Shown one piece after another: positions 1 to 64,000 of a stretch of 64,000 nt of DNA. This DNA is from Ischnura elegans (taxonomy: Eukaryota; Arthropoda; Insecta; Odonata; Coenagrionidae). The stretch is from assembly GCF_921293095.1 (NCBI RefSeq), contig NC_060251.1, positions 40,405,644 to 40,469,643 of the forward strand, in the 5' to 3' direction. The position numbers were made by a program, and so were the translations under genes. The stretch's first letter is position 1. Each line of letters starts with the position of its first letter. Under the pieces are notes generated by a model. That model was not told the origin of the DNA. It made no database searches and saw nothing but the letters and a program-made list of their open reading frames with translations.

Positions 1-496
1 AATTCTAATAACTGTTCGACGGATTGTAATCCTCGTTGTTTTCGACAAACAAAACTTATCGGTTCGTTGGATAACGAAAATTTTAGATAAGAACTGCGAC
101 TGGCCGCTGATGATAGTTGTTCTTAAACTTGCGCGCAACCCCCTTGAACTTAGCCCTCGCTCTTGACAGACAGATAATTAAAAAGCTTGGACATAACTTC
201 ATATCTCCCAATGCAATATCATCTGTTTTAGTTTCAAGATGTGACGGAATATCGCAAAGCATCGTATGCCAACAAACGGGGGGGTGCATGTTCTCTGTTT
301 TGCGCTTTTCACTTTCTATAGTACAATGTGAAACGTACAAAGTCAATGGACATGTCTCACCGTAATTTATTCTACAATACCTTGAATAGTGAAACTATAA
401 TAGATCGAAGAATTTCTTGCTCAAATCAGTCATTGTCATTTTTCCAACCTCTTCCTTACCTGATGCTTCATTTCTCACCTAAAACACCTTACCTAA

Positions 497-731
497 AGGC
501 CTAGTTACACGTACATTAACACGTACAAGTTAATGTACGTTTGCGTGAATGGTTTTGGTGGACCGGAACGGAACATGTACGAATGCATGAACCAAATTAG
601 AACAGGTTCTATTTTCCGTTCGTGCATTCGCACAAGTTGGGTGGTTACACGGTGCATTTTCGTGTTCGTTCACGCGTTCATTCATTTAGACATTAAACCG
701 TACGTGTTAATGTATCGTGTAACCAGGCCTT
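497..731. mobile_element. MITE with ~30-bp terminal inverted repeats, possibly PIF/Harbinger-like
   Basis: The left end (497-526, beginning AGGCCTAGTTACACG) and the reverse complement of the right end (700-730, AGGCCTGGTTACACG) match over about 30 bp, with one substitution and one indel. The trinucleotide TAA stands on both sides (494-496 and 732-734), which fits the 3-bp target duplication of PIF/Harbinger elements. The interior has no convincing coding sequence. The superfamily is inferred from the short target site only. Confidence 0.65.
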
Positions 732-802
732 TAAGCATATGTGAAGCATGTATTTCATAGAAAAATTGGTACTGAGGTTTCCGCGGTGATTAAATTGATA
801 AT

Positions 803-1212
803 TGTTTTTTGGGTTAATGCCGCGTTGACTCATCTCGGTGAACGACAGTTTCGGGCGCATTCCAGCTCCCAAATCCGAAAATAACACGCTTAACACGCTT
901 TAGATATTTTTTCACATTTTAGTCCATTTCACACTGTTTTTGGAAAAAGCGTGTTTTTCATTTTGGACCCGAAGACGGGAGCTGGAATGGGCCTGAAACC
1001 ATTGGCGTCGTCAGCATCAACACTTTGGGGGGTAGGGGGGGGGGGACAAATGGGGTTATATTAAATTTTTTCGTACAATTCAGGGGGGGATAAAACTGAC
1101 TTTTCAAATATTGGGGGGGCGCTTCCCCCATGTCGCCGCTGGCGGCGACGCACGTGCCTGAAACTGTCTTCCACCAAAATGATTCATCGCGGCTTTAACC
1201 CGAAAAATAATT
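803..1212. mobile_element. Foldback-type element with long inverted arms, interrupted by a second element
   Basis: Left arm 803-869 (TTTTTTGGGTTAATGCCGCG onward, ending CATTCCAGCTCCC) matches the reverse complement of right-arm pieces 979-999 and 1157-1212. The right arm is split by the insertion at 1000-1156. The ~110-bp centre is AT-rich and non-coding. The family is not recognised. Confidence 0.6.
1000..1156. mobile_element. 157-bp hAT-like MITE nested in the right arm of the foldback element
   Basis: A perfect 8-bp direct repeat CCTGAAAC flanks the insert (992-999 and 1157-1164). The ends are imperfect inverted repeats (CATTGGCGTCG and, reversed, CACGTGCGTCG). The interior has G and C runs like the other G/C-run MITEs here. 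An 8-bp duplication is typical of hAT elements. Removing the insert restores continuity of the arm it interrupts. Confidence 0.7.
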
Positions 1213-1929
1213 ATTATTTCAAAAGTGCTTCTGTTTTGCGTACGTAAAACATAAGACTCCCCAAGTTTTACCAGTACCTATTACAGGTGTAGAGTTATGA
1301 CGCTGGATGACAACAAGACGGTAGCCAGGATGTTAATACCTTTTCGGGAGGCTGCTCATTGGAGGGGTTGATTTAAAAGAGGAGGACGCATACCTCATTG
1401 GTATAAAAATTTGGAAATGACGCCTACCATCTCATGTATTTTATTCCTTCGACCAAATAAAAATAAAATCAAATACATTAAAACCACGCTTTTCTCGAAA
1501 AAAAATACCAAGAAAAAGTATGACTAATAAGCTCTTCATCTCTCTAAGAATAAAGCGTGGGCACTGATTAGGTTTATTATAAATGAGGGTACAAGAGCCC
1601 GATATGTGAGTTAGGATTGACACACAGGCTTTATTATCAGACTGATGAAAAGGTTATTATAATTTTTCCTTTTTTCCGCTTTTTATACTGTTTTTGGAAA
1701 AAGAGTTACTTTTTCATTTTATTTTGACTAATAACTGATTTTGAAATATTAAAAAATTTAAATTTTATAAACGACATTTTTGAATAAACCGGGCTTGTAC
1801 TCGTTTCCTTTTAGTGTCAAAAGTTTTAGAATAAACTAAATCCATTCATAAAGAACATTTAAAAATATTTTTCCATATGGAAATTTAGTTAATTAATAAG
1901 AGCACAATGAATAGAATTTTCAAATGTCT

Positions 1930-2600
1930 CATGATTGAATATTGTACTGTCATCAGAAGTAAGCAAGTGTAGAAAATTTCAAGCCGAACCGGGAAAGAGA
2001 AGAGGGTTAAAAATCAATTACAATAGCACATATTTGAAACAGACAGGTGAAGTAAGCTAATAAAATATAATCGTAACATAAAGGAGGTCTAACTATTGTT
2101 TCATACTTAAATTAAGTTAAGTTATGGAAGTTTAGTTACATCTAGTTACAGCTTAATGGATAAAATTTCAACTGTACGATTATTGGATATGGTGCTGTCA
2201 TCAGAAGCACATGCGAATTTAGGGGGGCCACGGGGACACGTATCCTTCCTAGACGCTCAAAAAAGAGACATGATTGTTAATACGATTATCATTTTGTTCG
2301 TTTTTTGTGGATTACGGAGTCTAAATCATTTAATTTAATATAATAATAACTTTCATATAAAAATAAAGAGAATATTTTCTTCAGTAATTGTTGTATTTTG
2401 TCTTTTATCTCAAATACGAGAAAATCTGTCAGACCCTTGTGCCCCCCAGAAAAAAATCCTGGATCCGCCCCTGAGGTAAGCAAGTGAGCAAATTTTCAAG
2501 CCGATCCGACAATGGGAAGTGGATCAAAAAAACAATTACAGGATTCCATCGATGAGAAATACAAACAGACGAAGCAAGTTAAGAAAATCAGTGCATGGAA
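1930..2600. repeat. Diverged direct repeat, two units, the second split by a MITE
   Basis: Unit 1 (about 1930-2060) and unit 2 (about 2165-2207 plus 2474-2590) share CTGTCATCAGAAG, TAAGCAAGTG and AATTTCAAGCCGA-like blocks in the same order. The second unit is interrupted at CATCAGAAG by a G/C-run MITE, so the first serves as the empty site. No coding potential is seen. Confidence 0.5.
2208..2473 (+). mobile_element. MITE of the GGATCCGCCCCTG family
   Basis: It begins CACATGCGAATTTAGGGG and ends AATCCTGGATCCGCCCCTG. The interior (ATTTAATTTAATAT, ACTTTCATATAAAAATAAA, CTGTCAGACCCTTGTG) is shared with the copy at 22873-23310. The target duplication is not cleanly preserved. Confidence 0.7.
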
Positions 2601-4702
2601 AAGAGAATTTCCCTTGAGTGAGAGAATATTAAAAAAGAGAATAAAAATAAAATAATCCCTTCTCCCTATCAGAGAATATGGATACTGCAACCCTTCTAAT
2701 GTATTCAAGCGGGAAATTTAGATCGAGCACTACGTCAGCGCCGAAAGAATGCACTGACCCCGCAAAGACTTGTATCGGCAAACGTTCGCGCGAATTATGA
2801 TAAACATCGGTCTTAGCCGAGGGAGTGGCGAGGGAAAGTTCCCCACACGCGACTTCTAGACTCTTCTTTTTTTTCTATATGTACCATATGTACCAACGGT
2901 ACCAACCTTCCCCTCTCCCGCCTTTTTCCCCTCCAACCCCTTGCGTGCATGCAAGCAAATGGAGGGAATAAGCGAAAGGAGATAACGGGCCAGAGAGAGT
3001 GTCTCACACACAGAGAACCTACTTTTTATAATTTTAAGGCCGCTCAGGAAAGACCTTCCGTTACGATGGAAGTGGCGGACTCCCCTCTCCGCCTTTGAAG
3101 ATCCTATATCCACTTCGATGAGCCGTGAGATTCAGCGCAAATCCGTTAACCTTGGACGACGCCTCGCCCAAATAAGGTTGCCAACTGGCCTCGCTCTCGC
3201 ACCGCTGGGGAACTCCCCACTATTTGTCAACAAACCTGCAACTCTCGAGTTTACGAGATCGGGGATTTTTGACCGAAGGACGATATCGATTAGATTTGCG
3301 GGTGCTTAATTATAGAAATTATTTTCAGCTTCTGCGCACAATTAGCTGACCATAACTATTGCGATTGTTTTCGTGTTGTTTATTTTAATAGGATACGGTA
3401 ACTTTCTAAGATCTCCCTTAGGGTAACAAAATCAATTTCTGGTGCAAAATAAGAAGACGCGAAATTAAATACAGGTGAAAGATTATAATCTCAATATTGT
3501 ATTTAATTGGCATAGCATGTTATCATTATAGTTCACTTCAGTTATCTGATAATTAAATCCATAAAAATAATTAAATTTATAAGGGTATCATAATTTGCAT
3601 TCAAATCCATTTTCTAAGCAGCTTATGAATATTTCGGCAAAAAATATGCAGTCAGACCTCTCTACCAATGCTATCTTTATGCGTAATTTTGTAATATCAA
3701 TAATGGTGCAATTAGTATACAAGAAATATACATCAATAGTGAGTCTGATAAGCACGCCGGCTCTCTGATTGACTATCAAGCATAGTTTATTCAACCTATT
3801 GGAGGTCATGGGTTCTTATCCGGGTGAGGAGAATGACTCCTACAGTCTGGCAAGAAAATTTCTTGAGCAATCTCACAATCAATCTCACTTGGAAATCATG
3901 CATAGCTCAGCGAAAGCAACCGGATATCTTTGTCTCAGGTGCTAACAATTCCAATGTCAATATGGCTACGTGCTTAGTGAATCACGCTATCTACTGTAAT
4001 ACGAATACATTCGACATCCTATTGATTATGCTTCCAAGGTTAAATACTGTCAGGGATTCAAAATTCAGATCCGTGGGAAGGAATTAGCATAGAACAAAAA
4101 GTTAAAATCATACATTGTAACCTGCGTAGTATTTTGAAATCTTTGTTAAACTACGTGACATGCATGATGCTTATTTTTTTAGGGTGCTACCTATGCTTTT
4201 CATCAACTCTGTGCAGCATAAGTGGTGGTAATCTCATGCATTCTCAGTTTCAAAACCCCTAGTTCTCTATGAAACACAAGCCCACAGTTAATGTCGATAG
4301 ACTCCGGTTTCGGCAGCTCATTGCTATTTTCTATGTTTTCGCCCCGGGTCTATGACCCTAAAATGTCGAAACCGGGGTCGACCAATATAAATTAACACCA
4401 AGTTCATTCTTGAGGAAAATTTATATTTTCCACAAAGTAACGCGTGAAACAATCTCTTAAACCCTGTGATCTAAAATATTGAAGAAAAAAATTAATTAAT
4501 TTATTTCTTTCTTAAGTTTTGTATTAACCTCTGACAATGTCAACTTCTCCTCTTCATTATCGAATGGAGGCAACTACCTCATCGACAAGGTACCACTCTT
4601 TCCACTAATTACAGCAAAAGAATAATCGTCGCCATTAATACACGAACTCTCCATCTATTATTTGCCATTACAATAATCATTGAAAAGATGGTTCCCAGTG
4701 TG
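2600..4702. other. No gene recognised
   Basis: A moderately GC-rich patch (2700-3310) is followed by AT-rich DNA. Open frames here are short and match no family I recognise. An inverted repeat around GACTCCGGTTTCG (about 4301-4318) and its reverse complement (about 4363-4381) suggests another small palindromic relic. Confidence 0.4.
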
Positions 4703-4710
4703 GTGGCTGC

Positions 4711-4962
4711 CAGGGGTGCCGACTTACAAACAATATTGCGGGGGCCCAAACCGGGGACCTTGCCCCGGTAAATTTTATAAGTAGTGAATTTTTAAGCATT
4801 TTAGAATAGTCATATGATCAACATTAGAACCCTGATCACTCAAATCTCGATATATGGACACTCCGGGGAAAATCGACAAGCCTGACACATTTTTTCCTCA
4901 CATCTGTAACGATTTTTGGGGGGGCTCGGGCCCCCTCAGGCCCCATGGAGTCGGCGCCACTG
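4711..4962 (+). mobile_element. hAT-like MITE, CAGGG(A/G)TGCCGACTTAC family, copy 1
   Basis: It starts CAGGGGTGCCGACTTAC and ends GGAGTCGGCGCCACTG, and is about 252 bp long. The flanks GTGGCTGC (4703-4710) and GTGGTTGC (4963-4970) match at 7 of 8 bases, as expected of a hAT target-site duplication. Related copies are at 15228, 30528 (inverted) and 34196. Confidence 0.85.
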
Positions 4963-4983
4963 GTGGTTGCACAATCTTCATAG

Positions 4984-5263
4984 CAGTGGCGTAGCTAGGA
5001 ATATGCTTTGATGGGGGATGGAGGGGCCTAGGGCGTGGCCCCCACCTCCAGGCAACGGGAGTCACACCACCGACTCGGAAAAAATTTTGAAAAATGACAT
5101 GCCTGGAAAAACATTTTTTATCATTTTGGCGCTTAAAATTTAATTTTAAACAGATGCAGTTATTACAAGCCAAAAATAGACGATAGTTTCAAATATTTTT
5201 TTAATTCTCTGAGGATGTGGAGGGGATCTATCCCCTCATCCCCCCCCCAGAGTTACGCCACTG
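4984..5263. mobile_element. hAT-like MITE, CAGTGGCGTAGCTAGG family
   Basis: The ends CAGTGGCGTAGCTAGG and AGTTACGCCACTG are inverted repeats. The flanks CTTCATAG (4976-4983) and CTCCATAG (5264-5271) match at 7 of 8 bases. A truncated relative ends at 24292. The interior has no usable ORF. Confidence 0.8.
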
Positions 5264-5968
5264 CTCCATAGTACGCATGTATGACGAAATTGTTGGACGG
5301 TTGTGAAAAATAAGTTGCGCTCAAATGAGAAGTTATCCATTCATCAACTATGAACTCAAAACTTCACGAAGTCATGCATATTTTCGACCGTCGCTTTCTT
5401 GTCAATAACGTAAAAAAAGATTTCTTGACCTGTCTCCCTCTCTGTTGAGGTATGTTTTACTGCGATTTCAAACATTTGGATCGAAAAAACTGGCCGGGCT
5501 TTGGTTCCACTGAATTTTACTATTATAGTATTCCTTGAACTGCGTCCACTCATTTCATGTTGCTCTCGTACAAATTTAAACCATGGTATCAAAATCCCCA
5601 GTTTAGGTTTCGGAGCAAGGCGTAACTGAACCAAAAAACTTTCGTCTCTCTCCCTACCTTAAGACGTTATTGGTATTTCCAAAGATACTGCTTGAATTAC
5701 AGACGTTCATTCAAGTTAATATAGAAGACAGAAGTGAATGTCCGGACTCGTGTTGGATTCTCCGAACGAGAAAATGATGGAGTCAGGTGGTGCTCGGGAA
5801 TTTCCCGGCACGAATCACGGAGTATTACAACACTTTTCTTCCCTTGGTTTCATTTTGTCCGTTTTTTTAATGAGCAAGGGAATGCGAGTTACTAACAATG
5901 AGAGATAGGATCGGCCAAAAACATCTAGTTTTAATTTATATCGGAAATTCTCCATCTTAAGGATCATC

Positions 5969-5996
5969 ACCTCATCATCATCATCATCATCATCAC
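5969..5996. repeat. (CAT)n microsatellite at the LINE 3' end
   Basis: Nine or so CAT triplets sit just beyond the 3' end of the minus-strand LINE fragment, so they read as a (GAT)n tail on the element's own strand. Simple-repeat tails of this kind are known for several non-LTR clades. Confidence 0.7.
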
Positions 5997-6008
5997 TGGT
6001 CAACAATC

Positions 6009-6810
6009 CTAGGATTGGTTTGACGCAGCTCTCCACTCAGTTCTCCTATCAGCTAATCTTTTCACACCTACGTATTTCTTCTCTTTCACATCTCTCTTTA
6101 CTTGTTCCATATATTTTGTTCGAGGTCTTCCTTTTCCATTCTTGCCTTCCACTTGTCCTTCGACGATTGTCTTCATCAGGCCATCATGTCTCAAGATGTG
6201 GCCTATAAGGTTGTTCCGTCTTCTTATCAAGGCTTCTCTTCTCTCCTACCCTTCTTAGGACTTCCTCGTTACTAACTCGGTCGATCCATTTGATTTTCAT
6301 CATTCTTCTGTAGCACCACATTTCAAAGGCCTCTATCCTTGCTTTCTCCGCTGCGGTCATTGTCCATGCCTCACTTCCGTATAGGAGCATACTCCAGGTG
6401 TAGGTTCTTATAAATTGTTTCTTTACTTCCATATTTAAGTTTCCCGCTGTAAGCAGGTCTCTCTTTTGGTGTAATGCTCTCTTCGCCTGGGCTATTCTGC
6501 TGATAATTTCTTTCTTGCTTCTCCCGTCACTAGTTATCTTGCTTCCCAAATAACAGAATTCATCCACTTCTATCAGTTTTTGCCTCCCTATTTTAATGTT
6601 GGTTTTGACTTCTTCTCTTCTTCTGCATACTAAGATCTTGGTTTTCTTCGTGCTTATTTTCAGTTGATATCTACTCATTACCCTACCCATATTAACCAGA
6701 ATATTTTTCAAATCCTTCTCTGTTTCTGCTATAACGGCTATGTCATCGGCAAATCTTAGCATGCTAATTTTTTCTCCATGGATATTCACTCCCAATTCGT
6801 CACCTCATCA
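6009..6810 (-). pseudogene. Non-LTR retrotransposon reverse-transcriptase fragment, copy A (frameshifted)
   Basis: This encodes the C-terminal part of a LINE reverse transcriptase. The catalytic FADD box (MLRFADDIAVIAE) lies about 15 residues into the fragment. It is followed by KTKILV, the CYLGSKITSDG block, a LLYGSEAWTM block, and the typical tail with NLIGHILRHDGL, GKGRPRTKYMEQV and RTEWR. The 5' half (endonuclease and fingers) is missing, so this is a 5'-truncated copy. Compared with copy B an 11-bp deletion near 6230 shifts the frame and splits the protein into two open frames. The element is dead. Its exact clade was not determined. Confidence 0.9.
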
Positions 6811-7421
6811 TTTATATTATGTCGAGTAAAATGTCTATTACCTATAATATTAATTCTCGCATGAATCTCATTTCGTTTCGGAAGAAAAGTTTCGTAATTT
6901 GCATGCATTCTTTGATATAAATCATATATATTTGTAAACTTAAAAAATTATCATGGTGCTAAATGTTGGAGGGATGGACGGACTGGCCGTCCATGCGGGG
7001 TCTCACGGAGTCAAGCCCCAGTCGTATTTCTCTTTGATATTAAAATTGACAGTTCCCAGCCAATTTGGTGGTGTTTCTCTTAATATAATTTTCGAAAAAA
7101 AAATAAAATTCATTGTTTTAAAATTATAAGTTATAAAATTCATACTGAGTCATGGTATATGGGCTCGATTGGTGCATTTTTTTCTTTTTCTCCTTCCCTC
7201 CCGAGGTGACCGAATTTATAAGTCTCGTCCCATGAGAGTACTCTCATGGGCCCATCCTCGGTACGCGAACCGATGTTTGATGAGCCATATCCAAAAAGAG
7301 TTATAAAATAAATTTTAAAAAGAAGAAAAAATATAACAAAACAGAAAGATTTGATGCTTTCCCGGCGAATGATGTGAGTAAACGTCTCTCGGGTTTCCCA
7401 CCGGGTTAAAGGCTTCATAAT

Positions 7422-7464
7422 GGCCGACGTTTCGAGCTCCGACTCGGCGCTCATCATCAGGGCT
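7422..7464 (-). ncRNA. Hammerhead-ribozyme-like motif in the Penelope 3' region
   Basis: On the minus strand CTGATGAT is followed by a hairpin (GAGC paired with GCTC, plus two inner C-G pairs) and then GAAACGTC. GAAAC-GTC can form the very short AC/GU stem III followed by the cleavage C, and flanking GCC/GGC can form stem I. One extra T precedes stem II relative to the textbook core CUGAUGA. Penelope-like elements are known to carry hammerhead motifs. Activity is not shown here. Confidence 0.55.
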
Positions 7465-7516
7465 ACTGGATGCTGTGATGCGGGAATGGGCCTGCTTATA
7501 TGCTGCCCTCCTCCGG

Positions 7517-8682
7517 TCAGGTTCCTCGGGATTGGCTGGTAGTTTCCCGCCTGGTGGGGTTGACTCCGGATTGGTCTGTCCGTCGTATCGTCCTTTCCCT
7601 GTATTCGGTCAGTTTTTTCAGAACGGGTTTCCAAGTGCTGCTAAGGGAATACCCTGAATCGCGATTAAAGTTCTTCCTCTCCAGTTTAATTTCGATGGCT
7701 TCTTTGGTGAGACGGTCCCAAAAACTTTTGGCATGACAAAGTATCTCTGTTTTTTCAAATTGAATTTTATGGGCGTGTTCGACACTATGCTCAGCAATGG
7801 CAGATTTTTCTAGCTGACCAAGCCTCAGATGCCGCTTATGTTCTTTAAGCCTGGTTTCAATGGTGCGGCCAGTTTCTCCAATGTATGCCTCACCGCACTC
7901 GCAGGGGACACGGTAGACACCAGGAATCTTGAGACCGGCTGGGTCCTTCGCTCGTACCAGCTGTTCCTTCAATTTCATGGGAGGCTTGTGGATGGTCTCG
8001 ATGTTGTGCCTCCTGAGTATCCTCGAAATCTTCCCCGAAACTGATGAGACATAAGGCAGGCACGCTCTTGCAACCGGCTTTTCCTTGTCCTCTATATGGC
8101 GCTTATCCCGTGGTTCGGAGGTCCTTTTAAGGGCCATGGAAATTTGGTGTCCATTGTAACCATTTTGTGCAAAGGTTTTCTTCAGATGTGCCAACTCCGA
8201 GGGTAAACTGTTTTGGTCAGAGATGGGCATGGCTCTATGAAACAGGGTTGTCAGTACAGCTGAGCGCTGCGAAGGATGATGGTGACTGCCTCCATTCAAG
8301 TACAAGTTGGTGCTTGTCGGTTTCCGATAAACGCTGGGGCCAAGAGTTCCATCGCTCTTCCGTTGGATGAGAATATCCAGGAACGGTAGCCGGCCATCCT
8401 TCTCTAGTTCCATGGTGAAGGTGATGTTGGGATGCCGGCTGTTCATGTGCTCCAAGAACTGGTCAAGGTTGTCCCTCCCGTGTGGCCACACTATGAAGGT
8501 ATCGTCAACGTACCGGTAGAAATACTTCGGGCGTAGCGGAGCTGAGTTTAAGGACTTCTCTTCGAAATCCTCCATGAAGAAATTGGCGACGGCGGGGGAT
8601 AGAGGGGACCCCATGGCAACTCCCTCAGCCTGCTCAAAGAATTCACCGTTGAATTGGAAGTAGGTGGAAGTTAAAACGTGGT
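7517..8682 (-). CDS. Penelope-like element ORF: reverse transcriptase + GIY-YIG endonuclease (partial)
   Basis: The protein copies element RNA into DNA and nicks target DNA. The recognisable part starts upstream of AMGSPLSPAVANFFMEDFE and has the catalytic block RYVDDTFIVWP, then LPFLDILIQRK and VYRKPTSTNLYLN. These are typical of Penelope reverse transcriptases. The C-terminal part has GVYRVPCECGEAYIGETGR followed by TRLKEHKRH, the GIY-YIG endonuclease signature of this class. About 365 codons from the methionine at 8614 are open with no internal stop. The reading frame continues upstream to about 8682, where the copy is truncated, so the N-terminal half is absent. The intact frame suggests a fairly recent insertion. 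Confidence 0.93.
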
Positions 8683-9029
8683 GAAATTATTGGGGTCCCC
8701 TTTAATAAAAAAGGACTTTAATAAAAGCTAGTCGTAATATTGTTTGAGCATTTGCTTTTTCCATTTAGACGGCTGGTGTGCTAACACCCTCTGCCACACG
8801 CCTTTTCAAGCAGTTTGCGGGGTAGTATGTAGATGTAGATGAAATGCGCTCCTTAATTATTGCATCGTAAACTGAGTGGTTGGGTTGAATATGGTTTAAC
8901 GGAAGGGCTTCATACGCGCCTCCGGCACGCCAAGTAACGATAGTCCGAGACTACGCCGATCTACTCTCTCCGGATATTGTTGCGATGATCTCTTAAGCAT
9001 GTCCCTTCACTTTTACCGAGCGGGCGAAT

Positions 9030-9687
9030 AGGGTGGTTTCCTATTATTTTTTAATTGCCTAAATCGAAAGATTATTAGGTACTCCTGGAGTACGTATTTC
9101 ACGCTTTTAGATTTTTAAATGACGATGTCTATTTTTCGCGATTAAATGAAAAGTGAAAATTTTAAAGCGCGCGAAAACGCGACGGGTAAGTATGAATGCC
9201 GGGAAAACTCCCGTGTGACGTCGTTTTGGTTCCCGCTGCCGCAAGTGAGGTGACCTAGGGGCGAGGCTCTGAGCGCTGATACGACGCAGGATGCTATCAG
9301 GTAGCTGAGTACCATGCTATCTGGTAGCGCTTGGCTTAAATAAGGATTATTAATACCTTATCAAACGAGGAAAACTTTCCGACCTTAGCCAGTTGTAATA
9401 GGTGATTATTAAGACATGTTTCCCTGAGCTCTGTGCCTCATTGGTAACCTCAGATGATGTAAAACTCCTATCTACTCGTATTGAAACTAGGTCCCTGTGA
9501 CGTCACGTGGAGTGGCATCGCATGGGCGCCAATCTGGCCTTTTTCAAATGAGGATAAAATTGACCCTTGCCATTCGTCTAAACCGGTATTTCTAAAACTA
9601 AATAATTTGTATATTATGAATATACTAATGGTGGGTAATGAATCGCAATCAATGCCTTTCGTTTTCTTTGATGAAGGAAACTACCCT
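9030..9687 (+). mobile_element. ~660-bp inverted-repeat element (AGGGTGGTTTCC family), copy 1
   Basis: The ends AGGGTGGTTTCC and GGAAACTACCCT are inverted repeats. The uninterrupted sequence of unit B (GGTGAATTGCTCG at about 13194) is the empty site, and comparison indicates a 2-bp AT duplication. The interior has a GCGCGCGAAAACGCGAC block and a pair of short palindromes but no transposase, so it is non-autonomous. Other copies are at 10199, 18688, 56330 and 63548. Confidence 0.85.
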
Positions 9688-10198
9688 ATTGCTCGTAGGA
9701 GTACTTTGACCACGTTGCATTGGTTAACCACTCCGCCCCTGGATAAAGATTTTTTTACCACAAGTATCAATCAATACATTGATTAGATATCAACAGATTG
9801 TCATCAGAAATAGATTTATAGAGGCGCAGAATTTTATTTGTCAAGAAAGGATCACAAGCACAAATTATATCCTCCGAATCAGCTTTCAAATTCTGTGAAA
9901 TATTCTTTCCTGCACCGGGGGATAGGGGTTTGGGACAGTCTACCAAAGGTAGTTTTCAAACTCTTCCCGCGTAAACTTAAAATCCGTCATGAGAAGGTTA
10001 AAATAAAATATTGATATGTAAGGGTCTTTCTCATTTTTTACTGTTTACATAATTAGGGCAAAGTTTATGCTGCGTATGTGTTTCTCCATGTTCGCGTGTT
10101 TTTTTTTATTGCAACGACATGTATTAACTCCAGTAAAACCAAATTATGCTACCACCCGACGGAATGGTCGACTGGTAACTTTATTTTTTCATAATAAT

Positions 10199-10860
10199 AG
10201 GGTAGTTTCCTTCATCAAAGAAAACAAAAGGCAATAATTGCGATTCGTTACCCACCATTAGTGTATTCATAATATACAAATTATTTCGTTTTATAAATGC
10301 CGGTGTAGACGAATGGCAATGGTCCATTTTTATCCTCATTTGAAAAGGGCCAGATTGGCGCCCATGCGATGCCACTCCACGTGACGTCACAGGGACCTAG
10401 TTTCTATAGGAGAAGATAGGAGTTATACGTCGTCTGAGGTTACCAATGCATGCATGAGGCGCAGAGCTCGGGGAAACATGTCTTAATAATCACTTATTAA
10501 AACTGGCTAAGGTCGGAAAGTTTTCCTCGTTTGATAAGGTATTAATAAACCTTATTTAAGCCAAGCGCTACCAGGCAGCAGGGCACTAGGCTACCCGCTG
10601 GCAGCCTGCGACGTATCAGCGCTAAGCCTCGCCTCAAGGTCACCTCACCGGGCGGAGGGGGAACCAGAAATACGACGTACGGAGAGATTTCCCATCATTC
10701 CTACTAACGCGTCGCGTTTTCGCGCGCTTGAAAATTTTCACTTTTCATTTAATCGCGAAAAATAGATATTATCATTTAAAAATCTAAAAGCGTGAAATAC
10801 GTACTCCAGGAGTAATAATCTTTCGATTAAGGCAATAAAAAAATAATAGGAAACCCCCCT
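10199..10860 (-). mobile_element. ~660-bp inverted-repeat element, copy 2 (inverted)
   Basis: This is the reverse-complement orientation of the copy at 9030. It begins AGGGTAGTTTCCTTCATC and ends GGAAACCCCCCT. The matching empty site in unit B is CATAATAATGCGGCAGG at about 13700-13715. Confidence 0.85.
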
Positions 10861-10880
10861 ATTGCGGCAGGAAAATTCAA

Positions 10881-11380
10881 NNNNNNNNNNNNNNNNNNNN
10901 NNNNNNNNNNNNNNNNNNNNNNNNNNNNNNNNNNNNNNNNNNNNNNNNNNNNNNNNNNNNNNNNNNNNNNNNNNNNNNNNNNNNNNNNNNNNNNNNNNNN
11001 NNNNNNNNNNNNNNNNNNNNNNNNNNNNNNNNNNNNNNNNNNNNNNNNNNNNNNNNNNNNNNNNNNNNNNNNNNNNNNNNNNNNNNNNNNNNNNNNNNNN
11101 NNNNNNNNNNNNNNNNNNNNNNNNNNNNNNNNNNNNNNNNNNNNNNNNNNNNNNNNNNNNNNNNNNNNNNNNNNNNNNNNNNNNNNNNNNNNNNNNNNNN
11201 NNNNNNNNNNNNNNNNNNNNNNNNNNNNNNNNNNNNNNNNNNNNNNNNNNNNNNNNNNNNNNNNNNNNNNNNNNNNNNNNNNNNNNNNNNNNNNNNNNNN
11301 NNNNNNNNNNNNNNNNNNNNNNNNNNNNNNNNNNNNNNNNNNNNNNNNNNNNNNNNNNNNNNNNNNNNNNNNNNNNNNNN
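10881..11380. other. Assembly gap (500 N)
   Basis: Five hundred undetermined bases lie between the two tandem composite units. The round number suggests a placeholder rather than a measured length. Open reading frames running through it are artefacts. Confidence 0.98.
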
Positions 11381-12030
11381 ATCAGGCCATCATGTCTCAA
11401 GATGTGGCCTATAAGGTTGTTCCGTCTTCTTATTAAGGTTTTCATGAGGCTTCTCTTCTCTCCTACCCTTCTTAGGACTTCCTCGTTACTAACTCGGTCG
11501 ATCCATTTGATTTTCATCATTCTTCTGTAGCACCACATTTCAAAGGTCTCTATCCTTGCTTTCTCCGCTGCGGTCATTGTCCATGCCTCACTTCCGTATA
11601 GGAGCATACTCCAGATGTAGGTTCTTATAAATTGTTTCTTTACTTCCATATTTAAGTTTCCCGCTGTAAGCAGGTCTCTCTTTTGGTGGAATGCTCTCTT
11701 CGCCTGGGCTATTCTGCTGATAATTTCTTTCTTACTTCTCCCGTCACTAGTTATCTTGCTTCCCAAATAACAGAATTCATCCACCTCTATCAGTTTTTGC
11801 CTCCCTATTTTAATGTTGGTCTTGACTTCTTCTCTTCTGCTGCATACTAAGATCTTGGTTTTCTTCGTGCTTATTTTCAGTTGATATCTACTCATTACCC
11901 TACCCATATTAACCAGAATATTTTTCAAATCCTTCTCTGTTTCTGCTATAACGGCTATGTCATCGGCAAATCTTAGCATGCTAAGTTTTTCTCCATGGAT
12001 ATTCACTCCCAATTCATCACCTCATCATTT
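11381..12030 (-). pseudogene. Non-LTR retrotransposon reverse-transcriptase fragment, copy B
   Basis: This is nearly identical to copy A from MGVNIHGEKLSMLRFADD to NLIGHILRHDGL, but retains the 11 bp lost in copy A, so the frame stays open. It is cut at its C-terminal side by the assembly gap and is 5'-truncated at the same point as copy A. The shared truncation point indicates that the two arose by duplication of one insertion rather than by two insertions. Confidence 0.9.
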
Positions 12031-13730
12031 ATATTATGTTGAGTAAAATGTCTATTAACTATAATATTAATTCTCGCATGAATCTCATTTCGTTTCGGAA
12101 GAAAAGTTTCGTAATTTGTATGCATTCTTTGATATAAATCATATATATTTGTAAACTTAAAAACCTATCAGTGTACTAAATGTTGGAGGCATGGACGGAC
12201 TGGCCGTCCATACGGGGTCTCAGGGAGCCAAGCCCAAGTCGTTTTTCTCTATCATATTGAAATCGACAGTTCCCACCCAATTTGGTGGTGTTTCTCTTAA
12301 TATAATTTTCGCAAAAAAAAAATTCATCTTTTTAAAATTATAAGTTATAAAATTCATACTGAGTCATGGTATATGGGCTCGATTGGTGCATTTTTTCTTC
12401 TTCTCCTTCCCTCCCGAGGTGACCGGATTTATAAGTCTCGTCCCATGAGAGTACTCTCATGGGCTCATCCTCGGTACGCGAACCGATGTTTGATGAGCCA
12501 TATCCAAAAAGAGTTATAAAATAAATTTTAAAAAGAAGAAAAAATATAACAAAATATTTTGCATAAATATTGCTATTCGGGATGTAAAAAATAATAGAAT
12601 TAGATAATCAAGTGGAAAAAAGACAAAATATCAGAGAATTGCAAAATAATTTACTAATTTTATTATTAATATTTTCTGATCAACCTTTTAAATTAAACAT
12701 ACAAGTTTCTGCCATCACAAACATATACTACTCAAACAACACAAACAAATGTGGCAATAAAATTTGAGAATATCATCTTAGAGCCACTCTATGTTTCGAG
12801 GACGGACAGAAGCGATAAATTGAGAGAGATAATATGCCGAACGGATAGATGTGGGAATTCGTTTTTCCCCCAAACCATAAAGGACTTTAATAAATGCTAG
12901 TCGTAATATTGTTTGAGCATTTGCTTTTTCTATTTAGACGGCTGGTGTGCTAACACCCTCTGCCACACGCCCTTTCAGGCAGCTTGCGGGGTAGAATGCG
13001 GATGTAGATGAAATGCGCTCCATAATTATTGCATCGTAAACTGACTGGTTGGGTTGAGTATGGTTTACCAGAACTGCTTCATACGTGCCTCCGGCACGCC
13101 AAATAATGATAGTCCGAGACTACGCCGATCTACTCTCCTCGGATATTGTTGCGATGATCTCCTAAGCATGTCCCTTCACTTTTACTGAGGGGGTGAATTG
13201 CTCGTTGGAGTCCTTTGACCACGTTGCCTTGGTTAACCACTCCGCCCCTGGATAAAGTTTTTTTTTACCACAGGTATAAATCAATACATCGATTAGGTCT
13301 CATCATATTGTCATTAGAAATAGATTTAAAGAGGCGCAGAATTTTATTTGTCAAGAAAAGATCACAAGCACAAAATATATCCTCCGAATCAGCTTTCAAA
13401 TTCTGTGAAATATTCTTTCCTGCGTCAGGGGATAGGGGATGGTCTACCAAAGGTAGTTTTCGAAGACTCGCCGCGTAACCTTAAAAACCGTCATGAGAAA
13501 GTTATAAAGATATTGAAATATAAGGGTCTTTCACATTTTTTACTGTTTACATAATTAGGGCAAAGTTTATGTTGTGTTTGTGATTCTCCATGTTTGCGTG
13601 TTTTTTTTTTATTGCAACGACATGTATTAACGCCAGTAAAACCAAATTATAATTACGCTACCACCCGACGGAATGGTCGACTGGTAACTTTATTTTTTTC
13701 ATAATAATGCGGCAGGAAAATTAAATCTAT
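11381..13730 (-). repeat. Composite repeat, unit B
   Basis: Unit B is the second copy of the composite repeat and lacks the three insertions found in unit A. It therefore gives the empty sites for the Penelope-like insertion and for both ~660-bp elements. The stretch 12555-12880 is present only here. No protein other than the LINE fragment is recognised. Confidence 0.75.
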
Positions 13731-14479
13731 ATCATGGGATTTAAGTTTCAGAAATATAGACAATTTTCATTAATTATTAGCACACATGTTTTTGCATGAG
13801 TTAGCTGATAAAAGAGGTAATCAATGGCACGCAGGTCCCAAAAGAGAAAACGTATATAAGGACGGAATAGAAAAAGTAAATTGAGAGAAAGCGAAAGGAT
13901 TGCACAAAAAACTTTTTTTCGGATTCGTGTCTCGCTCTATTTATGCTATAGCGGATGAAGTATGAGGAGAAAATACAAGGACAATCTACGTTTCTACTCG
14001 ACCTTGAAACAGAGTCACTAAGAAAATAAATGTTTTCACCCTTCCCATTGTATCTTAAAGGAAAAATTATTACCAAAAAATATAATTTTTCTCATCAATA
14101 ACAACATTTCAAATTATTCTATCCAGAAATTCATTTCCATGAGACAAATTTCATTTAGATAGATTGAGATCGTAAAGGGCGTAAGCTCTAGAAAGGGAGG
14201 CAAGAAAAGGATGTTGATCGGCAGAAGCGTTTGATGACTTGGACCTCGAGTAGAAGTTTGCAGGTAAGACAGGCGAAAAGCCATGTAAAAATGGGATTCT
14301 ATGATGCGGACACTTAATGCCTGGAGTTGGGGCGGAATTAAGCTCTTTCTTTTAGGAGTTGCTCACTTTTCTAGGCCCGTGGAAGCAACGCAATTGCTAT
14401 CGCGATTCGCCAAATATTCGTTCCAGATGATCTCTATAAAAAGAACTTTTAGGAATGAAACGCTCAAGTATGAATAAAC

Positions 14480-14670
14480 CAGAAAACTTGATGGCCCAGT
14501 GAAAACAATCATAGAACAAGTGGACGAGAAGAAAGGCAAAGGGCTTCCCCCAATGAGTTGCATGGGATAGGTCATTAGGGATGTATTATATTATGAGTAC
14601 GTCACTAAGATAAGGCTAACAGAGAGTGGAGTGTTACGCCAAGCCTATCTTGGCATTGCTGACTTATGAT
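14480..14670 (+). pseudogene. Degraded LINE 3'-end fragment
   Basis: The fragment retains a run resembling the C-terminal block of the LINE at 6009 (an EQVDEKKGKG-like stretch) and ends in a GATGATGA tail. It has several stops. A further weak piece with MKCYAWSMDAKR-like content lies near 14840-14895. Confidence 0.4.
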
Positions 14671-14903
14671 GATGAAATTAAAGTTTTAAGCGAATAATAT
14701 GTCTCTTAACGTAAAGATATCTAAGATGAACGCTGAATTGAGAATGGTCGAGTGGGACAGAGATTAAGTTAAGAATAGCTATGGGAAAGGAAGCGCTTAA
14801 TTAGAAGAGAAAGGTTTTATGTAGCAGTTTGGACCTAGAGCTGAGGAAGAGACTGATGAAATGCTATGCGTGGAGTATGGATGCGAAACGTTGACCTTGG
14901 GAA

Positions 14904-15210
14904 CAGTGGCGCAGCGAGGGGGGTTTTGGGAGATAAACCCCACCCCCCAGAGCTCAGAGATATATTTAAGTTTAATCCATTTTACTTAATTGGATTAGGA
15001 TTATTTATAGAATAGTGTTAGGATTAATCAAATATCCCTCAGAAAGCCGTAAAACTCGCCATTTTGAACCATTAATCTTAAACTTTTTCAGGAGGAGGGC
15101 CCCCGCTAATCCCGCTTACCCTGGCGGGTATGCAATACCCCCACAACCCTGAGTATTAGTTGCGCCTAAAAACCCCCCCCCCCCAGCCTTAATTCTTAGC
15201 TGCGCCCCTG
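14904..15210 (+). mobile_element. hAT-like MITE, CAGTGGCGCAGC family, copy 1
   Basis: The ends CAGTGGCGCAGCGAGG and AGCTGCGCCCCTG match the copies at 24459 (inverted) and 36047. The interior shares AATCCATTTTACTTAATTG and the AAAGCCGTAAAACTCGCC region. No matching 8-bp flanks were found for this copy. Confidence 0.75.
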
Positions 15211-15227
15211 CTCCCCATACGTATCCG

Positions 15228-15479
15228 CAGGGATGCCGACTTACAAAAAATATTGGGGGGCTCAAATCTTGCCTCGGAAAATTTTATAAGTAGTGGGTTT
15301 TAAGTCTTTAAGCATTTTAGAAGAGTCAAATGATCAACATTAGAGCACTGATTACTCGAATCTCGATATCTGGACACTCCGGGGAAAATCGACAAGCCTG
15401 ACAAATTTATTCCTCACACCCATTACGAATTTTAGAGGGGGCCAGGGCCCCCTCAGGACACATGGAGTCGGCGCCACTG
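15228..15479 (+). mobile_element. hAT-like MITE, CAGGGATGCCGACTTAC family, copy 2
   Basis: It is 252 bp, the same length as copy 1. The flanks CGTATCCG (15220-15227) and TGTATCCA (15480-15487) match at 6 of 8 positions with an identical GTATCC core. Confidence 0.8.
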
Positions 15480-15489
15480 TGTATCCACC

Positions 15490-16800
15490 ACTGAGTCGAG
15501 GGAACAGTGGAAGGAGAAAAGAGAAGAGGAAGAAGAAGGCTAAAAATGACAGACGAAGTGAGGTTAAAAATGTTGGAAGCAGCCCCATGACACTTCCTAT
15601 CCCACTCCATTGGGAACCCACGGTCTTTTATTGAAGTCGTTTCCTCAACCTGCCGCACGTTTGCCGGGGCGGCGCCACGTATTCTGGAGGGCAAGAATTA
15701 GCGGGTAAGTTAATTTCCGTATTGTTGAGCGCATACTACAGGTGAGTGGAAATAGTCATTTTTGTAATTAATTAAGATTTAGTTTTCATTCATTTTCGAA
15801 TGTTAGTCTTCTGCATTATTTCCTTATTGTTCTACATTAATATTTCGTGGATATATATCGCGGATTTACTGAAAAAAGGAAAATTCCGTGGACGTGTGTG
15901 GTACCGCGTTGCACCACTGGTTATGGCCACAAGACTTCGGGGATTTCGCTTTTTAGAGTCCCCAAGGACCCTGAGAAGCGATGAAATAGCTGTACGATTC
16001 CTTTTTTTGGTGTGCTAAAGCTCCAAAATTTATACATATTTTAAATTACAGGTTCTGCTGTTCCAGTGGTCAATATCATTCACAGTGGAGGAATGAAGTA
16101 ACACTGAGAAAATGCAAGATGTGCGACGGCTCTCATCAACTATTCATCATTCTCTCCTACCAAATTGAATCTCTTAGAATGATTAGTAAATAGACATAGA
16201 AATTAGTAATAGAAAGAATTAATAGAAATGTTAAATTGTGAGTACTTAAAATTTATTTTTCATGACATTACCTTGCATTGATTGTATAAATAATCTCAGT
16301 TTCAATATCGTTGTGTAATCATTCTGGAAATGTAGATTTGATGTGTGTGTACATTATATAAGTTGGAAAAATGTGTATCGTTTTCATTCTTAATACCTCT
16401 TTCGATGATTTCTTTTAATGCAGCTGTTATCGCTGGTGCCTACAACTCTCATGAAAAGTACATTTACCGCGTATTAGCAGAATTAGCCTGTGGTTTCTGT
16501 CGTACTACTCATCTTATTTTTGGGCGAGGGATAATATTTCAGATTTGCCAGCACCTGAAAGTGATCAGACATCCGCAAATCCCTCGGATTATATCCATTG
16601 CACTGTTTTCGTGGAAGTTTATTCGGAAATTATTTGCAAAATCTCTTTCGTTCTTATCTTTCATATGGTATTTTACTTCCTTAAATCTCAAATTATTCCT
16701 TTGGTGAGTAGGCAAGCATCGTTATAAAATAGCCTTTAACGGTAATAATGGTACTTCCGGAAATTATTCACCCTGTTCAACGATTAAATATGCCTATTCT
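15490..16800. other. No gene supported
   Basis: Several short open frames occur (for example 16345-16707 on +, hydrophobic, with an acceptor-like TTTTAATGCAG inside). None carries a recognisable domain or a convincing exon structure. Confidence 0.35.
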
Positions 16801-16806
16801 ATACCC

Positions 16807-17012
16807 GAGGGGCGGATCCAGGATTTCTTTCTGGGAGGGGCACGAGCAAGGCCGTATCCAGGATTTTGTTCAGGGGGGGGGCACAGGGATACCTTGTTAC
16901 ACAAAACGAACGAAATGATAATGGGACCGTATTAAAAATAACATATTTTTAAGGGTCTGGGGGGGGGGGGGGGCACGTGCCTCCGTGCCCCCCCCCCCTG
17001 GATCCGCCTATG
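16807..17012. mobile_element. Short hAT-like MITE with perfect 8-bp target duplication
   Basis: It begins GAGGGGCGGATCCAGGA and ends CCCTGGATCCGCCTATG, an inverted-repeat pair. It is flanked by identical CTATACCC copies (16799-16806 and 17013-17020). It is a shorter relative of the family at 22873. Confidence 0.85.
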
Positions 17013-18687
17013 CTATACCCGCAAAACGTCCTTAGGATAGAATCATTTTTTTGGGTTTGCTGTGCCCTGCCATTATTATTATCACTTGATCGAGACTCAG
17101 GAGATTAAAAACATTAACATACGTCACTTCATAAGAAGTATTTCACTTCGGCCTCGGTAAGAAGCCGTTTGCGTTTCTGATATTATATTTGTTAGTGTTT
17201 GAAAGCAAGGAATAACATCTATATTCTTATAAGGCCGTGGAAACATGCCGATGGGCTCAGAGGCAATGGTGCGTACGTAGCTTCTATGACAACTTATATT
17301 AACGTTTACCACAAGAGAGCTATAAATAATTATTTCCTTAAATATACCTTTCCTCACTACATAAGGTTTTAACTGCTGACAATCTTTCGTTATGGCTGTA
17401 ACTGATTTTACAAAGGTATGGAAGCAGACGAAGCTGAAATCCAACGCCTTCCATTTGATTAATACTCACGTATGAGAACGATTTCTAGGTATTTTTCGCT
17501 ATAAGATGTTAAGTGCATATGAACTTGTTAACTAGTAACCACTGTCGATGTGTTTATATTCATTTTTGCCATAAATTAGTTCATAATTACTGAAGTATCG
17601 TATACAGATACGTAGGAAACTTGCCCTTCAGGATAGGTGGCGCCCCTACCGGCCTCAACGGGAAACGGCTTCATTAAATGACCATGCCTGAACGGAGAGT
17701 GTCCAGACCTTCTCATATTCTAAGACCGTGGTTGGAAGATATTATTAAACAAAAACAGTTTTCATGTGTTTATTATGGTTGGCATGTAAATGTTCTACAT
17801 GGAGACATATTTTGGTTACAGTCAATAAACACAAGGTACATTGTTGTCCTGTTTAACTAAATGAAATAAGGTGTGTTTATTAATTTCTCTCAAGTAAACC
17901 ATAAAATAACTAAGAATTCAACAAAAAAGATGGTAGGTATAAAGAAACCATGTAGAAGAGGAACGGGACAGGAGGAGTTGGAGAGAAATTTGGTGTTTGG
18001 ACTTGCCAGTGGCCAAAGAACCAGTTCATGATTATGTCTCCAAAAAGACAAAATACGAGAGGTTGAGAGGTAATGATGCTTCGTCCTCTTGGTTAGTCCC
18101 AAATCTGATGAAGCAGAGTGAAAATAGGCTCGAAGCGTGTGCATTGATGAGAATGGTGAAAGTGAAATGGACGGAGGAGAATGATGATGAACGACATATT
18201 CGAGGCGGAACACGTGGAGGGTGAGAGTAGATTCTTTCGAAGGAGAATCCACCGAGAGCGAAGTGATATCCTCAAATATTATATATAAACAAAAGAAAAT
18301 TACATTGGTGGAATCACAAAAGTTCTTAATGGAATTATCAAGGGTTTTCTTTAATTGAAAAAGGCATTTAATCTAAATGTATCTTTAATATCTCCCTTTG
18401 CAATGCTAAATGAATTAGAAGGAAAATATTACATAACATACTGTCCATACAGAATGATTTGATTCATACAAAGGTAAAAATGCCAATGAATTTACAAGAA
18501 AATATCCGTGTAGCGTACGCGCACAATGTCGAAGCTCCCTTGCGAAGCAAATTTCGGGCCACGTGTCGCTGTCTTACTAAAGTATCTCCTGCATACCTAC
18601 TACTGTGCACCTGTCGCTGTTCTCCTAAGGCGCCACCCGTCTGCGGAGTAACCCGACATCAGTCGGATAAGGTCAATGATAGCCAAT

Positions 18688-19356
18688 AGGGTGGTTTCCT
18701 ATTATTTTTTTATTGCCCAAAGCGAAAGATTATTACTCCTGGAGTACGTATTTCATGCTTTTAGATGTTTTAATGAAAATATCTATTTTTCGCGATTAAA
18801 TGAGACGTGAAAACTTTCAAGCGCGCGAAAATGCGACGGCTAAGTATGATTGCTGGGAAAACCCCGTGTGACGTCATTCAAGTTCCGGAATCCGTCATGT
18901 GAGGCCACCTTGGTGCGAGGCTATGAGCGCTGCTACGATGCAGGCTGCTAGCAGGTAGCTGAGTACCCTGCTAGCGGGTAGTGCTTGGCTTAAATATGGA
19001 TTAATAATACCCTATCAAACGAAGGAAACTTTCCGATCTTACAATTAGGAAATTTTAATAGGCGATTATTAAGAGATGTTTCCCTGAGCTCTGTGCCTCA
19101 TGCATGCATTGGTAATCTCAGACGATGTGAATCTCCTGACTACTCGTATAGCATCTAGGTCCCTGTGACGTCACGTGGAGTGGCATCGCAAGGGCGCCAA
19201 TCTGGCCTTTTTCAAATGAGGTTCAAATTGACCATTAAAATTCGTCCAAACTGGGATTTCTAAAATCAAATTATTTTTTATATTATGAATACACTAATGG
19301 TGGGTAACGAATCGCAATCAATGCCTTTCGTTTTCTTTGATGAAAGAAACTACCCT
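18688..19356 (+). mobile_element. ~660-bp inverted-repeat element, copy 3
   Basis: It begins AGGGTGGTTTCCTATTATTT and ends GAAAGAAACTACCCT. It is full length but more diverged than copies 1 and 2. It shares the block GGTCCCTGTGACGTCACGTG. Confidence 0.8.
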
Positions 19357-19642
19357 TTTGGAGAGCAATGATGCCTCCTGTGATTGACGCTCAGTCTAGG
19401 TGAGTGTAGTCACAACTACACAAGGAATGGTGAAAAATCTTGACGTGGTTGAAGAAAAATAATTACAGTTTTGAAATCGGCATGCCTATTTTACCTTAAA
19501 CCAGCTCAAAAATTGAAGTCAACGGAAAAAATTTAAAAATTGTTCCCCTGTGTTTATTTGACCTCGTGCTGGCGCATTAGCATCGAAATATAGCATCATT
19601 AAAGTAGAATTTCTTCACAATATTAATGGGAAGTTCGACACC

Positions 19643-19916
19643 CAGTGGCGTATCAAGGGGGGAGGTCCGGGGGGTCCTAACCCTTCCACCCCCGAAATAT
19701 AAAAACACAACTACTTTCCTCACTATAAAAAAAACAAAATATTGAATAAAATCTTGAATTTACAATAGATTTCTTTTACAAATGAAGTTTTTTCGATTTT
19801 GAAAAGTGTTGAAATAAATCTAAAACCCTCGTCTCATTATCCCATTTTTTATTACCCCCCTCCCCCCCCCACTGGTTTTGGACCCTCCTCGAACGAAATT
19901 CCTAGCTACCCCGCCG
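19643..19916 (+). mobile_element. hAT-like MITE, CAGTGGCGTA(G/T)C family, copy 2
   Basis: It has the same interior as the copy at 26974 (AACACAACTACTTTCC, TTGAATAAAATCTTGAATTTAC, ACTGGTTTTGGACC). The ends are mutated. The flanks share TCGAC only, so the target duplication is uncertain. Confidence 0.65.
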
Positions 19917-20176
19917 TCGACGCACCCTTTAATTCCACCCTCCCCTCCCCCCAACCGGAAACAATTTTTTTGTTACGTGCCTGATTCTTGATGATGAAGA
20001 TTTACTGAAGTTTTTCCCAGTTTTTTTTTTTCTCTCCAACTCAGTTCACTGTGAGGCGTTCGCTTTCGCGGGGTTTTGTACCCTAATACCTTTGTTCCGT
20101 TGTCAACAGGGGACTGTCGCCACCGTCGCCTCGCGTCCTCTCCTTTCTCCCGCGCGGCCCACTTTCGAACGGCGGC

Positions 20177-20373
20177 ATGGCGTCACCCGCAAGATCTCGT
20201 CCCGCGCGAACATCCTCTTATCCATATTCCTCCACGGACGAGAGCCGACGTGAGAGTTTTCCGAGCACGGATTTGTTTAGTCCCTCACCGCTTTCATACC
20301 TGAGCGGTCGGATTCCAAAAAGGCCGCTCTTTCCGGTGCAGTTGAACGCGGTGCCATCGACAGAATGTTCAAG
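20177..20373 (+). CDS. Possible 5' coding exon in a CpG-rich stretch (low confidence)
   Basis: A CpG-rich segment (about 20040-20350) contains ATGG in a reasonable initiation context. A 65-residue Ser/Pro/Arg-rich frame (starting MASPARSRPARTSS) runs up to a strong donor-like AAG/GTAAGG at 20373/20374. The exon would end in phase 2, which does not fit the phase-0 spätzle-like exon at 27501, so the two cannot be joined directly. No family is recognised. It may equally be a promoter region with a chance frame. Confidence 0.25.
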
Positions 20374-20690
20374 GTAAGGCATGTATAACATTCCTCCAAT
20401 TCTTTAAACTTTTTATTCCCACAGAAAAGCTTTTTTTTTACCCATACACGGAGGGTACTCGTTCTTGTTCTTTTACGGATATGAAGACGCGTGCGAGTAG
20501 TATGTAAATTCGTGCAGTTGAACGCAGCCCTATCGACAGAATGTACAAGGCAAGCCATATATAATATTCCTCCAATTCATTTAACTTTTTATTCCCATAG
20601 AAAGCTTCTTTTTTTACCCATACGCGGAAGTTACTCGCCCTTTTGCTTTTACGAAAATGAAGACGCGTGCTATAGTAGTATGTAAATCCA
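20336..20690. repeat. Tandem duplication, ~176-bp unit
   Basis: Unit 1 (20336-20511) and unit 2 (20512-20690) each run from GTGCAGTTGAACGC through ATCGACAGAATGT, CATTCCTCCAATTC or its variant, TTTTTATTCCCA(C/T)AG and GAAGACGCGTGC to ATGTAAATYC. Each unit carries a donor-like and an acceptor-like site. The donor GTAAGG of unit 1 is GCAAGC in unit 2. Confidence 0.85.
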
Positions 20691-21198
20691 AGTTGCCGTG
20701 TATGGGAATTCTCTCTTTCGATTGGGAAAGCAGAAACGGGAAGCCTAAGACTTTCTTTCGCCGCGATCGGAAGCGCTTTTCCCCACTTTATCAGCCCTTG
20801 AAGAGCCATCGTCTCGATCCTGACCTTCAACATTCAAATCCATCCCCGTAATGCCGACTCGTGTCTTTTCCCTAAACGGTTTGATATGGTAGGATAACAT
20901 TATCTTTTATCCTGCGGGAGGGAAAGTTTGCGCTTTTTTCGGTTTATGTAGTGAACCAGAGTCCGCTGAAAAGCGTGTTCAAATTTTACGCATATTTATT
21001 TTTGACCGTCGCCTCAAACGGATTTGTAGGGTATTCCTATTTTTCTCGCAAATTGAATATAATTCTGGTGATAAATAATCTTCTTTCTTATTCACATTAT
21101 TTTCTGGCTTCGGCCTTGCACAGCTCCCAATTATTGCACAAGTTCGAATAAATTCTTCTCGGGTTTCCAACCGTTTTAGGGTCTGCATATTGTAGGCC

Positions 21199-21340
21199 GA
21201 CGTTTCGTTGGGACTCTTTTCCAACACCTTCAGGGCTGATGATCATGATTTAGTTGTCTTCATCCGATGAGTGATACCGATGTCACTTAGTCGGCATTAT
21301 CAATTCTGAAGATCTTGGGAAAGCCTCGCAACGAAACGTC
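21199..21340. mobile_element. Pair of Penelope-type ends in inverted orientation
   Basis: A minus-strand motif (21199-21233: CTGAAGGT, a GTTGG/CCAAC hairpin, GAAACGTC) and a plus-strand motif (21306-21340: CTGAAGAT, a TTG/CAA stem, CGAAACGTC) stand about 70 bp apart, pointing away from each other. The minus-strand side also has the GGTTGGAAACCCGAGAA context found in the 3' region of the element at 7346-8695. No ORF remains. Confidence 0.55.
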
Positions 21341-22095
21341 GACGAAATCTGTGATGATTGTGCGATGGACATTGAAAATGGAAATTGTTGCGTTTTTTTC
21401 TCTTAAAATTGTAAAACACATGAGACTAAGTCTCATTAAACTTCGCGCAGTTTTTACGACTTCAGTTTTTTTTCATAACCGCTGAATCAGTTTAGTGCCA
21501 AAAATGTTCGGCAGAATACCATATGTAGTTGAATGCAATCCTTTTTATATATTTTATTGGTAAGAAGTATTTTGTTTTGTTTTTTTTCCTCAAAGTATCC
21601 TCCAGCATAAACTCTCTCGTTGGTCGAGTAAAAACACATATGACATCTCCAAGAGATTATGAATAGACTCAGAATGACGAAACCAATACCTGCTTACTAG
21701 TTGAACTGACAGTCGACCTTAGCGCGCGAACAATGAATGCGAATGTCTGAAGGCTTCCGTGCGTTGAATAGAGTAGAAAATTGGCGCCATCGCATTTTTA
21801 GTTTTGCCGTACTGGCGCTGAGCTATTGTTCATGTGACCCAAAGGGGTAAGATTCGTGGTTGTATCTAGGTGCCCTCACCACAGTGGGGTTCACATCAAA
21901 TATGCATTTATTTACAATTAGTTATTCATATGTATAAAAACACATTCAATTAAAGCATTACTTTGAAATATAACTAGAGTAAGTAGACACGTAAATGTTT
22001 TATTGGCTTATATGCTTTTAAAATTTTTTACTACTTGTGAGCAATGGCGTACATAGATTATATTTTTTGGTAGGTAGGCCCAGTTAGGCCATGAG

Positions 22096-22344
22096 AAGTG
22101 GCGTAGCGAGGGTCGGGTCCCCTCCCCCAAAATTTAAAAACACAATTACTTTGCTTCATCATAAAGGAAAACAAAATATTGACAAATCATGACTATACAA
22201 AAGATTTTGAAAAATGACGTTTTCTCAACTATGAAAACCGTAAAATTTAGGTAGTGAAAAACCCTCTGTTTAGTACCCTGTTTTTCAAAAAAAATTCCCC
22301 TGGTTTTGGACTTTCCCCGAACAAAATTCCTGGCTACGCCACTG
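22096..22344 (+). mobile_element. hAT-like MITE, CAGTGGCGTAGC family, copy 3
   Basis: It begins AAGTGGCGTAGCGAGG and ends CCTGGCTACGCCACTG. The interior matches the copy at 26974. No target duplication could be recognised. Confidence 0.7.
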
Positions 22345-22872
22345 GATATAAGTTGTGGTGTGTTATGTCCCTTTTCAATCTGAAAGGTTAATGTTATTTT
22401 TTTTTTTAATTCGGTATACATGAAAGTAATTGAATAGACGGTTTTCCATAGCCTCAGAAGATTCTGCCCTGGTAGGGGTCACACTGCAGGTCGTAAATCC
22501 GTCCCTGACTCTTCCTTCACAATTCTTCAAATGCTATCCTTTGTCACGTGATATGTCTCTTGCTCCCTCGTCATCCCTTGTTAAATTTCTTGCACCCAGC
22601 CCAGCCAGTTAGCGGTACAAAACCGTCATCCTTCAACTTTCTCCCACTTTAACCACTCCCGCATCAATCCGCCGGTAGTCTGCACATATCTGCTGAGGCT
22701 TTTTCTCGCATGCCTCGAATTTCTCTTGCCGATTTTTTTCTCTTCTGCCTATTGAAAGATCTAATAAACGGCTTTTTTCTGTTCCTTCCAATACAGAGGG
22801 TGCTTAAAAGATGGTAAACTTTCCCGGAAAACATTATTGATAAAATCCTCTCGGGTTTGGCACTGGGGTAAG

Positions 22873-23310
22873 CATAGGCGGATTTAAGGGGAGAGGGGGC
22901 ACGTGCCCCTCCCCCCCCCCCCCCCAGACGCTTCAAAACTAGAAAAGATTTTTAATACGGTTAGCATTGCGTTCGTTTTATTTTGTGTATTTCTTAGCCT
23001 CAATCACTTAATTTAATATTAATAACTTTCATATAAAAATAAAAGAATATTTTCTACAGTAGTTGTAGTGTTTTGTTTTTAATCACAAATATGGGAGGAC
23101 CTGTCAGACCCTTGTTTGCATTGCGTTCGTTTTATTTTGTGTATTACGTAGCCTCAATCACTTAATTTAATATTAATAACTTTCATATAAAAATAAATGA
23201 ATATTTTCTATAGTAGTTGTAGTGTTTTGTTTTTAATCACAAATATGGGAAGACCTGTCAGACCCTTGTGTCCCTCAACCCCCCAAAAATACATCCTGGA
23301 TCCGCCCCTG
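22873..23310 (+). mobile_element. MITE of the GGATCCGCCCCTG family with internal tandem duplication
   Basis: The ends are CATAGGCGGATTTAAGGGG and CCTGGATCCGCCCCTG. The flanks GGGGTAAG (22865-22872) and CGTGTAAG (23311-23318) match at 6 of 8. The interior contains a ~154-bp unit present twice in tandem (22964-23117 and 23118-23271). Confidence 0.8.
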
Positions 23311-23577
23311 CGTGTAAGGCTGTTCAAGGTAAACGTTTCAATGAGTAACGCCCTCATCATCATCAGAACTAAGGCTGACTTAGCCCTGATACCGATGAAG
23401 GGGTTTCTATCTGCTAACCCTCTCTGGTTTGACACCTGGTAAGGCTGTTTAAGGTCAACTTTTTTCTCTCTTCTGCCTGTTGAAAAGTCTAATAAACCGC
23501 TTTGTGTCTATTCCTTTCAATACAGAGGATGCTTTAAGATCGTAAACCTTCCCGGCGATTATTACTGATAAATCCAG

Positions 23578-23705
23578 TGGCGGATACATATGGGGGGCAT
23601 GTGCTCACCCCCCAGACGCTTAAAAACTAGATAAGATTCTTAATACGGTTATCATTACGTACATACGTTTCATTTTGTGTATTACGTAGCCTCAATAGCC
23701 TCGTA
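23578..23705 (+). mobile_element. Fragment of the GGATCCGCCCCTG MITE family
   Basis: It starts AGTGGCGGATACATATGGGG and shares AGACGCTTAAAAACTAGA and the TTTTGTGTATTACGTAGCC block with the copy at 22873. It is truncated on the right. Other fragments are at about 25801-25935 and 33783-33952. Confidence 0.55.
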
Positions 23706-24089
23706 TATTTTTGTGTCTACCCCCCACCCCCTCCTTGCGGGACCGCCTTCATTGCCGAACATCGCAGAACCACAATTGTAACTTTTTAATATCATAATAT
23801 GACATTGTCTTGCGTATTATTTTGTTTCAATCCACATTTGTTAACTTTGAAGGTAAGCATAAATAACGAGAACTCTTCCAAGTAACTTTCGGCGTCCAAA
23901 AATTACTAAATGCACCTTCAAGTACATCCTTTGATTTCGTTCAGCAGCAACAGGAAACATAGTTAACCACAGCACACAGACATTCGATATTAGGGTATAG
24001 GTAATCAGTTTGAAAAAAAAACTTTCTAAAACTCAAAATATATTTTGCTCAAAATATCCCTTGAGTGTTTTCTGTATCCGCTACTGGAT

Positions 24090-24292
24090 AAAACCTTCGG
24101 GGGGTCTGGGAAAAATAAAAAAATGTCAATTTATTTTAAATCATTTTGATTCTTAAAATTTGGGTTTCATTCGAAATTCCGCGGGAAATCATCACAACAG
24201 GGAAAACATTAGTAGGTATGCTATAATATTTGCTTCTCAATCTCTGAGGCTTTGGAGGGGATCCATCCCCCACCCCCAAAGTTATGCCACTG
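24090..24292 (+). mobile_element. Truncated CAGTGGCGTAGCTAGG-family MITE
   Basis: The right end AAAGTTATGCCACTG and the GGAGGGGATCCATCCCC block match the element at 4984-5263. The left terminus is missing or mutated. Confidence 0.5.
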
Positions 24293-24458
24293 CTTTGAAT
24301 GAGCATTCTCTCTGAATTCTGAATCCGAATATTCGCGTCGTTCTGATGGATTGGATGGAAAGAATTAACTGTAGCCTGCTTTCAAGTTCTCATCTGTTAC
24401 CCAATCGGAGAGATGTGGGGAATGTCGTTTTCTAAAAATTTGGAGATAAACCCTGAGA

Positions 24459-24750
24459 CAGGGGCGCAGCTAGGAATTAAGGCTGGGGGGGGGGGGTGCA
24501 ACTAACACCGGGGTGTGTGGGGTATTGTATACCCACCAGGATAAGCGGCAGGTACGAGATTAATAAATTGCGGAATTTTATAGATAAATGGTTCAAAATG
24601 GTGAGTTTTACGGCTTTCCGAGGGATATTTTATTAATCCTTACAATATTCTATTAGTAAATCAATCAAATTAAGTGAAATGGGTTAAACTTAAAAAATTC
24701 TCTGAGCTCTGGGGGGGGGGGGGTTTTATCCCCCAAACGCTGCGCCACTG
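24459..24750 (-). mobile_element. hAT-like MITE, CAGTGGCGCAGC family, copy 2 (inverted)
   Basis: It reads CAGGGGCGCAGCTAGGAAT to AACGCTGCGCCACTG and has identical 8-bp flanks CCCTGAGA at 24451-24458 and 24751-24758. Confidence 0.88.
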
Positions 24751-25800
24751 CCCTGAGAAAAACCCATTCTTTTGGCTTACGGTATGCTTTCTCGTATTTA
24801 CACTTCTTACTTTCTATGTTTTCCCCAATGAATTCCTCTTTTGAATGAGCTGAAGGCCGTGAGTATTAGATGAGATGTTTGCTATGTCTTTTTTATTATT
24901 ATTCAAGGTTCTGAAATGCAAATAAGAAAATCTTTGACTTTGGCCTTCTCAGAACCACGGTTTTGTTTATTTTATTAAAGGTGTAAAATACGCGGAAAAA
25001 TGCTTTTGAATGTATCCTCTTTTCCTCGTATATTTTCTTGAGAAGATTCGCATGAGCATTGAGTAAAAATTTCCATACGCGATTTCCAAAATGACTGATT
25101 ATGATGATATGGATATTGAGGTACTCAGCATTATTCTTCATCCTTTCTACAGCACGAGAGAAAATTATCGCTTAAGCTGCTTTACTTCTGCACTGTCCCA
25201 GTGCTGTAGTTGGGAAAAAATTTAGGCGGTACTCACAAAAAATCGCCAACAGCTGAGCATGTAGGTATTATATACATCCGGCCGCGATTGAAATGTCAAC
25301 TCCAACTCTTATATTAGTTCCAAGTTGTGCCACGAGATAACTCTGAACAAGTAAATATTCATTTCCGATTTTTCTTTCTGACTTACATTGGGCAATTTAC
25401 AGTAGAGCTATTTTTTACATACGTAAAAAGGTAGTTTAACCGGTACACTTAAAACGATTTTGGATTTTAGGGGTAAGCCGTACCGGCCCAACTACATCAC
25501 TGCACTGTCCTAAATTTTCAAAGACGAGAGATGGCACAAAGGAGTGGAGATGATCTTGATGCGCATTTGCACTGGTAAAAGAGTAAGTTCGAAGCTTTTA
25601 AGGACAGGAGGGTAAGAGGGAGATAGCAAAGAAAAGGAATGTGCGAGAAGGAAGTCTAGATAGTTAAATGGAGCGTAAATTTTAAAGGATGTCGAATGCA
25701 CCAATAACGGCCATTCTTTTAACCAGCGCGAAATACGCTTGGCAGTGGTATAGCCAGGCATTCGTGGTAAAGTTCGGCGTGGGGTCCAAAACCAGGGGTG

Positions 25801-25935
25801 CATAGGCGGATCTAGGGGGGGGGGGCACGTGCCCCCCCGTCCCTTATTTTTGAGATTAAAACCAGCATACAATAATTACTGTACACAATATTCAAGCGTC
25901 TGGGGGGGAGGGCACGTGCCCCCGTGCCTCCAGGG
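25801..25935. mobile_element. Short G/C-run MITE fragment
   Basis: It starts CATAGGCGGATCTAGGGG. It has two GGGCACGTGCCCCC-type palindromes and an AT-rich middle, and is related to the element at 22873. The right end degenerates near GGCCGGATTTACT. Confidence 0.5.
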
Positions 25936-26284
25936 CCGGATTTACTCTATGTTACACTATAGGCACCTCTCTATTGAGCGCCGCTGACCAAAGTATGCAT
26001 TGCATATTGCCTATGCTGCCAAAAGTACTACACTCCTTGAATGTTAATGCTTGGATTGGCGTAAAGAGTCGGTAACCTTTATGCACCAGTAGGCCATAAG
26101 TTTGTACATGGATGGGTTCCTTAAGATGCAAATCCTGTGTTTCCAGGAGATATTTTATGATTAAATAAATGTTACAAAATAGCAAGGAATTGGATCTTTC
26201 ACCAATTTTTTGCATTGCGGACTTTAATAGAGTTTGAATAGCCAAGGGATTCAATATTATTCCATTTTTGATTTGCCACCTACA

Positions 26285-26530
26285 TATTTCTCTAGCTAAT
26301 CATAGAGAAAAACCAACTCTCTAACCCCTCCAAATCAAGGATGAAATTTTCAATGAAAAAAATCATATGGCTCAGCTGGAATTCGAACCTGGATCTCCCA
26401 ATTGACGTCAGATTTACTACCCGTTACATCAGCAAGCCATTTTCTCCATTGCAAATTCTCAGACTTGGTTTACTGAACTAACTATTGACGTCTCAAGTCC
26501 ACATTTTGGTACAGGACATGGAGGTCATGG
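26285..26530 (-). mobile_element. tRNA-derived SINE (minus strand), copy 1
   Basis: On the minus strand ATGGCTTGCTGATGTAACGGG resembles an A-box and GGTTCGAATTCC an RNA polymerase III B-box, separated as in a tRNA. The tail CTCAAGTCCACATTTTGGTAC is shared with the SINE at 50270-50520. It lies upstream of the spätzle-like exon. Confidence 0.6.
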
Positions 26531-26973
26531 TTATTTATGGGGTTGAGTGTTGTGGAATACCCCTCCAATGGGTTAGATACCACACCTGGATGGCTGGTTA
26601 GAGGGGCTCATATTTCCCCCTGTTACCCCCACCATGAATTAGCCATTTGGAGGGCCCAATTGGGGTTGGTGGAGATGGAAGAGCTGGATGAAGAGATGCA
26701 TCTGGTGATTGCCATCATGATGACAACAAAAAACTCAGGTGTAGATTAAAATCCTATGGCGTAATGTATGAGGCTGAGAAGAAAAGTCAACACAGCTACG
26801 CTGCATTAAGTGGGGGGATTTGGGATTTCCACTCCCCCTGCAAAATGCTCAGAAGATTGTAACAAGTGTTCCCCTCCATTAGAACTCTGTTTTCTTTAAA
26901 AATCCCTGAAAATTTTTTTTCTTGGTACAGGCTTTTAATGGAGTGATTATGCACCCTCAGCTAGCCTCCTAAG

Positions 26974-27232
26974 CAGTGGCGTAGCCAGGGGGGAGGTCCA
27001 GGGGTCTGGACCCCCCCCCCAAAATATACAAACACAATCATTTTCGTTCATAAAAGGAAACAAAGTATTGTAAAATCAGGAATTTACAAAATATTTCTTT
27101 AACAAATGAAGTTTTTTTGTTGTGAAAAGTGTTAAAATTAATTAAAAACCCATTACTTAGTACTCAGTTTTTCAAAAAATTTCCTCCCTGGTTTTGGACT
27201 CCCCCTGAACGAAATACCTGGTTACGCTACTG
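26974..27232 (+). mobile_element. hAT-like MITE, CAGTGGCGTAGCCAGG family, copy 1
   Basis: The ends CAGTGGCGTAGCCAGGGG and CCTGGTTACGCTACTG are inverted repeats. The flanks CTCCTAAG (26966-26973) and CTCATAAG (27233-27240) match at 7 of 8. Confidence 0.85.
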
Positions 27233-27300
27233 CTCATAAGTATGGGAAACTAACTGCAATAGGTAGCTACAAGCTAAAGGAACTAAAGTATCATTATCAC

Positions 27301-27425
27301 TGATCAACAACCCTAAGATTGGTTTGAAGTAGCTCTACACTCAATTCTCCTATCAGCTAATCTTTTCCAACTTACGTATTTCTTCTCTTTCACATCCTGT
27401 CCTCTACCTCTTCCATATATTTTAT
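27301..27425 (-). pseudogene. LINE 3'-end fragment
   Basis: The sequence ATCAACAACCCTAAGATTGG through TTCTCCTATCAGCTAATCTTTTCC to TTCTTCTCTTTCACATC matches the 3' end of the LINE at 6000-6110. It is a short minus-strand 5'-truncated insertion ending just before the spätzle-like exon. Confidence 0.75.
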
Positions 27426-27500
27426 CTTAGTACATAAATTCTAAAATAATGTGACTGTAATGCCTTTGCATAATAGGGTTTTCCTTTTTTGACTTCCCAG

Positions 27501-30500
27501 GAGGGTTTCCTGCTTGTTCTGCTAGCTTGCCACTCGTATGCTCAGTTCTTGTCTCGTCCAGGACAATTTCCTGGCAATCCCCAACCACCTCGCCAGGGAT
27601 CGTTCTTTCCAAGACCACAGCAACCCGGGCTCCTCCGTCAGCTGGCCAACTTGCTGGGCTTCAATGGTGGTGGGGTCTCTCCTGCTCCGGACTCCTTTCC
27701 CCCATCTGGCCCAGATGGCATCAGAGGTCCTGCAGGACCGAGGCCCATAGTGCCAAACCAACAGTTCTTCAGGCCGGATGGCCCACCACCTCTTGGACCG
27801 ATCCAAGGGCTGCAGAACCCACAGCAGACCAATTTCGGCAGTGGTTTCAACCCCCAGGGAAGCTTTCAGAGGCCAGTTCAGGGTCCAAGACAACCACAGC
27901 CACAGTTTCTGAGCGGGCAGCAACAACAGCAAGGAAGAATACCTTTGGGAAGCCCTCAGATTTTGACTTTCCAAGCAGAGGATGTGAGGCCAGCTCCAGG
28001 ATTCAATAGTATATCCCCAGGAAATCAACAATCTCCAGGTTTCCTCCAGCAACAATCAACACTTCAGGGCACATCAATTCGCCCTGCTGAACCCCTGTTG
28101 CGCCAACCAATTGCAACACAGATCACAAATGACTTGGTTGGGGTTTCCCAGTCAAATCTTGTTCAGCAGGCGACTTTTACCCAATTCTCCCAGCCATCCC
28201 TACAACAGGGGAATCCCATTGAACTGGTGTCAGCACCCACTCTGAATCAGACAGCAACATTGAGGGACATTTTAAGGGAGGACTGTGAGGATTACGAGGA
28301 GCAGGGATACTGTGACTCTTCAAGGAGGTACCCCAGGTAAGTGGAGGGTTGCTTTATATGCAAGATACATTGCGTTTTTTTAATCAAACAATGCAAAATC
28401 GAATTATTTTGTGGCAGTTCTCCAAATGCCTTTACATATCCTGTCCTCATTTCATTTAGATACCCTTCAAGGCTAAATTTATTGATTATCATATTCATAC
28501 ATATCTTACCTTCCATCATCATCACCATAAATGCCATATTTCTCCAAAATTCTCCTATTAATATTTTCTTCGGTTCTTTTGGTTATATAAACGGTCCTTC
28601 ATCAATAGTTGATTATGGTAGAGTTTGAAAAGTTAAGAGACCTGGACCTGTCTTATTCCATTTTTGGATTCATCATCTACTTCTCTAGATGTGTATTTGT
28701 GACAAAATTCAATGGCCGTGACCCTTTTGCAGATAAGTTGATAGTGCCATTAACCTCAGCCAAGAGAGTCACTGAATTCCAACTATGAATTCCTCAGCCT
28801 CATACGGTTTTTTTTTGTAATTTACACTCTTGCTAGCAATGTGAGTGAGGTAACATTTTAGGGTGTGAATCATTCCAAGAAGATATTCTTGATATTGCAT
28901 TCCCCAAACATTTCAGGGGGTTTGAACTCTATTGAAAGTGTCTACTAAAAGTTCACTGCAGCCTAGTTAAGTGTGGGTTTACAACCCCGGATCCAGTGGC
29001 ATAGCAAGGGGGGGTCTTAACACTTCCCCCCCCTACCCCCCGAAATATAAAAGCACACTTACTTTGAATCACAAAAGAAAACCAAATATTGAAAAAAATC
29101 ATGAATTTACAAAATATTTCTTTGAAAAATGTTGATGTAGGCTGCATTTTCTGGGTTTCACCGCGTCGTGGTTGCATTGGGGACAACAGTTTCTCCTACA
29201 TTCCAGCAGGCATCTTCAGGTCGAAGTGATTATGCTGTCAAGTCAAGTCAAAAATTGTTTATTTCACGAGCAAGTGACAATTACATAAAATTTGAAACAA
29301 CAACAACAACATAACAACAAAGCTCGTGAAGCTGTTATAGGCTTACGCCTCTTCAGCATTACTGGGATTTTTCACTGGTACAGGAGTGGTGTCGGCCCGG
29401 CATTCGCCCTAAGGAGTTGGGAAACCCGTAAAACCACCGTGTTTTGGCCGCCGTTATATAGGCAGCCCAGTGGCGTATGTTCTCCCTGATTGGTCGGCTT
29501 GTGGCCAATTGCACACTATGCTATTGGCCGCAAGGCGACCAATCAGGGAGAACATACACCACTGGGTTGCCTATATAACGGCGGCCAAAATACGGCATAA
29601 TCACTTCGACCTGAAGACGCCTGCTGGAATGCAGGAGAAACTGTTGTCCCCAACGCAACCACGGCGCAGTGAAACCAGGAAAATGCAGCCTACATTACCA
29701 GCACACCGCAGAAGCCTTCGCACCAACTTATGAAAAATGTTGTAACATTTTAGCATGGAAAAGGTGAATAAAACCAACATTTTAAGAAAATAATTACACC
29801 ACTTTATTATTTTTATAAAATTATTTGCTTGGAAAAAAGATTTCTTTCAGTAACATGTCTTATACTAATATCATTTTTCGTGGGCTTAAAGAAAATTTGT
29901 TGATAACTGTTGTTACAATTCAGTCCTGATTTTCCGTGAAGACTTGTAATTTTTACTTCTGGGGGGTGGGGCAGCTGCTCTTCTTAACCCCTGCCGGATA
30001 CGTCCATGTCGGTGGATCCTAGCTCTCTTGAGAGGCTCCATATGAACTTGACATACCTCTGAGAAATACACCAAGTCCTTTCATGCAAACCCAGAGATCA
30101 TGGGTTCAGTTCTTGCTTGGGTGGGTTTTTCCTCCTCCAAGGCTTAGTGTTATGCGCACATATGACAATTAGATGTTAGATGTACATTTATCACACATAA
30201 AAAGAATGAAAAAATATCGTGAGAAAAGGGATAACTTATCATACCCCATAAATTAAAAGCATCATTTAACATATTCATAAAAAGTATTAATTTCCAGGGC
30301 GATGAAAGCAAAATCCAAGTATGTATTACATTGCGGTCATGACCTATTTACACAGGGCTCTCTTCTTTATATTTACTGTTTAAAATTTATGATTTTGAAT
30401 GCTACTTCATTGTTATCCTTTGAACATATTTTGTTCAACTTAGAGAAACAAGAAGGCAAAAACTTAATTTAAAATCACAGTGGAACCATACCTTAAAGTA

Positions 30501-31909
30501 TGGGCATACCCAGCTGGGGGACAGGGGCAGTGGCACCGACTCCATGGGGCCTGAGGGGGCCTAAGCCCCCTCAAAAATTTGTTATGGGTGCGAGAAAAAA
30601 ATGTGTCAGGCTTGTTGATTTTCCCCGGAGTGTCCAGATATCGAGATTCGAGTTATCAGGGCTCTAATGTTGATCATACAACTCTTTTAAAATGCTTAAA
30701 AAACTTAAAACTCAATACTTATAAAATTTCCTGAGGCAAGTTCCCGGTTTGGGCCCCCCCCCCAATATTTTTTGTAAGTCAGCTCCCCTGGACAGGGAAG
30801 GCAACTGACCCCCCCCCCCCCCTAGGAGAAAAAAAATAAATTTAGTTCAAAACAAAAGTTATGAACAAAATTTTCCTTTTGAAGAAAATATTAGTATAAG
30901 ACATGGAACTAAAATAAAAATCATTATTTTTTCAAGCAAACAATTATAAAAACTAATAAATTTCTGTCATAATTTCCTTAAAATTTTGGTTTTATTAACC
31001 TTTTCTGTGGAGAAAAGATTTATATTTCCGTAATTATTAGTAGGAATCGCAGGTAAAAAGACGATATCTCGTCGACGTTGAAAACACGTCGATTTTCGGA
31101 CCATATAGACATCGATCGATGTGTTACCATCGACGTTTTATCGATGAGTACTTCGACGTCGAATCGACGGAGATTCGATGATCCATTTCTCACTGGGAAA
31201 AGTTACAACTTGAACGACTACAACTAGTTTTGCCCCCCCCCCCCCCCCTAGTTTTCATTCTGGGTTCGCCCATGCCTGATAGATTCACAATGAATTTTGT
31301 ATGCTCTTCATCATTTTATCAAATGAACACTACCTGTTATTTAGTGTTCCTAAGTAATTAATAGCCCTAATGATTGTGAAATGAATGCTATTTTTCAGGT
31401 TGCAGGTGGCAGATTTAGTGAGGAGGTGTGCTGGGATAGTGAATGCACTGTATGTCCCCATACCGGAGTCTAATGATATTGTATCCACCCACCTGCGGAA
31501 GGAGAAAAAAGAGGGTAATTCACTGAGAAATATCGAGCGTGCCAACCAAGCTGTCTGGTCGTGGGCAAAATATGCTGCCGGAAAAAGTTCAGTGTGCAAG
31601 TCTGACATTCGCCGCGTGAATCCGAGCTATGCGAGGGATATCTCCAAGAAGTGGGTGGTGGTGCTTCAACATCCGGAGGGTAATATGGTGCAACATGTGT
31701 CCATGGATAAGTGTACAAATGTCGACAAAGAGTGCCTCTCAGGGCCAGAGGGCAATAGGCATCCAGGAACCAGGTGCACTCAACGGCATACGCATCACCA
31801 CTTGGTGACCTGGGACCCGGACAAACCGAGTGACTGTCCATCCTTACGAGCGTTTTCATTTCCGACTGCATGTCTATGCCACTTTTCCCTCAGTTCTTCC
31901 AGAATTTGA
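27501..31909 (+). CDS. Spätzle-like secreted cystine-knot ligand (two 3' coding exons)
   Basis: Spätzle-family proteins are secreted pro-ligands cleaved outside the cell to release a cystine-knot dimer that binds Toll receptors. Exon 27501-28336 follows TTTTTTGACTTCCCAG and ends CCCAG/GTAAGT. Exon 31399-31909 follows CTATTTTTCAG and ends at TGA. They join in frame (phase 2), giving about 448 residues. The first exon begins with a hydrophobic run (GFLLVLLACHSYAQ) resembling the core and end of a signal peptide, then a long Pro/Gln/Gly-rich region, then CEDYEEQGYC. The second exon carries the C-terminal knot: VCKSDIRRVNP, KKWVVVLQHP, QHVSMDKC, EC, RCTQ, DCPSLRAFSFPTACLC. That gives seven cysteines and the closing FPxxCxC motif of the family. 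The start codon lies in an upstream exon that I did not find. The paralogue (spz to spz6) cannot be fixed by eye. Confidence 0.88.
28994..29134 (+). mobile_element. hAT-like MITE, CAGTGGCGTAGC family, copy 4 (interrupted)
   Basis: It starts CAGTGGCATAGCAAGG and keeps the AATATAAAAGCACAC and TGAATTTACAAAATATTTC blocks. It then breaks at TGAAAAATGTTG, the target-site repeat of the inverted-dimer insertion. Its continuation after 29742 is too diverged to trace. Confidence 0.65.
29182..29219 (-). ncRNA. Hammerhead-like motif, left arm of the inverted dimer
   Basis: On the minus strand CTGAAGAT is followed by GCCTGC, a loop, GTAGGA, then GAAAC, TGTT and GTC. C-G closing around TGTT gives a short stem III. 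Position 7 and the base after A9 differ from the textbook core in the same way as at the other Penelope-type ends in the window. Confidence 0.45.
29611..29648 (+). ncRNA. Hammerhead-like motif, right arm of the inverted dimer
   Basis: CTGAAGAC, GCCTGC, TGGAAT, GCAGGA, GAAAC, TGTT, GTC appear in order. Stem II pairs CCTGC with GCAGG perfectly, whereas the left-arm copy has one mismatch. This is the mirror copy of the motif at 29182-29219. Confidence 0.48.
29800..30010 (-). mobile_element. Fragment of the CATGGGCGTACCCAGC MITE family
   Basis: The right end reads, on the minus strand, CATGGACGTATCCGGCAGGG. The block TCTTATACTAATATCATTTTTCG is shared, reversed, with copies at 30501 and 33444. 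Its left boundary is approximate. Confidence 0.5.
30499..31274 (+). mobile_element. CATGGGCGTACCCAGC-type MITE carrying a nested hAT-like MITE
   Basis: The ends are TATGGGCATACCCAGC and, at the right, CTGGGTTCGCCCATG. The interior shares GTATAAGACATGGAACTAAAA with the copy at 33444. It is interrupted by the element at 30528-30790 and includes an unusual TCGA-rich segment at 31060-31190. Confidence 0.65.
30528..30790 (-). mobile_element. hAT-like MITE, CAGGGATGCCGACTTAC family, copy 3 (inverted, nested)
   Basis: It reads CAGTGGCACCGACTCCATGG to GTAAGTCAGCTCCCCTG. The flanks GACAGGGG (30520-30527) and GACAGGGA (30791-30798) match at 7 of 8. It sits inside the element at 30499-31274. Confidence 0.85.
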
Positions 31910-32082
31910 GGAGCGAAAGACAGGAAAGATTATTTCCACTCTATATTGATCTCAAAGACATTGAAGGAAGTTGGTGCACTTGTCACATATATGCAACTGT
32001 GATAGGTTAAGTATAATATATAGGCTTTACGTCCGTCATTACAGACAATGCTGTGTGAAAGGCATTACCATGGAAGAGTTTC

Positions 32083-32088
32083 AATAAA
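32083..32088 (+). terminator. Poly(A) signal of the spätzle-like gene
   Basis: AATAAA lies 174 nt after the TGA stop at 31907-31909, a normal 3' UTR distance. Another AATAAA follows near 32154. Confidence 0.6.
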
Positions 32089-32159
32089 AACATGAAAAAT
32101 ATTTAGCCCACAAAGAAATGATAATACTGATTGAGTGACATCTGGATTGAAAAATAAAT

Positions 32160-33443
32160 GATTAGTCTCACCATGACATATGTATTTAACCGGAAAAAGT
32201 TGACACGTTTGATCTTCAAACCCTAACTACAACCTTCCTCCCAAAGGATTAAGATCCGTATCTCAAATTACTTGCTCAGAATGCCTATTGATTGAGTTGG
32301 CACTACTAAGGAATTCCATGAGGGAAAATTCTGAATAAGCATGTTTTCATGTAACAGGAGCAAAAAGAGAGAAAGCATCAAATCTTTTTTACGCTTTCTC
32401 CCAGTTAAAAAAAAATATTTGCCTTAATATCAAAATCTGAAACAACTACTTTACAATACCTCCCTGTACGGATAATTTGTCTAATATGTGGTAACTAAAT
32501 GGGTTCAGTCGGGTGAAACTTCAATATGTATCAAGGAAAGATCTAACATAGCACATGTCCATGTAGATTGCTTCGAAAGTTGATAGGCAATGGTTATGTT
32601 TACCAAGAAAACCAAGTGTTTGTTTTTACAGAATAAAAAATGTGTAAGTCTTATCACTCTCTATTCACTGAAAATCATGAATATGGTAAATTAAATTTTT
32701 ATTCAGATTTATCTTTAAGTTTACAACTTTTCATTGAAAAATATCTTTACACGATTTCTCACATACTACACATTGATGACTTCTTTGATTGCAGATGTAT
32801 TCGGTAGCAATACTACACCAAATCCATATCATCAACACATCCTATTTCACCAGCAGGGTATGTATCAACTTAGGCTCAAGCAAGGGGAACCTACTGAACA
32901 CACTTCATATTACATATAGGCATTGAAAAATCGTAATACGTATACATATACTAAAAATTTATTTCATTGCATAATGCTGATGACAATAGAAGCCATAAAA
33001 TATTGGATCAAAATATATAAGCGAATCATAAAATAAGTAGGTACTACATGGTGCACAGGCAAAACAAGTCGACCCAGTACACAGGCAGGTAGCCAGGAAA
33101 TGGCTTCCGGGGTTGCTTTAATGATATGCCAGTTGCCTACATTGTTACTACATATTTGGTTCAATTCCCATGCTGTAGAAAACCATAAATTTCATCAACC
33201 CCTGAATATAGCTCATTATGAACATCTAATGCCAAATCACACAATGACGAGTGTAGCTCGTCATCAGGTTTCCATCATTTTAGCACTATTTAGGGGAACA
33301 ATATAAATATTTCGGTAGCTTAACAATGTTAAAACGTCCATAATGTAAATAAAGAACCCATACTTCATGAAATATGTTGCATTGAGAGTAATATAATGAT
33401 TATATTAAAAAGTATACTAGTAGCTATAAACGAGTAGCTATCA
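32160..33443. other. No gene supported
   Basis: This is AT-rich DNA without a recognisable domain. Near 33235-33270 a GACGAG/CTCGTC palindrome next to CATCAGG resembles a worn Penelope-type end that has lost GAAAC. A GGTTCAATTCCCA near 33165 could be a SINE B-box relic. Confidence 0.35.
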
Positions 33444-33632
33444 TGGGCGTACCCAGCGAGGGATAGGGGAGGGGGGGGGCAGCTGCCTCTCTCTAGAAGC
33501 AAAATCGCACGTCTTTAAGCAAAATCAGCACTGAATTGAAATGAAAGTATTCAACAAATTTCCTTTAAACTCACGAAAAATGATATGTATTAGTATAAGA
33601 TATGCAACTAAAATAAAACTATTTTTTCAAAT
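33444..33632 (+). mobile_element. CATGGGCGTACCCAGC MITE, truncated copy
   Basis: It starts CATGGGCGTACCCAGCGAGG and shares ATATGTATTAGTATAAGATATG with the copy at 30499. It is cut on the right by a Penelope-type end relic. Confidence 0.55.
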
Positions 33633-33667
33633 GTCACAACTTTGCTAGCCGTCAGGTTCATCATCAG
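33633..33667 (-). ncRNA. Degraded hammerhead-like motif of a Penelope-type end
   Basis: On the minus strand CTGATGATGAACC is followed by GGCTAG and CAAAGTTGTGAC. The expected GAAAC core is mutated to CAAAG, so it should be inactive. It marks a relic of the same kind of end seen at 7422 and 29182. Confidence 0.35.
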
Positions 33668-33782
33668 GTGAACTCTACAGAGATCCATCACATCCTTTTA
33701 TACCAGGCTAGGAGGGGTAGGGAGGAAGGTAACTAGGTGAACGGATTGGTCAACAGAGAAGAGGGAGGGGGACGTTACTCAA

Positions 33783-33952
33783 AGTTTGTTGTGTTTTGTG
33801 TACTATGGAGCCTCAATCATTTAATTTCATACTAAATAAGTGAATATTTCGTATAGTATAGTGTGTTGCTTTTCATCTCAAATATGAGGAGACCGTTTAC
33901 CAGTCAGGCCCTTGTACCCCCTCTCAGAAAAAAATCCTGGATCCACCCTTGC
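33783..33952 (+). mobile_element. Fragment of the GGATCCGCCCCTG MITE family
   Basis: TTTTGTGTACTATGGAGCC, the ATTTAATTTCATAC block and the end AATCCTGGATCCACCCTTG match the right half of the element at 22873. Confidence 0.6.
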
Positions 33953-34195
33953 AGTGGAGCATTTATAGAATCAGCTGTGCAACAGTGTGTTGCCTTAATA
34001 AGTTGCTAATCACTCTCAAAGGTGGTTCTGGGACACAATAGGTGCACCTCTCTGAGGTGCAAACAAGTAGCTTCAAGTGAAGGGGGACAATCATGGTTAA
34101 TATGATGGCAGCGTTTACAGTTTTAGTGGAATTACAATACCTTTAAATGCCACCTTTCAGTATTTGCTCACAAAAGCAGCATTTTGCATGGGTGT

Positions 34196-34437
34196 CAGGG
34201 ATGCCGACTTAGAAAAAATATTGGGGGGGCCCAAACCGGGGATCTTGCCCCAGGAAATTTTATATGTAGTGAGTTTTAAGTTTTTTAAGCATTTTAGAAG
34301 AGTCATATGATCAACATTAGAACTCGAATCTCGTTATCTGCACACTCTGGAGAAAATCGACAAGCCTGACACATTTTTTCCTCGCACAATTAATGAATTT
34401 TTGAGGGAGCTCGAGCTCCATGGAGTCAGCGCCACTG
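34196..34437 (+). mobile_element. hAT-like MITE, CAGGGATGCCGAC family, copy 4
   Basis: It has perfect 8-bp flanks ATGGGTGT at 34188-34195 and 34438-34445. The ends are CAGGGATGCCGACTTAG and GAGTCAGCGCCACTG. At 242 bp it has small internal deletions compared with copies 1 and 2. Confidence 0.9.
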
Positions 34438-34445
34438 ATGGGTGT

Positions 34446-36046
34446 GATGTTATGCATGATATCCCAGTGCTTTCAGCAGGTTTTCATGCTAGAATATACA
34501 TCCCTTCTATTACTCAGAATATTGATATAAATTTCTTTCCTTCCTTTCTACCCAATAAATTTTGCAAGTTGAGTGATCATTATAATTTAAAGTAGGAAAA
34601 TATTAAATCATAACAATGAACTTATTTGATTAAATTTGTCATAAAAGACAGACTGTAAGACAAACACTGTGCAAGTTCATAACTACATTTCAGTTTGAAT
34701 GTGTTAATGGCTGTGGCGGCTGGTGGTTATATATCCAGGGTGTGCATTAGAGAACATATATGATGATGAAAAAGGGCATGAAGTTCAAATGAATGCTGCT
34801 GAGTAGCACTGAATGCATTGACGGACTAGGATCCTGAGCACAGGTAGTGTAGGTGGCAGCAACACCGCTACACTTCCAGCAAGTTACTCACCAAATATGA
34901 GCGTGCGCACTCGCATCGTGTTGAGTCTGCTCCAAGCACCCATTTGAACATGGCATGCCTCCCAGCCTACCTAGTCCCACCCGAGCACCTTCAAGCGATC
35001 GCATAGACTGAAAATGCTGCTGGCACGATGCCATGGGATCGCACACTTGTAGAGCGGTGAATTCGCCAAGGAGATAGCTGTAGCATTTGGAGCTTCATAT
35101 TTCATCCATATGTAGACAGGAGTTTCATCTGTCTCGTGGTAAAGTTTTCTTTTATAATTCATTAATGTTTGAGAGTGCATTTGCTAACATGTGTATATGC
35201 ACGTGCCGCCACTGGTTATGGCATTCTTTCTGCCTTCAGCAATTGTACTTTGACATTACCCTACGTGACAGTTCACCCCCCCCCCCTTTCAAAAACCCAA
35301 TCAGAAATCTGTATATACCACTATTAAATCAAAAATCTGAACTACCCCACCCTCTCTGATCAACTTCCTTATTTCTCCAACGGTCACCAACCATTTCCCT
35401 TCCCTCTCTCCCTTTCCACAGTCAGCCCTCCAATACAGAACCCCCTTCCTCCCCCGCATTCATTTTCCCTATTTATTCTGGTGACGTCCGAACTTGCCCA
35501 TCAATTCAACCTTGTGTTGTTGTGAATATATCACTTCTGCATTGATAAATAGCACTGTTCACTCCTCTCTTGTCTTAATTTACATCTTGACCCGATCTTC
35601 TTGAACTTAATTTCCTAGCATTTTTAGTCTGTGAGTATGTCAGTGTTAGTAGTGATTGTCAAGGCTTTCTGGTTGAGAGGCTGTATGTATTTAGTCCCAG
35701 CGGTCTTTAGTCTATCCCCACAAGCCAATACAGTATAACCCCGATTAGTGTAAAACGGACAAGTGCAATACATTACGGCTTTTGGAGCACTTCATCTTAC
35801 AATAACCTATCAGAAATGTTTTCATTTCTAGAGACTTATTCAGTCCCCATTCCTTTCAAAATTAAAATATAGTCTTTATAACCATATGGTGCATTTAGGG
35901 GGAGTAAGCAATCACAGCGCTACCACGACAGCTGTAGAATTTCCCTGTGAATGTGACCTCTACGCAGCAGCTCAGTTGGAGTACTTAAAGTCATTTTGGC
36001 AGCTACTTGATGGGAACTCTTATAGTAATTTTAGTTTGCTAATGGT
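34446..36046. other. No gene supported
   Basis: This is mixed sequence with short open frames only. A CAGTATAACCCCGATTAGTG block near 35730 looks like a single terminal repeat of a Tc1/mariner or pogo-type element without a partner nearby. Confidence 0.35.
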
Positions 36047-36490
36047 CAGTGGTGCAGCAAGCGGGAGTTTTAGAGGATGAACCCCCCCAGAGCTCATATA
36101 AAATTTTAAGTTACATCCATTTTACTTAATTGCATTAATACTACTTATAGAGTAGTGTAAGGATTAATAAAATATCGTGCGAAAGATCCACAGAGAAAAA
36201 ATCATTCGCCTTGACCGATTTTTTCTCTGTGGATCTTTCGCACGATTGTGCATTGCGCGTGACTTTTGTAAAAAGTTATCACCGCAGCTAGTCCCGGTAT
36301 ACTTTAAAACTAATAAAATATCCCTCTGAGAGCCGTAAAAATCACCATTTTGAACCATATATCCCAAAATTTTTCTGGGGACGGCCCCCCACACCTCCCG
36401 CTTACCCTGGTGGGTATTCCATACCCTCCAGACCTCCTAGTATTAGTTCGCCTAAACCCCCCCTAGCCTTCATTCCTAGATGCACCCCTG
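36047..36490 (+). mobile_element. hAT-like MITE, CAGTGGCGCAGC family, copy 3, with an internal insertion
   Basis: The ends are CAGTGGTGCAGCAAGCG and GATGCACCCCTG. The flanks CTAATGGT (36039-36046) and CCAATGAT (36491-36498) match at 6 of 8. It contains the hairpin-bearing insertion at 36176-36310. Confidence 0.75.
36176..36310. mobile_element. 135-bp insertion with a perfect 30-bp-arm hairpin and 11-bp target duplication
   Basis: TAATAAAATAT occurs at 36165-36175 and again at 36311-36321, and uninterrupted relatives of the host MITE have it once. Arms 36174-36203 and 36217-36246 are perfect reverse complements with a 13-nt loop. The remaining 64 bp end in GGTATACTTTAAAAC. No family is recognised. 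Confidence 0.7.
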
Positions 36491-36788
36491 CCAATGATGT
36501 GTGCTAAATGATTCAAAGGCCTATACCTAGGGCTCACTCAACTTTTCCATTCAGGGAGGCTGAGAATAGAAGTACAAATAGAGGTCCACGTGGTGAGCGA
36601 GAGCTCTTAAGCTCTCATTCCCCTGAATATAACTGATGTGCTTTCCTTCCCTTGTTCCTCTACTGTCCTCCCCAATTGACATAAGACCCAGGCACAGTGC
36701 CAACTCTGAGCAGGGTCTAGAATATGAACATAAGGGTGACCCACCGGTGGGTCACACTGAGATGACTATACACGTGACCCACCAGTGG

Positions 36789-37070
36789 CAGTGGCTTACC
36801 TAGGATTTTGAAATTGGGGGGATTTACCAGAGATTTACGGGGCCCTTCCGGGGTGTATAGAAAACACCCCAGGGCAAAGAGGGTTCCAGAGGTCCTTCCC
36901 CAAAAATTTTGAGAGTTTTGATGTTCAAAACGTGATTTATACGATTCAAAAACAGTAACCTTCTTTGAGTATGTATTAAAATTAAGGATGTAAATTGGAT
37001 GAAGTAAAAACTTCAAAGGCTGAGGGAGTTGTAACCCAGAAAACCCCACCCCCCCATAGTTACACCACCG
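36789..37070. mobile_element. hAT-like MITE, CAGTGGCTTACCTAGG type
   Basis: The ends CAGTGGCTTACCTAGG and AGTTACACCACCG are inverted repeats. The flanks ACCAGTGG (36781-36788) and ACTAATGG (37071-37078) match at 6 of 8. There is no ORF on either strand beyond a fortuitous minus-strand frame. Confidence 0.65.
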
Positions 37071-37859
37071 ACTAATGGATCCCACTACAGTCTGAACCTA
37101 GGAAGAGAGATCAGCTCTAAAGATCATGTGATGAGGCCATCAATGGGCTCTATACATATGGTCTGTCAGGATGAATGCCTCAAAATGTTAGATGAGCCTA
37201 TGGATTTTGATTAAACGTTTAAGTCGCAGTTATTCCATACAAATACCATTTAGCTGTTTTCAAAATAGAGCTAGGCACAGAAAAATAGCTCCATTTATGC
37301 TATACTCCTCCTTTTAATTCATTTCAGAAAGAATGAAGTACAATAGAAAACCTAAAAAATAAATTTGACTTCTAAAAATTAATGAAATATTCAATAAATA
37401 TCAATGTTGATAACAATTTATAAGTAAGTAAGTACCTTATTGTCCACATGGCCTTGCCCTCTGACTCTGTTTATATAGTGCTGCTGGTGTTAGATTCAGA
37501 AATATCAGTAATTGTTGAGGTAAAATGGTAATATCTGCCACAGCATATAACTATAAAACTTTTGGTTGCACTGTAGTTCTAAGCAACATTTACTCAATCA
37601 TTAACTCAAGAGTATTTCAAGTAAATATTTTGCTTAGCAACTGTTGTGGCTGCAAAACATAGGATTACCACATTGCATTACCACCATTAGTCAAGTTAAA
37701 TTCAAGAAATTCGGGTGGTAAAAAACATGTGTTCCACTTGTTTAATTCAATTATGAGACATTCACCATGTTACTTTGATGAAAGACAAACAAATGTAGGC
37801 ACACAACAGTGGCTACATTTCTTTGTACAGAGCTTGTAACATAATGTAAACAAGCCACC

Positions 37860-38135
37860 ATGTTGTTTGTAAATAATTTAAAACTAACAATGGTAGTGAG
37901 GGACGCGGAGAGAAGGAGGAAGGGAGTCGCGTATAGAGAGAAGGAAGGGATAGACGTGTTATAAAAGATTGGGAGAAAAATTAAAGTAGTGGTGTATTGA
38001 GAGACCGGAGGAAGAAATACGGCAGAATTCAAGATCAGCAGAAAGAAGAAAAGGACGCATAGAAAAAGCAGGCGTCTACGAGAGAGAAAGTGACCGGAGG
38101 AAAGGGATACGGCAGAACTCAAGATCCCCACTGGT
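37860..38135. repeat. Purine-rich tract with an internal direct repeat
   Basis: The + strand is strongly A/G-biased. GACCGGAGGAA and ATACGGCAGAA(T/C)TCAAGATC blocks occur at about 38003-38036 and again at 38092-38127. The long minus-strand frame across it (37751-38131) is a by-product of the purine bias. Confidence 0.5.
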
Positions 38136-38329
38136 GCAGTTTATGGCAGTGGTTCAGTGAGTGGTAGTACGGATAGTACAAATGAGATTGTAATAGTCAT
38201 GGCGGCTTGTTGATGTTGTTTATGCTCACGAGTTTTAAATTGTAAAATTTCTTTATAAAGTGTTATAAAAATAATTTGTTAAGTAAGAGAAGTGGAAAAT
38301 TAATTAAAACGTTACAAGCTCTACCATTC

Positions 38330-38494
38330 CTAAACAGGAGAAGTATAAAACATTTCTGGATATGCATTTCCCACAGCCATTACTATAGTATTTAACCATT
38401 CTGCTTTTTCAGATGTCACATTAAGCAACCCCAGAAATTCTTCAGCTAAGCTCCAGTATGAAGTTAAAGAAATTGAAGGGCCCAGTTCAACTAA
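38330..38494 (-). CDS. Possible terminal exon, function unknown (low confidence)
   Basis: On the minus strand TTTGGTTTGCAG precedes a 55-codon frame starting LVELGPSISLTSYW and ending MFYTSPV before TAG. Amino-acid composition is balanced and unlike the AT-rich surroundings. It lies beyond the eIF4E stop. Used as an alternative eIF4E 3' exon, its phase would bring in a stop at once, so it does not belong there in that way. No family is recognised. Confidence 0.2.
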   Translation of the reverse strand, partial: LVELGPSISLTSYWSLAEEFLGLLNVTSEKAEWLNTIVMAVGNAYPEMFYTSPV

Positions 38495-38543
38495 CTGCAA
38501 ACCAAATAAATTTAAAAATTCAGAAGTCATTAATTATGAAGCA

Positions 38544-38549
38544 TTTATT
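38544..38549 (-). terminator. Candidate poly(A) signal for eIF4E
   Basis: On the minus strand AATAAA occurs 547 nt past the eIF4E stop. It is the only exact match I noticed in that interval, and the distance is plausible for a 3' UTR. Confidence 0.4.
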
Positions 38550-39095
38550 CAAATATTTCCAAATAATTCCAATTTCAGATTCATTACTCTAAACACTCAT
38601 ATATTTACACCATTTAAAAGAAAGAGGTGTCCAATACATAACCAAGAAGTTATTTGCTAACTTATTAAAAGTTGAAACACATAATGAATTTAACTATTTT
38701 AAATTAAATACTAACTAGTTAATGAAAACAGAATGAGTCTTATTCTGCAAATGCCTTTAAACCATACAGAGAAAAATATTAACATAACAAACAAAACTTC
38801 TCACAAAAAATTACCTTTAATTTAAATAATTTTAATATGCAAAAAAGTTCACCATGCACACTTCACTCTTAACACATGGGACAATAGCAATAAACAATAG
38901 CAAACCCATGTTTCTGAGTCAGGATTATTAAAAGCTGAGATAAACCAAAACTTCACCCATCTTTGACAAATCACAGGATCCATTCAACCCATCCTACCAA
39001 AGTGTAAAAGCCATTTAACTTCTGATCTTCATGCATTTGGCCTTCCAAATTCTTCTGCTTCACTACCATGATGAATATGGGTGAAATCTCCATAA

Positions 39096-41196
39096 TTAAC
39101 ATGTGTAAGTGTTCTTTGCTGCAGAGCTAGATTTAGTTTGAGTGTCTCTATGAATTTGATATCCAATTGTTACTTTTGGGCCTATTCTCAGTCTCTCTTT
39201 TAATTTTCGCCTAAGGGATTAGAAGAGAAAGCATTAAAAACGGAAACAATCACATAATAAATACAAACAAACACATGCCTATTTTTGCAAAATACATACC
39301 CTATTTCCTTGACACTAGGGCCATTAGAATAGTCAGCGGTCCATAGACCTATTTTATCCATTTTACTCCTTACATTTAAAACTGCCCCACATACTTCGTC
39401 ACTACACTCATCAAATGCCTCTCCGATCATACAAAGTAACTGTAAAGTATTAAGATTGATAAACATTCAATTCCTTTTCTAGGTAAACTATGCTACAACA
39501 CAACTGCAATTACACACTCCTAAGCTAAAACACAATGTATCATCATTAACTTTGGAATTATGAAGCAACAAAAGACCCTTGTTAAAATGAATAAGTAAGC
39601 AAAATTAATTTTAAGCATTAAATTATAAAAATACCACAACCAGCAAAAGCTCATTCCCCAGAACAATATGGAAATATTTTCCCGAAGCTGATTATACAAA
39701 CAGCTGCCGACCCAACAAACTTGTATTTGGCACCTCCTAAGTGTGTTGATACATCTTTTACTACAAAGGCTATGTCTTTCGATGCCCAATCAAATATAAC
39801 AATATTTTAAAATGCTCTTCCTCTTGTTAAAATTTCTCGCTTGAAATTCAGCCACATGATTTTGAAAAATGCCAGCTTACATAGATGTCATAAAATTATT
39901 CTTAAACAATAAAAATGTACACAAATAGGGCAATAATTTTCAAACACATGTGCATAAACTATGCACACACTTTCCATGACCTTTCCAAGTTGAATACGCC
40001 AACTTAAGCATGTGATCTGTCATCAAAGCACCATTGTCATGCAGTGGCCAATAAGAGATCACACAACTAAAAAAATGCATGCATTTTCTGACTTTAATTC
40101 ATTATACCCATAAGGAAAATGTTTCATTACCAATAACACTATGTCTTTCTGAGTAGGGGATCTTTCCCTCAAGATAGGGGTTCAGGACACCCAAATATTA
40201 TTTGTGCATCGCTACATATAAGCATATTATGAACTTTAAGCTCAAACAACATCCACTTTTGGGGGTCCAGGTAGTAACAAATTATCTCACAAGCTTACAA
40301 AAATGATAGAATACACACTATTCATACGTACCACTTCTAGCCAAATGTTTGTGAGCTCATTTCTCTTCTTTTCCAAGTTGACAAGCCATCGCCCACCACG
40401 TTTGTTAGCATCATCTTCCCACATAGGCCTGATGCCCTTTTTGAAAAGGGAGTAATCACACCCCACACGAAGGTCACTTGCTGCTTTTATGTTGTTGTAC
40501 AAGCTAATAAAGAGTAAGAAATTGTAAACAAAATTTAGTTCGACGAGTATTCATCACAAGAAACAAAAACTGTCACAGATCTACTTAAATCATTGCAGCA
40601 CAGTGCCAAGACCTGGTACATATCTTCGATGGACTAACTCAAATAGCGTTCTTTTGGGAAATAAACCCACTATGTCTTAAGCTGAGAAGACATTTGAAAT
40701 TCCCGAGTTGTGATTTCACAGCTCTTAACTATAAGGACATCATTAATCAGTCAGAAGCACATAGTAGGACACTAAGTGTGCAATTCAACATGCTTCTACA
40801 CACAACATAACAGATTAAGTACTAATAATTCACCTGAACTTTTAAGTTTATTCATCATCAATTGTAGAACTATGTGAAAAACAGAAAAAAATCAGTTTCA
40901 AATAAATATTTTAACAATTTACTATGAAGGAATGAGTGCAAATAAAAATGAACACTGAAACCTTACGAGAGAAACTGTGAAAGTACTGTACAGCATTCCA
41001 ACAATTTGAGAACTTACCCCCAAAAATCTTCAACTGTGTCAAAAGAAGTGATCTCGCGTTGATTTTCCTCCCATGATTTGGACCGGTCGTTTTCGTAAAA
41101 CCATAACGTCCAAGTGTTCTGAAGGGGATGCTTAAAGAGATGGTGATCGGGTGCGATTGCCTCAACTTCTTCTTCCTCCTTTTTGGGAACAATCTC
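39096..41196 (-). CDS. eIF4E: Eukaryotic translation initiation factor 4E (four 3' coding exons)
   Basis: eIF4E binds the 5' cap of mRNA in the cytoplasm and recruits eIF4G for translation. Exons at 41196-41018, 40503-40332, 39439-39300 and 39210-39096 have AG acceptors and GT donors. They join in frame into 201 residues and a stop. Numbering from the first visible residue, the cap-stacking tryptophans are W42 (KSW) and W88 (PMWED, with E89), and W150 (GLWT) is also kept. The phosphate-binding R141 and K146 and the eIF4G/4E-BP-binding W59 (EDFW) are present too. Family landmarks include [50 protein letters not shown] and GYQIHRDT. The acidic start (KKEEEEVEA) is the end of the variable N-terminal tail, whose start exon was not found. 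The conserved introns argue against a retrocopy. Confidence 0.96.
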
Positions 41197-41399
41197 CTAA
41201 AAATACAAATTCCAATGAGTTTCCGCATGTGCTTGTAACTGTATAAGGATGACGTGGGGCAAGTTGGAAATTCACTGAAATGGTCAATACCCGCGATTGA
41301 AACATTGACCAATAAAATATAACAATATTTAACAATTCCTATTCTAAAATTATAGCTAAATTTAAACGAAAAAGCACTAGCTAACGTAAATGGACTCTG

Positions 41400-42160
41400 C
41401 TGTCGGCTAATCAGTATGGCCTTTTGAAACATTGGAACTACTGAGTCATACTTGGATTTGACAAATAAATATGGGTTAATACACTAAAAATATGAAAAAT
41501 AACTTAGAAATACACAAATTACTAGTGAGTCACTGGTTTTCCCACAAGCCATGCCACCACTCCAAATCCTGCTTTCAGCTCGTTAGCTAACCTCGTTTCT
41601 CGATGTTACCAAAAGTCGAACACGTTGACAATCGCGCCATCTGTTTTTCGATTACCACAACACCAACTTAAACAGTGTTTTGTTTGACAAACTGAAGCAG
41701 AGGCAAAGGACTTGAAAGGATACACTAAAGTTAACAGTGATGAACTCGTTAAATTCTCGGAAATTTTACCGTTTTTAAATTATTGGACATCGCTTTTTAT
41801 GTATTTTAGTTATTTTTATAATCTATTTGGTCGTAGGAGGTGTATTTTTTTAATATTTCGCAGTGAGAGGTCATGTTTACGTGAAGAATCACGTTCGTTT
41901 CGTTTTAATTGTGGTAAACAATAAAACTTCACCACGGACAACTACTATAGTATGAAGAGAAAGGTTACTACTTGATTTTTACATCTTTGCTTATAGTCTC
42001 TAATGTCGATTACTAACACCAACTGCCATAATAACATATTTTATTTTCTTCAACGTTGCTGTGTAAACCTTGTGTTTACCAACGTTTGCATCAGTTGTAA
42101 CTCGGTAGAGTTTTATTGTATGTGCGAAATGCAGCACTGGTATTAATTTCTGCCATGCTT
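41400..42160. promoter_or_regulatory. Presumed shared promoter region of the divergent eIF4E and glycine-rich genes
   Basis: eIF4E runs left from 41196 and the glycine-rich gene runs right from 42167, so both 5' ends must lie in or near this ~1-kb interval. A minus-strand ATGGCGCGATTG near 41645 with a donor-like GAG/GTTAGC could be a first exon, but its phase (1) does not fit the phase-0 eIF4E exon. No TATA box was identified with confidence. Confidence 0.4.
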
Positions 42161-42166
42161 TTACAG

Positions 42167-45100
42167 CCTGACGAAGATGGAGAGGGCGATCAACTTTTAC
42201 CCAAGAGACATTACCTGCCTCCAGATATGCATTTTAACATTCCACCTGTGCAAAATATTCAGTCGGGTGGGTGGCACCATAATGTAATGAATAATCTGAA
42301 TAATGTTCGAGGTGGTGGTGGTGTTGGCTATCGCGGCCAAATGTGGAAGAACTGTAATCGGGGTGGAATGCCTTCTCGGGGAAACCCAAGATACTTCCGA
42401 GGCGTCAAGTCGGGAGGCCAAGGAAGATACGATTCTTCAGGCAATTATCCATCTTACAACAATGGACCATACCAGGTGAAATTGTGATTATTTAACTCAA
42501 TGCTAATTTATATCATCGATTTGCAGTAGTAATTTATATTTTAGGTTTTTTTCTCAGAGTAGTTTCACGTACACAGTGCGAACTTCAGCTTCGATATTTT
42601 GGGTAGTAACACGCCATACCATCCTACTTAACTATCCGTTTTTGTAATGGATTCATGTTTTTAAGACTTTCCTATTGTGTGTGGAGTCCAGAATTCTAAT
42701 ATTGATGGTATTCATAATTCTAAATGGCCTGCAACTATAAGTGCTTCAAAGGTTACCGGCTGGGAAGTTTCATTGAAAAAATGATGCTAATCAATGATAG
42801 CTGCCTGTTTCAGTCGATCGTGGTAGAAGTTTAGTGAATATTATTTAAATTTCCTAAAGATAATTTATCGTAATCAAAGGAAACTGGATTTTCCTTGTGC
42901 GTGAAGTACTTGCTAACAAAGAGGTATGTGGTGACCATGGATGTGTGTACATATTATGTAGATATTTACTGTGGTTTACATCGTTCAAAAAATCTTTATT
43001 TCCTTCATTTTAGTGCGCCTGTTAATAATCTTTCTATTTCTAACGCACTCATTAGACAGTATGCATCGTTTGATGGTACATGTTTCAGTGCTATCGTCTA
43101 AATAATGAGAAATAGTTAATATAATTGTGGGATAGTGGAATCTTATGATTGATGATGAAGAAGTGTAAATCATTCATCTAGTTTGACATGATCCATATCT
43201 GTCATGATCATCATGAATAACCGAAGCCAACTACATCTTGGCATATATATCAGTTATTTCGGTGTTTGGCCAACGCATATGGCATCATATTTTTGTGTCT
43301 TGTTGGTATTACCCTCATGTAGCAGGCTTGTACTGGATCTTTCCCAATATTTCTCTTTGAGAAAATTTTGCTTTACTCCAAGGTCGCTACTGGCCAGAAT
43401 TGCAGAGTATCACTTATATAGTCTGAATCGATCTGAAAAACCGTACTTAATTTCCTTCTTAAGGTGAGATAATATCGTATACATCTACGATGCTGTGTGT
43501 CAAATTGCGAGGATAGTTTGCCCTTTTCTTTATTTCTTGCATTAGTTATGCGGTTGTTTCTTGTGAACCTCATTTCAGTGTCTTGTTGGAATTGGTTTGT
43601 TCTCTAGATATGTACATTTTCCTGCATAACCTTTAATTATAATTGTGTAATATTCTCTTTCTTCTATGTAGAAGGGGTGGATGAGGATACTATTTTCTGA
43701 GCACTTGTGAATTTAGTGCTACCACTCAACATCCATTGAAGTGCAATTGTGCATTTACTGTCTGCCGAATTATTTTAGTTTTATACATAGCCCAGTTGGT
43801 CATGGTAGCAGTCACTCTGAAATATGGTCATGTGAAAGCATTCAGTTATGATCTTTGTGTCAAGCAACAATTAAAAAGTCATGTGAGCAGTGTTCACAAT
43901 ATGAGCCTTCAGCAACATTTTAGAAAAGCTTCAACAAAAAAAAAGTTTTCGTTATTAGCTTCATTGACTTATATTACTGATAAAATTTCTCTTCCATTGT
44001 TGTTACTGAGCAAGTCTCTGATCATATAAATGTCAGACTATGCAGTTAAGTTGGCACGTTGTTAAAATATTTGCAGCCTTATACTTAATCCGTATTAGGG
44101 ATTAGTTTTTTCATTAACAATGGCCAATTTTCTAATATTTATAGAGATAGAATTTGAAAAAGAAAGACTCATATTTGAATACTTTAAATAGATTGCCTTC
44201 GTCTTTAACTAGTTGCTGTAAAAAATTGATGGCCTTATTCCTTAGGCAGATAAGTTCGTGGTGTCATGTGCTACTGCCTTGCGGGATACCATTTCTCGGC
44301 TACTCCTCTCTCCACAAATAACCATCAGGTACTTCGTTGTGGTTTACACTTTTTCTTCAGGGAGTAGTTTTCCTGTTTTAGTTAATGAGCCGGGATGCTT
44401 ATGGCATTACAAACTCATGAATGAAGGCTGCAACATACACTCGTTTTTGCATTTTAATGTTATGGAAGAATGCCCTGATAAGGAAGGTTCTAGTCATCAT
44501 AACTAATCTTTTCCTTAAATTGTACTGATTACTTTTAATAGATTGCGATTTTAGGTGTGAGTGCACAATCCATTTATAACATTCAGTAATGGTAGGAGGT
44601 CTGCTTTGTCAAATGTTATAAAATGGTTTGAAATATCTTGAATTTTTGTTGATTTTATGTAAATTTTTATTTATGGTGTCCATAAATTTTCAACAAGTAG
44701 TCAGATTGCTCCTGATTATAAATTGATTTGAAATCTTGCAGACCCTTCTTATCCTTAGATGTGTGGAATAAATCCATTATTATTTGCATTTACCATGAAT
44801 TAAAACTCTGATAACCTGAATTTGCACCAGGTTCTATACTATTTAAGCTATCTAGCAATCTTCTTCATCTGTGAAGTTGAATAATGTGCAAATTTGCCAT
44901 TTCAGTCATTGGGTTGTGAATGCAAGGTAGCTTTTTTTAGCGGCGATATGCCTGATTTAAGCTATGGTTACCAAATGGATCTATATGTGCTCTGTTGCTA
45001 ATGATTGTAGTAAAAGATTACATTATCATGACCAACTGTGAGTGATTATGTTGACATTGAAGTTTATTTTGTATTTGAAAAAATTGGCTTATAGTTAAAA

Positions 45101-48100
45101 GTTACAATTGCTTACCTCAAAATGCTGTAGAATTTGAATATGAAGTATTAATTTTTGATAAAAGCTGCAGAAAAAGTAAATGCACCACAATTTTCCCAAT
45201 TTATCCACCTTTGTTTTAGATAACTCGTTACTTTAATTTTTTTTAAATATCTGGGAAAATCTAAAATGAGACCTGTACTTTTTTCTTATTTCCATTATAA
45301 ATGATTTGATTGAATTAATATTTTTTTTAAACAACACAAAAAACATGGTTTAAATAGTTTCTCAACATGCTTTTAATTATTAGGCAATTCTTTTTCAAAC
45401 TCAAGTTTACTAGATTTTTCAGCCAATAGTGGTAGATTATGGGCTAGGAAGAAGGATAAATTCTTGAATAGATTTTTTTTAAAACTGCTATCTTGGAAAA
45501 AGGGGGAGTTTATTTGTTTTACTCAAAATATTTTTTGTTGAGTGAGCACTATGCAATTCAATGGTTGTTGCACTGTAATGATGAGCAATATCTAAAAAAA
45601 AATTTTTTTAATCAGCAGAACTCTCGTGATTTAGGGTCCACCATTATATATTTTGGAAAGTGCTTGTGGGAGTGAAAAGTAATTAGGAAGTATTATTTAA
45701 TTACTTTCCTTCATTTTTTTAGCATTCAAACCCATTGACCTTGCCCGCCTCATGTTAAAATGAGAAGATTTTCTATAAATGGTGATAAGTCATTGAACAT
45801 GGTATTCTATCCATTAATACGGAATAATCATTTTAATAAAAAAATTTCATCACTAAGAACTCTCAAATGAAATATGTATTTTCAGAATAGGAAAGATCGA
45901 TGAGCCTTGAATGATGTAAATGTTTTTGAAGTTGCTGCCACATATTAATAATCCAGCACAATAAGGCAATTCCAGTGGTTGGCTTTGCTTGGGTTCTTTG
46001 AGCTGCATGAACCTAATGATGGTGTTTACTAACAAACTTCTTTCAGGTTTAATTATGACATCCAAGTGTTGCTGTGCATTAATGTGTTGATAAGTAATCA
46101 GGCTGCATTAATTAATATAGTTTCAAAGTGTTTATCACACAGGAATTAGTTCCAAGGAATGTAGGATATGGTCATTTTCTGCAGTGTTGGTGTTAATTTG
46201 CCTTTCTTTAATGAGTGCGTTATGATGTAAGAAAGCTCTTTCAATGGTGACGTACCTGATTTAGGAATGGTGAAGATATTGATCTTTATGAGCAATCTAG
46301 CTGTGATGAAGCACTTGGGAAAAACTGTGTGTTTTATGCTGGTTTTTGTGTTTCTCTGTGGTGTTGGAGTTGAAATGTGCATAATGGAATGTTCATAAAC
46401 ATTCTTAAAGTTGGCATTAATGTTTGCGTGTATGCTGGCTGAGTTAATAGTCATCTTGCGTATGGGGTTCCTGATGTTTAATATCTTAATCGCAATTAAT
46501 TTATTCCATGCCCCAAAATGATTTTTATGATGAAGAGGAATCAGCCTGTGGTGATTTTGTCCTGGCTCCACAGGAGTGGAAAGGAACTTAGTCAATATCA
46601 GCATCGTTAAGTTCGTTTAAGATGCTTGAATGTTACATCATTTGAGGAACTGAAATGGAAGCTGATACCAGCTAATTATGTAGATACATCAGCAAAGTGA
46701 ATACAAAAGTGAATTTCACCATGAAAAGTGAAACAGAAGGTGCAATCATTAAGCTTATGAATGGGAACTTACTACAAATGGTACACAATGGATTCAGCGA
46801 AAGAGTGATGAATATTTTTTGCCTTTAAAGTGACCATAAATCAATGTTATTTTTCTTGCAGTGTAATTATTCTTTTACTTTGGGAATTTTCGTCATGCTA
46901 ATGGAAATGAAAGCATTAAATAAAAGATTAAAATCTTAGAAGATTCCCAAAAAAATTCTCATGATTGAAGCAAAAAGAAGTGGTGATCCTGATAAAGCCA
47001 AATCTCTTTTTGACATCATTTCCATATGAATATTAAACAGTGCACTGTCTCATTCAAGAGAAATATTTGAATTATGAATGCAGTTTACTTAGGTGAAAAA
47101 GGTAGCTGCTCCAAGCCCATAAATGCTGCTGAACAGGGAAGCCTTTCCCCTCTGTACGTGCTCCGAAGGAAAATTATTGGAATCTGGAGGATGTGAAAGT
47201 GCTGTATTGCTTACATTGAGCAATGAAGAATGCTAAAGATTTTGGAGAGTGCGTGAAATCAAATGGTGCCGATGTCAATCTTATAGTTGATACACTATTT
47301 TCCTAACGGTAGTGCTTCTGAATAATAGAAAGTAATTTCTCTTGGATGTGTTAGAAATGAAAATATGCAGTATGAGTGTTGATATAAAATGATGGTTGTG
47401 CTCATATGATACAGTATTTGAATCAACAATTCAGTAGTAATGCCACGTTATGTTTTTTAAAGTTCATAATTACATGATCTAGTGGCTAAGCTCAAAGCCA
47501 AGGAGTGAGTCTTCTTAGGTTTTCTTTTGAAAACCTTGGGTAGAAGACAGAATAATTTAATCGGCCGCATCATGAGATGCAATGATCTAGTGAAAATTAT
47601 CATTGCAGGACAGGTGAAACGAAAGAATGGCAGAAGTCGGCCTGAATGAGATACATGGAACAGGTGATGAAGAGTGTGAAGCTGAAGACTTGTGTAGATG
47701 CTAAAAGATTAGCTGATGGTAGAATTGAGTGGATAGCTCTGTCAAACCAATCTTTGAATTGATGATGTTGATGATAATTTCATCCCATGCTGATAATCAT
47801 GGATACTTTTCTTGGTGCAAGCGACTGAAATTCAAGAGATTTTTAATGCTCTTGTGTCTAACTACGGTGTTTTTACGGAATGTGTCATGAGGGGCACATG
47901 TCAAAAATTGAATATGTCATAGCTATGCCCAGTGATGTGAGTATGCTTCAGTATGACATTTATGCACCTGAGAAGTGCACATTACAAAAAGCTGAGGAGA
48001 GAAGCAGTGCAAGGAAATGGCTTTTTCTAAGAAAAATCAGTTTTTTCAACTTGCCGTAAGTTACAGGTGGATAACACTTTTTTGTCGAGGAGTGATGTAA

Positions 48101-49688
48101 TTATATGGTGGAAGTGGTTCTAAGAAGTAGAAAATATTCCCTACATAAGTTGGTGTTTCTATTGTGTGGACTTAGTTCACAATTGAGAGCTGTGCAACAA
48201 GTGTCTCCATACGGATTTGTCTTCCCTGATCTCGTTATGGATGTGTGGTGGCTGTTATATTTCTGGAGCTTGCATGCTGTGTGGTTTTACCCTAATTTCA
48301 TATTATGAGATGTCTTCTCATTTCATAGATCAGAAAAAAAATTATGCAAGCCTTTCTATTTAACCAGATACTGAGAACCATAGATTCCTCTGGCTCCAAA
48401 TCCTCTCGCTACAAAGCAACTGAGTGCCATGAGTGTGACTGGGTGGTGGCATTAAGCTGTGTAACATAATAACAGCATCCTGCTCGAATTAATGAGTAAT
48501 TTAACCACCCTCTCATGTTGTGTGGAAAGTTACTAACAGTGTCACTAAACTCTCTTGCCTTACCAGTCCTGGTGCTAATTAACTGGAAGTGGATACCCTT
48601 TTATATAAGTGTAAAAGGAATTCATCTTTCTTCTCCTGTTTACAATAATTGATCATGCTCACCATGTTCCTTGGTCTAATACAAATGCAAGTGTAATGTG
48701 CCATAGAGCATTAAATGAGAATACTTCCTGCCTGGAGGGCTTATAGCAACTCATGCCAAAAGCTAGCCGCAGTGGGATGATTCATCACAGTTTTTTTGCT
48801 GTTAATTGAGCATTTCACTTCAGAAAATTTTGCCTCAGTTTTGTGTCATCATCGGTGCAATAGCACTTTCGTGGCTTGTGTGTGAGAATAGCTGATTCAG
48901 AGATTGAGTGTCACACTTCACTTTGATGAAGGCTGGTGGAATGTACCTCAATGAGTGAATGCCATGCTAATGGAATCATTATGGATTTGAATTTAAGCTG
49001 AGGAAAATGTGCGAGATCTGTTTTGGATGTCTACAAAGTATTTGTGACAGAACAAAAGTCAGTGTGATCTGCTATTTTGGAAGAAGATGACATCAGGAGA
49101 CTGTTGATGGCAGCATTGAATTTTTTAATTATGGAGAAAACATTTAAAACCTAAGGTAAAAAACAAAAGAAATTGATTTGAATTCTTAGAAATCCATGAA
49201 AAGTGGGAGAATTAGGATCCCATCACCTATTGCGGTCTGGTTCCTCTAAAAAGCCCTTGGAAGAGGAACCTGGCTTGTGGTTCTGTCTTTCGTAGTGTCC
49301 TTATTCATGACTTGAGATTCAGATTGGAATCACAGTGTTTTTATTGCATAATGAGCATGAAAAATACTTCTGGTTGCAAAAATAGTTCATTTGTGGATTA
49401 CTGGTGGCTCATATTTATAGCATGTGCCAACACTGAAAAGTATGCAATAAATTTTGTTCATATTACTTGGCTCAGGGTGCAGGTGGAGTGGAGATGAGAT
49501 GGAATGCATTATATTTTTTGGCTTAATTTTTTTATGTTAATTATCCCATTTTTGTTAGTTTATTTTAAGTTTCTGTTATACAAACCTGATCTTAATCCAC
49601 TTTCTTCCTGCAGAGCGCTGGATATTATCACCCACAGCCATGGCCCCAAGATTCATATGGAGATACTGTTGTCACTCCTGACATTGCT
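42167..49688 (+). CDS. Glycine-rich, probably RNA-binding protein (two internal exons)
   Basis: Exon 42167-42475 follows CCATGCTTTTACAG and ends TACCAG/GTGAAA. Exon 49614-49688 follows TTTCTTCCTGCAG and ends at GCT/GTAAGT. Both are phase 0 at each end and so could join directly into 128 codons. The protein is acidic at first (PDEDGEGDQLLPKRHYLPPD), then rich in Gly, Arg, Asn and Tyr (NNVRGGGGVGYRGQMW, GNPRYFRG, SGNYPSYNN). It continues SAGYYHPQPWPQDSYGD. RGG and YG-type low-complexity sequence is common in RNA-binding and RNP-granule proteins. I do not recognise the family. The first exon could instead start at the ATG at 42154, inside what I read as the acceptor. Further exons must lie downstream; none was identified. 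Confidence 0.6.
42476..49613 (+). other. Large intron of the glycine-rich gene
   Basis: This is about 7.1 kb of AT-rich DNA with few repeats apart from a LINE 3' fragment at 47540-47770. Intervening alternative exons cannot be excluded. A 152-codon minus-strand frame at 46146-46604 is the longest open frame here and is not recognised. Confidence 0.55.
47540..47770 (+). pseudogene. Degraded LINE 3'-end fragment
   Basis: Frames read QNNLIGRIMRCNDLVK and IAGQVKRKNGRSRP, matching the RNNLIGHILRHDGLMK and GQVEGKNGKGRPR blocks of the LINE at 6009. The fragment ends in a GATGATGTTGATGAT tail and contains stops and frameshifts. Confidence 0.7.
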
Positions 49689-50269
49689 GTAAGTTCTGAT
49701 TGATTCTCAACCTAAGCTCAGCATTTGCTGGATCTCTAATACACTTAAGAGATTCATGCTGACGGCCATGCATATAATTCCAGCTTGTTTCCCATTACTC
49801 AAGATGTACTCCTATCATTTTGTTTTTTGCTGTAATTTCATTCTTTCATTTTTTTTGCTTCTCTGAAAACTGTTTATGATATTCTAGCACTTTTGCGACA
49901 GTGGGCGAATGCCATTGTACTTTGTAGTTTTTTGTCATAGTTAGTTCTTGCAAGGTCATGAATTTTTGTAGCTCTGATCTGATATTTTAGTTGGTGAAAT
50001 TGAATAGATTTAGGTTTTAATCTGTAGATGTTAATTGATACCTCCACTGTTCAAGCACTCAACAATCACCCACCGGATTAAACCCGCTCATCTCGGAGCG
50101 CAACAATACGCATGCGCCCAGCTGGCAGTAGCCGGAGCACAAACGTTCACCTCCTAAGCTTGGAGACTTGGAGGTGGGCGTTAGTGTTCTGGCTACTGCC
50201 AGCTGAGCACATGCGTAATGTTGAGCTCCGAGATGAGCGGGTTTGATCTGGTGAAGGCACGGCAGGAAC

Positions 50270-50520
50270 AAGTGACTTTGTACGCAGTCATGTGCGTGGG
50301 TGCAAAGTTAAGTACACCAAAGGATGAAGTTCAGCATGATAAAGTATTTGACTTAACCGGGATTCGAACTCGGATATCCCGATTGCCGGTCAGGTGTGTT
50401 AGCCAGTTACACCACAGAGCCATTTTCTCAGAGCAAACTTCGTGATGGGTTTACCGAACAAGATGTAAACGTCACAAGTCCACAGTGTGGCACATGTGGC
50501 AAGGGTCGTGCTTACTAAGC
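50270..50520 (-). mobile_element. tRNA-derived SINE (minus strand), copy 2
   Basis: On the minus strand GGCTCTGTGGTGTAACTGG (A-box region) and GAGTTCGAATCCCGG (B-box) are spaced as in a tRNA. The flanking AACGTCACAAGTCCACAGTG is shared with the copy at 26285-26530. Confidence 0.75.
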
Positions 50521-50569
50521 CACTGTCGGGGTGAAAAACCCTTGTTTTGCCGCTGGTCGGTGACGACGA

Positions 50570-50740
50570 ATTTCAAAGACCCATCCTGAAGTTTGCTCTG
50601 AAAAAATGGCATGGTGGTGTAACTGTCTAACACACCTGACGGGCAATTGGGAGATTCAGGTTCTAATCCCTGCTAAGTCAAATATTTTTCATGGCGAACT
50701 TCATCCTTTGGTTTATTTAAATTTGATCCGGTGGGTGATT
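50570..50740 (+). mobile_element. tRNA-derived SINE (plus strand), copy 3
   Basis: ATGGTGGTGTAACTGTC, then AACACACCTGACGGGCAATTGG, then AGGTTCTAATCCC repeats the A-box to B-box order of copy 2 on the other strand. The GCGAACTTCATCCTTTGG tail matches as well. Confidence 0.7.
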
Positions 50741-51149
50741 TTTGAGTGATAGTACGGTAAAGGTATTGCAATGTACAGTCGTGGTAATTAAAAGTACTGT
50801 ATGGACACGCTTTGAAGCAACTTCAGTGCAAAATCTAAAAAACCAGTCTTTCATGTTGGTTTGACACTCTTAGTCTCCAGGAAAGAGATAGCCTGAGTGG
50901 AAAGGGGGTAATGAAGACATTTTCTGGCACTCTGTTCTTAGATTTGACATTAAAAAAGAATAGTTCTTTTTGCCCTTAGATCTTACAAAAAAGATAAAAG
51001 ATGCCTAAAAAAAGGAGGAGATTAAAAAATAATGGTAGTTCACAATTATCAATGCTAATAAGGAGGTTTGTATTTGTGTTATGTAATTCAATCATAAGGT
51101 ATATGTACTTATCTCACTCACTCAGTGATTCATTCAGCAGTTTGGTGTG

Positions 51150-51335
51150 GATCGGTGAGGGTAAAGCTCACCAGGGATCAGGGTTGGTGTCCATTTCCCC
51201 TCCCTGGTCCTCCTCATATGCAGAGGATTTTTTGTGTGTCTAAAGGCTTCATCTGGGATTAGAACCAAACCCCCTTTGATCAGTAGCCAAGCACTCTACC
51301 CTCTAGTCCACCATGCTGTTGGTGTAATTTGGCGT
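51150..51335 (-). mobile_element. Second tRNA-derived SINE type (minus strand)
   Basis: On the minus strand GGTGGACTAGAGGGTAGAG with TGGCTACTGATC forms an A-box-like half and GGTTCTAATCCCAG a B-box. The sequence differs from the SINE family at 50270. The 3' extent is approximate. Confidence 0.55.
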
Positions 51336-51619
51336 GAGGCCTCCAAAGTACCGATAATCACTTGTGAGGTTTTCATCAGTGCATCATCTTAAATGAGTTT
51401 TTGTGTGTCTCTTGAATGATTCTTCAGGTGTAGTTAACTTATTATGACTATGAGGAAATTTTAATTACATTATCATTACTCTCTTCCCCCCCTTGCATAG
51501 TATCGCATAATTTTAACCCTTTTCTGCCTTGAAAATATCTCCTATTTCCTTCTAATACGTCATCTATTTAAACTTATTTCAAACCCTTGCTTGTTAAATA
51601 CAAGCATGTAGTTCATTTT

Positions 51620-52650
51620 TCACATTCGTGTACCTCCTTCAATGAGTTCTAGGACTTCATCTGTGATCAATGTAATTTTCTTGACAGCTGCTCTTCCATG
51701 AACCTCTTTTGAGGCCTCCTTTAGTCCACTTTTAATGTTTTTCCAGCTATCTTCATCAGTAAAATCCTCTTTTATTGTATCTTCCACTCCAATTTTAACA
51801 CATGTAACCAATTTCAGCTCTCAGTTAGTCCCCACCCAGACATTCAAATGAGGAACTACTTAACGTCGAGGGTATTTTTTCATGAGAATTCAATCTTGTC
51901 GGTCAGCTATAAAATTAATGAGTCAAGTAACTGAGACAGCATAGGATAATAATATGCTGGTTCCCCTTGCCTTCTTCATTGTAGTACTAAAGCCATTTGA
52001 GTAAAAGTTACCATGCCTGCCATAATTTGAGTGTAGCTGTACCTATCTGTATGATTTCCCTTTTCCCTCAGTGAAGGAGACCTGCTGTTCTCTCCTCCTG
52101 GTGATGGGGAGTATGTATAATTTTTGGTGAAATCCCACCACAGCCCAAGGATAAACTGAAACTCCATCATAGTGTCATCGCTTTTTATCCACGACTGCTT
52201 ATTCATCCAGTAAACTCGCTAATATTGCAGCAAACCTCTTGAACTAGAGGTGGACCTATCATCTACAACCCAGTTGACACAACCAGTGGCTTTAAGCTCA
52301 GCAGCTAGATTTCTTTTCTACAGAAGCCAGTTTCTTGATTGGCTTTGTAAACTCCTGAGACCTTGTAACAGTCTTTAAATCTCTACCAACTTTCAAGTGC
52401 CTAACTCCATACATCCCTGCCCTATTTTAATGCTATTCATTGTCTTTTCAACTTGCATTTGCCTTCTTTCTTGACAAGTATTAGTCTTTTCTGATGTGCC
52501 TGCAGTTTAGTCACACTGAAGTGGCTGTCCTTCCTCCTCTCAGCCAGATATTACTCCTGCATCAGTTGTTTCACCAATAGTCTCATATGTGGCATATTCT
52601 CAATTATTCTTTGATCACCATTCCTTATGTAGAAGGCATTTGAGATGGCT
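51620..52650 (-). pseudogene. Degraded LINE, endonuclease-to-RT linker region
   Basis: The open piece 51620-51811 reads DSWKNIKSGLKEASKEVHG and ITDEVLELIE, a pattern typical of the linker between endonuclease and reverse transcriptase in insect non-LTR elements. Sequence further upstream on this strand (to about 52650) has fragmentary frames (such as YTYSPSPGGE) that may be the ruined endonuclease. This part is inference. Confidence 0.4.
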
Positions 52651-54806
52651 ATATTAGTTAGGTTTTAATCTCCACCATATCATTGAAACTGTTTTAGCAA
52701 CATCGATTTTATTCTGCTGCATCATTGAAGCTATGTAGCATATGTAGCTACATTCCTTCTAGCTTCTACTATTGATCTGTATTTGGATGGCATACATGGG
52801 TAATTATCCTTGTTCACAAAAATTTAATGTATGTCGGCGTCATTAGAACCTATTGTTCACTACCCAATATGGATTTGAGTACAGTCACAAGAAAGTTTAT
52901 TGTCTTTAAAATGGTTGAAATGGAGACAATGCTAGTTAAGCATTGTCTAAAACATCTGTATAACCCTATAGTGTACCTCTAAGTTTAAAAAAATTAGTCA
53001 TTTATGAGGCCTTAAGTTATTTAGAGATGAGTTAGTTTAGTTAGTTATACTTTACAGCTACTAATGCAGTTTAAGTTCTATTAGACAGAAATCAGAGATG
53101 TGCGAAAAATTGCTGCATTTTCTATTAAACTACTTAAGTGAAAACTTGGAGATCAGAGTGGAAGATATCAAGGTTCAGGAAATTCTAAACTATGATGAGA
53201 GTTCATGTGCCCAGGACTGTTTTTAGTGAGTATATAAAGTTTTTTCTAGCTTTAAAATGATTTTAAGATAGGGAGTTCTCAGTGAAAATATTTCATGCTT
53301 TGAAACTTATCAGTTAATGAAATTTGTGTGTTCATAATTTTATGGAGAAGGTGATTAGCTTTCCTCTGTGTAGTGTAGTGATACAAGTATATATTGCATT
53401 TTTTAATTAGCTATGTAGACATTAGAATTGATGGGAAGCCCTTGATTCGTGAGGTATGAGGTTAAGGCTTTTCTGAAGAAAAAAATAATGGAATTATCAT
53501 TTATTTTCTATCATTTTTTATGTTTGCTCCTTAAGTACATTGTTAGGCATTCAGTCAAGTCTCTTAAGGAAGGCATATGAGTTGCTGAAGTGAAATGTTT
53601 ATGAGCAGAGTTCTGCATTTCCTTGTGTGCTGCTCATCTGTTTGCCGTAAGGAGAAGAATCTGCTGTACCACATGCGGAATTTTAAATCCTTATATATTG
53701 GATGGGTAACTCATCATAATGTTACCTTATGAACCTTGGCTTGCAACTGTGTTTACCATGTACCAGAGACCTGATTTTTTGGGCAAGAATGGGCGTAAAA
53801 GATTGTGCCCTGATTACTAGCTTTGATTGGAGTCTCATAGAAGTCAAATAATGCCGGAGCTCTGTCAGTGGAATATTGATTCTAATGTTGAGTAATTACT
53901 CCAGACATGGAGATGTGCAACTTCTTGTGCTTTACTCAGTCTATTATATGGGAAGTTTACTTGAAGATCGTATGTTGTCTGTTATTTGGAGTGCCAGTTC
54001 CTGGAGATCTTTTCACCTTTTCTCTAATGCTTTATGCTTCGACCTACCTTCCATAATTAAATGGTACATATGGCCTAAGGCATCAAACAAATATATGAAA
54101 AACCAAGTATTCAACGTTAATCTCTTCATTGTTTTTTAACAATCAATACAAAGTTCGATAAATTTGATAGTTGTGAAATAGGCTCTACCAGTCAAATAAT
54201 AATATTGAAAAATGACTTAGTGACTCGACTTCCAAGTGGAAAAAAATTCAGTGCTGTGTTACACTTTTAAGGTGCTTTTGTGCCAAATTATTTCAATATC
54301 GGTTCAATTGAATGGCATGTAAATGTCATCGACAAAGCTGTGGCAATCTCTTCAGGAGATTATCTTACATAAGTCTTGGCCATGAGGAAGATACACTCCT
54401 TGTTGAATCAGGAGTTGAATGTATATTTACTTGAAGTGAAATGTTCTTAAGTCTCAAGCCTTGATATGCAACGCTTTGCATATGGAATGACCATCATGTG
54501 GATTACCTATCTCCTGTTCGTTTCTGATGTTTTTTGCATCTCAAGATCAGAATTCATCAAACAGTGCTCGGCTCGTTCTTTCTTTTTTAGGTGTGTAATG
54601 CAAAGAAGGAAATCGTTGCTTAGGAGAATTGCAGATTTTTCAATCTACATCTATTTTTGTATGGATGACCTCTTGATGTATGTCAATTTTTTCAGGATTT
54701 TTCTTGAGTAGCTGCTGTTTCATCTGTATAAATCTTCAGGAAATCGTACAGTAGGGTATTTTATTTAGTGGTCTATCTTATACTTTTTAAATTATGATGA
54801 ATGTAA
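52650..54806. other. No gene supported
   Basis: This is AT-rich, low-repeat DNA, probably intronic or flanking the glycine-rich gene. The open frames (for example 53876-54139 and 54466-54711) are hydrophobic, short and unrecognised. Confidence 0.4.
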
Positions 54807-54808
54807 TA

Positions 54809-54955
54809 CAGTGAAACCTCCATTTGCGGACACCTTTTTCTTACAGTAGCCAATTCCTCTAAACTGTTCTTCTTATAATTCAACTTTTAGGGCACCCCTG
54901 CTAAACGGACATATTCTTCTGGACGTTTATTGTCCGTAAGAGAGATGTTTCACTG
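54809..54955. mobile_element. pogo/Tigger-like MITE, 147 bp
   Basis: The ends CAGTGAAACCTCC and GATGTTTCACTG are inverted repeats, flanked by TA on both sides (54807-54808 and 54956-54957), the target of Tc1/mariner/pogo elements. Inside, CATTTGCGGACA and TGTCCGTAAGAGA form a second inverted pair. It is non-coding. Confidence 0.75.
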
Positions 54956-54959
54956 TATT

Positions 54960-56329
54960 TAGAACTGGTTGTTGTAATGTGTGGCCCCTTTTTAAATTTG
55001 TTAGGAATTATGATCATTCAGTTATTGGTTTTATTGATGAGTATTGATACTATATCAGTGAATACTGATGCCTTTAACTCATAACACCCAACAAGTTCAT
55101 ATTGCAAGAGGCGTTGTTGTCCACTGTGCATCTTTATCTGTCTGTTGCTATAGTAATGCTTCATAAAATTTTATTTTTTCCCTGTGAATAATATTGAATA
55201 TGTCTTCTCTGGTCATATTCTGTGATGAATGTTCTGTTGGTGGCAAACATTGGTCTCAGTGTAAGAACTGAGAAAATGTTCTAAATGATGCTATGTTGTT
55301 CCTCAACACATTCTCTGTAGTTAGAAAATAATTTTTTATATGGCATGACAAATTATATTTCCAAATTAGGCGACTTCGTTTGCTACTATACAAGCTTTCA
55401 CATGCATATGTACATGCATTTGTACTCAAGGAGTATGGGTAGACTGCTAATGACACAATTCCAAAGAAACATTGGCAAATGATTAGCTTTCAACATGACT
55501 TATTCACTTCCGAGGATGTATGAAATTCTCCTTGATTAGTTCTATACTTAATGTGTTCGCTCTTTCTTTAAATTTAGCTGGTAATACTATGTAGTATGAT
55601 TTTCCCAATCAACTTGAATGACAGGCTTTTGAGGAAAACTTAATTGAATAAAATTAGGTAGTTCAAAGGAATTGGCAAAATGAAAAACACTCAAAAGTAA
55701 TTAACTATTAGGTTTATCAGAAAGAATGTGTTGAAGTGCATCGTGGGAGGTACTGGCATGTGTCTTGAATCCTTCATGTTTATGTATCAGTACCTAGCTA
55801 CTGAATTCTTTAGCTTTAAATTGTAAGTCATGCATGGTGCAAACAGGTTCCTGTAATTTTTCAGTAACATTATTTTATTATTTTGTTGTTCATATTCCAC
55901 ATTTTACTGACATTCAAAGTCCATAATTTTCCATGCACTATATGTATTTCAATTAAAAAAAATTTAATGCATAACATGCATAAAATATAGTTGTAAAATT
56001 GTCACAGTTGTTTCAACACTTAAGTGAATGCACTTGAGTGCACTTGAGGCTAGAGGCTTTCATGCTAATATTAGCATTTCTGGGTTTGCACAGGCAATTG
56101 ACATGCTCCGTTGAATGCTGAGAATCTTTTTCTTTAAAAATAACAAGAGGGAAGAATTCCTAGGTAGCTTGATTGGCAGATTTGATTTGATTTATTTCTT
56201 TTACCTGGCCCAGATGAGGCCACAATCCAGCCCCCTCTTCCTCTGGACCAGGGCTCTCTTTGCAAGGCTATAAATACGTAAATGAAGGAATACAGTATTC
56301 AGGAAAAAAAATTAACAACTGAGGTGATT
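54960..56329. other. No gene supported
   Basis: This is AT-rich sequence with no frame or repeat that I recognise. Confidence 0.4.
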
Positions 56330-56630
56330 TTAATAGGTGATTATTAAGAGATGCTTCCCTGAGCTTTGTGACTCATGCATGCATTGGTAATCTCAGACTA
56401 TGTATAACTCCTGACTACTCGTATAGCATCTAGGTCATTGTGACGTCACATGGAGTGGCATCGCATGGCCGCCAATCTGGCCTTTTTCAAATGAGGTTAA
56501 AATTGACCATTAACATTTGTCTGAACTGGGATTTCTAAAACCAAATAATTTGTTCATTATGAATACACTAATGGTGGGTAACGAATTACAATCAATGCCT
56601 TTCGTTTTCTTTGATGAAGGAAACTACCCT
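56330..56630 (+). mobile_element. ~660-bp inverted-repeat element, copy 4 (left-truncated)
   Basis: Only the right half remains, from TTTTAATAGGTGATTATTAAG to GAAGGAAACTACCCT. The left terminal repeat is absent. Confidence 0.8.
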
Positions 56631-56639
56631 ATTAATGCC

Positions 56640-59040
56640 ATACCCAAGTAAGTGAGTCATTCATGAATGTACTAAAGGCTCTTTTGATTGATTTGGCTGC
56701 TTACTCATTTTTTTTAGATAGTGGAAAAGCTCTTAAGGCTTTAACTTTTGTTTACTTAGGTGTTGGTTGTGAAGGTTTCAGTCCGATCCAGCAGTAGAGA
56801 TTGTAGCTCAGCATAAGTGTGTGGAGAAAGAAATATAATGCGCTGTAGTAAAATTCAATAGGAAATGCGTTCTCACAAAATCTCTCTAATTCAATAATTT
56901 TTGTCTATGTGTCAAATATTTCAGTTTTCATTTATAGAAACAGATAGAATTGTCTCATTGTATTTAGAAGGAATGCATGTTTAACTGAACAAGAGCATTG
57001 CATTCGGCATGCTCACTGGAAGTAGTTTTTTTTTTTCTACCGAACTGATAAGAATTGTTCCTTTATATTATACCCAGTTTTTTTTGCCATTTACATATGA
57101 ATTAGCTCTTAAATTTTTGGATTCCTCATGTAAAGGATGCATATTGAGATTGGAAAATTATGGTGAATAAAAATAGGACTCTTCACCTTTCAGTTAGATT
57201 ACCGCCAAAACCAGAGATTCAGATAAAGAACTGGACTTAATTGTCTTTTTCCATGATGCATGATGTAGGTGACTGAAAAAATCTTGTTTTATGCAATCTT
57301 GCACCACGGGGGTTTTATTTACATTAGATAAACCCTTCCTTAAGAGAGTTATTTGTAAAGGAAGTTGAAATAACAGAAAATCCTCATTTTTTCTTTCTTC
57401 AGCTGGGTTACCGAGGTGCAATTAATTAATGTGTTTCACCCTCTCATTACCTTTAATGTTTCTTGCTCATGAAATCACTAGCCTGTGCATATGTGTGTTT
57501 CAGTAGGGAGATGTTGACAGTTTTTCTTAAAAACATGTAGTATCTCATTTCTGGTGTTATCATAGAATGGTAAAAATTACCTAAGAGCAAAATTGTGGTG
57601 TGCTTAGCATCAGATGTTTTTCTTTTTTCATACCATATATATGCATGTATAATCTATAGTATATGTTTCAGAATAATAAGTAATTTCAAAATTTGCTGTA
57701 TTACCTTATATTTCTGACTCTTAGCATATGTGTAATTGTGTCATATTGAGAGACCTAAAGAGAACAAGTTAGAACTGTGCACTTCCGGAGTTGTTTTATT
57801 CTCAGTTTATTTCATTTAAATTCAATGAAAGTAAAAATTGTAATGGTTCCTTAATTCAGTTATTTTAATTATAATGGTAATAATTTTATTAAGTGCTCTT
57901 TAAAGTAAAATATGTGGATGTATACGTTGTAACTGCATCTATTCAGACATTATGAAGAATCCACAGTCTCTCAATATGTTCGCACTGAATATGAATTTGG
58001 TTCAATTATAAACTGCAGTGCCAACCCTTTTTCCTTATCATATATTTAAGTTTTATTTTTGACAATGCTTCAGTGTCATATCAGTGAATCATAATTCTTT
58101 GATGCCAAATCTTCCAATCTGCTGGATTCATTTTTGTATTGCATTTGCCCTCACTAACTATTTCATTGGTGAAGCCGATTGTGGCATGACCTCATCAAGT
58201 GAGTTTACCTTCCCTACTTAGTGATTCCTTGAAATTGTATAATTTTCAAAATTGAATTAACATTTATGCATTCTTAAGTTTCCAATCATATTAATGAATC
58301 TTTTCACTTAATACTATTTCTTTTAAAAAATGTACTGAATTCATTGAGGCTTACTTAAAATTTGGGATTGGGAATACTGGGATTTAATTTAGAATAATAA
58401 TCTCATATTTGTGTAGCAGCCTTTACCTTACCTTTACCATACAACCTTCTTTCTCACTCAGTAATCCAGTCAATTTTTTGTGAAATGTGCGATGTAGTGG
58501 CTCTTTGAATAATTCCACTATGTGCCAGGAGAATTGAAGCTGATAGATCAAAAGAGGTCAGTTGGTGAGATGGGGTAGGATGAAACAGGTTTGATTGTTC
58601 CCCTGGTAACTTGATATTTTCCTTCGAGGCTAATGATTTATGATCCAAAGGAAAAAAAAGTCAGACGCATGGGCCGAGCGAGGGTGGAGATTAGTGATTT
58701 TGTGGAATGTGCGGCATAGTTACTTTTGACGTGCTTATTATCATACGGCACTGAGATGATTGTTCAGCCTCTTGTGAATATTCATACCATTTGCATGTCG
58801 TATTTTGCCTCAAAATTTTCTGTTTCTGAAATTCTGTCGCATAACCCGTATGCGAGCTTTTAAACAAAATGTTTCATGAGTAGGACTAGCATCGCAGTGC
58901 CACAGCACATGCGAAGAAAGGGTCAAAACTCTGTCTGCTCCCACTTGTGGGACGCTGCATTCAATGAAGCATTAATTTAAAACTAGGTTACCCGTGCGAA
59001 AATTTCACGCTTTCACGCTATCAGGGAATAAGTATGTTAA
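56640..59040. other. No gene supported
   Basis: This is AT-rich DNA. A minus-strand 64-codon frame at 58454-58648 and another at 57194-57421 are unrecognised and lack convincing exon borders. Confidence 0.35.
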
Positions 59041-59042
59041 GA

Positions 59043-61855
59043 GGGTTCCCACTCAACCGTGTAAACCTCAAAACTGTGAATATGCCGTGAATTTTGTACT
59101 GCCGTGAAAAAACCCTGGAAATAGCCATGAATTTCGTCATGAAAACTTAAAAATCTCTCAAACTTGACTGTAGAACCACGATTGACAGATCAAAGGAAAA
59201 ATTGATATTTCGATCACGTTTCAAGGCTGAGTCACATTCTGAAACTGTCCACGCATTTATCTGCACAGGTGTATTCGAAGTGTTTTTATTGGTCCGTGTG
59301 CCACGACAGCGCATGTGATTGGAGGACCGGTTGAGTGTTTATTTACCTTGGTGAAAAATCAGACACTTCTTCACTTCCCTGCCACTCTGCTCTCTCCATT
59401 TTCCCACTTACAACTTTTAGCGGGGCTTGGATTTTGCTAAAGATAGGTGACGTAATGAGAGACAGCACTTTCATTGCTGCGTTCGATTTCACGGCGTCTG
59501 TTGCATTTGTTACATTTTTAGTTAATGTGCGGCCGATGATTGTTGCATGATCAATTTTTCTGCCGAAAATGCCTTATCTACAAACCGTGAATTTGACGAC
59601 ATTTAGACTGAAAACCTGGAAAAAACCACGAATTTTATAATTTTGTTAGAGCAGGGGCCTAAGTCCGTAACTTGAATTCTCCTTTCTCCGGAGACTCTGT
59701 ACTCTCCCGTAGTTTTCTCCCGACTGTAGTCCGTAACTTGGCGGAGAGAACATCAGTTCCTGGCCGCTACCGGAGAAAACTCTAATTCTCGGTATCGGAC
59801 AGGAACGGCAGGTAGGTATGAAAAATATTGAATCCGAAGCCGGCGATACCGTGAAGAACCAATAGAAAAGCTTTGTTTCAAATAAAAAAACGAGAGGGAA
59901 ATCAAACGATTCTCACCTGTAATAAGGGCTACTCGTTCATCATTAAAGTTAAACTTTCAAATAAAAGAAATTGATGCATCGAAATTATAATTGATAGTGG
60001 ATAAATCGATTTAAATCCATCGCAGATATATTTGTTCATTAGTACACACAAAAGAGTATATTATACCATTGAAAAAGGAGAGACTAATGCGTAACACCAA
60101 AGCATTTTTATGTTTTAGATGTAGGTAATCTTGTATACAAACGGCCGCTGTATTCATTGATGATATATATGGCATATTTTTTTGCACTTCGGATGCTTAC
60201 TTTCATTGGTGAATGCATGATGAGTATGGAAAAACATAACTATCAACGTCAGTATTACATGCATTTATCCTCGAAAAGCTGAAATACACAATGTGGGAGT
60301 GGAAAAAGAAAATTGAAAAACTTTACTATGCAGAAAAGAATCGTAAAGAAAATAACGTTAAGATAAATGTGTGAATGGTACATATTTATTCTTGCAAATA
60401 CCTACGTGCCAGCAATTAGTAACATATGTTACAATCTCCCAAAATGTTATAGTTTAGGAAACACAACAACCTGCCTCGCTACTTTTAAAAATTTCAAAGA
60501 CTGACAGCGTAGAATAGCGAAAACATGGGGAAAATGGTTTACTAGAGGTATATATAGAGAAAACAAAGCAAAATTACCCTTACTTGTACATATTTATTGC
60601 TCATCATATCACATACAGCACTACAACGCACACATTTCTATCTTTTTAATACTTATAATCATTATATTCGGAATCAACTGTTTCAATAAATATCTTGGCT
60701 CACAATAAATATAAAACACCATTATGTAACACTAATAAAACATGATAATCGGTTTTCCAATCACTTTGCACACACTAAAAGGATTTGCACTCCTTGAAGT
60801 TCGAAAGGATTCTTTACACCTCACTTCCTACTCATCACTAACGACTTAGAATCAGATTACGTTATTTCACATTAACATTGCGAAGACAATTAAATGAATA
60901 GGTTGAAACAAATTGCTAAACCAGTTATTGTAACACCAACAAACTTCGAATTTCACTATCACTCTCACCGTAACATGACCAAAACAAAAACAAACAACAA
61001 CACAACGAAATGCGTGAAATGTAAACATTGCCAAAACCTCACATCTCACAACGGGAATTGGAAATAGATGCAATACGTAATAAAATCAAACAGAACTTGG
61101 AAGCGAACAAACGAATGAAAATTAACAGGCGTTCGATGTATCCCTAAAGTAAGACTAGTTCAAATATGAAACATATCCCCTTCGCAATACATAGTTAGAT
61201 ACCTTTCATCGTAATGTATACAGTTGATTCGTAGCCTAAATTATATACGTGCGAAATAATTTCGTCGAAGATGTTACATTCACAACACACTTCACTCTTT
61301 ACTTCATCGTCTATGTGCAATCAATTCACTAAGGGGTACACTAAGGACACAAATTTTGTTCACTTATACTAGAGGCACAATGAAAGTTCACTGCACGTAG
61401 TTTCCTTGCAAATGCAGCCATACAAAAATTTCTATTCTTGTCACAAATTACACTACATAAGTTGCCTGCCAAACTTGAAGAATGCATTTTCGTGTTCTAT
61501 TTTGTCACAAATACGTAAAAAACCATATTAGAATACAATTAGAACTGCAGTACGATCGCCCACAACGGTCCGCCATTGGTATTTTCCTCGTTTCTCCTAT
61601 GGAGAAAATGAATCGCCGGGTCCCGGGCGGGTGACTCCCAAGCTCCCGTCCAGGGCGCCTCAGTTTCTCCAAATCGCGTTACGGACTTCAGTCGGGAGAA
61701 AGATACTCTCCAGGAGAGTCAGAGTCTCCGTTACTGGGAGAAAGTTTTCTCCGTTACCGTTACAGACTTCAGTTGGATGAAACTGGAGCTTCACGAGTCT
61801 CTTTTCTCCCAACTCGGGAGAAAACGAAGTTACAGACTTAGGCCCCAGGAACCCT
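59043..61855. mobile_element. Older CAGGGTTCC-type element, split by a 2.2-kb insertion
   Basis: The left end AGGGTTCCCACTCAACCGTG and the right end GGAACCCT are inverted. The body has CCGTGAATTT and CCTGGAAA motifs repeated near both ends, which is typical of hAT-type elements with subterminal repeats. The insertion at about 59654-61846 lies nine bases from its right end. Confidence 0.55.
59654..61846. mobile_element. 2.2-kb element with long, structured terminal inverted repeats
   Basis: The left end GGGGCCTAAGTCCGTAACTT and the reverse complement of the right end GGGGCCTAAGTCTGTAACTT match. Both termini continue for about 150-300 bp with subrepeats of GTCCGTAAC/GTTACGGAC and of CTCC/GGAGA motifs (GGGAGAAA, TTTCTCC). 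The ~1.8-kb centre is AT-rich and has no open frame longer than about 70 codons, so no transposase is present. The superfamily is not recognised. CAGG on both edges may be a 4-bp target duplication. Confidence 0.7.
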
Positions 61856-61859
61856 GATT

Positions 61860-63540
61860 AAGGAAATGGTTACGTTTAACATTCCTCATACTCCTTAAAT
61901 TTTATTTTTTAATATTTTTTTTTGTATGTTACTGTGCTTCTTTTGATCAGTTAAGGATTTTACGGGTTTTTAAGCTTTTTTTTTTTTTTTTTTTTTAAGT
62001 TTGGAATTTTAAAAATGTGTGGAGTCGATATACCTCATGGAAAAATCAGAACTTTTAAGTCAAATTGAATTCGAAATTGTATTTTTCGCAAGAAGCCTGT
62101 GGTTCAACGTTTGAAATTATACCTCATTTATCACTGTAGGTGATGGTAGTACCAGCGGAGCATTTATAGAGTGACAGAGGAAGACCTTTCTGTAATAATT
62201 AATTTAAATTTTGAATCCTGATTCGATGCCTTCAGCATTTGAATCCTAAGAATCCAATGAAGGGCAATATCTGAGGATATTTGGATCCAAGCTATCCGAT
62301 CTGACCATCCCTAATTAATTTAGATGCATCCATAATTTATATTTCAGCATCATGTACCTTCAGCTTTGTGTTATTTCAGGATTTCTCAGTAACAGGGGTG
62401 GATTTAGGTCTTTGTTTGGAGGGGGTGGGAGAATGGTTCATTGCCTTTGCATCACCTTGATGGTATGCAATAGCTCACAACGATAATGCGCCTGAGGTCT
62501 TATGTGTGTAGACAAGTGACTTTTAGGTATTCATCAATTATTTTTAAACAGAACATCATTTGGTGAAGTGGAAACTTTCATTGGGGAGCCACCTTATGGA
62601 TTACCATCTTTTAAATTTTTCTAAGAATTACAGGAACCAAATGAAAAACTTTACTTTCTCTGGTAAACAGGTTTTTCGCTGCCATTTATCTCATTACTGG
62701 TCCTTCTTGTCATCAGTTTCGGTTCCAACCCCAGGAACTGGTGGAACCGAAAACCAAAGAACTGAACCATCCATAAATAGGATCAAACTGTTGATCTTTG
62801 ATTTTAACTCTAATTTAAATTCAAATTATTTGAACTCTAGTTTAAATTAAAAGTTTAAGTCATTTAAAAGCAGACTGTGGGTAAAAAATTTTGCAACGCT
62901 CGAAAAACTTGTCTGGGAAGGCAAATTTCCTGAATAGGGCATTGTCATTTTTAATTGTAATAGTAATTGGTGTTTGTCCTCATTATTCTAACCCCAATTT
63001 TTCATTTTCTACCGAAATTTTTCTACATATATATATGTATTTCCCATTCTTTGGCATCAAAGCATTTTGATTTCCTGAAAAATTGAATTGTGTTGTACCT
63101 TAAATCAAAACTTAAAGCTTTTACATGGTGAAAGGGATCCATGATAACAATGAAGAGAAACTATGATGCTTCCACTATTTATTATGGTACAAGAACAACT
63201 GGTTGCAGCTGTCAAACTATCTTTAGGTTTCTGAAGATGGCATAATGGCCAAAGGTATGCATGCTAGCATGAAAGGCATGCTGTTAGCTGTACCACGACC
63301 CCAAACAAGACCGGATCTATATAACCAGTTCAAGCATTGAAATTAATGGGATGATGTGCTCCTAGCAGAATTTAACTTGTTGGCCAGGCGCAATTTGTTT
63401 GAAAAAATTTTTTCTTTAGTCTTTCCAGATTCACTAGTCTTGCCGCCAGAAATGACCTATTTTGGTAAATTTCATGCATTGCCTCCAACTTCTCTAAAAC
63501 CTAAATTGTTTGAGTGGTAGTGATCTGGTTCAAGAGTGTG
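61860..63540. other. No gene supported
   Basis: This is AT-rich sequence including a ~20-nt T tract at about 61977-61998. The frame at 62560-62850 has low-complexity Asn/Leu at its end and no family resemblance. Confidence 0.4.
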
Positions 63541-63547
63541 GGACAAT

Positions 63548-64000
63548 AGGGTGGTTTCCTATTATTTTTTTATTGCCTTAATCGAAAGATTATTACTCCT
63601 GGAGTACGTATTTCACGCTTTTAGATTTTTAAATGATAATATCTATTTTTCGCGATTAAATGAAAAGTGAAAATTTTCAAGCGCGCGAAAACGCGACGCG
63701 TTAGTAGGAATGATGGGAAATCTCTCCGTACGTCGTATTTCTGGTTCCCCCTCCGCCCGGTGAGGTGACCTTGAGGCGAGGCTTAGCGCTGATACGTCGC
63801 AGGCTGCCAGCGGGTAGCCTAGTGCCCTGCCGCCTGGTAGCGCTAGGCTTAAATAAGGATTATTAATACCTTATCAAACGAGGAAAACTTTCCGACCTTA
63901 GCCAGTTTTAATAAGTGATTATTAAGACATGTTTCCCTGAGCTCTGCGCCTCATGCATGCATTGGTAACCTCAGACGACGTATAACTCCTATCTTCTCCT
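63548..64000 (+). mobile_element. ~660-bp inverted-repeat element, copy 5 (runs off the window)
   Basis: It starts AGGGTGGTTTCCTATTATTT and follows copy 2 closely (same CTCCGCCCGGTGAGGTGACC and GGCTTAGCGCTGATACGTCGC blocks). It is cut by the right edge. Confidence 0.85.

Follow-up and report, generated by a model that had tools for sequence, protein, structure and literature searches.

An inverted pair of Penelope-like element ends in Ischnura elegans as a probable product of two-ended, target-primed reverse transcription

The closest described counterparts of the insertion reported here are the GIY-YIG Penelope-like elements (PLEs) of Adineta vaga. These carry inverted pseudo-LTRs (pLTRs), one of which optionally bears a 31-bp tail, the inverted pLTR being 37 bp shorter; their pLTRs contain a TATA box, target-site duplications (TSDs) measure 8-10 bp, and palindromes occur at the inverted junctions (PMC3846280). 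PMC8969392 likewise mentions inverted pLTRs, along with short 3' extensions, in PLEs. Work done mainly in vitro on the protein of the Poseidon PLE PAc from Anolis carolinensis reports that it cuts as well as extends the two target strands, that reverse transcription begins at two neighbouring internal positions of the RNA with the "tail" lying between them, and that the start site does not differ between strands (PMC11167929). PLEs are also said to carry hammerhead motifs in two reviews (PMC6155905, PMC7761336), and metazoan retrozymes are small ORF-less sequences with a type I hammerhead (PMC7229834).

We analyzed a 64,000-nt stretch of the Ischnura elegans genome (hereafter the window) that holds an inverted dimer at positions 29123-29742. 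It shares the inverted pLTRs, the one-sided tail, the TSD, the palindrome and the TATA box with the A. vaga PLEs (PMC3846280). With PAc it shares two adjacent reverse-transcription start sites, here presumed, bounding the tail, the hammerhead motif at the junction of pLTR and ORF, AT-rich targets and, on the reading proposed below, the cutting and extension of both target strands (PMC11167929). The resemblance to retrozymes extends to the small, ORF-less sequence with a type I hammerhead; those, however, give circular RNAs of about 170-400 nt (PMC7229834), whereas the present feature, read from DNA only, is a TSD-flanked inverted dimer whose relatives vary in their joints. Inverted pLTRs, one-sided tails and TSDs are already known for PLEs, and it is the count of 31/31 dimers reported below that makes the tail a rule for the events seen. 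The features of the insertion are listed here by window coordinates.

29123-29134, no strand: left copy of the target-site duplication TGAAAAATGTTG, 12 bp, exact direct repeat.
29135-29235, minus: outer part of the left arm, an inverted PLE end region running from the tail-less border (pLTR position 177) to the RNA-start region.
29182-29222, minus: left-arm hammerhead-like motif (stem I GAC/GUC, CUGAAGA, stem II, GAAAC), from sequence, a pattern match and stem II covariation; Rfam negative.
29236-29436, minus: 3' end of a LINE-like repeat within the left arm, with an AATAAA signal and a TTGAC short-repeat tail; its right limit is ambiguous between 29436 and 29440 (CCGT).
29437-29513, minus: inner part of the left arm, an inverted PLE C-terminal coding and promoter-like region, from the inverted repeat.
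29514-29518, no strand: inner joint of the two arms (palindrome loop), the sole match in the genome.
29519-29730, plus: right arm, a PLE pLTR with tail; 39 other scored matches at 91-95%, with PLE coding sequence upstream in relatives.
29520-29600, plus: 3' end of the PLE ORF (AIGRKATNQGEHTPLGCLYNGGQNTA*), continuous with the GIY-YIG-like part in L090.
29572-29578, plus: TATATAA box, from sequence; the AIGRKATNQGEHTPLGCLYNGGQNTA* reading overlaps it.
About 29596-29608, plus: probable RNA start, from 19 of the 62 inner arm ends of 31 dimers, which lie at positions 78-90.
29608-29648, plus: right-arm hammerhead-like motif, from sequence and stem II covariation; Rfam negative.
29683-29733, plus: where the next PLE ORF presumably begins (MQPTLPAHRRSLRTNL*), truncated at the border of the insertion; the reading follows PLE anatomy (PMC11167929, PMC3846280).
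29696-29730, plus: PLE "tail" of about 35 bp, missing from the left arm and bounded by two presumed start sites of reverse transcription; present on exactly one arm in 31/31 dimers.
29731-29742, no strand: right copy of the target-site duplication, exact direct repeat.

The outer inverted arms (29130-29238 and 29592-29700) are 109 nt long and 91% complementary. An earlier note, made from the sequence alone, had described such arms, each with a hammerhead-like motif, and a 12-bp target duplication immediately outside them; we find both. It had also described an inner palindrome of 68 bp with a 13-nt loop. The palindrome is there, but we measure it as 77 nt per arm (29437-29513 and 29519-29595; 92% complementary) with the arms 5 nt apart, a difference that reflects how mismatches are allowed for. 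In two respects the arms are not alike: the right arm carries the additional bases of the tail, and only the left arm is interrupted, by about 201-205 bp (29236-29436/29440), in agreement with the insert of about 204 bp given in the note. Its statement that there is no ORF holds in that there is no long frame, but the right arm does contain 26 codons of the PLE ORF 3' end, followed by a stop (29520-29600), and the short new start. Outside the insertion, at window positions 31385-31909 (plus), a 174-aa frame matches Spaetzle (E 1.7e-17); it is likely a host gene, at a distance of about 1.6 kb.

Both arms consist of the terminal region, or pLTR, of a PLE; a Penelope origin is what the earlier note had supposed. 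Searches of the genome (1.72 Gb in 110 contigs) showed that the right half, 29519-29730, is repetitive: among 1148 first-look candidates 40 were scored, 39 of them besides the window copy, and these 39 span about 195-225 bases at 91-95% identity. A 50-base core over the hammerhead-like motif has 338 genome matches at ≤3 mismatches (reversed control, 0). In many relatives a stretch like "CCCCATACCCCCAC" precedes the right half, with coding sequence reading VYEIECSCGMSYIGQTGRAVKCRIQE... The link to a reverse transcriptase is seen in the related copy L090, where frame 793-1677 matches RVT_1 (E 2.1e-07, 31.3 bits vs a cut-off of 29.6) and lies upstream of the BODY and HALF sequences (97% and 93%); L090 has a frameshift, and its reading frame continues into the repeat, where it meets a stop. 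The reading VYEIECSCGMSYIGQTGR in relatives we take, by eye, to be GIY-YIG-like; for this frame of L090, searches gave no Pfam match and no PDB sequence match at E≤0.1. The order of elements along the right arm (ORF end, TATATAA, hammerhead-like motif, new start) is the pLTR anatomy given in PMC11167929 and PMC3846280. A pLTR, a one-ended 30-40-bp tail, a TSD and an inverted pLTR were all found (tail in 31/31 dimers, strong TSD in 28/31). The window feature is one of many inverted-form insertions of a common Penelope type.

The window holds a second PLE-like end region at 7300-8614 (minus), with a hammerhead-like motif (from about 7429, minus) and a TATA-like box, which is adjoined by a reverse-transcriptase frame. 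More RVT_1 frames lie near it (6184-6795 and 10738-12012, minus), with direct repeats spaced about 5.2 kb, and a long broken inverted repeat occupies 9027-9690 and 10196-10863 (six pieces, arms 76-94% complementary). Elsewhere in the genome, many of the PLE copies about 98% identical to a 738-base reverse-transcriptase query lie 0.01-4 Mb from contig ends: C19 at 119.5 and 121.5 of 123.6 Mb, C5 at 137.50 and 137.52 of 137.53 Mb, C8 at 116.4 of 118.1 Mb, C3 at 138.9 of 139.0 Mb, C6 at 125.4 of 126.0 Mb, C2 at 0.3 Mb and C7 at 0.4 Mb. Perhaps these are subtelomeric duplications or end-associated insertions.

We surveyed inverted pairs in 83 loci, comprising 64 PLE loci (some fetched twice; a sample, given the 338 core matches) and 19 LINE loci, numbering the pLTR from 1 to 212 such that position x corresponds to window position 29518+x. 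The survey gave 38 inverted-pair records and, after removal of seven duplicates, 31 distinct events; L074, L076, L082, L084 and L086 (cut) were re-fetches, while L022 has the flanks of L005, and L056 those of L055. L013 was dropped from the 31, its left arm being 82% and under the 85% cut, though it too has outer ends at 178 and 209 and a TSD. Orientation was head-to-head in 38/38 pairs, and no tail-to-tail pair occurred within the survey limit of 2.2 kb; direct tandem copies are spaced wider than this limit, so that the absence of direct pairs is uninformative. Among 30 loci with the best right-half matches (L001, L003-L008, L010-L032), an inverted arm was found within 1.5 kb in 10.

The outer borders of the 31 dimers are fixed: every one has one tailed end (205-212) and one tail-less end (172-187). 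Patterns without the tail had selected 18 of these events (8 core pairs, with L061 also in the first listing, and 10 from a T-variant pattern), and the remaining 13 came from searches with tailed sequence, where only the second arm tests the rule. The shared outer borders are explained by reverse-transcription start sites. In L010, L015 and L026, a short inverted stretch of PLE body, not pLTR, stands at the left side, which suggests other ways of second-end priming.

The dimers are also flanked by duplications. The TSD score was at least 9 in 28/31 dimers, the window copy included, vs 0.1% of 930 controls in which the same search was run on mispaired flanks; L023, L055 and L079 scored more weakly. 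TSD lengths, read from filled sites, range from 8 to 20 bp with a median of 13 bp, and 25/31 are 12-14 bp, in contrast to the 8-10 bp given for A. vaga PLEs in PMC3846280. Their GC content is 25%, vs 38% in the window.

In contrast to the outer ends, which relatives have in common, the inner joints differ. The inner ends of the two arms differ by >15 nt in 19/31 dimers, the tail-less arm being the one that extends deeper into the element in 11 of them and the tailed arm being longer in 8; the other 12, the window copy included, are symmetric within 15 nt. Inner ends of the two arms are weakly correlated (Spearman 0.42, P = 0.02). The cluster of 19 among the 62 inner ends at positions 78-90 sits some 24-36 bases downstream of where the TATA box begins, as would fit cDNA running off the RNA 5' end.

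The joint of the window copy has one match in the genome, its own, both with 49 and with 25 bases at ≤3 mismatches each, a search that misses sisters with >3 mismatches in the 25 joint bases or absent from the assembly. Among the 31 events, an identical pair of inner ends recurs only in L054 and L055; the other 28 besides the window copy each differ. The joint of L054, L055 and L056 occurs three times, always on C2. L055 and L056 have the same flanks and count as a single event. The flanks of L054 are different, and it has a clear duplication of its own (GGTGCTAAGACA, read from the opposite strand in the survey), whereas the one at L055 is weaker (score 7.4). The C2 dimer was therefore probably re-copied once as a unit.

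Arm divergence was 3.1% within dimers vs 4.7% between dimers (n = 18, 0/20000 permutations), the 18 being the 21 dimers then listed minus L022, L055 and L056; L007, L013 and L065 (short arms) and events fetched later did not enter the comparison. The arms of one dimer are more alike and therefore share a source or a time of origin. A T-for-G change was present in 6/21 tail-less arms and in 0/19 readable tailed arms (2 unread) at loci not chosen on T (P = 0.021). In the set chosen on T, it was present in 9/10 tail-less and 5/8 readable tailed arms (P = 0.27). The difference faintly hints that two template copies may have been used; as proof of two templates we rejected it, given the P-value in the T-chosen set.

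Both arms have the core letters of a minimal type I hammerhead (consensus CUGANGA ... stem II ... GAAAC). One extra base stands between A9 and stem II in the aligned copies (by eye). Across nine motif rows, namely the two window arms and seven other PLE copies beside LINE sequence, stem II keeps 90.7% of its pairs, both partners have changed in 4/6 pairs (mean of 2.2 in shuffles, 23/500 of which reached four), and double-changed cells number 11 vs 3.0 in shuffles (0/500). Stem I is invariant in the nine rows counted and hence uninformative, and in L052, which was left out of the pair count for its longer loop and its placement out of register by MAFFT, it differs on both sides (GCC/GGC, by eye); L049 was not aligned.

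The earlier note had named a covariance-model score no better than that of shuffled sequence as an outcome that would refute its reading; the silence of the Rfam models goes in that direction, although stem II covaries. Rfam hammerhead models gave no match at E≤10 in 28900-29950 and no hammerhead at E≤1 in six loci with related motifs, and the whole window at gathering cut-offs returned only a tRNA and no hammerhead. RF00163 had no match in the genome nor in 14 control genomes, and its negative result is hence little informative. Folding of single arms was no better than that of shuffles (z = -0.19 and +0.87). A miR-like Rfam score on the feature (E≤10) was taken as an inverted-repeat artefact. 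With a conserved core and stems I and II found and an Rfam match absent, the arms appear to carry a putative hammerhead variant, not a new ribozyme element. It resembles the minimal type I hammerheads of PLEs, as PMC6155905 and PMC7761336 describe them, in its location within the pLTR and in having no real stem III, and differs from them in the extra base after A9 and in its lack of an Rfam score.

The left arm is interrupted at 29236-29440 by a LINE-like 3' end with AATAAA and a TTGAC/TTGAA tail; of 346 candidate matches to it, 40 were scored. Among 20 LINE copies examined, 9 (L036, L037, L041, L043, L046, L047, L051, L052 and the window copy) have this end placed 20-32 nt ahead of a hammerhead-like motif of a PLE, a motif with a background of 1 in 104 kb, and several of these copies adjoin a TATA box (by eye). 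In another dimer, L002, the tail-less arm contains a longer LINE copy at the corresponding position, which we take as an independent insertion. We considered the fragment as a template-switch joint and disfavour this, since duplications around the LINE copies in L043 and L051 (by eye) favour insertion at the DNA level. That the insert is younger than the dimer, as the earlier note had argued, is plausible, the LINE-like 3' end being prone to land here in PLEs. On these positions, it looks as if a LINE-like retrotransposon targets the transcription start of another retrotransposon; a literature search on LINE targeting of the PLE start found nothing.

We propose that the window feature is probably a 5'-truncated PLE integration product made by two-ended target-primed reverse transcription. 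Staggered cuts about 12-13 nt apart, made by the element's endonuclease in the two strands of the target, would leave 3' ends. Each target 3' end would then prime reverse transcription of PLE RNA, one from the tailed and one from the tail-less start site, about 35 nt apart, so that the two strands would share the start sites between them. Synthesis of both cDNAs would end prematurely, in many cases where the RNA itself begins, about 24-36 nt past the TATA box; joining of the two cDNA ends in the middle of the insertion would then give a head-to-head pair with a one-sided tail and a duplicated target. The LINE-like 3' end would have entered the left arm later, and the hammerhead-like motifs would have been carried along within the pLTR. 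In the literature searched, we did not find two-ended priming stated for inverted PLE dimers.

The main competitor is self-priming, in which the first cDNA forms a hairpin and serves as its own template, yielding a palindrome; PMC3846280 favours it for the A. vaga PLEs, there on an antisense template, and reads their palindromes in this sense. The palindromic joint of the window copy, the 12/31 dimers that are symmetric like it, the weak correlation of the inner ends and the greater similarity of arms within a dimer are all in line with it, although for the last a shared source or age also suffices. What counts against the copying of one arm from the other is the inequality of the arms. The tail-less arms with extra sequence in 11/31 dimers include PLE sequence for which the tailed arm has no counterpart, and are therefore no simple copies of it, unless a later deletion is assumed; nor can the tailed arm be a copy of the tail-less arm, because the tail is absent from that template. 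The T/G difference between arm types points the same way at loci not chosen on T, but not significantly in the T-chosen set. We found no literature with comparable evidence against self-priming in PLE dimers. Self-priming is possible for symmetric dimers such as the window copy and fits the 11 unequal dimers badly, and overall we consider it unlikely.

The earlier note had favoured a compact, non-autonomous, ribozyme-bearing inverted-dimer unit mobilised by PLE enzymes. One joint on C2 does stand at two sites with different flanks, and a mobile dimer should show just this, the same inner joint at several sites with different TSDs; we saw it only for L054 vs L055/L056. The window joint has its single genome match and no other pair among the 31 events shares inner ends, which makes this proposal improbable. 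Two further explanations seem to us scarcely credible. PLE copies are abundant enough for two separate insertions in opposite orientation, or a recombination product, to be conceivable, but one TSD encloses the whole pair in 28/31 dimers, which would not be expected from two insertions, and all inverted pairs are head-to-head. A DNA transposon or MITE with long terminal inverted repeats would account for long inverted arms, a short TSD and an AT-rich target, but would have the same terminal end position on both arms and a constant TSD length; here the arm ends differ in element position (172-187 vs 205-212), TSD length and inner ends vary, and relatives continue into reverse transcriptase.

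Two-ended target-primed reverse transcription leaves one point to be accounted for: the strict one-of-each rule is unexplained by the in vitro work on PAc, where the strands use the start sites alike, without the difference that 31/31 dimers show here, and whose main text is without inverted dimers (PMC11167929). A stronger version, to which we would give even chances, is that PLE integration is intrinsically two-ended, with one reverse transcriptase on each staggered strand and obligatorily different start sites, and that head-to-head dimers are the default if the cDNAs join before completion. If true, the 31/31 rule would mean that the start sites are divided between the two halves of one integration complex.

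For annotation, compact PLE dimers should not be treated as separate ribozyme elements. The value of the window feature lies in what the set of dimers says about PLE integration. Dozens of short, readable dimers make integration countable, with outer ends that give the start sites and inner ends that give stopping and joining, and the rule of one tailed and one tail-less end, together with the 11 events in which the tail-less arm reaches further, turns self-priming vs two-ended priming into a directly testable choice.
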